Source of the DNA: an archaeon
Lineage (GTDB): Archaea > AGJL01 > Methanococci > Methanococcales > Methanocaldococcaceae
NCBI GenBank assembly: GCA_024278985.1
Contig: JAJRSC010000005.1
Location: forward strand, 1 to 40,187
DNA: 40,187 nucleotides
Direction of reading: 5' to 3'
The number at the start of each line of letters is the position of its first letter. Within the stretch, counting starts at the first letter, position 1. Below the pieces are notes generated by a model. It had not been told where the DNA came from, made no database searches, and was given only the letters and a program-made list of their open reading frames with translations. The translations under genes and the position numbers were made by a program. This document shows, in pieces, positions 1 to 40,187 of this stretch.

Positions 1-1102
<1,102 letters not shown>

Positions 1103-1161
1103 CAGCAGGGTGTCCGGGCACTGAAGGGATGTAGGGGTTTATGCACGGCCCACCATTTATT

Positions 1162-1283
1162 TCGGCACGGCGGCCATAGCGGGAGGGCCACACCCGAACC
1201 CATTCCGAACTCGGAAGTTAAGCCTCCCAGCGATGCCCCGAGTACTGCCGTTTGGCGGGAAAGGGGCGACGCCGCCGGCCACT
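1162..1283 (+). rRNA. 5S ribosomal RNA
   Basis: The sequence follows the archaeal 5S pattern. A 5' strand CGGCACGGCGGCC pairs with the 3' strand GCCGCCGGCC. Internal signatures CCGAACCCATTCCGAACTCG and GAAGTTAAGCC are present. It sits about 60 bases after the 23S end, the usual rrn operon order. The ends are set from the terminal helix and may be off by one or two bases. Confidence 0.95.
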
Positions 1284-1295
1284 TTTTATTTTAGA
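1283..1295 (+). terminator. T-rich terminator after 5S rRNA
   Basis: A run TTTTTATTTT directly follows the closing helix of 5S rRNA. Archaeal RNA polymerase commonly stops at such T-tracts. Since RNase P RNA begins only about 50 bases later on the same strand, partial read-through into it is possible. Confidence 0.45.
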
Positions 1296-1331
1296 ATATT
1301 ACATTTATTATTTTTATTTTATCAATTAATT

Positions 1332-1593
1332 TGGTGAGGGAGCTGGTGGCTATCCCTCCATTTTTGGAGGGAGGAAGTTCCGCCCACCCCATTTTAGGGG
1401 CAGATACCCCGAGAGGGGTTGGGAGAGGCAACAGAAACGACACGGCCCTGGAAGGATGTCGATGATAAAAAAAATTGAGAATTTCCAGGGAGCCGGTGAA
1501 ACGGGCCTCTCCCCTGCCCAGGGGTGCAAGGCGTTAAGCCGCTTAGCCGAATGCCACCGAAATTACAGAAGGCGGGCTATAGCTCCCACACCA
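1332..1593 (+). ncRNA. rnpB: RNase P RNA (archaeal)
   Basis: This is the catalytic RNA of RNase P, which removes 5' leaders from pre-tRNAs. The two ends form the P1 helix: 1332-1344 pairs with 1581-1593 with one mismatch. Conserved RNase P blocks are visible: GAGGAAGTTCCGCC near 1370, ACAGAAAC at 1431, and ACAGAAGGCGGGCTATAG at 1565-1582. The helix CCTGGAA/TTCCAGG near 1450-1490 fits P12 and is capped by an unusually A-rich loop (GATGATAAAAAAAATTGAG) in an otherwise GC-rich molecule. The 262-nt size is close to what I recall for methanococcal (type M) RNAs. The boundaries come from P1. Confidence 0.93.
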
Positions 1594-1603
1594 AAAATAA
1601 AAT

Positions 1604-2980
1604 TTAATTAACTTTATTTTTTGGAATCCATTTTCTATGTAAATATATTGCATTAGTTGGACAGATATTATAACATGCTCCACAAAATTCACATTTTTTT
1701 ATATCAATATTTCCCATACTAATACAATTTTGAGGACAAACAAAATCACATAAGCCACATTTTATACAAATATCTTCATCAGTTCTTATAAAACTTCTAT
1801 TTTTATCAACAACTTTTTTATATCCTGTAGTATTTGGAATTACATCTCTTGGACAATGAATAGAACATGATTCACAAGCAATACAATTATCTGTAAATAA
1901 AATAGCTTTTTCATATCTATCAATAATTATTGCATCTTTTGGACAAACATTAGAACAAGTTCCACACAAAATACAATTTTCATCAACTATTTTTTTCAAT
2001 TTTATATTCACTATCTCTATAGCATTTTTAGGACAATTATTTATACAAATCTCACAAAGAGAGCAACCTCCAATAACATTATCATTTTTAAGATATCTTA
2101 CATCATTTGGGCAGGCTTTTACACATTCTAAACATTTTTTACATAAATCATAACTAAAAAATAATTTTCCATCTTCAAAGATTAGAGCATTATATTCACA
2201 ATATTCAGCACATAATCCACAATTTATACAGTATGTTATTGGTTTTAGAGTTTTATTTTTAAGACTTTTAACAATTTTAAAATTATCTACTTTTAGGGCA
2301 TTGTTAGGACATATTTTAATACATTCAAAACATAAAACACATTTCTCATTATCAACTCTTCCATTATAAATAGCATCTTTTGGGCATCTTTCACCACATA
2401 AGTTACATAATGTACAACTTTCTATAGTTGTGGGTATTATTGTTTCTCTTGGACATAAGTAAGAACATCTTAAACATCCAATACAATTATCTTTATTTAT
2501 TTTTATTGATTTTCTAACAATTTTTTCAGCAATTTTAATATCCTTTTTTTCACCAATTTTTAAATTAAATGACTTTTCTAAAGCTTTTAAATATCTTTCA
2601 GTTAAAGCATCTCTTTTTAAATTTATTATCTCATAAGAACTTACTTTAGCATTTTTTGGACATTTTGTAATACAGAGAGAACACATTGAACATATTACAA
2701 GGGGAAATTTTCTTTTATTTATTTCAACCATTTCAATAATATTTATTGGACAAACCTCTTTACATAATCCACAACCATTACATCTTCTTCTATCTACATA
2801 ATACCCTCCAAAACTATTTTTTTTTATAGCTTTATTTGGACAAATTTTATAACATTCTCCACAAGTTAAACATGAAAATGCCTTATTATTTATTATCTTT
2901 ATAGCTTTTGTAGGGCATGATTTTAAACATTCATGATTACACTCTTCTGGATTACATCTATCTAAAATTGTTATAATCAT
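1604..2980 (-). CDS. ehbK: Polyferredoxin with 14 iron-sulfur motifs (EhbK-like)
   Basis: A 458-residue electron-carrier protein with 14 cysteine motifs for [4Fe-4S] clusters. Thirteen are canonical CxxCxxCxxxC; the first is a variant, [15 protein letters not shown]. Motif 8 ends in C-Glu instead of C-Pro. A linker of about 55 residues without cysteines separates motifs 4 and 5. It is the last gene of the Ehb-type operon and overlaps the stop of the preceding gene (TAATG). By position and content it is best read as the polyferredoxin subunit K of energy-converting hydrogenase B, passing low-potential electrons to or from the hydrogenase. Polyferredoxins are hard to tell apart, so the letter K rests on context. 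Confidence 0.85.
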
Positions 2981-3207
2981 TAATTATCCCTCTTTAATTT
3001 ATTTCCAACAAAAATTCCCAAAATAGAAAATAAAAATTCAAAAGATAATGGAAATGGATAATATGGAAAAGCACCTAAAAATTTAGCGATGATTAAGGAT
3101 ATTATTATATACCCAAAAAAGTGGTTTAACTTAATTCTATATCTATATCCTATCAATACTCCAATAAGAAATGCCAAAATTGAAGGATAAAAATAATCTA
3201 CTATCAT
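2980..3207 (-). CDS. ehbJ: Small membrane protein, EhbJ-like
   Basis: A 75-residue protein with two or three hydrophobic segments, [24 protein letters not shown] at its start and a second near its end. It lies between the MnhB-domain gene and the polyferredoxin, the place of EhbJ in the Ehb operon as I recall it. I start at the ATG at 3207, because GTGAG lies just upstream and overlaps the preceding TGA; a GTG at 3216 would add three residues. There are no catalytic motifs. The identity is inferred from gene order. Confidence 0.6.
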
Positions 3208-3212
3208 ATATC

Positions 3213-3992
3213 TCACTTTAATATTTCATCAGATTTTTCAATTCTTTCAATAATTACCTTTTCACAGGATAAGAGATATATAGCAGTTGATAAACTTGCC
3301 AGCACTTTTAAACCAACAGCAATATTTAAATATGGAATAATCCCAGCAGCAATAGGTCCAGGGAATATATCTAATCCAAAGATTGTTTTAAAATTAAATA
3401 AATAATATCCTCCAATAATCATTCCTAAAAAACCAATTATTATATAAGCCAAAGCCCCCAAGGTTTCAAGTTTCTCTAAAAATGGATGGTCAAACCATAG
3501 GGGACTATTAGAACCAAAGGCTATAATAGAAAGTATAAAACTTGCAGCTATTAAAGCACCTCCTTGAAAACCTCCTCCTGGAGTTATATGTCCTCCTAAT
3601 ATAGTAACTATTCCTAAACCAACTAAAAATATACTCAATGGAAGAGACAAATATTTTATAGCTAATGTAAATTCTCCCCATCTTTGGAGGGTTATATATT
3701 CCCCAACTTCTGGAGCTTTAAAAAGTTCTTTTAAAAAGCTATTATCATATAATGACTTTCCAAATATTATCCAAGAAATCATAACTGCAACTATTAAAAC
3801 CAAACATTCTCCAAGTGTATCATATCCTCTCCAATCAAACAATATAGCTGTAACATAGTTAGGAACTATATAATTTTTTAAATAGATTATATTAACTCCT
3901 GGATTTACTTTTATTTGCATTAAATAATAAATTATATTTGCTCCAAAAATTAAAAAGGATAATGTTATTGCTAAATCTCTTTTTGGGTTCAT
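3213..3992 (-). CDS. ehbI: Ehb membrane subunit: MbhE-like and MnhB domains fused (EhbH-I)
   Basis: A 259-residue integral membrane protein. Residues about 45-75 (VPNYVTAILFDWRGYDTLGE) match the MbhE / MrpA C-terminal signature. Residues about 115-250 are an MnhB (MrpB) domain with the hallmark GGHITPGGGFQGGALIAAS. Mrp-type subunits couple ion movement across the membrane to redox chemistry; here the partner should be the Ehb hydrogenase, which makes reduced ferredoxin for carbon fixation. A GTGAG ribosome site precedes the ATG. The two domains are separate genes in several related systems, so this is either a fusion or the normal methanococcal form. Confidence 0.8.
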   Translation of the reverse strand: MNPKRDLAITLSFLIFGANIIYYLMQIKVNPGVNIIYLKNYIVPNYVTAILFDWRGYDTLGECLVLIVAVMISWIIFGKSLYDNSFLKELFKAPEVGEYITLQRWGEFTLAIKYLSLPLSIFLVGLGIVTILGGHITPGGGFQGGALIAASFILSIIAFGSNSPLWFDHPFLEKLETLGALAYIIIGFLGMIIGGYYLFNFKTIFGLDIFPGPIAAGIIPYLNIAVGLKVLASLSTAIYLLSCEKVIIERIEKSDEILK

Positions 3993-3996
3993 GTTC

Positions 3997-4251
3997 TCAC
4001 TTTAGTAGCATCATTATAAAGGCAAGTACTCCAAAAAATATAGATATCCAAAACAATTGACAATTAATAGCATTGGAATTTTCTTTTTTGAAGTTCATAA
4101 CAATAGATTTAAATGATAATGCCAACCCTAATGCAAATAATCCAAAGAATGTCATTAAACTTACACCATACATTTTTCCTAAGGAAATTGCTCCAAATAT
4201 AAAAGATAAATATAATAACATATCTCCAGTTCTTTTTTCAAATTCTTTCAA
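3997..4251 (-). CDS. ehbG: Small membrane subunit, EhbG-like
   Basis: An 84-residue protein with about three hydrophobic segments. The TTG start at 4251 is supported by GGTGA five bases upstream, and it overlaps the end of the EhbF-like gene. It lies between the NuoN/MnhD-like subunit and the MbhE-MnhB subunit, where small Ehb subunits G and H are found. No residue-level signature is visible, so the letter is assigned from position only. Confidence 0.6.
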   Translation of the reverse strand: MKEFEKRTGDMLLYLSFIFGAISLGKMYGVSLMTFFGLFALGLALSFKSIVMNFKKENSNAINCQLFWISIFFGVLAFIMMLLK

Positions 4252-5657
4252 ATTTTCACCAGAGTAAATAATTTATTTAATATAATATTTGAAAATATTC
4301 CCAAAATTAATGACAATAAAGACAATATAACAAGTGAATAGTATGCTACCTTAGGATATCTTATATCATTATAATCTTCTTTATTAGGAGCTAAAAAAAT
4401 TAAATAAAATGCTTTCATAAGATAAACAAAGGACCCAACACTTATTAAAATCATTAATCCTGCAATTTCAGGAAATTGTGGCATAATCTCTCTTATTAGA
4501 AGGAGCTTACTTACATAACCACCAAATGGTGGAACTCCAACAGCTGAAAAAATAAGAAGTAGAGTAAAGAAAGCTGTAAATGGAATATATTTTATTAATC
4601 CACCTAAATTAAGTAATTTAGGACCTCTAATATTACTAACTATATAAGCACTTAGGAATAATCCAGATTTAAAGACAACACTGTTTATAGCATGAAATAT
4701 TCCTGCTAATATTGCCAATGGAGAAGATAAAGCAATTCCAATTCCTACAAAACCTAAATGACTTATTGAAGAATATGCCAATAATCTTTTATAATCATCC
4801 TCTAAAATTGCTAATACTGTCCCAAATACCATAGATATGACTGAAAGAGCTATTAATATTCCCTTTAAAGATGAGAAAAATGACAGTCCTGAGAAAATTT
4901 TAATTATTATTATAGATAATGCTACAAAAATAAACTTAGAATATGTTTGTAAAACAGCAGAAATAAATCCTTTTGCTCTGGAATATAAATCTACCTTAAT
5001 ATTATGAAAGGGAGGTATTCCTGAACTATAAGCCAAGCCAATGATTAATAATATTGAACCTACATATGCTAAAGGACTATCTAATATATAATATTTAATA
5101 TCAGAGATATTTAATGAGCCAGTTATTGCAATAATAATAGTAATTCCTAAGAGCATTAATGAACCTGCAACTACCCCAATTAAAAGATATCTTAATCCAG
5201 CTTTATAACTTTCCTCTGTTCCAGAAAGAAAAACTAAACCTGCCTGAACCATTGAAACAATTTCAAAAAATACATACAAATTAAACAAATCATCAGATAA
5301 TATAATAGCAGATATTCCAGCATATCCCATTAGTGTTAAGACAACAAACATATTGTTTTTAAATTTTTCACCCATACCAGTTATTAAAGAAATAGAAACA
5401 ATAAAAGATAAAATTAATAATAAAACCTGTTTTCCAACATTATAAAAATAGGCTATTCCTGTTGTATAACCATTAATGACACCATGCCCACCAAAGTAAT
5501 AATATCCAAAACTACCAATAAAAGGAAGAAATATTAAGATAAGAGATAAAATATATGTTAAGTACTTAACTAACTTTTCATTTTCATGTAGTAAATTTAA
5601 AATTAATGCCATTGTGATAGGAAATAATACAATTACAGGCAATAAATTCATAGCCAT
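4248..5657 (-). CDS. ehbF: Ehb proton-pumping subunit, NuoN/MnhD-like (EhbF)
   Basis: A 469-residue polytopic membrane protein of the NADH-quinone/Mrp antiporter family with about 13-14 hydrophobic helices. Family features include SDDLFNLYVFFEI near residue 120, the region KVDLYSRAKGFISAVLQTYSK near 220-245, LAYSSISHLGFVGIG near 295, and FSAVGVPPFGGYVSK near 365. It is the likely ion-translocating subunit of the complex. It follows the NuoK-like gene by four bases and overlaps the next gene. Its end runs directly into the ribosome site of the EhbG-like gene, so translation is probably coupled. Confidence 0.87.
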   Translation of the reverse strand: MAMNLLPVIVLFPITMALILNLLHENEKLVKYLTYILSLILIFLPFIGSFGYYYFGGHGVINGYTTGIAYFYNVGKQVLLLILSFIVSISLITGMGEKFKNNMFVVLTLMGYAGISAIILSDDLFNLYVFFEIVSMVQAGLVFLSGTEESYKAGLRYLLIGVVAGSLMLLGITIIIAITGSLNISDIKYYILDSPLAYVGSILLIIGLAYSSGIPPFHNIKVDLYSRAKGFISAVLQTYSKFIFVALSIIIIKIFSGLSFFSSLKGILIALSVISMVFGTVLAILEDDYKRLLAYSSISHLGFVGIGIALSSPLAILAGIFHAINSVVFKSGLFLSAYIVSNIRGPKLLNLGGLIKYIPFTAFFTLLLIFSAVGVPPFGGYVSKLLLIREIMPQFPEIAGLMILISVGSFVYLMKAFYLIFLAPNKEDYNDIRYPKVAYYSLVILSLLSLILGIFSNIILNKLFTLVKI

Positions 5658-5661
5658 ATTC

Positions 5662-6009
5662 TCAATCCTCTTTTAATATAACTGAACATTTTAATGTTTT
5701 ATATTTTTTATATAGAATTATAGAAACTCCAAGCATTATTGCAAGCATTGAAGCCTCTATAACAATGTTTGTTAAAACCAATGCTTGAGTTAATGGATAT
5801 GCAGAATATTGAGCAAAATTTACCATATTTGGCAATTTTATAGGAATATATTTATTATAACATATAGATATTAAAGTTAGATTTACTCCACTTCCTAATA
5901 TTTCAAGGGCTATAATTTTTTTAATAATGTTATCAACAAAGAAAACTCCATAAAGTCCAATAACTATTAATATCCCTGCAGTTAAAAATGAAGCTGTTTG
6001 AAAGTCCAT
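5662..6009 (-). CDS. ehbE: Ehb subunit, NuoK/MnhC-like (EhbE)
   Basis: A 115-residue membrane protein with three helices typical of NuoK/MnhC. The motif IIKKIIALEILGSGVNLTLI includes the conserved Glu of helix 2, and AYPLTQALVLTNIVIEASMLAIML follows. It is the first gene of the operon in this window. I use the ATG at 6009 because GATGAT lies four bases upstream; an ATG at 6018 is also in frame. The promoter and a 20-bp palindrome lie immediately upstream. Subunits A-D, which often precede E, are not here. Confidence 0.85.
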   Translation of the reverse strand: MDFQTASFLTAGILIVIGLYGVFFVDNIIKKIIALEILGSGVNLTLISICYNKYIPIKLPNMVNFAQYSAYPLTQALVLTNIVIEASMLAIMLGVSIILYKKYKTLKCSVILKED

Positions 6010-6019
6010 AACTATCATC

Positions 6020-6039
6020 TATCATTATTAATAATGATA
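6020..6039. promoter_or_regulatory. Perfect 20-bp palindrome, candidate operator of the Ehb operon
   Basis: The sequence TATCATTATTAATAATGATA reads the same on both strands. It lies 11 bases upstream of the first Ehb gene and covers the transcription start predicted from the TATA box at 6051-6064 (minus strand, about 26 bases away). A protein bound there could block RNA polymerase. It does not match the GGAA-N6-TTCC nitrogen operator known in methanococci. The regulator is unknown. Confidence 0.5.
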
Positions 6040-6050
6040 AATTCTAAGAA

Positions 6051-6064
6051 AAAATATATAAAAG
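6051..6064 (-). promoter_or_regulatory. TATA box of the Ehb operon
   Basis: On the minus strand this reads CTTTTATATATTTT, a good archaeal TATA box. A start about 26 bases downstream falls near 6031, giving a leader of about 22 bases to the ATG at 6009. Confidence 0.55.
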
Positions 6065-6177
6065 TTTTTTATAATCTAAAAATTTATAAATTTAATAGAA
6101 TAATTTCAATTAATAAAATTAGAATATATGGGATAGATATAAATAATATTTAAATATAAGATATTCAATAGATAGAT

Positions 6178-6591
6178 ATGTTAAATCTTGGAGAGATATT
6201 TATAATTCTTGGATTTATTATTATTTTATTAGAGTCAATATTTCCTGGGCTATATTTTCCTGCCTTAGGAATTGCTTTAGTGATTTATGGAATATTCTTA
6301 ATTATTTTTCCAAATTTAGCATTTTTTACTGCTATTATAGCAGGAGTATTAACAATCATTATTTTAAATAGATTAGTTTATTCTTCTAAAGATAAATACT
6401 TAGTGGGAGCAGAGAGGTTAATTGGCAAAGTTGGAAAAGCAATAGATGATTTTAAGGAAGGATATGGAAAAATAAAGATAGGAAATGAAATTTGGCATGC
6501 TACTTCTGAGGACAAAGAAATAAAAAAAGGAGATAAGGTTAAAGTTATTGGATTTGAAGGAGTTCATTTAATTGTTAAAAAGGTGGATTAA
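6178..6591 (+). CDS. NfeD family membrane protein
   Basis: A 137-residue short NfeD protein. Residues about 5-65 hold two to three hydrophobic helices rich in Gly and Ile. Residues about 75-137 form the OB-fold domain ([38 protein letters not shown]). Short NfeD proteins are paired with stomatin-like proteins in bacteria and archaea, and here the stomatin gene follows two bases after the stop. The pair probably acts at the membrane in lipid-domain or protein quality-control functions. No protease domain is present. Confidence 0.87.
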
Positions 6592-6593
6592 TT

Positions 6594-7400
6594 ATGATAA
6601 TATGGCTTATTCTTGGTATTATTGTATTATTTATTTTAATTAAGGCAATAGTTATTGTTAAGCAATATGAAGGAGGACTTATATTTAGATTAGGTAAAGT
6701 TGTAGGAAAACTTAGGCCAGGAGTAAATATTATTATTCCTTTTTTAGATGTTCCTGTAAAAGTTGATTTAAGGACAAGAGTTACAGACATTCCCCCTCAA
6801 GAAATGATTACTAAAGATAATGCTGTTGTTAAAGTTGATGCAGTTATCTACTATAGAGTTATAGATGTAGAAAAGGCATTATTAGAAGTTGAAAATTATG
6901 AATATGCAATAATTAACTTAGCCCAAACTACTTTAAGGGCAATTATTGGAAGTATGGAGTTGGATGAAGTTTTAAACAAAAGGGAGTATATTAACTCTAA
7001 ACTTTTGGAAATTTTAGATAAAGAAACAGATATTTGGGGTGTAAGAGTAGAAAAAGTAGAGGTTAAAGAAATAGACCCTCCAGAAGATATAAAAAATGCC
7101 ATGGCTCAACAAATGAAAGCAGAAAGATTAAAAAGAGCTGCTATATTAGAAGCTGAAGGAGAAAAACAAAGTAGAATATTAAAAGCTGAGGGAATTGCTG
7201 AAAGTTTAAGAATTGAAGCAGAAGGTAGAGCGAAGGCTATAAAAATTGTTGCTGAAGCAGCAAGAGAATACTTTAAGGATGAGGCACAACTATACAAAGC
7301 TTTAGAAGTTGCCAATGAAGTTCTTAAAAATAACTCCAAGTTTGTAGTTTCAGAGAATATTTTAGAGTTTGCCAATAATATAATTAAAAAGAAATCATAA
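6594..7400 (+). CDS. Stomatin/prohibitin (SPFH) family protein
   Basis: A 268-residue membrane-anchored SPFH protein. One N-terminal transmembrane helix (residues about 2-22) is followed by the SPFH core with [24 protein letters not shown] and [21 protein letters not shown] long charged coiled coil, rich in EAEG repeats ([20 protein letters not shown]), spans about 165-225. The ribosome site GGTGGAT overlaps the end of the NfeD gene, so the two are co-translated. Stomatins form membrane oligomers and bind NfeD-type partners. The gene ends tail-to-tail with serB, overlapping by six bases. Confidence 0.9.
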
Positions 7401-8000
7401 ATATTTTAGTATCTCCCTTAAATCTCTCTTTTCTATACATATATCAGCTTCTTTTTTTAAAATTGGCTTTGCACAGAAGGCAATTCTTAAACCTGCTTTT
7501 TTAAACATACCTATATCATTTGCTCCATCTCCAACAACAATAATATCCTTTTTATCAATTTTTAAAATATCTTTTAGTTTATCTATAATCTCTCCCTTAT
7601 CAATAACTATCTCTCTAACATCTTCCAACTTACCATTATTAAAAATTAGTTGATTGGCAAAGATATAATCAATTCCTAAATCTTTAAATTTTTTAATTGC
7701 AATATCAAACCCACCACTAACAACCGCTATTTTATAACCTCTTTTTTTTAGTTCTTCTATTGTTTCTCTTGCTCCTTCTGTTAGTTCTAATCTTTTTATG
7801 GCATTCTCTATTTTTTCCTTTTCTAAGCCCTTTAATATTTTTATTCTCTCTTTTAAAGATTCTTTATAATCTAATTTCCCTTCCATAGCCAATTTTGTTA
7901 TTTTTTTAATTTCTTTTTCTTTTTTGGCCTCTTTAGCAATCTCATCAATAGTTTCATTTTTTATTAAGGTACTATCAAAATCAATAACTACCAACTTCAT
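7395..8000 (-). CDS. serB: Phosphoserine phosphatase
   Basis: A 201-residue HAD-family enzyme that releases serine from L-phosphoserine. The nucleophile motif is VVIDFDSTL (Asp7, Asp9), motif II is VVSGGFD, and motif IV is [16 protein letters not shown]. The C-terminal tail [14 protein letters not shown] is almost the same as the well-studied M. jannaschii enzyme as I remember it, which is about ten residues longer. It lies nine bases after the ParA/MinD gene and is probably co-transcribed with it. Serine made here also serves in charging and conversion of selenocysteine/cysteine tRNAs in methanococci. Confidence 0.93.
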
Positions 8001-8009
8001 TTACTCTCC

Positions 8010-8774
8010 CTAAAATATTGCACTTTCTTTAATTTTATCTAATACTTTAGGTAGTTTTCTATATTTAATATCCTTTAAACTCTCTAAATAATCAACTACT
8101 ATATTAATATAATTACTAAGTTCAACATTTTTATCTAAGTAAGAGATTATTTTTCTCTCATAAGCTTGTTCCAACACCAACATTTTTGGAATAATTACTA
8201 AACATTTTAAATTTAAAATTTTTTCAATATCTTTAATAACAGTCTCAGGAATATTTTCAGCTTTGTTAATTATAAATCCTACAGGCTCAGCCTCTAAATA
8301 ATTTTTACCTATAACTATGGTATTTATAGCCCCTTGTAAGCTTGGGGAGAAAGCAGTATAATCCAATATTGGAATAAAATAATCTGACAAGCCAAGAGAA
8401 AGATATGTCTCTACTCCTGAAGATGTTGATGGAGCATCAATAATAATATAGTCATAATTTAAGTTATTTAATTTATCTAAAACATCTAAATCTAAACCCA
8501 TATAATTAGATAGATTATCACCAATAGTAAGTAAATCAACATTGGGAATATATGTTTTTGTTATAGCTTCTGAAATTGGTTTATTTTCATTATATACCTT
8601 TAAAAGAGTATTTTTAGGAGTAACATTTAAAAGGTATGTTAAAGATTTTGAGCCTGCATCAGCATCTATTAATAAAACTTTTTTATTTCTTTCTGATAAT
8701 GCAGCAGCTACATTTGACGTTATTAAAGTTTTTCCAGTTCCACCTTTTGCTATGGCAAATGTTAATATTTTCAT
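8010..8774 (-). CDS. ParA/MinD-family ATPase
   Basis: A 254-residue P-loop ATPase of the deviant Walker A group: AKGGTGKT at residues 9-16 with the signature lysine (Lys10). Walker A' is VLLIDADAGS and Walker B is YDYIIIDAPS. Such proteins position DNA, chemosensory arrays or cell-division proteins, or act as maturation factors. Methanogens carry several paralogues with poorly known roles. Its ATG overlaps the stop of an HxlR-type regulator gene (four-base overlap), so the two are translationally coupled. No clear membrane-targeting amphipathic helix is visible at the C-terminus (LDKIKESAIF). Confidence 0.85.
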   Translation of the reverse strand: MKILTFAIAKGGTGKTLITSNVAAALSERNKKVLLIDADAGSKSLTYLLNVTPKNTLLKVYNENKPISEAITKTYIPNVDLLTIGDNLSNYMGLDLDVLDKLNNLNYDYIIIDAPSTSSGVETYLSLGLSDYFIPILDYTAFSPSLQGAINTIVIGKNYLEAEPVGFIINKAENIPETVIKDIEKILNLKCLVIIPKMLVLEQAYERKIISYLDKNVELSNYINIVVDYLESLKDIKYRKLPKVLDKIKESAIF

Positions 8775-9103
8775 TGTTCTCCCCTCTCTTTATCTCCTAA
8801 CATACCAAAAATAATTTTAGGAAATTTAGTTTCTTCCCATCTTTTTTCCCACTGTAAAATATTTTCAATTATCTCTATAGCCTCAACTCCCTTTTTTGTC
8901 AAATAGTATTTTCCATTTTTCTTTTTAATAAGTTCCTCTTTTTCAAGTTCATATAATCTTTCTGATAAAGTTCTTGTACTAAGTGTTAAACCTTTTGCAA
9001 TTATTAATGAATTTCTTATATTACTAAAAGAGTTAATATTATCCCTTATACAAAATAAAATTTCTATACATCCCTTTTTACCAATAATTTGTAAAAATCC
9101 CAT
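8771..9103 (-). CDS. HxlR-type winged-helix transcriptional regulator
   Basis: A 110-residue DNA-binding protein. Residues about 8-90 form a winged helix with the recognition region LTLSTRTLSERLYELEKEELIKKK and a wing ending in GKYYLTKKGVEAIE, typical of HxlR/ArsR-like proteins. It has two cysteines near the N-terminus (Cys12 and Cys18), which might sense redox or metal; that is a guess. GTGAT precedes the ATG, and a TATA box lies at 9144-9157. It heads an operon with a ParA/MinD ATPase and serB, and probably controls its own operon. Confidence 0.8.
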   Translation of the reverse strand: MGFLQIIGKKGCIEILFCIRDNINSFSNIRNSLIIAKGLTLSTRTLSERLYELEKEELIKKKNGKYYLTKKGVEAIEIIENILQWEKRWEETKFPKIIFGMLGDKERGEQ

Positions 9104-9143
9104 ATAATATCACATTTTTATTTTAGTAAATTAAAATTATCTA

Positions 9144-9157
9144 TTTAATATATAAAT
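9144..9157 (-). promoter_or_regulatory. TATA box for the regulator-ParA-serB operon
   Basis: The minus strand reads ATTTATATATTAAA, a strong archaeal TATA element about 45 bases upstream of the ATG at 9103. A start near 9124 leaves a leader of about 20 bases that includes the GTGAT ribosome site. Confidence 0.55.
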
Positions 9158-9193
9158 TTTATTTTTATAATTAATTTATTTTATATTTTCATT

Positions 9194-9913
9194 TTAAAAA
9201 TTTAAAATTATTAAAAAAACTAAAGAAAGAACTGCTCTACATATTTCATTAGTAGCTCCTAAGATATCCCCATTAACACCTCCAAATAAGTTTCTTGATA
9301 TTTTTGACATATAAAAGCCAATAAATATAGATAACAATATTCCCAAAGAGGAATAATATCCAAAAATTAATAATGGCAATGTAAAAATTAATCCTATTGT
9401 AAGATTTTTCTCATTACAATATTTTACAATATACTTACCACTACCCTCTTTTAAATGATTTCCAAAAGTTGCACAACTTAGAACTCCTAATCTACATAAA
9501 ACCTCTATAACTAACAACATAAAAATATTTTTAGCTAATAAATAGCCATATGAAATAGCAGATATTAAAGTTATAAAAAAACCAAAAGCAAAGGCTCCAA
9601 CACCAATATATTTATCTTTTAAAGCTTCTATTTTATTATTAAAAGACATCCAGCCATCTCCAAAATCTAAAAGTCCATCAAAGTGCTGAAAACTATTAAA
9701 GTACTCTAAGATAAATAAAATAATTACTCCAACTAATATATCTGGAAGCTTTAAAAACAAAAATAATTTTCCAAAAAATAAAGAAAGAAATCCATAAATA
9801 TAACCAATAACAATAATAAAATGAAAATTTTTTCCAATTTCTTTTAAATCAAAATTATCAACATGAATATAAAACCTTGTAAAAAAGGAAATAAACAACT
9901 TTAAAATTCTCAT
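9194..9913 (-). CDS. cobS: Adenosylcobinamide-GDP ribazoletransferase (cobalamin synthase)
   Basis: A 239-residue polytopic membrane enzyme that joins adenosylcobinamide-GDP with alpha-ribazole (phosphate) in the last steps of corrinoid synthesis. The family signature FQHFDGLLDFGDGWMS near residues 78-92 carries the metal-binding Asp residues. The C-terminal GGVNGDILGATNEICRA near 210-228 is the second conserved block. Corrinoids are needed for methyl transfer in methanogenesis. Its start overlaps the HAD phosphatase gene by four bases. Six or seven hydrophobic segments are visible. Confidence 0.93.
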   Translation of the reverse strand: MRILKLFISFFTRFYIHVDNFDLKEIGKNFHFIIVIGYIYGFLSLFFGKLFLFLKLPDILVGVIILFILEYFNSFQHFDGLLDFGDGWMSFNNKIEALKDKYIGVGAFAFGFFITLISAISYGYLLAKNIFMLLVIEVLCRLGVLSCATFGNHLKEGSGKYIVKYCNEKNLTIGLIFTLPLLIFGYYSSLGILLSIFIGFYMSKISRNLFGGVNGDILGATNEICRAVLSLVFLIILNF

Positions 9914-10602
9914 TTATTCCCTCCCAATTTTTTAATAATATCAATAAGTTCATATATATTTTTTATTTGGTAATCACTAACATCATCCTTCATATTTTTA
10001 TATTTTCCTTTTAATATTCTAACTGTAATCATCCCAAGTTCTTTAGCAGGTTGAATATCTTTATCTACTCTATCTCCAACATAAATAGTTTCTTCTGGAT
10101 TTAAGTTTAATCTATCTAATCCATATTTAAAAAACTCTAAATGTGGTTTTCCCAATCCAAACTCTTCAGATGTTATAACATCATCAAAAAATGGATGAAT
10201 TCCTAGTCTAATCAATTTTTCCCATTGCTTAATTGCCAATCCATCAGTTAATACCCCTAACTTTAAACCAAAATTTTTAAGTTCTAATAATGTTTTTATT
10301 GTATATGGATAAGGCCTTAATAAGGCTACTTTAACATTATGATATGTTATTATCCCTGTAGCTATAATTTTTGGTTCATATCTTCCTAAAATTGCCTTAA
10401 CTAAGTCATCAAAATGTTTCCCATAATTAGAACCCTTATCTTTAATAATTCTATTTAATATTTCCATAGCCTTATCAAAATTAATATTTAAACCAGCATC
10501 AATCATAGATTTAACTGCTTCTCTTCTGGCAATATTAACAAATTCTGAGGAGTTATATAAAGTATCATCTAAATCAAAAATAACTCCTTTAATCTTCTTC
10601 AT
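9910..10602 (-). CDS. HAD-superfamily hydrolase next to cobS
   Basis: A 230-residue HAD phosphatase of the group with an alpha-helical cap inserted after motif I. Motif I is GVIFDLDDTLYNS (Asp10, Asp12), motif II is LGVLTDG, motif III has the Lys of GLGKPHLEFF, and motif IV is IYVGDRVDKDIQPAKELG. The substrate is unknown. It is wedged between a small conserved protein and cobS with four-base overlaps on both sides, so a role in corrinoid assembly, such as removing the 5'-phosphate of alpha-ribazole or of the B12 precursor, is a reasonable but untested idea. Confidence 0.87.
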   Translation of the reverse strand: MKKIKGVIFDLDDTLYNSSEFVNIARREAVKSMIDAGLNINFDKAMEILNRIIKDKGSNYGKHFDDLVKAILGRYEPKIIATGIITYHNVKVALLRPYPYTIKTLLELKNFGLKLGVLTDGLAIKQWEKLIRLGIHPFFDDVITSEEFGLGKPHLEFFKYGLDRLNLNPEETIYVGDRVDKDIQPAKELGMITVRILKGKYKNMKDDVSDYQIKNIYELIDIIKKLGGNK

Positions 10603-10880
10603 TTTTTTAGCACCTTATTTTTAACCATATTAAACAATCCTACAAAATCATCATCTTCATCAACAGTTACAATAATTAGCCCTAATTTTTTATGTTCTTC
10701 TATCCAACTTTCATCATAGACAGGAACTTCTATTTTAACTGGTTCATCAAGAGGATTTCCAACAATAACATTTCTATAAGGAAAGGGTTTAATATCCTCA
10801 TCTTTGTATGGAAAAACAGTTTCCCTAATATAACCTCCTAAAGCTAGAACCATTTTTGGAAGTATAACCATCTTTGGCAT
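10599..10880 (-). CDS. Conserved hypothetical protein in the cobS cluster
   Basis: A 93-residue soluble protein that I do not recognise. It begins MPKMVILPKMVLALGGY and is acidic in its second half (VTVDEDDDFVGL). There are no cysteine motifs or membrane segments. The ATG has GTGA upstream, and a TATA-like AATATAAAATAA lies about 20-30 bases before it. It overlaps the HAD gene by four bases and heads the cobS operon, so it is likely to work with it or be a subunit or chaperone of that pathway. Confidence 0.7.
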   Translation of the reverse strand: MPKMVILPKMVLALGGYIRETVFPYKDEDIKPFPYRNVIVGNPLDEPVKIEVPVYDESWIEEHKKLGLIIVTVDEDDDFVGLFNMVKNKVLKK

Positions 10881-10934
10881 ATTTTTTCACATTTATTTTA
10901 TATTAAAAAATAATAAAAAAATAAATAATTAAGA

Positions 10935-12095
10935 TTATTCTACATCATCCCTATTTTCTCTTTTTTGACTACCTTCTTTTAATTTTTCTGATTCTTCCAA
11001 GGGAATAAATCTATCTTCTAATGCTTTTAAAACTTTTGGAACTGTTGTATATTCCATCATTCCAGATGGTAATCTATGTGGTTGGAATGGTCCCATTCTT
11101 CTTATTATATCAGCCATTTCGAAAGCTTTTTCTCTAGCCTTATCAAATCCTTTATCTTCAAATAAATCATTTGGTCCTATTAGCATACCATTACTTAACT
11201 GGAATCCTAAAGCCATAATTCTTGGAGGTCCATCAAATCTTGTTGGGATAGCATCATCTTCTCCAACTGGCATTAATGGCCCCCAATGGCTTCCTCTCAT
11301 CCATCCAGGAACAAAATGAGGATTAGCAAATGGCTCTAAAACTTCTCCTACTGCTGGAAATCCACTTTGAGCTCTAACTATTGCTACAGGGTCATCTTTA
11401 CCAACATATTCTCCTGCAATATAATTAAGTTTTTCAGTACTTACAACAGCAGCAATTTCATTATCTTTTCTTCTGAAAATTCTTTTTATTGCATATCTTT
11501 CATAATCTCCTATTAAAGCTAATAACATATACATTTCTTCAGGAGTTTCTAAGAAAACCTTTTTATGTCCTATAATATCATGGACCTCAAATTTAAATCC
11601 AGATATCATTGATGGGTCAAAAACTAAACCTGCTGTATTAAACGGGTCTGCAAACATCTTAAACAATGGATAATTAAATGCTGTTGGGTCAGTTTTATCA
11701 CAACAGAAAATAACAATTGGCTCACTTTTCCTTTCAATAAATTCCATTTCTGCACATCCTGGACCTAAACCTCTAACATTTCCTGAAAAACTATCTGCTA
11801 ATAAATCCTGTCCAGCACCATAAAGTTTTAATTCTTTGGCTATTTTTGTGGCCTCTTCAAAGGCCTTCCAAGCTAAACCATGAACTTTTTCATTGTCACA
11901 TCCTAATTTATGAGTCATAATTAAATCAATATCATCTCCACATCTTGTAACATAATAATCAATTAATATCTCATCTACTGCCTCCTCTAAAACTGCTTCA
12001 CATGCTTCCAATAACTCCTCTGGGGCTAATGTATGCCCACATAATCCTCCAACATCTGCCTTTATAACTGATACAGTTATCTTTTCATTCTCCAT
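10935..12095 (-). CDS. fbp: Fructose-1,6-bisphosphate aldolase/phosphatase (class V)
   Basis: A 386-residue bifunctional gluconeogenic enzyme that makes fructose 1,6-bisphosphate from triose phosphates and then removes the 1-phosphate. Diagnostic segments are VSVIKADVGGLCGHT at the N-terminus (metal-binding Asp, His), DLLADSFSGNVRGLGPGCAEMEF, the KLNYIAGEYVGKDDP region with the Schiff-base Lys and flexible Tyr, and FQPHRLPSGMMEYTT near the C-terminus. Length and sequence match the archaeal family throughout. GGGGTTGA precedes the ATG. It is separated from the cobS cluster by 54 AT-rich bases and is probably its own transcript. Confidence 0.95.
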   Translation of the reverse strand: MENEKITVSVIKADVGGLCGHTLAPEELLEACEAVLEEAVDEILIDYYVTRCGDDIDLIMTHKLGCDNEKVHGLAWKAFEEATKIAKELKLYGAGQDLLADSFSGNVRGLGPGCAEMEFIERKSEPIVIFCCDKTDPTAFNYPLFKMFADPFNTAGLVFDPSMISGFKFEVHDIIGHKKVFLETPEEMYMLLALIGDYERYAIKRIFRRKDNEIAAVVSTEKLNYIAGEYVGKDDPVAIVRAQSGFPAVGEVLEPFANPHFVPGWMRGSHWGPLMPVGEDDAIPTRFDGPPRIMALGFQLSNGMLIGPNDLFEDKGFDKAREKAFEMADIIRRMGPFQPHRLPSGMMEYTTVPKVLKALEDRFIPLEESEKLKEGSQKRENRDDVE

Positions 12096-12215
12096 TTCAA
12101 CCCCTCACAATATTCTTTATTATATATTCTATTCAAATACTTTCATTATAAAACTTTATTTATTATTTCTTATTTATTATTTATTGTACTCTTAAATATT
12201 AGTTAGTTGATAATT

Positions 12216-12830
12216 ATGTTCCTCTTTGTAAATTCTGATGAGCAATATATATTAAATAAATTTAAGGAACTGATAGATTTGGGAGTAGTGGAGCTCAATT
12301 TATTAAAAGAGTTTATGAAAAATAGAAAAAATACTAAAATAGTTAATAACATTATAATATTAGAAGAAAAAGGTGATTTAATAACTAAAGATATAAAGAT
12401 ACGCTTAGAAAAAGCATTTCTTCCAAATATTAGAGGAAATTTATCTAAAGCTGTTGAACTTTTAGATGAGACCTTGGATAATATAAAACATGCCTCACTA
12501 CTATTAGAGTTAGCTAATAAATTATATTTTGAGGAAAGAATTAATGAGATTCTTAATATAACTGAAGAGATGTATTATTATTTAAAACAAATTATTGATA
12601 TATTTGTTGAAGGTGGAGATATAAATAATCCTATAAGAGAAATTAAAAAAAGAGAAAAAGATATTGATATAATTTATTTCAATAAAATATATAAAAATAT
12701 TATAAACATTGAAGTTAAAACTTTTTGGGAAGGTAAAATAATAAGTGATTTTATTGGAAATATTGTAAAAATAAGTGATTTAATTGAAGATATTGCTGAT
12801 GAATTACAAATAATATATTTAAATGTGTGA
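12216..12830 (+). CDS. DUF47/PhoU-like protein
   Basis: A 204-residue all-helical protein of the DUF47 (PhoU-related) family. It shows NIIILEEKGDLITKDIKIRLEKAFLPNIRGNLSKAVELLDETLDNIKHASLLLEL, with helix pairs like those that bind metals in PhoU. These proteins accompany Pit-type phosphate permeases and are thought to modulate them. Here the stop overlaps the start of the permease gene by eight bases. I choose the ATG at 12216; a TTG at 12207 is also in frame. A TATA-like TTATAAAA lies near 12146. Confidence 0.85.
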   Translation: MFLFVNSDEQYILNKFKELIDLGVVELNLLKEFMKNRKNTKIVNNIIILEEKGDLITKDIKIRLEKAFLPNIRGNLSKAVELLDETLDNIKHASLLLELANKLYFEERINEILNITEEMYYYLKQIIDIFVEGGDINNPIREIKKREKDIDIIYFNKIYKNIINIEVKTFWEGKIISDFIGNIVKISDLIEDIADELQIIYLNV

Positions 12831-13704
12831 TAACATAGAGATTCTTTTAGCATATATTCTTCTTTTTATATTAGGAATTAACAACTCTGCCAATGACATT
12901 GGATTAGCATATGGATGTAAATTTAGCTATAAAAGGTTAGTATTATTATTCTCATTTTTTGTTATTTTAGGAACATTTTTTGCTTATAAAGTAGGAAAAA
13001 CTGTAAATTCTATTTCCACATATCCATTTTTATCTTTAACCATAACAACTCTTATATTAGTTGTTTCTAATTATTTAAGAGTTCCAATATCTATTCATAC
13101 ATTAATAATATCATCACTTGCTGGGTTAGGATTTGAAAAAGTTAATTATAGTATAATTTTTAATATTATACTAAGTTGGATATTATCTCCTTTATTAGCT
13201 TTAATAATGGCCTATATATTATATATTATATATGAAAATCTTTCTCTACCCTTACTAAAAAAGATAAATTTTATTAAAATTATGCTACTCCTATCTTCAG
13301 GATTAATAGCCTTTAATCTTGGAAGTAACGACCTACCTACAATTTTAGGATTATATACTACTTCTCTAACATTGTATTTAATAGGTGGATTGTGTATTAG
13401 TCTTGGAGCATTATTTGGAAAAAATATATCAGAAACATTAACTAAGATAACAAATTTATCAACTTCGACAGCATTTATTGCACAATTTTCAGGAGGTGTT
13501 TCGGTTTTATTATTCACTTATTTAGGACTACCTGTTTCAACAACTTATGCAATTGTTGGAGGAATTGTTGGAGTTGGATTAACTAAAGGTATTAAGACAA
13601 TAAAGTTTAAGATTTTAAAAAAAGTTATTTTATGGTGGATATTTGCCCCAATTTTTGCATTCTTATTAGGAGTAATTTTTTCATTGATAATAAAGAATTA
13701 TTAG
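12823..13704 (+). CDS. pit: Inorganic phosphate transporter, PiT family
   Basis: A 293-residue membrane transporter with about ten helices. The two inverted PiT signatures are visible: GINNSANDIGLAYG in the first half (near residues 18-31) and LGSNDLPTILGLY in the second (near 166-178). The conserved GLPVSTTYAIVGGIVGVG lies near 237-254. It imports phosphate with a cation. The ATG overlaps the end of the DUF47 gene, so the two are translated together. The length fits the short archaeal PiT proteins. Confidence 0.9.
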   Translation: MCDNIEILLAYILLFILGINNSANDIGLAYGCKFSYKRLVLLFSFFVILGTFFAYKVGKTVNSISTYPFLSLTITTLILVVSNYLRVPISIHTLIISSLAGLGFEKVNYSIIFNIILSWILSPLLALIMAYILYIIYENLSLPLLKKINFIKIMLLLSSGLIAFNLGSNDLPTILGLYTTSLTLYLIGGLCISLGALFGKNISETLTKITNLSTSTAFIAQFSGGVSVLLFTYLGLPVSTTYAIVGGIVGVGLTKGIKTIKFKILKKVILWWIFAPIFAFLLGVIFSLIIKNY

Positions 13705-13820
13705 ATTTAATAATTGGGGTGGTTATTAAATTCATAAAAATAAAATTTAGAAATATTTTTAAAGAATTTATTTTTAATATTTTTCTAATTCTTTTATTTA
13801 AAACATAATAGGGAAAGAGT

Positions 13821-14792
13821 ATGCTAAAACATATAGTCAATTAGATAAAAAACTTTGAAGGAGTTATACGAAAAAGGGCTATAAAAGATATTATAAAAAA
13901 TTTGGAAATTTTATATGATGATTATGAATTTGATATTATTGTTGATTATGGAGATGATGCAGCAGCTATTGGTATAGATAATGAAACTGCTATATTATTA
14001 GCAGCAGATGGTATTTGGGGTAAATTATTAGAAAAAGATCCTTGGTGGGCAGGATATTGCTCTGTTTTAGTTAATTGTATGGATATTGCGGCAATGGGGG
14101 GGAAACCAATAGGAATGACAAATATCTTAACTATAAAAGATAAAAATGTCTGTATGGAAGTTTTAAGAGGAGTAAAAGATGGTATAAAAAAGTTTAGTAT
14201 TCCTATGGTAGGAGGACATACACACCCTGACGGAGCATGTAATGTTTTAGATGTTGCAATAACAGGAATAGCTAAAAGAGATAAACTACTAAGAAGTGAC
14301 ACTGCAAGGGTAGGGGATAAGATTGTGTTTGCCTATGATTTAGATGGTAGAATTTATAAATCATTTCCATTAAATTGGGACACTACTACAATGAAACCAA
14401 GGAAGTTAATTAAAGCACAGTTGGAGGCCATGGTCTATATTGCTGAAAATAGATTAGCAAACTCCTGTAAGGATATAAGTAATCCAGGAGCTATTGGAAC
14501 CTTAGGAATGCTATTAGAGGCATCAAATAAGGGGGGAATAGTAAATATTTACAAGATTCCTAAGCCAGAAGATATAGATTTAGTACATTGGTTAAAGGTA
14601 TATCCAGGTAGTGGTTTTGTTTTAACAACAACTGAGGAAAATTTTAAAGAGTTAAAAAAGGTTTTTGAAGATGTTAATATAACAGCTGAAATTTGTGGAG
14701 AAGTAAAAAAAGAAAGAAAATTATATATTACTGATGGAAATGAAAAAGAGTTAGTGTTTGATTTTGAGAAAGAATATATATGTGGTTGTTAA
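13821..14792 (+). pseudogene. Methanogenesis marker 2 (AIR synthase/HypE-like) gene with in-frame TAG
   Basis: The frame from 14792 back to 13845 encodes an AIR-synthase/ThiL/SelD-type ATP-binding protein: VDYGDDAAAIGI, LLAADGIWGK, NCMDIAAMGGKP and VGGHTHPDGACN. It fits methanogenesis marker 2, of unknown function. The stretch after the stop, IKNFEGVIRKRAIKDIIKNL, looks like the conserved family N-terminus. Upstream and in the same frame lies ATG at 13821 with MLKHIVN, but codon 8 (13842-13844) is TAG. With the ATG the reading frame is 324 codons, close to the family length I recall. The only start downstream is a TTG at 13902 without a ribosome site, which would remove the conserved N-terminus. 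It may be a nonsense mutation, a base error, or read-through. Confidence 0.72.
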
Positions 14793-15496
14793 TCTAAAAA
14801 GTTAAATCTTCTTTTAATTCCATTATACAAATCAATTATATTACCATTTAAAAATGCACTCATTGTATATACAACTCCAGGTGGAAGAATCTCAATTTTA
14901 TCTCCATTTTTTATAAAATAAAGATTATCAAAACTTAACAGGGCTCCAAATATTACACAAGAAAGTTTTTTTATATCTTCTAACTCTTTAACTGGAATAA
15001 CAACAACAGGGTCATCAGTTTCATCTCCAACATAACCAAGTCCTTCAATTTCTTTTTTATTAACTGAAGAAGTAGCATTATATCCAAGTTTTTTAGATAT
15101 AGTTTCAACATATAGGGCCATGTCATTAACTAAACTTTCCCCTCCATATGTATCAAAAGCAACAATAATAGCATCCCCATATTTAGATATTGCCTTAGTA
15201 TAGGTATAAGAAATTCCTTCTTTAGCATCATCCTTATTTTTTGAGACTCCCTTTAAGTCATCAAAATTTTTAGCATATTTATATAAAATATCATAAACCA
15301 ATTTATTATGCTTTTCTAAAAGAGTTTCATGGATTAAGGAAGTGATGACAATATCATCTCCTGTAATATTAGAGACTCTACTTAAAATATTATATTTTTT
15401 AAGCTCTTTTAATGAGTTATCTATTTTTTTTACTATTTCTTTATCTGCTTCAACATCATTATCAAATATATCCACTCCCATACTGACAATATACAT
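14789..15496 (-). CDS. Conserved hypothetical protein, methanogen type
   Basis: A 235-residue soluble protein that I cannot place. It begins MYIVSMGVDIFDNDVEADKE and has mixed alpha/beta character, with FDTYGGESLVNDMALYVET and GYVGDETDDPVVVIPVKELEDI as its most distinctive parts and ILPPGVVYTMSAFLNG near the end. I use the ATG at 15496 because GTGA lies just upstream and the TATA box at 15542-15555 would put the transcript start near 15523; an ATG at 15517 is in frame. It ends tail-to-tail with marker 2, overlapping four bases. Confidence 0.7.
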   Translation of the reverse strand: MYIVSMGVDIFDNDVEADKEIVKKIDNSLKELKKYNILSRVSNITGDDIVITSLIHETLLEKHNKLVYDILYKYAKNFDDLKGVSKNKDDAKEGISYTYTKAISKYGDAIIVAFDTYGGESLVNDMALYVETISKKLGYNATSSVNKKEIEGLGYVGDETDDPVVVIPVKELEDIKKLSCVIFGALLSFDNLYFIKNGDKIEILPPGVVYTMSAFLNGNIIDLYNGIKRRFNFLD

Positions 15497-15541
15497 AATT
15501 TTCACAAAATTATTCATTATATTAACTTACTATAATAACCT

Positions 15542-15555
15542 AATTTATATAAAAG
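15542..15555 (-). promoter_or_regulatory. TATA box for the unidentified gene at 14789-15496
   Basis: The minus strand reads CTTTTATATAAATT. Its predicted start, about 26 bases downstream, supports the shorter ATG at 15496 with a 27-base leader. Confidence 0.5.
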
Positions 15556-15580
15556 AGTTATTATTAAAAAAAATAAAATT

Positions 15581-16867
15581 TTATAAAAGATGTGGAGGTA
15601 CTAAATCTTTAGATATTAAATCTGCATAAGTTTCTTTTTCTCTTATTATAAAGGTTCCTTTTTTAGAGGTTAAAATCATTCTTGGCCTTCCTCTTGCATT
15701 GTAGTTGTTTGCCATACTTATACCATAAGCCCCAACATCAAAGATAACTAAAATGTCTCCAACTTCTACCTCATCAAGCTCTCTATCCCTTCCAAAAATA
15801 TCACTACTTTCACATAATCCTCCTGCTATACTAACAACCTCTTTTTTATCTTTAACTTTAGCATTTATTATATGATGACATGCATCATACATAGCAGGTC
15901 TAAGCATATCATTCATCCCAGCATCAACCATAACCCACTTACATGATGTTTCTTTAATATGATGAACCTTAGTTATTAAATATCCAGCTGTTCCTACAAT
16001 GCTCCTACCTGGCTCTAATATAAGGTTAGGAATCTCTACCTTATCTTCAAATTCATATATTGTATTAATTATGGCATTTGCATAGTCATCAACAGTTGGA
16101 ATTTTTTTATCCTTTTCATATGGTATTCCTAAACCACCACCTAAGTTTAAATCTCTAACTTCAATATTTTCCTCTTTTAATTTTACTATAAATTCCATCA
16201 TTTTTTTAGTTTCTTCAATAAATGGAGATATATCAGTTATCTGAGAACCAATATGGCAATGTAATCCTACAAAATTAACATTTTCTAAGTCATTGGCAAG
16301 TTTTATAGCTTTGATTGCCAAATCTGTTGGTAGTCCAAATTTACTCTTTTTTAAGCCAGTTGATATTTTAGGGTGAGTTTTTGGGTCAATATCTGGATTT
16401 ACTCTAAAAGCCACATTGGCAACTTTTCCTAATTTTTTAGCAATATCATTAATCATTAACAACTCAGAAATAGAATCTACATTAAAAGCTCTAATTTCAC
16501 TCTCAACACCCATTATAATCTCTTCCAATGTTTTACAGTTACCATTAAATACAATCTTATCCCTATCAACATTTGATAACTTAGCAATATACAACTCTCC
16601 ACCACTAACTACATCAGCTCCTGCTCCAAGTTTAGATAATAATTTTGTTATAGCTAAGTTAGAATTTGCCTTATAGGCATAGGCTAAAATGAACTCTTTT
16701 TTATAATTTTTAAAAGCATTAAAATATTTTTCACAGTTTATTTTAATTTGTTCCTCTGAAATAATATAAAGAGGTGTTCCATACTTCTCTGCAAGGTCTA
16801 TAACATCATAACCATCTATTTTAACTCTACCATTATCAACTGTTAAAGTATCATTTCCTAAAAACAT
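15581..16867 (-). CDS. lysA: Diaminopimelate decarboxylase
   Basis: A 428-residue PLP enzyme of the alanine racemase/ornithine decarboxylase fold that makes L-lysine from meso-diaminopimelate. The PLP lysine is in AYAYKANSNLAI (near residue 62), with HCHIGSQ, LNLGGGLGIPY, LEPGRSIVG and CESSDIFGRDREL as further signatures, and it ends in VPPHLL. It resembles the M. jannaschii enzyme along its whole length. I start at the ATG at 16867, preceded by GGTGA; two GTG codons further upstream would add four residues. It is divergent from leuC. Confidence 0.94.
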   Translation of the reverse strand: MFLGNDTLTVDNGRVKIDGYDVIDLAEKYGTPLYIISEEQIKINCEKYFNAFKNYKKEFILAYAYKANSNLAITKLLSKLGAGADVVSGGELYIAKLSNVDRDKIVFNGNCKTLEEIIMGVESEIRAFNVDSISELLMINDIAKKLGKVANVAFRVNPDIDPKTHPKISTGLKKSKFGLPTDLAIKAIKLANDLENVNFVGLHCHIGSQITDISPFIEETKKMMEFIVKLKEENIEVRDLNLGGGLGIPYEKDKKIPTVDDYANAIINTIYEFEDKVEIPNLILEPGRSIVGTAGYLITKVHHIKETSCKWVMVDAGMNDMLRPAMYDACHHIINAKVKDKKEVVSIAGGLCESSDIFGRDRELDEVEVGDILVIFDVGAYGISMANNYNARGRPRMILTSKKGTFIIREKETYADLISKDLVPPHLL

Positions 16868-16914
16868 TTTTTTCACCACTTTAAAATTTTAGAAGTATTA
16901 AAATGAAATAAGTG

Positions 16915-16933
16915 AGATATTTTTATATATCTT
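16915..16933. promoter_or_regulatory. Shared TATA region of the divergent lysA and leuC genes
   Basis: The near-palindromic block GATATTTTTATATATC can serve as a TATA box in both directions. Measured 26 bases each way, starts fall near 16899 (lysA, leader about 32 bases) and near 16951 (leuC, leader about 45 bases). Confidence 0.4.
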
Positions 16934-16996
16934 TTCTATTTTTTAAGTATTTAACCTAACTACATTAAAATTATATTATATAACCAAGGTGAGAAT

Positions 16997-18271
16997 ATGG
17001 GAATGACTATTGTTGAGAAAATATTAGCTAAAGCATCTGGAAAAAAAGAGGTTTCTCCTGGAGATATAGTTATGGCTAAAATAGATAGAGCTATGGTTCA
17101 TGATATCACTGGACCATTAACTGTTAAAGTTTTAGAGGAGTATGGAATTAATAAAGTTTGGGATAATGAGAAAATAGTTATTTTATTTGACCATCAAGTT
17201 CCTGCTGATAGTATAACAGCAGCTAATAATCATATATTAATGAGAAATTTCGTTAAGAAGCATAATATAAAATATTTCTATGATATTAGAGAGGGTGTAT
17301 GTCATCAAGTTCTTCCAGAAAAGGGACATATTGCCCCAGGTGAGGTTATTGTTGGAGCTGATTCACACACATGCACACATGGAGCTTTAGGTGCATTTTC
17401 TACAGGAATTGGTTCAACTGATATGGCATATGTATTTACTACTGGAGAACTTTGGTTTAAAGTTCCAGAAACTTTATATTTCAATATTACAGGAGAGCTT
17501 AAACCATATGTTACATCAAAAGATGTTATTTTATCAATAATTGGAGAAGTTGGTGTAGATGGGGCTACATATAAAGCTTGTCAATTTGGTGGAGAAACAG
17601 TAAAAAATATGAGCATTTCCTCAAGAATGACAATGACAAATATGGCAATAGAAATGGGAGGTAAGACAGGAATTATTGAACCTGATGAAAAAACAATACA
17701 GTATGTAAAAGATGCTATGAAAAAGCATAACACTGAGAGAAAATTTGAAGTTATAAAAGGAGATGAAGATGCAGAATTTGAAGAAGTTTATGAAATAGAA
17801 GCAGATAAGATAGAGCCAGTTTTTGCATGTCCTCACAATGTAGATAATGTTAAGCAATGTAGGGAAGTTGCAGGAAAACCAATAGACCAGGTATTTATAG
17901 GAAGTTGTACAAATGGAAGATTTGAGGACTTAAAAATGGCTATTGAAGTTATAGAAAAAGCTGGTGGAATAGCAGATAATGTTAGAGTTATAGTAACTCC
18001 TGCTTCAAGAGAAGAATATCTAAAAGCATTAAAAGCTGGAATTATTGAGAAATTTTTAAAATATGGATGTGTTGTAACAAATCCATCATGTTCTGCCTGT
18101 ATGGGGTCTTTATATGGAGTATTAGGAGATGGAGAAGTTTGTGTTTCTACATCTAACAGAAACTTTAAAGGAAGACAAGGTTCTTTAAATGCAGAGATTT
18201 ATTTAGCATCTCCTATAACTGCAGCAGCATGTGCTGTTAAAGGAGAACTTACAGACCCAAGAGATTTATAA
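16997..18271 (+). CDS. leuC: 3-isopropylmalate/citramalate dehydratase large subunit
   Basis: A 424-residue aconitase-family large subunit. It has the [4Fe-4S] ligands in FIGSCTNGR (near residue 300) and NPSCSACMG (near 360), plus [24 protein letters not shown] near 115-138. It isomerises 2-/3-isopropylmalate and, in methanococci, citramalate for leucine and isoleucine. It closely matches the M. jannaschii LeuC rather than the homoaconitase paralogue, judging from the start [23 protein letters not shown], which I remember. The start is preceded by AAGGTGAGAAT. The small subunit gene is not here. Confidence 0.93.
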
Positions 18272-18328
18272 ACCCCTTTTTATAATATTAATAAAAAATA
18301 AAATATTAAAAATCTTCAAGGTGAGAGT

Positions 18329-19318
18329 TTGAAAATCTTTTATGACAACGATGTAACTTATGATGCTGTTAAAGATAAGGTTATAGCAGTTATTGGATAT
18401 GGTAGTCAAGGAAGAGCTCAGTCATTAAATATGAAAGACAGTGGGCTTAATGTTATTGTTGGATTAAGACCAGAAGGAGCATCATGGAAAAAAGCATTAA
18501 ATGATGGACACAAAGTTTTAACTATTGAAGAGGCAGCAAAAGAGGCAGATATTATACACCTCTTAATCCCTGATGAGGTCCAGCCAACTGTTTATAAAAA
18601 AAAGATAGAGCCATATTTAACTGAAGGTAAAACTTTAAGCTTTTCCCATGGTTATAATATTCACTATGGTTTAATTGTTCCTCCTGAAAATGTAAATGTT
18701 ACAATGGTTGCTCCAAAATCTCCTGGAGCTATGGTTAGAAAGACATATTTAGATGGTTTTGGAGTACCTGGATTAGTAGCAGTTGAACAAGATTATACTG
18801 GAAATGCTTTAGATATAGCATTAGGAATGGCAAAAGGAATAGGTTTAACAAGAGTAGGAGTTATAAAAACCATATTTAAAGAAGAAACAGAGACAGATTT
18901 ATTTGGAGAGCAAGTAGTATTATGTGGAGGAGTAACAGAACTTATTAAGGCTGCATTTGAGACATTAGTTGAAGCAGGATATAGCCCAGAGATGGCATAT
19001 TTCGAGACATGTCATGAGTTAAAGTTAATTGTTGATTTAATTTATCAAAAAGGATTACAAGGGATGTGGGAAAACGTATCTAATACTGCCGAATATGGTG
19101 GCTTAACAAGAAGACAGAGAGTTATAAATGAAGAGTCAAGAAAAGCAATGAAAGAGATATTAAAAGAAATCCAAGATGGAAGATTTGCAACAGAATGGAG
19201 ATTAGAAAATATTGCTGGAAAACCACATTTAAATGCTTTGAGAAGATTAGAAAAAGAACATTTAATTGAAAAAGTTGGTAAAAAATTAAGAAAGATGTGT
19301 GGATTAGAAAAAATGTAA
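18329..19318 (+). CDS. ilvC: Ketol-acid reductoisomerase
   Basis: A 329-residue enzyme of valine and isoleucine synthesis that isomerises and reduces acetolactate or acetohydroxybutyrate. The Rossmann motif is [18 protein letters not shown]. Metal-binding residues appear in [19 protein letters not shown] and [28 protein letters not shown]. The length is the class I type. The start is TTG, supported by AGGTGA eight bases upstream. It lies 57 bases after leuC on the same strand, so branched-chain amino acid genes are grouped here, perhaps as one transcript. Confidence 0.95.
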
Positions 19319-19425
19319 AAAATAAGTAAAAAATAATTTTATAATCCCTAAATATTAATATTTTTTAAAAAATAAATTAAAAAAATAAAAACAAAAAGAG
19401 TAATTAAAAAATCAATTTATTTACT

Positions 19426-19545
19426 TTATGATAGTATAACTGATACAATTGTTAAGATAATCATAAATGCCAATATATACCCAAGTATTTTAGCTATTGT
19501 ACTTCTATATGCTCTTAAAATATCTTTCTTTATATTGGCCTTCAT
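19426..19545 (-). CDS. Small 39-residue membrane protein
   Basis: A short reading frame in an otherwise empty 326-base gap. It encodes MKANIKKDILRAYRSTIAKI followed by LGYILAFMIILTIVSVILS: a positively charged N-terminus and one transmembrane helix. The ribosome site GTGAT lies five bases before the ATG, as good as those of neighbouring genes. It lies about 100 bases downstream of trmJ on the same strand. The function is unknown; the shape suggests a small membrane partner or regulator. The rest of the gap is AT-rich with no feature I can name. Confidence 0.6.
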   Translation of the reverse strand: MKANIKKDILRAYRSTIAKILGYILAFMIILTIVSVILS

Positions 19546-19644
19546 AAAGTATCACTACTAATTTTTTTATTGATTATTATTTTAAAAAACTAATATTTAT
19601 AGATATTTGTTCATGAAAAATCATGATGATAAATAATGACAAAT

Positions 19645-20328
19645 TTACTTAAAAGCACTCATTAATGTCCAGGCTTCTTTTCCAGTTATAAAAGCCCTAT
19701 TTACTAATCTTTTAAAAATAATCTTACATAATCTTTTTTTATGTTCTGGAAGATTTTTTTTATCTATAAATTCATTAAATTTTTTTATTAGTAGTTCTTT
19801 ATCTTCTTTTGATGCTTCCCTTATATTTATATCTTCAAATTTGTTATTTATTTTTTTACAATACAATTCATAAAGCACAACAGCAACAGCATGGGATAAG
19901 TTCATTATTGGATATTTTTTAGATGTTGGAATAGATAAAAGAAGGTCACATTTTTCAACTTCCTCATTTCTTAAACCATCATCTTCTCTTCCAAAAACTA
20001 TCCCTATATTTCCATTAATAGAGTATATTTTATCTGCTAACTCTTTTGGTGTTATTGGAACTCTTTTTAAATTTCTATCTCCACCTCTTGCTCCTGAAGT
20101 AGCAATAATAAAATCTAAATCTTCAATTGCTTCATCAAAATTGTTATAAAATTTTGCAGATTCTAATATATCTCTTGCATGCATTGCCATCATTTTTGCT
20201 TCATCATTTATTATTTCTCTACTCCCTACAATTCTTAAATCATAAAAATCAAAATTTTTCATAACCCTACATATACTCCCTACATTCCCAGAGTATTTTG
20301 GTTCAACTAAAATAATAGATATGTTCAT
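19645..20328 (-). CDS. trmJ: tRNA (cytidine-2'-O-)-methyltransferase TrmJ-like
   Basis: A 227-residue SPOUT-class methyltransferase of the TrmH family, group 1. Key parts are VEPKYSGNVGSICRVMKNF at the N-terminus, the knot region NIGIVFGREDDGLRNEEVEKCDLLLSIPTS, and YPIMNLSHAVAVVLYELY, which bind S-adenosylmethionine. TrmJ methylates the 2'-OH of position 32 in tRNAs. A C-terminal extension of about 65 residues is typical. Its start overlaps the preceding lipid-synthesis gene by four bases. The target nucleotide cannot be settled from sequence. Confidence 0.88.
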   Translation of the reverse strand: MNISIILVEPKYSGNVGSICRVMKNFDFYDLRIVGSREIINDEAKMMAMHARDILESAKFYNNFDEAIEDLDFIIATSGARGGDRNLKRVPITPKELADKIYSINGNIGIVFGREDDGLRNEEVEKCDLLLSIPTSKKYPIMNLSHAVAVVLYELYCKKINNKFEDINIREASKEDKELLIKKFNEFIDKKNLPEHKKRLCKIIFKRLVNRAFITGKEAWTLMSAFK

Positions 20329-20903
20329 CTTATCATCCCATAAATTACATATGCAACTCCAACAATAAATGCCAAATGAGGAATATTAAAAATAGCTAAA
20401 ACTATTGCCAATAAAAAAATTACAATACCTAATTTATTTTTAAATTTAGGATATCTTATATCACTAATCATAAGGAATCCTAATATAAAGGCAAATATTA
20501 TAGATAACTTTCCAAAGAGTTGTATAGAAGAAACTAAAATTAAGGCACCTGCTGGAATAGGTAGACCAATAAATTCATTTGATTTAATTATATTAAATCT
20601 TGCCAATCTTAAAATACCACATAGTAAGAAAAAGAGACCTGCAAATATTGAGATTAAAGAAGAGTTATATAAAAAATATGCAGGAACTAAACCAAAACTT
20701 ATAGCATCTGCCAAACTATCTAAATTAGCTCCAAACTCACTAACAGTATTTGTTTTCCTGGCAACATACCCATCTAAAGAATCAAAAATAATTGATAAAT
20801 AAATAAGATTGGGAATATATAAAATAAGTCCTAAAAAACTAAAAATAACACTTAATAAAGTAATATAGTCAGATATTGTTATTAATTTTCTGATACTTAG
20901 CAT
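20325..20903 (-). CDS. pssA: CDP-alcohol phosphatidyltransferase (archaetidylserine synthase)
   Basis: A 192-residue membrane enzyme with the CDP-alcohol transferase signature spread over DSLDGYVARKTNTVSEFGANLDSLADAISF, read as DGxxAR-x8-GxxxDxxxD. About six hydrophobic helices are present, and the second block LRLARFNI-x-GLPIPAGALI marks the serine-transferring branch. It should attach serine to CDP-archaeol to make archaetidylserine, a major polar lipid head group. It lies 27 bases after the THEP1 gene and overlaps trmJ by four bases. Confidence 0.87.
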   Translation of the reverse strand: MLSIRKLITISDYITLLSVIFSFLGLILYIPNLIYLSIIFDSLDGYVARKTNTVSEFGANLDSLADAISFGLVPAYFLYNSSLISIFAGLFFLLCGILRLARFNIIKSNEFIGLPIPAGALILVSSIQLFGKLSIIFAFILGFLMISDIRYPKFKNKLGIVIFLLAIVLAIFNIPHLAFIVGVAYVIYGMIR

Positions 20904-20930
20904 AAAATTCCCTACATAATTTAAAGATTA

Positions 20931-21449
20931 TTATTTTTTATTTTTTAGAACTTCTAAGATTTTCTCTAATATTATTTTATAAACTTCATCTCTATTACTT
21001 AATGTTAAATAATAAACTTTACCATAATCTTTAAACTCAGAGACATAGTTTCTATGTAGGGTGTAGATTTGTGGTTTATCAAGTTTTAATAAATCATATA
21101 TTTTTTCTCTAAATTTTTCACTTTTAAATTCCATTTCTCCAAGTTCATCAACTATTATTACATCCTTATCTTTAGCTCTTTCTAAGCAATTTAGTCCAAA
21201 AGTTTCAAGATTTTCAATAAACACCTTATATTTACCAACTTTTATCTTTCCTTCTCCAACATATGCTAATAATTTCTCTTCTCCAGTCTCCAAATCAACC
21301 ATTTTAAATCCAACTCTTTTATTATCTTTTCTAATTTCTTTTGTTATAAATCCTCCCACACTATAGCCCATTTCTTTAAGTTTATTTGCCAATTTTTCAA
21401 CTAATGTTGTTTTTCCAATTCCTGGGTCACTGGATATAAAGATTTTCAT
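20931..21449 (-). CDS. THEP1-type nucleoside-triphosphatase
   Basis: A 172-residue P-loop NTPase. Walker A is SSDPGIGKTTLVEKL (residues 6-20) and Walker B is VIIVDELGEMEFKSEKF near 98-114. GYSVGGFITKEIRKDNKRVGF is the family's second signature. THEP1 proteins hydrolyse all nucleoside triphosphates and are suspected to act on nucleic acids or in nucleotide housekeeping. The ATG overlaps the end of gatA by four bases, so its translation may depend on ribosomes finishing gatA. Confidence 0.87.
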   Translation of the reverse strand: MKIFISSDPGIGKTTLVEKLANKLKEMGYSVGGFITKEIRKDNKRVGFKMVDLETGEEKLLAYVGEGKIKVGKYKVFIENLETFGLNCLERAKDKDVIIVDELGEMEFKSEKFREKIYDLLKLDKPQIYTLHRNYVSEFKDYGKVYYLTLSNRDEVYKIILEKILEVLKNKK

Positions 21450-22741
21450 TTTATCAACTCTTCAAATTTAATCATTGCATTAATAACTTTATAATCCTCA
21501 AATGGTTTAGCCATTATTTGTAAGCCTACTGGAATTCCATTTATTTCTCCAGCTTTAACTGTCCCTGCAGGAAGACCACATAAATTGGCAATAACAGTTA
21601 AAACATCATAACTATACATTTCTATAGGAGTTAATTTTTCTCCAAGTTTATGAGGTAGTTTTGGAACAGTTGGAGCTAAAATAACATCAATATCCTTTAA
21701 TATTCTACTCATTTCTTTTCTCATTAAATTCCTTGCTTTTAATGCCTTTTTATAATATTTTCCACTATACTCTTTTTGACTAATTAAGGAACCTATAGTT
21801 ATTCTTCTTAAAACCTCTTCTCCACATACCTCTTCTATCCTATATCCATACCTTCTACCATCATATCTTCTTGTTGCTGAGAAAAATTCAACATAGTTAA
21901 TTAAGTAGTATGTTGGTAGTGCTAAATCTACATAAGGATAGTTAAGATATTCTATTTCACAGCCAATATCTTTAAAAATTTCAATACTTTTTTCTATTAT
22001 TTCTCTTATTTTTTTATCTGCTACATTTAAAAACTCTTCAACAACTCCAATTTTAAATTTCATATCTTTCTTTTCTATATCAGGAATATTAACTGTTGTT
22101 GTATCTTTTTAATCTTCTCCTTTAATAATATTCATAATATTTAAGATATCTTCTGAGTTTTTTGTTAAAGGTCCAATTTGGTCCAAACTCATAGCTAAAT
22201 CTGCTAATCCATATCTACTAACTACTCCATAACTTGGTTTAAATCCAACAACTCCACAATGAGATGCTGGATTTCTTATACTCCCTCCAGTATCTGAACC
22301 TAATGAAAAGTCACATAAATCTGCTGCAACTGCTGCAGCACTACCACTTGAAGAACCTCCTGGGATTCTATCCTTAGCAACCGGATTTTTTGTTGGACCA
22401 AAATAAGAAGTCTCCCCACTACTTCCACAAGCAAATTCATCCATATTTGTTATTCCAATTATCAAAGCTCCAGCTTCTTTTAGTTTTTCAACAACTGTCG
22501 CATTGTAAGGAGCAATATAATTTTCTAAAGTTTTAGAAGCACAAGATATTACAAAACCTTCAACATTGATATTTGCTTTTATAGCTACTATCTTCCCATA
22601 TAATGGTTTTTTCTTTGCTTTTTCATCTTTTTCTAACTTTTTAGCTTCATTTATAATATTTTTATTAATTTCTAAAAAAGCATTCAAATCTTTATTTTTT
22701 TCAATTTTGTCTAAATATTCCTCAACTTTTTCAACTATCAT
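21446..22741 (-). pseudogene. gatA: Glutamyl/aspartyl-tRNA amidotransferase subunit A, interrupted by in-frame TAA
   Basis: GatA is the amidase subunit of GatCAB, which makes Asn-tRNA(Asn) (and Gln-tRNA in bacteria). Here the frame from ATG 22741 (GGAGAT upstream) gives the whole family length, 432 codons, but codon 211 (22109-22111) is TAA. The first part holds the catalytic Lys (VAIKANINVEG) and the Ser-rich motif IPGGSSSGSAAAVAAD, ending in IIKGED. After the stop the same frame continues KDTTTVNIPDIEKKD-MKFKIGVVEEFL, with the C-terminal part intact to the end. No frameshift and no good ribosome site is seen before the internal ATG at 22063. One base change (for example GAA to TAA) explains it. 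The gene is expected to be essential, so an error or read-through must be considered. Confidence 0.88.
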
Positions 22742-22751
22742 AATATCTCCC

Positions 22752-23744
22752 TCAGCAAACTCTTGGTATTGGGTCACCAATTGGTGGGTCTATAATTCTT
22801 TTTCCTATTCCTGTATCTAATAAAACACCCTTATGTTCTTTTGTAGCATATCCAATAATTTCTGCATTTTTTCCATATTTATGTTCTCTCAATATTTCTA
22901 AAACATCATTTGCATCTTTTTTATCAACAGCTATAATCACCTTTCCCTCATTTGCAATAATTAATGGATCTAAGCCAAGAATATCACATATTCCTTTAAC
23001 TTCCTCACTAATTGGTATTTTATCTTCATAAATTGTTATTCCAATTCCACTTTTCTCAGATAATTCATTTAAAGCATTTGCTAAACCTCCCCTTGTTGGG
23101 TCCTTCATTGCATGAACATTATAGTCTAAAATTGGTTCAATCATTTTATTTAATGGAGCTACATCAGATTTTATATTTATATCAAACTCAAAACCTTCCC
23201 TTTCTAATAATATTGCTAATCCATGCTCTGCAATGTTTCCAGATATGATAATAGCATCTCCCTCTTTAATATTACTGTCCTTACATAATTTTTTAACTAT
23301 TCCAACTCCAGAGGTGTTAATTATAATATCATCAACTCCATCACTAACCTTAGTATCTCCAGTTATAATTGGAACATCTGCCTCTAGAGATGTGTCATTT
23401 ATTGACTTCATAATTTTTTCTAAAACACTTGAGTCAAATCCTTCAGGAATTATAAATGAGAGAGTCAATGCTAATGGTTTAGCTCCAACAACAGACAAAT
23501 CATTAACTGTTCCTGAAATAGATAACCTCCCAATATCCCCTCCTCTAAAAAATATTGGTTTTACAGTATAACTATCTGTTGTAATGGCTATTTCATTGTT
23601 AAGTATATTTATTGTTGATGAATCATCTAAATCATCCAAACCTAAAGTTCCGGCTCTTTTTAATGTTAAATTATTTAAAATAATATCTTTTATTAATTCC
23701 TGCATTACACTGCCTCCAGCTCCATGAAGTTTTGTAATCTTCAA
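22752..23744 (-). CDS. hypE: Hydrogenase maturation protein HypE
   Basis: A 330-residue AIR-synthase-fold protein that converts a carbamoylated C-terminal cysteine into thiocyanate, the source of the cyanide ligands of [NiFe] hydrogenases. It has LHGAGGSVMQELI at the N-terminus, GGDIGRLSISGTVNDLSVVGAKPLAL, VHAMKDPTRGGLANALNE and the terminal PRVC with the modified cysteine. It is HypE rather than selenophosphate synthetase because of that C-terminus and the absence of the SelD N-terminal Cys/Sec loop. It overlaps mvk by four bases; gatA starts ten bases after it. Confidence 0.93.
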   Translation of the reverse strand: MKITKLHGAGGSVMQELIKDIILNNLTLKRAGTLGLDDLDDSSTINILNNEIAITTDSYTVKPIFFRGGDIGRLSISGTVNDLSVVGAKPLALTLSFIIPEGFDSSVLEKIMKSINDTSLEADVPIITGDTKVSDGVDDIIINTSGVGIVKKLCKDSNIKEGDAIIISGNIAEHGLAILLEREGFEFDINIKSDVAPLNKMIEPILDYNVHAMKDPTRGGLANALNELSEKSGIGITIYEDKIPISEEVKGICDILGLDPLIIANEGKVIIAVDKKDANDVLEILREHKYGKNAEIIGYATKEHKGVLLDTGIGKRIIDPPIGDPIPRVC

Positions 23745-24652
23745 TATACCACCTTACAGTCAAATATTTTAACATTCTCATTAATTAATCTATTTATTAA
23801 CTCTTTTTCTCTACTTTCATCAACTAAAATTAAAACACACCCTCCTCCCCCAGCACCAGTTAATTTAGCACCATAACCATATATATTTCCAATTTCAACA
23901 ATCTTATCAATTTTTGGTGTAGATATGTTAAGTTTTTTTAATAGTAAATGATTTCTATACATTAAATTACCTAAGATTCTTTTATCATCAATATTATAAA
24001 ATTCATCAATAAGTGCATCAATTTCTTTAAAAATAATATCCTTATCCTTACATTTAGCCACGTCTTTTATTATTTCAGATGTTCCTTTTTTTCTGTTCTC
24101 TACAAATACCACCAAAAATTTACAACTTTTTAACAAATCATTGTTTATTTTTTTCATTTTGTTTTTTTTTATTTCTAAGGTTCCCTTATAGGTTATAGTT
24201 GCTGTATCTGTTCTACTTGCTTTTCCTTGGACTTCCTTTTCCACTTGATAACCAAGTTCAGCAATCTCATCATCAGTTAATGAGTATCCAAAAAAATTAG
24301 ATATTCCTCTAATTAAGGAGAGGGTAATAGATGCAGAACTACCTAATCCACAACTAACAGGAATTTGTGAAGATATTTCTGTAAAAATTCCATTATTTAT
24401 ATCTAAATACTCATAAACCTTTTTTATAGCCATAAGGGAATATTTAAAATCTCCAAATTTTAGAGGATTTATTGTTTTAAGTTCCTCTAAGTTAATAGTT
24501 AATGATTTATTTAGATTATGTAAGTATAGTGTTATGTCATTACTCTCTTTAATGTTGACATAAGAGTAAAGGTTTATGGCCATGGATATAGCTCTATATC
24601 CATAAACAACTGCATGCTCTCCAAAAAGTATTGCTTTAGCTGGACTTTTCAT
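23741..24652 (-). CDS. mvk: Mevalonate kinase
   Basis: A 303-residue GHMP kinase that phosphorylates mevalonate at the 5 position, on the route to archaeal isoprenoid lipids. Motif 1 is the start SPAKAILFGEHAVVYGYRAI, motif 2 is IPVSCGLGSSASITL (near residues 97-111), and motif 3 is AKLTGAGGGGCVLIL near 267-281. The length matches the M. jannaschii enzyme. It overlaps the repeat-protein gene upstream by 17 bases and hypE by four bases, so it sits in a dense operon that also contains a lipid head-group gene. Confidence 0.94.
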   Translation of the reverse strand: MKSPAKAILFGEHAVVYGYRAISMAINLYSYVNIKESNDITLYLHNLNKSLTINLEELKTINPLKFGDFKYSLMAIKKVYEYLDINNGIFTEISSQIPVSCGLGSSASITLSLIRGISNFFGYSLTDDEIAELGYQVEKEVQGKASRTDTATITYKGTLEIKKNKMKKINNDLLKSCKFLVVFVENRKKGTSEIIKDVAKCKDKDIIFKEIDALIDEFYNIDDKRILGNLMYRNHLLLKKLNISTPKIDKIVEIGNIYGYGAKLTGAGGGGCVLILVDESREKELINRLINENVKIFDCKVVY

Positions 24653-26075
24653 AATTTATCATCTTTTTTAAATTTTCAATTCTTCTTACAGAAATCTCAT
24701 TATATATTTCTTTAAGAATACTTTTCTCAAAGTCCATATTTTCAGATAATTTAATTATATATGTATATTTTGCATCAATATTTTTATTTGTTAATATAAT
24801 TAAATTAAGATTGTCTATTAAAAGAGAAAAAACTTTTCTTATAGGTATTGAGGAAATAACATTTAAAAACCCTTCTAAATTAAAATCTATGTCTATTGAT
24901 TCATTGACAATTATAAGAAAATTTTCAAATCCAATTTCTTTAATATTTTCTAATATACTAATTATTTTTTTATTTTCAAGATTTTCAAAATCTGTTAAAT
25001 CTAATAGAACTAACATATTTTTTGGATTGTTTGTTAGCACTTTATAAAATATTTTATCTTCATAAATTCCCAAGAATTTTATAACTAAACTATATTCAAG
25101 ATATTTATCTAAAACCTCCTTACTGTAAAACTTTGTTGAATACCATAGTGGTCTGGTTGTATTAAAAAATAAATTATTATTTACTTTCTTTTTAAGGCTT
25201 ATAATATTTCTTTTTTCTTCTAAGTGATTATATAGAGAATCCAAACTAATTTTATCTCCAAAATTTAAAGATAAAAGATATTTTATTAAGTATCCTTCTT
25301 CAAATGTCTCTAATTTGAAAATTTCACATAGATATTTTAATTCTTTATATTCTTCATATTCTTTATATGAGTGAATTCCTAACTCCTTAGCTATATAATA
25401 ATCCTTAGCACATTCAAATCCTAAAAAAAGGGCATCGTTATAATCATAGGCATTAGTGAATCCTCTTTTTAGAGCATCAATATATTCATCATAATTACCA
25501 AAACCATTTTTAATTGCCTCTAAAAAAGTATTAAAATCTTTAAAATTGTTCTTAATACAAAATTTATATACATCACAATCATTATTAATAATGGTACTTT
25601 CTCTATAACCTTTAAATAAATAATGAAGTATATATAGGCCATCAAAAGGTTCTAAAATTTTCTCCTCTACTAATTTTCTATAACTTCCTATAAAACCCAA
25701 TTTTTTAGCTTTAAAGTATTCTTTAACATCTGAAAAGCCTGAATTTTTAAATTTTTTATATTCCTCTAAATCATTAAAATATTTTTTAAAAATATAATAT
25801 TCTTCTGCATCAAAGCCTAAATTCTTAGCTTCTATATAGTCATATAATGTTTTAAAACCATTAGCATCAATATAAAAAATTTTCCCATCTTTTAATGTAA
25901 AAAAGATATCCATAAATTTATCTTTATATTTAAACACTTTATTATTTGGTAGTATTGATAAAAATGTTTCTATATTGTTAATCTTAAACATTTCATATTC
26001 ATCAAAGTTAGGAACCTCAATATTTTCCAATTTTAAAGATTTTATTTTTAATACTACATTCTTAATATTTACCAT
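24636..26075 (-). CDS. Uncharacterised protein with 14-residue repeats
   Basis: A 479-residue protein I do not recognise as a named family. Residues 73-128 and 177-247 contain tandem units of 14 residues, pattern GFxxxxEYxxAxxL, with GF at 73, 87, 113, 127, 191, 205 and 219 and GI at 233. The units should form paired helices. The C-terminal part (353-440) is alpha/beta: NMLVLLDLTDFENLE (Asp359, Asp362), then IGFENFLIIVNESID, then NLIILTNKNID, a layout like PIN/NYN nucleases with few of their acids. It heads the mevalonate kinase operon. The start at 26075 has GGTAATTGAT upstream. Confidence 0.75.
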   Translation of the reverse strand: MVNIKNVVLKIKSLKLENIEVPNFDEYEMFKINNIETFLSILPNNKVFKYKDKFMDIFFTLKDGKIFYIDANGFKTLYDYIEAKNLGFDAEEYYIFKKYFNDLEEYKKFKNSGFSDVKEYFKAKKLGFIGSYRKLVEEKILEPFDGLYILHYLFKGYRESTIINNDCDVYKFCIKNNFKDFNTFLEAIKNGFGNYDEYIDALKRGFTNAYDYNDALFLGFECAKDYYIAKELGIHSYKEYEEYKELKYLCEIFKLETFEEGYLIKYLLSLNFGDKISLDSLYNHLEEKRNIISLKKKVNNNLFFNTTRPLWYSTKFYSKEVLDKYLEYSLVIKFLGIYEDKIFYKVLTNNPKNMLVLLDLTDFENLENKKIISILENIKEIGFENFLIIVNESIDIDFNLEGFLNVISSIPIRKVFSLLIDNLNLIILTNKNIDAKYTYIIKLSENMDFEKSILKEIYNEISVRRIENLKKMINYEKSS

Positions 26076-26227
26076 ATCAATTACCTTAAAAAATCAAAAA
26101 TTATTATAAAAATTTTAAAAAATAAAATAAATACTTTTCTTTTTAATAAGTCTAAAATTTCAATTCTTAAAAAGTTTATTAACAGCTATTTTAGTTATAA
26201 AAATATTTAAATAAAGGCTTTATAATG

Positions 26228-28087
26228 CTATTGTTCTTTTATTAGTTCTTTTAATTCATCTAAAAAGTTCTTATAACCAACTCTCTTCATAACATGGGCT
26301 AATCTCTCTCTTTGTGGTTTTTGAGAATATTTATTATATAAGTAAATAACTCCATCAATTATTTTTATTAATTCATCCAAATCTTTAACTTTTGTATTTA
26401 CTCCTATAATACTTCCTCTTCCTGATTTTCCTCCAATATACACCATATAACCATTTTCTTTTATTATTCTTGCTTCATTTGGACAGTTATCTATACACTT
26501 ACCACAGCCAACACATAAATTGTAATTTGTGTATGATACTGAACCTCTAATATATATACACTCTGGCTTACACACTTCAAAGCATCTTCCACATCCATTA
26601 CACTTATCTTCTAAAACTGTTGGATATCTTACTCCTACAATTCCAATATCATGAATATCTGGCCTTACACATCCAGAAGGACATCCACTAATTGCAATTT
26701 TAAGTTTATTAGGTGTTGGTTTTTCTTTAAATTTTTCATTTAATATTTTAGCCAACTCTGTTGTATCTATATTTCCATTTGTACAGTTATTTGCTCCAGG
26801 ACATGCTAATACACTTCTAACTAATGGCCCCTCTGAACCAGTAGATAATCCTACAGACTTAAGTTCATTTATAATATCTTCAATATCATAACCATTTGCC
26901 TTATGAAGTTCAAAACTGTCTCTATTTGTTAATTCTATTTTTAGATTATATTTTTTTGCTATCTTTAAAACATTTTCTATATCTTCATATGTATAAAATC
27001 CTGATGGTTTTGCTCTTAATCTTATAAAGAATGTTCCATCAGGTCTTTTTTTAACTCCTGGATAATCAGCTGCCCAATAAAATGATATTGGAAGATTATT
27101 GTTTTTTCTTCTTTCAACTTCTTTTTTAAATCTTTTAAGTTTTTTCTCTTCTAATTTTTTAATTTTTTCAATATTAACTCCTTCATATAATTCAATTGCC
27201 TTTTTTATTTCTTCTCCTTTTTTAGTTCTTATAATAACTGTTGAATAACCATCAGGTGAACCAACAGACCCAACAGAAACATCTGCAAGTTCAGCAGTAA
27301 AATCTCTACAAATTAAACAACCTTTACAAACTTCAAACTCCTCTATTTTAAATTCTTCAACTCTATCCTCTAAATAAACTAAAAATTTACCTCTCTTAAT
27401 ATCAAATTTTTTGACATCTTTAATATTAATTCCTCTATCTTCTAAAACTTTTTTTAAGCTTTCATATTCAAATTTCTCCATACAAAATAATCCAATTAAA
27501 TACTCTATTTTTGGCAATTTTACTGGTTTTCCATCTTTTCCAAGTTCATAATCATGTTTATTAAGATATGCAAAATATTTCAACTTTCTTAAACCATTAA
27601 TTTGGCAAGGTAATCCAACAACTGCAACCTTTTTTAATCCTAATTTACCAGCCTCTTTTAAAGCTTCAAGAGTTGAAACTGTATATTTTGATTTAGTTCC
27701 TTTTATTATATCCTCAGATGTTTGAACTATCATAGAAACAGGTTTCCAATATTCATTTTTTCCTACAACTATAGCCCCATCTATTTTATTATTCTCAATT
27801 AAATACTTTAAAAAAGAACTTACAACTCCACCATCTTGCCCTTCAATATCACCCTTTCCATAATAATATTCTTCCTTAAAGTTTTCTCTAATTTTTATTT
27901 GATATTTTCCAGAAGAAACTCTTGGACATGTCTCAAAACACATTCCATGCCCTTTTCTTAAACATTCTTCTTTTAAGTATGGTCTATCTTTAAAATCTAC
28001 AATGTTATTGGGACATACAATAGCACATACTGAACATTTAGCACACATATCTGTATTAACTATCTTACTCTCTAAAAGCCATTCCAT
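26228..28087 (-). CDS. fsr: F420-dependent sulfite reductase
   Basis: A 619-residue enzyme that reduces sulfite to sulfide with F420H2, detoxifying sulfite and supplying sulfur. The N-terminal half is an F420H2-oxidising domain like FrhB/FpoF, starting with a ferredoxin motif (CAKCSVCAIVCP) and including KSKYTVSTLEALKEA and VVGLPCQINGLRK. The C-terminal half is a dissimilatory-type siroheme reductase. Its siroheme-[4Fe-4S] ligands are CPGANNC and CPSGC, with a peripheral ferredoxin pair CNGCGRCFEVCKP and CVGCGKCIDNCP. The length equals that of the studied M. jannaschii protein to within one residue. GGTGA precedes the ATG. A 54-bp tandem duplication lies in its promoter region. Confidence 0.95.
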   Translation of the reverse strand: MEWLLESKIVNTDMCAKCSVCAIVCPNNIVDFKDRPYLKEECLRKGHGMCFETCPRVSSGKYQIKIRENFKEEYYYGKGDIEGQDGGVVSSFLKYLIENNKIDGAIVVGKNEYWKPVSMIVQTSEDIIKGTKSKYTVSTLEALKEAGKLGLKKVAVVGLPCQINGLRKLKYFAYLNKHDYELGKDGKPVKLPKIEYLIGLFCMEKFEYESLKKVLEDRGINIKDVKKFDIKRGKFLVYLEDRVEEFKIEEFEVCKGCLICRDFTAELADVSVGSVGSPDGYSTVIIRTKKGEEIKKAIELYEGVNIEKIKKLEEKKLKRFKKEVERRKNNNLPISFYWAADYPGVKKRPDGTFFIRLRAKPSGFYTYEDIENVLKIAKKYNLKIELTNRDSFELHKANGYDIEDIINELKSVGLSTGSEGPLVRSVLACPGANNCTNGNIDTTELAKILNEKFKEKPTPNKLKIAISGCPSGCVRPDIHDIGIVGVRYPTVLEDKCNGCGRCFEVCKPECIYIRGSVSYTNYNLCVGCGKCIDNCPNEARIIKENGYMVYIGGKSGRGSIIGVNTKVKDLDELIKIIDGVIYLYNKYSQKPQRERLAHVMKRVGYKNFLDELKELIKEQ

Positions 28088-28137
28088 AACAATTCACCTA
28101 AAAAAATATTATTAATAATAGGAATGTATTTTTTCTA

Positions 28138-28245
28138 TTATTTTATACATTATCTATTATATAGCTTATATTTTATAAATTTATATTTTTGTTATTTTAT
28201 ACATTATCTATTATATAGCTTATATTTTATAAATTTATATTTTTG
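28138..28245. repeat. Perfect 54-bp tandem duplication upstream of fsr
   Basis: Bases 28138-28191 are repeated exactly at 28192-28245. The unit holds TATA-like elements on the minus strand (TTTATAAAATATAAG and TGTATAAAATAA). One copy lies between the fsr start and the PHP gene end; the second reaches 19 bases into the PHP coding region and supplies its last six codons and stop. The result is a doubled promoter block in front of fsr. Confidence 0.9.
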
Positions 28246-29420
28246 TTTATCCATTTATCTAATGTTATTTTTTCTTTATAATAATTTGTTTTAATTGGAT
28301 AGAAAGATATCTCTCCATACTTTCCTCCACCACCTGGAAGAATATATATTTTACCTTCTCTAAACAATTTTATAGCTTCTCCAACTCTTTCATGAATTTC
28401 TTTTAATTCTTTAATATCTGCATTTATTAAGACATCTATTTCATTTCCATATTTGTTAATAAATGTCTCCCATATCCTTTGAACAGATTTTGTAAATATT
28501 CCCTTACCAATAGTTAAACTAATAATCTCAGCTAATGGAATTATTTTAATATATTTAGCCCTAAAATTTGGATGTTCTATTTTTCCATCACTCAACTCTA
28601 AAACTCTATCATAAACTCCTTTTTTTATTCTTCCTCCACATTCAGGACATTTAAAATTAAATTTTTTAGCATCCTCTAACTTAAATTTTATATAACATTT
28701 AGAACAGGCAGTTAAATGATATTTTCCAAGTTTTGGGTCTAATCCATAATTTGCTATAACTTTTTTATTTTTTATTGCCCTTTTTATTTCTTCAAAGTTA
28801 TCCTCCAGTCCTCCAATATTATCAACTATTAACTGATTAAATTCTCTTCCCAACCTATGGGGATGATAAGAGTGTGCATCAGAATTACTTAAAAATACAA
28901 ACTCTCTAAGTTCTTTAATCATATCTGCCATATCAGAATCTGCTGATAATCCTAACTCAATAAAATCTGGTTTTTTTTCATAACATTGATAAATTGAGTC
29001 AAAACTCTTATATATTGAAGTCCAAGGAACAAATGCATGAGCTGGCCCTATTAAAGAATCTGCTTCTCTAACAATCTCTAAAATTTCTCTTCCAGATAGG
29101 TATATTTTTGGCCTTCCTTCTTTGTCTATATCTTTAGAATATTTTTTAAACCTCTCTCTTAACTCTTCAGCTTTTTCTATATTTGGAACAATAATAAGAT
29201 GATGTACCCTATCTTTATCTTCTACTTCAGTAGTTAAAATTATATTTTTATCTTTAAATTCTTTTATTTCCTTTAAATATTCTGGATTTAAACAGTCTCC
29301 CGTTCCAACAATATCAAGACCTTTAATTTTACTGTATTTTATAATATTTCTTAAATTCATATCTTTAGATGTTCCTCCAGAATACTTAGAGTGTATATGT
29401 AAATCTACATTAACTATCAT
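28227..29420 (-). CDS. PHP-domain phosphoesterase with internal zinc ribbon
   Basis: A 397-residue protein of the TIGR00375-type PHP family. Metal ligands of the PHP fold are visible: VDLHIHSKYSGG at the start, VGTGDCLNPEYL, LTTEVEDKDRVHHLI, GPAHAFVPW near residue 127, and SNSDAHSYHPHRLGREF near 178. A zinc ribbon (CSKCYIKFK...KCPECGGR, about 232-257) follows, then a helical C-terminus with PGGGGKYGEI. The family is linked to hydrolysis of phosphoesters, possibly of nucleic acids, but no substrate is established. It starts one base after the htpX stop. Its last codons lie in a 54-bp tandem duplication. Confidence 0.85.
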   Translation of the reverse strand: MIVNVDLHIHSKYSGGTSKDMNLRNIIKYSKIKGLDIVGTGDCLNPEYLKEIKEFKDKNIILTTEVEDKDRVHHLIIVPNIEKAEELRERFKKYSKDIDKEGRPKIYLSGREILEIVREADSLIGPAHAFVPWTSIYKSFDSIYQCYEKKPDFIELGLSADSDMADMIKELREFVFLSNSDAHSYHPHRLGREFNQLIVDNIGGLEDNFEEIKRAIKNKKVIANYGLDPKLGKYHLTACSKCYIKFKLEDAKKFNFKCPECGGRIKKGVYDRVLELSDGKIEHPNFRAKYIKIIPLAEIISLTIGKGIFTKSVQRIWETFINKYGNEIDVLINADIKELKEIHERVGEAIKLFREGKIYILPGGGGKYGEISFYPIKTNYYKEKITLDKWINKNINL

Positions 29421-29421
29421 T

Positions 29422-30279
29422 TTAGTATCTCCCCATCTTTTTAGCTAACTCCAATAATCTTTTAATTCTTTCTTCTGTTGGAGGATGTGTTGAGAATAAT
29501 TTAGCAATAAAGTCTGACCTAAATGGATTTACTATAAATAAATGTGCTGTTGCTGGATTTCCTCTTTCAAGTGGATATAACTCAACTCCCTTTTCTAACT
29601 TTGCCAATGCATTGGCTAACCATAATGGATGGGTTAATTTTGCCCCAGTTTCATCTGCTAAAAACTCTCTCTGTCTTGATATAGCAAACTGTATTAATGT
29701 TGCTGCTATAGGGGCTAAGATAATTAATAAAAGTGTCCCAATAAACTCTAATGGATTACCATCCTCTTCTTCACTTCTAAACATCCAACCAAACCACATA
29801 AACCATTCTGCTATATAGGTTATTGCTCCTGCCAAAGTTGCAACAATTGTGGATATAAGAATATCTCTATTTATGATATGACCTATTTCATGTCCAATAA
29901 CTCCCTCCAATTCTTCAGGAGATAACAACTCTAAAATTCCCTCTGTTACTGCTACTACTGCATTCTCTGGATTTCTACCAGTAGCAAAGGCATTTGGTGT
30001 AGCTATAGGAACTAAGGCAACCTTAGGTTTTGGAATTCCTGCCTTTCTTGCAACTCTTTCAACTATAGAATGAAGCCATGGAAGTTCATCCCTTTCTAAT
30101 ATTTTTGCATTGTAAGAAGCTAAAACTAATTTGTCAGAAAAAAAGTATGCTATTATGTTTGGGATAAGGGCTATTATTATAGCAAAAAATGGAGGAATAT
30201 GTAATAACCAACAAATTGCATATATCAATCCAGTTAATAATGCCAATAATAGATAAGTTTTTAATGTTTCCCATAACAT
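29422..30279 (-). CDS. htpX: Membrane zinc metalloprotease HtpX
   Basis: A 285-residue M48 protease. Two N-terminal helices (residues about 10-50) are followed by the zinc site HEIGHIINRDI (HExxH, near 129-133) and by two further helices. The third ligand lies in SRQREFLADETGAKL near 200-212. NAFATGRNPENAVVAVTEGILELL is a strong family block. HtpX degrades damaged membrane proteins. It is the middle gene of a truD-htpX-PHP operon, eight bases or fewer from its neighbours. Confidence 0.94.
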   Translation of the reverse strand: MLWETLKTYLLLALLTGLIYAICWLLHIPPFFAIIIALIPNIIAYFFSDKLVLASYNAKILERDELPWLHSIVERVARKAGIPKPKVALVPIATPNAFATGRNPENAVVAVTEGILELLSPEELEGVIGHEIGHIINRDILISTIVATLAGAITYIAEWFMWFGWMFRSEEEDGNPLEFIGTLLLIILAPIAATLIQFAISRQREFLADETGAKLTHPLWLANALAKLEKGVELYPLERGNPATAHLFIVNPFRSDFIAKLFSTHPPTEERIKRLLELAKKMGRY

Positions 30280-30286
30280 ATATTTT

Positions 30287-31567
30287 TCACCTTCTTAATA
30301 GTTCTCTTAATACTGATGTAGCATAACATCCCTTTTTAAGGGAAAATCTTAATATGTAACTATTACTATCTATTGAATAATCTAAATTATATATTTTTTG
30401 TATCATTTCTCTCCTATCTCCCTGAAAGTATCCAAACTTATCAATTTTGAATTTTTCCTTACTTAAGTTTTCTTCTTCATAAACTTCTCTCTCAATTTCT
30501 CCCTGAATTCCTGATGCAAATCTAACCTTATACCCAAATAAAGGTGCTGATGGAAAATTATCGATTAATATATCCCCCTCTAATTTATTAAATCCATATT
30601 CATATCTTCTATTAACTATTTCATTAAATAAATAGGATTGATAAGCATTGACAAACATACACCTTAAATATGGTGGTAATGCTAAAAATGCCTCTTTATA
30701 ACTGTTAGTTTTTAAGTAAATTTTAATCATCTTTCTTTCATAAATAAAAACTCTTGGGTATTTTCTATATGCCTCTTTAAAATCTTCTTCATCTACCAAC
30801 TTTCTTGCAAGTTTTGATTTTTCATCATCATTAGGTAGAGGAGTTCCACAGTATAGATAAAAAGCATTTTCCCAATCTCTCTCCAAAATAAGTTTTCCAA
30901 CAATATGAGTTATTGGTCTTTTTTCTCCAAATCTCTGAATTCCATAGTAGTTTAAAAAAATCTTATATTCTTTTTTAATTTTTTTTAAAAGAGATTTATC
31001 TAAAACTTCTGGCTCCCTAACTCTTATAGTAAATCTATTACCCCATAAATGTCCAAGTTTAATTTTTTTATTAGTTTTTTGAAAGTCTCTTAAAACAATA
31101 TTCTTTATTTTTACATTTTTTAATTTGTTAAGATTAACATTAAAACATCCAACTCTTTGAGTGGTTATAGCAACTTTATCCTTATTCCCAGCAAATCCAA
31201 AATGTTTTCTTGAAACTCCTACTCTCTTAGCAATTTCAACTATTGCATCTAATGTTGTCCAGTTCTTTTTTTCGAGTGTAAAATGAATAAAATTTCCTTT
31301 CCAGTTATCAACATCTTTAAATTTAATAGATTTTCCTACTTCTAAAATAATCCCTTCAGGAGTTATTTCTTCAACAATAAAATCCTCAGGATATTTTTTT
31401 ATAATACCCCCAGTATAGAAGTTTGTTAGATATCTATTTAAATTTAAAGGCATTTTTTTAAAATACTCTTTAATAACTTTATCCCTAAATTTTAATCTAA
31501 ACCTTTTACTTTTTTCCTTTAAATTTTTTATAGTTTCTTCTTTTCTTTTTATAATATGAAATTTCAT
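30287..31567 (-). CDS. truD: tRNA pseudouridine synthase TruD
   Basis: A 426-residue TruD-family enzyme, which in archaea makes pseudouridine 13 in tRNA. It has FIVEEITPEGIILEVG, the catalytic motif HFGFAGNKDKVAITTQRVG with the nucleophilic Asp, GNRFTIRVR, YYGIQRFGEKRPITHIVGK and an archaeal insertion domain ending in PPYLRCMFVNAYQSYLFNEIV. The N-terminal extension of about 50 basic residues before NFYTGGIIKKYPEDFIVEE is usual in archaeal members. It is first in the operon with htpX. It is divergent from a small zinc-ribbon gene 50 bases away. Confidence 0.92.
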   Translation of the reverse strand: MKFHIIKRKEETIKNLKEKSKRFRLKFRDKVIKEYFKKMPLNLNRYLTNFYTGGIIKKYPEDFIVEEITPEGIILEVGKSIKFKDVDNWKGNFIHFTLEKKNWTTLDAIVEIAKRVGVSRKHFGFAGNKDKVAITTQRVGCFNVNLNKLKNVKIKNIVLRDFQKTNKKIKLGHLWGNRFTIRVREPEVLDKSLLKKIKKEYKIFLNYYGIQRFGEKRPITHIVGKLILERDWENAFYLYCGTPLPNDDEKSKLARKLVDEEDFKEAYRKYPRVFIYERKMIKIYLKTNSYKEAFLALPPYLRCMFVNAYQSYLFNEIVNRRYEYGFNKLEGDILIDNFPSAPLFGYKVRFASGIQGEIEREVYEEENLSKEKFKIDKFGYFQGDRREMIQKIYNLDYSIDSNSYILRFSLKKGCYATSVLRELLRR

Positions 31568-31617
31568 AACTAATCCCTATTAACAGTAAATAAAAATTAT
31601 TGAGGTGAATACCTTAT

Positions 31618-31752
31618 ATGATAAATATAAACATAGATAACTTAAATAAATATATAAAAAAAGTCATATGTCCAAAATGTAAATATTCTTTTAAAACAGT
31701 TGGAAAAAGAGTTATATGTCCAAAATGTAAGACTATAATAACAATTCAATAG
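31618..31752 (+). CDS. Small zinc-ribbon protein (44 residues)
   Basis: A short frame in a small gap encodes MINININIDNLNKYIKKVIC-like text: after about 17 residues come two CPKC knuckles, VICPKCKYSFKTVGKR and VICPKCKTIITIQ, spaced to bind one zinc ion. GAGGTGA lies nine bases before the ATG, a full ribosome site. It is divergent from truD, and its last 20 bases overlap tail-to-tail with the unidentified gene on the minus strand. The function is unknown; such ribbons bind nucleic acid or proteins. Confidence 0.78.
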   Translation: MININIDNLNKYIKKVICPKCKYSFKTVGKRVICPKCKTIITIQ

Positions 31753-32440
31753 CTATATAAACTGCCTGTATTATTGTTTCATAAAATATGGTTTTATTTT
31801 TATATAAGCTTCTTGTTCCTGTTAGTTGATTCTCTACATATAATCCAAAAGGTCTTAAATTTAAAGTTATCTTATTTTTTTCTCCAGAAACAATTATTTC
31901 ATTAATATCTTCCTCATAACTCCATTTTTTTATAATATTATTTTCTTTCATCTTATTTAATATTCTAAAAATCTCCTTTTTTATTTTTTCTAAATCTTTC
32001 TTAGACATATATAAAGCATCATCCAATTCAAATTTTAACTGAATATATAATCCAACGACAAACTCAACCATTGAGTATATTAACTCCTCTTCAATATTAC
32101 AAACTACCCTATCGTTGAGTATGGGAATATCAAAATAGCTAACTTTCTTATCTTTATATTCCTCTAAATCATATATGTTAATATTTTTTTCTTTTATTAT
32201 TAAATAATCAAAAACTTCAATCCATATTTTTGAAGTTGCTTTAAATACAATAAGCCAAATATCAGATACAATAGCAGCAGTTGTAGACTCAGATTTATAT
32301 ATAATTTTTATGTTATACTCTTTAGATAATTCCTTTAATTTTTTATAGATTATATTATTAAAATTAAGATTTTTTATTTTATTAATTATATCCTTATCAT
32401 ACTCCGAAATTTCTATAGGATAATTTTTTAGGCTATACAT
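31733..32440 (-). CDS. Uncharacterised protein
   Basis: A 235-residue, lysine-rich, mostly helical protein that I do not recognise. Segments with some character are KIIYKSESTTAAIVSDIWLIVFKATSKIWIEVFDYLI (a beta-rich core) and ITLNLRPFGLYVENQLTGTRSLYKNKT. No cysteine cluster, membrane helix or nucleotide motif is present. GTGAT six bases upstream supports the ATG at 32440. It lies 62 bases downstream of the DHQ synthase II gene on the same strand, separated by an AT-rich stretch, so it may have its own promoter. Confidence 0.65.
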   Translation of the reverse strand: MYSLKNYPIEISEYDKDIINKIKNLNFNNIIYKKLKELSKEYNIKIIYKSESTTAAIVSDIWLIVFKATSKIWIEVFDYLIIKEKNINIYDLEEYKDKKVSYFDIPILNDRVVCNIEEELIYSMVEFVVGLYIQLKFELDDALYMSKKDLEKIKKEIFRILNKMKENNIIKKWSYEEDINEIIVSGEKNKITLNLRPFGLYVENQLTGTRSLYKNKTIFYETIIQAVYIAIELLL

Positions 32441-32502
32441 ATCTTCATCACATATAATATATTATTAAAAATTTTTAAAAGATAAAAGATAAAAAATTAT
32501 AT

Positions 32503-33591
32503 TTATTTCTCAATTATTGTTTCTTTAATAGCCATTCCAAAGTGTCTTGCGTATTCTTCTGGTTTTATTAAAACTTTATCTCCTGGTTTTAAATCAACAA
32601 CTGATACTGGTTCTCCATTTTCATTTACTAATCTTATAGTTTCAGCATTTTGTAATATTGTTCTAATTATGTCTCCTTTATACTCAGCTTCAATTAAAAT
32701 TAATGGTCTTCTCTCTATTTTAACTCTCCCTACTATTGCCTCTCTTGCATTCCCCTCTTTATCAACAATTAAAACCTTATCTCCTGCTTTTAATTCACTT
32801 AAATATTTTGTTTTATTGCCAGGGACTAATATATATGCATGAACAGGGCCAGCATTAACTCTGAATGGTCTTGTTTCAACATAAGGATTTTCAACAGTTT
32901 CAGAATGTACTAAGAATAATCCCCTTGAATATGAGCCAATTAACATTCCTTCTCCTATTTTCATTAATGAGCATGTATCAATACAAACTCTGTCCCCACT
33001 ACCAATAGGTTCAACTTTTGTTATTGTTGCAACATCCAAATTAATTTTTTCTTTATTAATATCCTCTATAATCTTAGATAATTCCTTTATATCTTCTAAA
33101 TCTTTTGGTTGTAAAAGAACACCATCAGTCCCTTTCTCTAAAATTTCATATGATGTTTTTGCATCTTCAAGATTATTTACACTTGCTATAATTTTAACAT
33201 CCCTGTTAAATAAATCAGCTATTAAATTTTCTAAAGGTATTATTTTCCAATCTTTACCTTCAATTATTATATAATCTATAAATCCAAATCTTGCAACTTC
33301 TGAAGCAAATTCTTCATCCTCTTTACTCTCAATTGGAATATATATAGCTGTCTCTTTTCCTTTTTCCTTAGCTTCTTTCAAAAACTCAATATTATCATTC
33401 TTAGAAATTAAAACAATATCTGCATCCAAACTATGTGAAGCAACTTTAATATTTCCTAACTCTTTTATCTTCTTAATATCCTCTGGTTTAGCAACAACAA
33501 CAGGGATTGAACTCTCTAAAGCCATCTTTACTTTCTCTTTTCTTTCTTCCCAATTATCTCCATCTGCTAATACCCAACCAAATTTTACCAT
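32503..33591 (-). CDS. 3-dehydroquinate synthase II
   Basis: A 362-residue enzyme of the archaeal aromatic amino acid pathway. It converts 2-amino-3,7-dideoxy-D-threo-hept-6-ulosonate to 3-dehydroquinate with NAD. It is unrelated to bacterial AroB. Family signatures: MVKFGWVLADGDNWEERK at the N-terminus, ATITKVEPIGSGDRVCIDTCSLM near residue 205, GMLIGSYSRGLFLVHSET, RPFRVNAGPVHAYILVPG and PEEYARHFGMAIKETIIEK at the end. I take the ATG at 33591; an in-frame TTG at 33600 would add three residues. It follows the hexuloisomerase gene by ten bases. Confidence 0.94.
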   Translation of the reverse strand: MVKFGWVLADGDNWEERKEKVKMALESSIPVVVAKPEDIKKIKELGNIKVASHSLDADIVLISKNDNIEFLKEAKEKGKETAIYIPIESKEDEEFASEVARFGFIDYIIIEGKDWKIIPLENLIADLFNRDVKIIASVNNLEDAKTSYEILEKGTDGVLLQPKDLEDIKELSKIIEDINKEKINLDVATITKVEPIGSGDRVCIDTCSLMKIGEGMLIGSYSRGLFLVHSETVENPYVETRPFRVNAGPVHAYILVPGNKTKYLSELKAGDKVLIVDKEGNAREAIVGRVKIERRPLILIEAEYKGDIIRTILQNAETIRLVNENGEPVSVVDLKPGDKVLIKPEEYARHFGMAIKETIIEK

Positions 33592-33601
33592 AACTATCAA
33601 C

Positions 33602-34114
33602 CTATAATAAATTGTTATGTTTTTTTATTATATCTTTTTCCTTCTTATTTAATATTTTCATTAGTTTAGAAATTATCAAATCCAAATATATTAAAACAGT
33701 CTGTTCAAAACAGGTCCCCATAGGAAGATATTCATTTTTATCAACATCAATAATTATTGAAATACCTCCTAAATCTTTTATTTTACTTTGTGGGGTAGTT
33801 ATTACTATAATATTATTATTAATCAACTTAGCTTTTTTAATTATACTTGTTATTGTTTCACATTTTCCAGTTCTTGATATAATAATTAGGATATCATCCT
33901 TCTCATATGCAGGAGCTTCTGATAAAAAGAAAACTCTAAAATCTAAATGCATTAGCCTCATGGCAAAACATCTTCCAACATATCCACTTCTACCAATTCC
34001 AAATATAAATATTCTGTTAGCTTTTAATATACTATCTATAAAAATAGATGTTTCTTTACTATTTAAGAGATTTTTAAGATTTTTAATATTTTTAAGAACA
34101 ATGTCTAACTCCAA
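33602..34114 (-). CDS. hxlB: 6-phospho-3-hexuloisomerase
   Basis: A 170-residue SIS-domain isomerase that interconverts 3-hexulose 6-phosphate and fructose 6-phosphate, part of the archaeal ribulose monophosphate route to ribulose 5-phosphate. Visible blocks are IFIFGIGRSGYVGRCFAMRLMHLDF, the sugar-phosphate loop IIISRTGKCETITS, and YLPMGTCFEQTVLIYLDLIIS with the catalytic Glu. The loop usually reads SGSGxT, so SRTGKCET is a slight departure. The start is TTG with GGTGT upstream. Its position before DHQ synthase II matches the M. jannaschii neighbourhood as I recall. Confidence 0.88.
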   Translation of the reverse strand: MELDIVLKNIKNLKNLLNSKETSIFIDSILKANRIFIFGIGRSGYVGRCFAMRLMHLDFRVFFLSEAPAYEKDDILIIISRTGKCETITSIIKKAKLINNNIIVITTPQSKIKDLGGISIIIDVDKNEYLPMGTCFEQTVLIYLDLIISKLMKILNKKEKDIIKKHNNLL

Positions 34115-34174
34115 AATATAACACCTTTTTAATTAATATAAATTAATAAATATAAAGTCATAAAAAAAATAAAA

Positions 34175-34287
34175 TGGTGGGGGTGCTGGGATTTGAACCC
34201 AGGTCCGGGGATTTCTCCTGCCGGGTGGTCCAGCGCCCTATAGGCAACTGGAGTCCCCGATGATAGACCAGGCTACACCACACCCCC
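34175..34287 (-). tRNA. tRNA-Trp (CCA anticodon) with intron
   Basis: On the minus strand the 5' GGGGGTG pairs with CACCCCC, followed by discriminator A and an encoded CCA. The D arm contains AGCCTGGTCTA, and the T arm is CTGGG-TTCAAAT-CCCAG. The anticodon stem is GGGGA/TCCCC, and the spliced loop reads CTCCAGA, giving anticodon CCA for tryptophan. A 35-base intron follows position 37. The mature length without the intron is 78 with CCA. Confidence 0.93.
34213..34247 (-). other. tRNA-Trp intron, bulge-helix-bulge
   Basis: The intron sits between positions 37 and 38. The precursor folds as a perfect archaeal splicing motif. The outer helix is GGGGA/TCCCC and the central 4-bp helix is CTCC/GGAG. 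The 3-base bulges AGT and AAA flank it, and the inner helix is TGCC/GGCA. Cuts after AG and AA release 35 bases. I see no box C (RUGAUGA) and D (CUGA) pair, so it does not look like the guide-RNA intron of some other euryarchaea. Confidence 0.88.
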
Positions 34288-34320
34288 AATAAACTAATAA
34301 AATGATTAAATTAAAAAAGG

Positions 34321-34330
34321 GATATATAAA
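34321..34330 (-). promoter_or_regulatory. TATA box of tRNA-Trp
   Basis: The minus strand reads TTTATATATC about 35-40 bases upstream of the tRNA 5' end, the usual spacing for a start with a short leader trimmed by RNase P. Confidence 0.55.
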
Positions 34331-34360
34331 TCTTTCCTTAATTAATTTTTTTAAAAATTT

Positions 34361-34810
34361 TTATTCTTTATCTACAACTTTTATAATAAACTTTAATTCT
34401 TTTCCAGCTAATTCATGATTAAAGTCTAAAATAACCTTATCGTCAGTTACTTTAATTATTTTTGCAGGAATACCATTTGCAAGAATATGCATTCCTTCCA
34501 TTGGTTCAAAATCAGCATCATTAAACATTTCTTTAGGAATTTCTTGAATTAAAGCTTCATCTCTTTCTCCATAACCTTTTTCTGGAGGAATAATTACAGT
34601 TTTTTCTTCACCTACTTCCATTCCAATAACTGCCTCTTCAAAACCTTCAATTAGATTACCTTCTCCAACAACAAACTCAACGGGTTTATATTCTCTATCT
34701 TCACTATATATATTATATTTTTTAGCAACTTCTTCTATAGAAGTATCTAAAACTTCTCCATCTACTTCTAATATATAATCTACCTTAACTTTATCTCCTT
34801 TATTTATCAA
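34361..34810 (-). CDS. FKBP-type peptidyl-prolyl isomerase (short archaeal type)
   Basis: A 149-residue folding helper. The FKBP half comprises [60 protein letters not shown] and a C-terminal strand [12 protein letters not shown]. Between them, about residues 85-130, lies an insert-in-flap domain (IPKEMF...[30 protein letters not shown]) as in SlyD. It catalyses proline isomerisation and acts as a chaperone. The SlyD-like His-rich metal tail is absent. The TTG start at 34810 is supported by GGAGTTGA upstream and by a TATA box at 34857-34864. Confidence 0.92.
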
Positions 34811-34856
34811 ATTTTCAACTCCTTACTATTTTAATATTTGTGTCTCTTGTCTATTG

Positions 34857-34864
34857 TATAAATA
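34857..34864 (-). promoter_or_regulatory. TATA box of the FKBP gene
   Basis: The minus strand reads TATTTATA. A start about 26 bases downstream, near 34834, gives a leader of about 24 bases to the TTG at 34810. Confidence 0.45.
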
Positions 34865-34915
34865 GTTTTCTAATAATTAAATAATTATATATTCATATAA
34901 ATTTTGAGAAAATTA

Positions 34916-34925
34916 TTTATATAAC
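34916..34925 (+). promoter_or_regulatory. TATA box of the gar1-tfb transcript
   Basis: TTTATATAAC is the best TATA element in the divergent intergenic space. Its predicted start near 34946 lies after the ATG at 34931, which argues for the later TTG at 34976 as the real Gar1 start. Confidence 0.5.
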
Positions 34926-34975
34926 ATATTATGACATATATATATAGTTTTCGTAAAAGATATATAGGGGATTTT

Positions 34976-35179
34976 TTGAGAATAAAAATTCTCCATAAGA
35001 CTCCTAAAGGATTTTTAATAGGAAGAGGTAATGTAAGGGTAGGGTTAGATGTTTATTTTAAACATAAAAAAATTGGGAAAATTGTGGATATTTTTGGTCC
35101 TGTAAATTATCCATATGTAAAAATAAAACCATATAAAAATATAATTCCTGATTTTGTATATCTCAAAAATAAAAAGTGA
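34976..35179 (+). CDS. gar1: H/ACA ribonucleoprotein protein Gar1
   Basis: A small beta-barrel protein of the Gar1/Naf1 family, part of the H/ACA guide RNP that makes pseudouridine in rRNA. The core [50 protein letters not shown] is typical. An ATG at 34931 would give 82 residues, but it lies upstream of the transcript start predicted from the TATA box. The TTG at 34976 gives 67 residues and is preceded by GGGGAT, though the spacing is short (3 bases). Which start is right is not certain. Its stop lies just before the tfb start. Confidence 0.82.
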
Positions 35180-35184
35180 TGTTT

Positions 35185-36138
35185 ATGGAATCTCTCCAAC
35201 TTAAAAAAGAAGAAAAAAAAGAAAATAATGAGGAAGAAATTGTTTGTCCTATTTGTGGAAGTAAAGAAATTATTAAAGATTATGAAAGGGCTGAAATTGT
35301 TTGTAAAGTATGTGGATGTGTTATTAAAGAAAATCTTTTTGATGAAGGGCCTGAATGGAGAGCATTTGACCATGAACAAAAAATAAAGAGATGTAGAGTT
35401 GGAGCTCCTATAACCTACACTATTCATGATAAGGGTCTCTCTACATCTATTGCATGGAAAAATAAAGATAGTTATGGTAAAGAAATATCAGCAAATAAAA
35501 AAGCTCAATTATATAGATTAAGAAAATGGCAAAGAAGATTAAGAGTTAATGATGCTTCAGAAAGAAACTTAGCCTTTGCTCTATCCCAGTTAGAAAGATT
35601 GGCATCTAAATTAAATCTTCCAAAACATGTTCATGAACATGCTGCAAGAATTTACAGAAATGCTGTTGAAAAAGGATTAATTAGAGGTAGAAGTATTGAG
35701 GGAGTAGTTACTGCTGCAATATATGCTGCTTGTAGAATGTGTAAAGTTCCAAGAACTTTAGATGAAATAGCAGAAGTTTCAAGAGTTGATAGAAAAGAAA
35801 TTGGTAGAACTTACAGATTTTTAGCAAGAGAGTTAGGTTTAAAATTAACTCCTACAAGTCCTATTGACTATGTTCCAAGATTTGCCTCTGAACTTGGACT
35901 ACCTGGAGAGGTTGAAAGTAAAGCCATACAAATATTAAAAAAAGCAGCTGAAAAAGGTTTAACAAGTGGTAGAGGACCTACAGGTGTAGCAGCAGCTGCA
36001 ATATATATTGCAAGTGTCTTATTAGGTTGTAGAAAAACCCAAAGAGAAGTTGCTGAAGTTGCAGGAGTTACTGAAGTAACAATTAGAAATAGATATAAAG
36101 AACTAACTGAACATTTAGATATTGATGTTACTTTATAA
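35185..36138 (+). CDS. tfb: Transcription initiation factor B (TFB)
   Basis: A 317-residue general transcription factor that binds TBP-DNA and recruits RNA polymerase. A zinc ribbon ([25 protein letters not shown]) is followed by the B-finger/reader region ([33 protein letters not shown]). Two cyclin repeats come next (about 125-210 and 220-310), the second ending in [20 protein letters not shown] with a helix-turn-helix for the BRE element. I choose the ATG at 35185 because GTGAT lies four bases upstream; GTG 35176 and ATG 35179 are also in frame. The protein has no intein, unlike the M. jannaschii homologue as I recall. Confidence 0.95.
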
Positions 36139-36146
36139 GTGGGAAT

Positions 36147-38228
36147 ATGGGTATTCTTGATAAACTTGGAGGAGGAAAAAAACCACCTAAAAAGAAATTA
36201 GATATATTTAAAAAAAATATTGATATTATTGAAAAAGATATTCTAAAAGAAGAGACCTTTAATGAGTATATTTTGGATAAATATAATGTAAAGGTTGATG
36301 AAATAGAATTTGAGATTATTATTAAAAGATTAAATGGAGATACATTTTATTATATCCCAGAAATTGAGTATATAAATGAAGCATTATCCCATCTTTCAAA
36401 AGAAAACCTAAACTTATTAAAAATACAAATTGGAGAATTGGGATTAATAGAATATCAACAAATAAAAAATTATACTATTGATTTTTTATCAAGATATAAC
36501 CTAAAAGTTCCTTATCCTGAATCTTTGGCAAAGTTTATTTATCTTACATCTGGAAGATTAGGATTATTAGAGATTCCTTTAAATGATGATTTACTTGAGG
36601 AAGTCATGGTTAATGGTTATGATGTGCCTGCCTTTGTTTTCCACAGAAAGTTTCAGATGTGTGAAACAAATATAGTCTTAGATAGAAATGAAGTTAATAG
36701 AATTATTGAAAGCATATCTAACTTAGTAAATAGGCCAATTGACTCAAGAGTTCCAATGTTAGATGCGTTTTTACCTGATGGTAGTAGAGTTAATGCAACT
36801 CTACCAGATATAACATTAAATGGGGCTACATTAACTATAAGAAAATTTTCTAAAACCCCATTAACTGCTGTAGATTTACTTAAGTATGGAACTTTTAATC
36901 TCGATGTTGCAGCATTCTTATGGCAAGCTGTTGAGGGTTATTTTGGAGCTAAACCAGCAAATACATTAATAGCTGGAGGTACTGGTTCAGGAAAGACAAC
37001 TCTTTTAAATATATTATCAATGTTTGCCATGTACAATGAGAGGATTATAACCATTGAAGATACTCCAGAACTTCAAATTCCACATAAACATGTTATAAAA
37101 ATGGTTACTCGTCCGGCAAGGCCTGGAATGCCTGAATATGAAATTACTATGAACGATTTAATTAAAAACGCTCTAAGGATGAGACCAGATAGAATATTTG
37201 TCGGGGAGGTTAGAGGAGAGGAGGCGTATTCATTACTTGTCGCTATGAATACAGGACATGATGGGGCATTAACAAAAAATGAAAATATCTACTTATCAAA
37301 TGGAGAAACCATCCATATTAATAAATTTGATAGATTTTTTAAGGGAGAAAATTCAATTAAAGAAAATAATGGATTTGAGTGGGTAAATATAGCTGACAAA
37401 GAAATATTTATTAAAAGCTTTAATAAATCAACATTAAAAATGGAAGATAAGTTAATATCAAGAATTTGGAGAAAAAGATATTCTGGAGAAATGATTAGAA
37501 TAACAACAAAAACAGGAAGAAAAATAACATTAACTAAAGACCATCCTGTATATATATTAAAAAATAATATTATATTTGAAATAAATGCTGAATTTGTTAA
37601 AATAAATGATAGAATAGCTCTACCAGAGAGTCATGATAACTATAATACTCCAAATATATTCTGGGATAAAGTTGTCAATGTTGAAGCAATATATTACAAT
37701 GGCTATATTTATGATTTAACTGTTGAAGATAACCATACATATATAGCTGGAAGTTCTGGAGGATTTATGGTCTCAAATTGTTCAGGAACTTTACATGCTA
37801 ATAGTGCTGATGAAGCAATATTAAGATTAAAAAGTCCTCCTATGAATGTTCCAGAAATTATGATATCAGCTTTAGATTTTATTATAAATATTCAGAGAAT
37901 TAGGAGAGGTGGAAAAACATTAAGAAGAATTTTAGGAATTGTCGAAATAGTAAAAGGAGATAAAGGAGAGGTTGCTAAAACTACATTATATGAATATAAT
38001 GGACTTAAAGATACATTAGAAAGACGTGGAGTTTGTATTTGGGAAGAAGAGGTTTGTGATATTGCTGGAATTAAAAGAGAAGACTTATTAATGGATATAG
38101 AAAGAAGAAAAAGAGTATTAAAATATTTATTTGAAAAGAACATAAATAAGTTAGAAGATGTAGGGCATTATATAAAAGAATACCAAATAGATCCTGATGG
38201 TTTATTAACTAAACTTAAAGGAGCTTAA
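36147..38228 (+). CDS. klbA: KlbA-type secretion/pilus ATPase containing an intein
   Basis: A 693-residue precursor: a 522-residue type II/IV secretion ATPase (GspE/VirB11/FlaI family) plus a 171-residue intein. The ATPase has Walker A GGTGSGKT at 277-284, IITIEDTPELQIPH, the Asp box NALRMRPDRIFVGEVRGEEAY and a His box NTGHDG...CSGTLHAN split by the intein. The C-terminal region after the intein runs RLKSPPMNVPEIMISALDFIINIQRIRRGGK. It powers assembly of a type IV-like pilus or secretion machine together with the two membrane proteins that follow it. The gene begins eight bases after tfb and may be co-transcribed with it. Confidence 0.94.
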   Translation: MGILDKLGGGKKPPKKKLDIFKKNIDIIEKDILKEETFNEYILDKYNVKVDEIEFEIIIKRLNGDTFYYIPEIEYINEALSHLSKENLNLLKIQIGELGLIEYQQIKNYTIDFLSRYNLKVPYPESLAKFIYLTSGRLGLLEIPLNDDLLEEVMVNGYDVPAFVFHRKFQMCETNIVLDRNEVNRIIESISNLVNRPIDSRVPMLDAFLPDGSRVNATLPDITLNGATLTIRKFSKTPLTAVDLLKYGTFNLDVAAFLWQAVEGYFGAKPANTLIAGGTGSGKTTLLNILSMFAMYNERIITIEDTPELQIPHKHVIKMVTRPARPGMPEYEITMNDLIKNALRMRPDRIFVGEVRGEEAYSLLVAMNTGHDGALTKNENIYLSNGETIHINKFDRFFKGENSIKENNGFEWVNIADKEIFIKSFNKSTLKMEDKLISRIWRKRYSGEMIRITTKTGRKITLTKDHPVYILKNNIIFEINAEFVKINDRIALPESHDNYNTPNIFWDKVVNVEAIYYNGYIYDLTVEDNHTYIAGSSGGFMVSNCSGTLHANSADEAILRLKSPPMNVPEIMISALDFIINIQRIRRGGKTLRRILGIVEIVKGDKGEVAKTTLYEYNGLKDTLERRGVCIWEEEVCDIAGIKREDLLMDIERRKRVLKYLFEKNINKLEDVGHYIKEYQIDPDGLLTKLKGA
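37266..37778 (+). other. Class 2 mini-intein in KlbA
   Basis: Residues 374-544 of the precursor. The N-terminal splice block is ALTKNENIYLSNGETIHI with Ala1 in place of Cys or Ser. Block B is ITLTKDHPVYIL, block F is YDLTVEDNHTYIAG, and block G is GGFMVSN followed by Cys+1 (codon 37779). No homing endonuclease domain fits in 171 residues. Ala1 with Cys+1 is the class 2 arrangement described for KlbA inteins, where Cys+1 attacks the N-terminal splice junction directly. It is inserted exactly within the conserved His box. Confidence 0.95.
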
Positions 38229-38229
38229 T

Positions 38230-39240
38230 ATGAACATAAAAAAGATTATTTTAAAGATAAAACTAATATTATATAAATTTGGAATAATTTATTTAGACCC
38301 TAAAACACTAAAAGAAATTAAAGAATATCTAAAAGAAGATAATAAAAAAACAGAAGCTGAAACTTTTAGAATTACTACAGAATATATAAGTGTTCAAGAA
38401 TTAGATAAGGAAATTGAAGAGATACTATTTTCTAATGAAATTGTAGATAAACCAATTAAAACACTAATTGAAGAACTAAAAAAACGTAAAATTTTTGATA
38501 AAAGACTATTAATCTATATTGGTTATGAAGATGAAATAAAATATTTTAAAGTTGTTATTTTTTATAGCTTAATAGCATTTTTCTTAGTGTTTTTTTTTAA
38601 TGCCTTAGGTAATAATATTATAGGAGGAATATTTGAGGGAATTTTTGCTGGAGTAATAACAATAATATTGGCTATTTTTTATCCAAGGTTAAAACTTATA
38701 ATATTTAAAGGGGAAATTAAATTACAGATACTTTTTACTACAATATTTATAATATCTATCCTTAGAGCTGGAGCTTCAATTATGGAAGCTTTTGGAAGAA
38801 TTGCTTCTTCTAAAGAGTTTGGTATTCTACACTATGAATTTAAAGAAATATTAAAAGATATTAATTTTGGATATACAATAGTTGAAGCATTAAATAGAGC
38901 AAAGAAAAGAACAGAGTTTCCATTATTAAAAATATTTTATGACCAATTAATTATTGGATATAATAAGGGAAATCTTGATTTATTATTAGAAAAATTTTAT
39001 GAGGAGATTGTAAGGGAATCCTTAGCAAAATTAGATTCTTCAAAATTTATGATTCAAAATTTAGGAAATCTTGCATTTGGTACTGGAATCATATTACCAT
39101 TTAGTGGTATGATAATTTCCACAATGATGGCAAATCAAGGGGTTGCAGGAGTTATATCAACACTTAATTTATTACTAACAAAAATAGGCCCTATGCTAAC
39201 TCTAATATTTAGTATTTTAGTTAAAATAAAGATTGAGTGA
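38230..39240 (+). CDS. TadC/FlaJ-like pilus assembly membrane protein 1
   Basis: A 336-residue protein with a cytoplasmic N-terminus of about 110 residues, two helices (near 118-155), a cytoplasmic T2SF domain and a further pair of helices near the C-terminus. The T2SF part includes ISILRAGASIMEAFGRIASSKEFGILHYEFKEILKDINFGYTIVEALNRAKKRTEFPLLKIFYDQLI. Such proteins form the membrane platform turned by the secretion ATPase. It starts one base after the klbA stop and overlaps the next gene's ribosome site. The product could be pilus, adhesin or secretion machinery; no pilin gene is in the window. Confidence 0.87.
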   Translation: MNIKKIILKIKLILYKFGIIYLDPKTLKEIKEYLKEDNKKTEAETFRITTEYISVQELDKEIEEILFSNEIVDKPIKTLIEELKKRKIFDKRLLIYIGYEDEIKYFKVVIFYSLIAFFLVFFFNALGNNIIGGIFEGIFAGVITIILAIFYPRLKLIIFKGEIKLQILFTTIFIISILRAGASIMEAFGRIASSKEFGILHYEFKEILKDINFGYTIVEALNRAKKRTEFPLLKIFYDQLIIGYNKGNLDLLLEKFYEEIVRESLAKLDSSKFMIQNLGNLAFGTGIILPFSGMIISTMMANQGVAGVISTLNLLLTKIGPMLTLIFSILVKIKIE

Positions 39241-39247
39241 TAAATTT

Positions 39248-40153
39248 ATGGATATTAAAGAATTATTTGGAATGTTATACAATTTTTTAATATATAGAAA
39301 TATTATATACCTAAAAAAATCAGGTAAAAATATTAATGAATATATGTATTTGGTTATTGTAATAGTAATTATATTATTTAGTGTATTTTTAGGACTATAT
39401 TTTTCATTAAGTATAAGGGGAATTGTGTTTTTAATTTTTATATATCTTGGAGCTGCATTTTCACTACCTAAAATATGGTATGAGAATTTAATAGAAAAAA
39501 TAGAAAAAAACATTCCTAAAGCATTATATATTATGATTATTACATTAGAATCTGGAAGGTCTATAAATGAAGCATTGGAGGAAGTTGTAAAAAGTAATAT
39601 AAAAGGTGTCAGTCCAATATTTAATAAAGTTCTTTTATTAATGGAAAAACAAAAGTTAAGATTTGAAGAAGCCATAACCTTGGTCTCAAGCTTTTATGAC
39701 TCTCTAATATTAAGAATGCTAACAAGGATAATTATAGAAAATAAAAAGTATGGTGGAGATTTAGCAAATTCTTTAAGAATTTTAGCTAAAACTCTTGAAA
39801 ACTTTAGTTTATATAAAAGACAGTTGTTAAGTGTAACTGCCTCTGGAATTGCTACTGGGATAGTTATTTTATGTTTAGTAGTTCCTGCAATTGGTGGATT
39901 ACTTGGAGGATATATCTCAGCTATTTCTGTATATATGTCAGAAATTGGAAAAGGAACCTTACAAAATCCTAAGTTATTCTCTGTTGGTTTGGAAATAGTT
40001 GAATTCGGAACTGCAATAATTGGAAGCTTAATGGCTATTGCCATTTTTGGAATTAAATTAGAAAGAATGTTTTTAGTTGCTGCAATAACTATGACTGTTG
40101 GGATGATTGCATATTACGGATTATATAAAGCAGCTGGATTTATCTTTACATAA
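39248..40153 (+). CDS. TadC/FlaJ-like pilus assembly membrane protein 2
   Basis: A 301-residue second T2SF-domain protein. It has an N-terminal helix pair (near 30-75), a cytoplasmic domain with IPKALYIMIITLESGRSINEALEEVVKSNIKGVSPIFNKVL and LILRMLTRIIIENKKYGGDLANSLRILAKTLENFSLYKRQLLS, and about four C-terminal helices. It pairs with the preceding gene as in Tad and methanococcal pilus clusters, where two platform proteins are used. The ATG at 39248 is supported by GTGAT six bases upstream; an earlier TTG at 39233 is in frame. It ends 34 bases before the window edge. Confidence 0.87.
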   Translation: MDIKELFGMLYNFLIYRNIIYLKKSGKNINEYMYLVIVIVIILFSVFLGLYFSLSIRGIVFLIFIYLGAAFSLPKIWYENLIEKIEKNIPKALYIMIITLESGRSINEALEEVVKSNIKGVSPIFNKVLLLMEKQKLRFEEAITLVSSFYDSLILRMLTRIIIENKKYGGDLANSLRILAKTLENFSLYKRQLLSVTASGIATGIVILCLVVPAIGGLLGGYISAISVYMSEIGKGTLQNPKLFSVGLEIVEFGTAIIGSLMAIAIFGIKLERMFLVAAITMTVGMIAYYGLYKAAGFIFT

Positions 40154-40187
40154 ACTATTTATTTCATCATTTAATTTTAATATCCTC

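Follow-up and report, generated by a model that had tools for sequence, protein, structure and literature searches.

The locus raises the question of what is done by a protein that joins a tandem array of 14-residue repeats to a C-terminal region reminiscent of PIN/NYN nucleases. The window, the whole stretch of 40,187 nucleotides from a genome of the family Methanocaldococcaceae that was analysed, carries one such gene, a 479-codon open frame with an ATG start codon, present as a single copy in its own genome. The modules of its product and the neighbouring mevalonate kinase gene (mvk) are listed below. The protein has the features by which the repeat-NYN family described here was recognized: the N-terminal domain, the GFxxxxEYxxA units in two blocks with a hairpin between them, the TFEE module, and the WYS linker.

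Table 1. Modules of the repeat-NYN gene and the adjoining kinase gene, in window coordinates ("genus" denotes the Methanocaldococcus orthologs).
Feature	Residues	Position	Strand	Basis or remark
Whole gene, putative repeat-solenoid / degenerate NYN protein	479 aa	24636..26075	minus	
N-terminal alpha/beta domain	1-72	25860..26075	minus	strands predicted 17-70; 33% identity to genus
Repeat block 1 (units 73, 87, 100, 113, 127)	73-139	25659..25859	minus	predicted helices; 59% identity to genus
Beta hairpin separating the repeat blocks	140-165	25581..25658	minus	strands 141-144, 147-154, 157-163, pLDDT about 90
Repeat block 2 (units 177, 191, 205, 219, 233)	166-247	25335..25580	minus	pLDDT 92-97 for most; 54% identity to genus
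Helical module with TFEEGYL motif, 3' of repeats	248-307	25155..25334	minus	structure model; T.EE kept in homologs
Linker module with WYS motif	308-352	25020..25154	minus	kept in homologs, including the one without NYN
Putative degenerate NYN (Zc3h12a-type) domain	353-445	24741..25019	minus	colinear with PF11977-matching orthologs; 21% identity to genus
C-terminal helix	446-479	24639..24740	minus	structure models; 38% identity to genus
Mevalonate kinase (GHMP kinase), neighbour outside the feature		23741..24652	minus	Pfam PF00288 and PF08544

About ten GFxxxxEYxxAxxL units of 14 residues were present in the two blocks. A position-specific score built from the family placed units at residues 73, 99, 113, 177, 191, 205, 219, and 233, and weaker ones at 87 and 127, with a spacing of 14 residues, widened to 26 from the scored unit at 73 to that at 99; this agrees with the first-pass annotation, which had counted at least eight units and one 26-residue step. 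The mean BLOSUM62 self-similarity of residues 73-250 at lag 14 was +0.50 versus -0.89 ± 0.19 in 5,000 shuffles (z = 7.3), and this was the sole peak, with no other lag within 5-44 coming near it. The GFxxxxEY-type motif occurred six times, versus 0.6 times in shuffles (maximum 4). As the same positions are conserved in the orthologs, the array is not a product of chance. In the full-length structure model (mean pLDDT 77), each unit corresponded to one helix of about 7-10 residues, in the order of five helices of block 1 (77-86, 90-99, 103-112, 117-125, and 131-137), the beta hairpin, five helices of block 2, and a longer helix. The expected helical repeats were borne out by the prediction, in which short helices follow one another regularly (pLDDT about 85-97), and the repeats probably form a solenoid, the geometry being taken from the secondary-structure summary of the model and not from its coordinates. 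No helical repeat family of Pfam (TPR, Sel1, HEAT, and others) was matched by any of nine family members, and a sequence search of PDB gave no counterpart of the 14-residue repeat.

The C-terminal alpha/beta region contains the three segments in which a PIN/NYN-like order had been read, LLDLTDF (about residues 357-363), FLIIVNESID (386-395), and LIILTNKNID (425-434). Taken alone, the window copy did not bear out this reading. The protein had no match to PF11977 at E up to 10 and so stayed below its gathering score, sequence searches of Pfam, NCBIfam, and PDB returned nothing, and a profile of canonical NYN domains scored its C-terminus no better than shuffles and below the best of them. Foldseek with the full model against PDB and viral models, and with the C-terminal model against PDB, found no match at E <= 0.001 and no PIN/NYN fold, a result that formally goes against the proposal for this copy; one viral model, A0A8S5V100, was matched with a probability of 0.93 but an E value of 0.21. 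The C-terminal model itself consisted of alternating strands and helices (mean pLDDT 76, with low confidence in places).

The relatives gave a different picture. The C-termini of six of seven tested orthologs aligned with PF11977, four of the seven above its cut-off and with E values down to 6e-7; for five Methanocaldococcus orthologs, scores were 22.9-29.8 bits against a cut-off of 23, four of the five exceeding it. A profile of the Methanocaldococcus proteins (genus profile) aligned with canonical archaeal NYN domains at an hhalign probability of 98.4 (E = 6e-15), and the NYN domain of a distant homolog matched the structures of ZC3H12B, ZC3H12C, ZC3H12A, and KHNYN by sequence (E 2e-8 to 9e-5). 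These alignments support descent of the ortholog C-termini from an NYN/PIN nuclease. The window protein aligned with the ortholog L008 at 40% identity over 502 positions in blastp (E 2e-103), colinearly over the full length including the C-terminal helix, and the genus profile scored its C-terminus alone at 14.0 bits, the best of 2,000 shuffles reaching 12.0. Because the window protein is a colinear, whole-length ortholog of proteins that bear PF11977, its C-terminal region was assigned to the NYN domain, and colinear orthology and the genus profile together indicate its common descent with NYN domains. The PIN/NYN proposal was therefore upheld by the orthologs and by the distant matches to ZC3H12B and ZC3H12C, and not by the window copy alone.

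In KHNYN, the active site is formed by D443, D524, D525, and D543, and the D524A/D525A substitution abolishes cleavage (PMC12709174). The corresponding positions were compared in a family alignment (A3). All family members keep the motif-1 aspartate, equivalent to KHNYN D443 (D364 in L008, D359 in the window protein). The Methanocaldococcus proteins carry this residue and an aspartate in the second motif, with Y replacing D of the AD motif and SNA replacing SND, so that two core acids are lost. The window protein has D359, VNES, a deletion near the AD region, and TNK; D359 is the sole core acid left of the four, consistent with the partial acidic set noted on first inspection. In the distant homologs, which share the repeats and linker, the motifs read DGSN, VDAS, ADD/ADE, and SND, and three of these proteins (L061, L070, and L071) keep the acid set except for the D524 equivalent, which falls in a gap of the ZC3H12B alignment. 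By this comparison, catalysis has probably been lost in the Methanocaldococcus and window proteins. The genus proteins have other acids that might in principle take over, namely the D-E pair immediately preceding the AD site and the aspartates of FKDY and VMD.

Orthologs were found in nine of 13 other Methanocaldococcus genomes, with 43-46% identity in the aligned region, and in two genomes of another family of the same order; homologs of the same architecture were found in three genomes of one distant archaeal genus. Three near-complete Methanocaldococcus genomes (G002, G005, and G010) lack the gene, and in G005 the absence is clean, aroE directly adjoining the nucleotidyltransferase gene described below. 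The family is rare: of 393 genomes around genome G559, six gave a match; in four of the six it spanned the entire N-terminal part, and three of these four belong to Methanococcales. A single-sequence scan of genome contigs with the window protein returned nothing; a family profile search of the contigs returned three named loci, two from Methanocaldococcus and one labelled Methanococci archaeon. Two matches with E values of 0.01-0.03 (L013 and L014, the latter an SMC-like coiled coil) were taken as chance matches. In the homolog L011 of genome G020, a frame shift was seen at about 1468-1500 on the minus strand, before the end of NYN, the remainder lying in another frame.

For the Methanocaldococcus NYN domain, the three pairs whose dS exceeded 0.5 gave dN/dS values of 0.04, 0.11, and 0.18, similar to those of the repeats; two closer pairs gave 0.35 and 0.46, at dS values of 0.13 or less that are too low to weigh. 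These substitution rates show that purifying selection acts on the domain within the genus. Compared with the genus, the window protein is 54-59% identical over the repeats and 21% identical over the NYN domain, a domain that is 70% identical within the genus. In a tree of the shared part, arbitrarily rooted, the window protein grouped with the genus on a long branch (0.91), and a homolog without NYN fell on the side of the distant genus.

No relative was found among viral contigs and phages, and plasmids gave just two weak matches, to the NYN domain only. PADLOC and PHROGs gave no match, and a defence or phage origin is therefore unsupported. Literature searches with the presumed M. jannaschii gene name, with NYN and these genera, and with a 14-residue archaeal repeat found nothing; a search for NYN domains in archaea found one paper, about pseudomurein genes. 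In Methanocaldococcus, no full-length family model covers the gene.

When archaeal genomes were searched with PF11977, a 718-aa protein of the distant genus (L041/L061) with two repeat sets and NYN emerged, and the L061 type was present in two more genomes of that genus. A five-unit profile (A4) then served for a repeat search of archaeal genomes, and the repeat was found in a few others, of 1.3-4.2 Mb. Among the proteins recovered, L140 (645 aa) joins the repeat to an NYN domain with DGSN and SND, L137 is a 323-aa repeat protein, and L141 is a large repeat protein with calcium-binding-like repeats and a membrane segment. In archaeal genomes of about 3-4 Mb, an 880-aa protein (L136, at L136:3034-5676) joins the repeat to a RING-like C-terminus and two shorter repeat proteins (L139 and L142) have similar cysteine-rich ends, the RING-like label for all three being based on cysteine spacing. 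Homolog L138 (L155:4086-5309, 407 aa) comprises the N-domain, repeats, helical module, and WYS linker and ends where NYN would start, with no NYN in the DNA downstream; its blastp E values were 4e-31 to the window protein and 1e-44 or better to L008.

The gene overlaps mvk by 17 nt, and it had been placed at the head of a mevalonate kinase operon with an unexplained tie to isoprenoid, tRNA, and hydrogenase-maturation genes. This tie did not hold in relatives. In nine genus orthologs, the stop of the gene overlaps by 4 nt the start of a PF01909 nucleotidyltransferase gene; mvk is the next gene in most genus genomes. G011 and G003 have mvk at another site, and the place after the nucleotidyltransferase gene is taken in G011 by an intein-containing rtcB (L062:3951-6875). 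In the window genome the nucleotidyltransferase gene is on another contig and the repeat gene lies directly upstream of mvk, and the neighbours of the distant homologs are leuS and ribosomal protein genes. Since relatives carry the nucleotidyltransferase between the two genes, the association with mvk and isoprenoid genes is positional, and an operon function with mvk was rejected, given also the displaced mvk in G011 and G003 and the other neighbours of the distant homologs. The nucleotidyltransferase was found in every Methanococcales genome searched, with or without the repeat-NYN gene, and it is therefore not an obligate partner.

Several other features of the window were recorded. Upstream on the same strand, 26228-28087 encodes a fusion of FrhB/FdhB and sulfite-reductase domains that also bears ferredoxin motifs and belongs to the F420-dependent sulfite reductase type. 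The 397-aa protein of 28227-29420 had no significant Pfam match and carries an N-terminal HxH motif that we presume to be like that of PHP phosphoesterases or endonuclease Q. A gatA-like gene on the minus strand contains one in-frame TAA (22109-22111) between flanking ORFs of 223 aa and 205 aa, which is either a sequencing error or a real stop. The start of the window (1-1591) holds in a row the 3′ part of 23S rRNA, 5S rRNA, and archaeal RNase P RNA, and a GC-rich ORF at 192-587, antisense to the rRNA, was rejected as a gene.

The reading that we prefer, with a probability of roughly 0.55, is that an NYN endoribonuclease of the Zc3h12a type gave rise to a protein with a binding or scaffold role, in which the solenoid probably binds RNA or RNP and the nuclease domain is now a pseudonuclease. 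The one-helix repeats, split by the hairpin and followed by the helical module, would form an elongated surface, and RNA or RNP is its suggested ligand because the ancestral domain is a nuclease. In the ancestral form, this surface would have presented the target to a C-terminal metal-dependent NYN nuclease, an architecture that is still found, acids included, in the distant genus and in a single large archaeal genome. In Methanococcales, core catalytic acids were lost, in the simplest account stepwise, with the NYN domain kept, so that the protein would act without cutting; in the window species, NYN has diverged further, with one acid kept. The main rival, although an unlikely one, is that the solenoid is a protein-protein scaffold that does not bind RNA and the NYN remnant only a structural cap. 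It is the main rival because the repeat also adjoins RING-like regions, a setting that suits protein binding as well as RNA binding; the contexts of L136, L139, L142, and L141 are unrelated to RNA, and L138 lacks NYN entirely. Against it, L061, L114, and L140, outside Methanococcales, have the same helical module and an apparently intact RNase domain after the repeats.

The low identity of the window NYN domain, its deletion, its long branch, and the absence of the gene from three near-complete genomes would also fit a decaying gene that nears loss and has no function now. We consider this improbable, since the 479-codon frame is open, the repeats and the C-terminal helix are conserved, and GC content by codon position is still skewed in the NYN part (0.29/0.15/0.06). 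Still less probable is an active nuclease with a rearranged acid set, for which the invariant motif-1 aspartate and the genus proteins' aspartate in VMD/VID and D-E pair near the lost site could speak; against it, the metal site of KHNYN includes D524/D525 and D543 (PMC12709174), whose counterparts in the genus are a non-acidic core-column residue and A, and in the window protein are missing or K. The 4-nt overlap with the PF01909 gene would suit a HEPN-MNT-like toxin-antitoxin or regulatory pair with the downstream nucleotidyltransferase, a very improbable arrangement given the presence of that gene in all Methanococcales searched regardless of the repeat-NYN gene, its location on another contig in the window genome, and the lack of a PADLOC match.

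Under the preferred reading of a binding protein derived from a nuclease, the family forms a series of intact nuclease, conserved pseudonuclease, heavily degenerate copy, and absent nuclease domain, which lets one ask what a repeat-NYN protein does without cutting, and Methanocaldococcus is a setting where the gene can be tested. The helical repeat has no Pfam model and no sequence match in PDB, and it occurs in several archaeal lineages and in varied domain contexts. More tentatively, and at somewhat less than even odds, the 14-residue repeat may be a type of archaeal solenoid not described before, serving as a modular platform for binding that is joined to NYN in some archaea and to RING-like ends in others; in Methanococcales the nuclease would be switched off and the platform selected, and one homolog would have dispensed with the nuclease.

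Like TPR, Sel1, and HEAT solenoids, the window protein has helical repeats in a tandem array. Those families consist of two-helix units of about 34-40 residues, whereas the unit here has 14 residues and one short helix. Zc3h12a-type NYN ribonucleases (PF11977; ZC3H12A-D/Regnase, KHNYN, and N4BP1) are matched by the C-termini of the orthologs and distant homologs, but the eukaryotic proteins have zinc-finger or KH regions, which the N-terminal architecture of 14-residue repeats and WYS linker does not resemble. Relative to these nucleases, the distant homologs keep core acids, the Methanocaldococcus proteins have lost core acids, and the window protein has lost all but one. A parallel in working, with no homology claimed, is yeast Utp23, a PIN protein of ribosome biogenesis with a degenerate, non-essential PIN domain (PMC5416842), in which, as proposed for the window protein, the nuclease fold is kept without its catalytic residues and the binding role is what matters.
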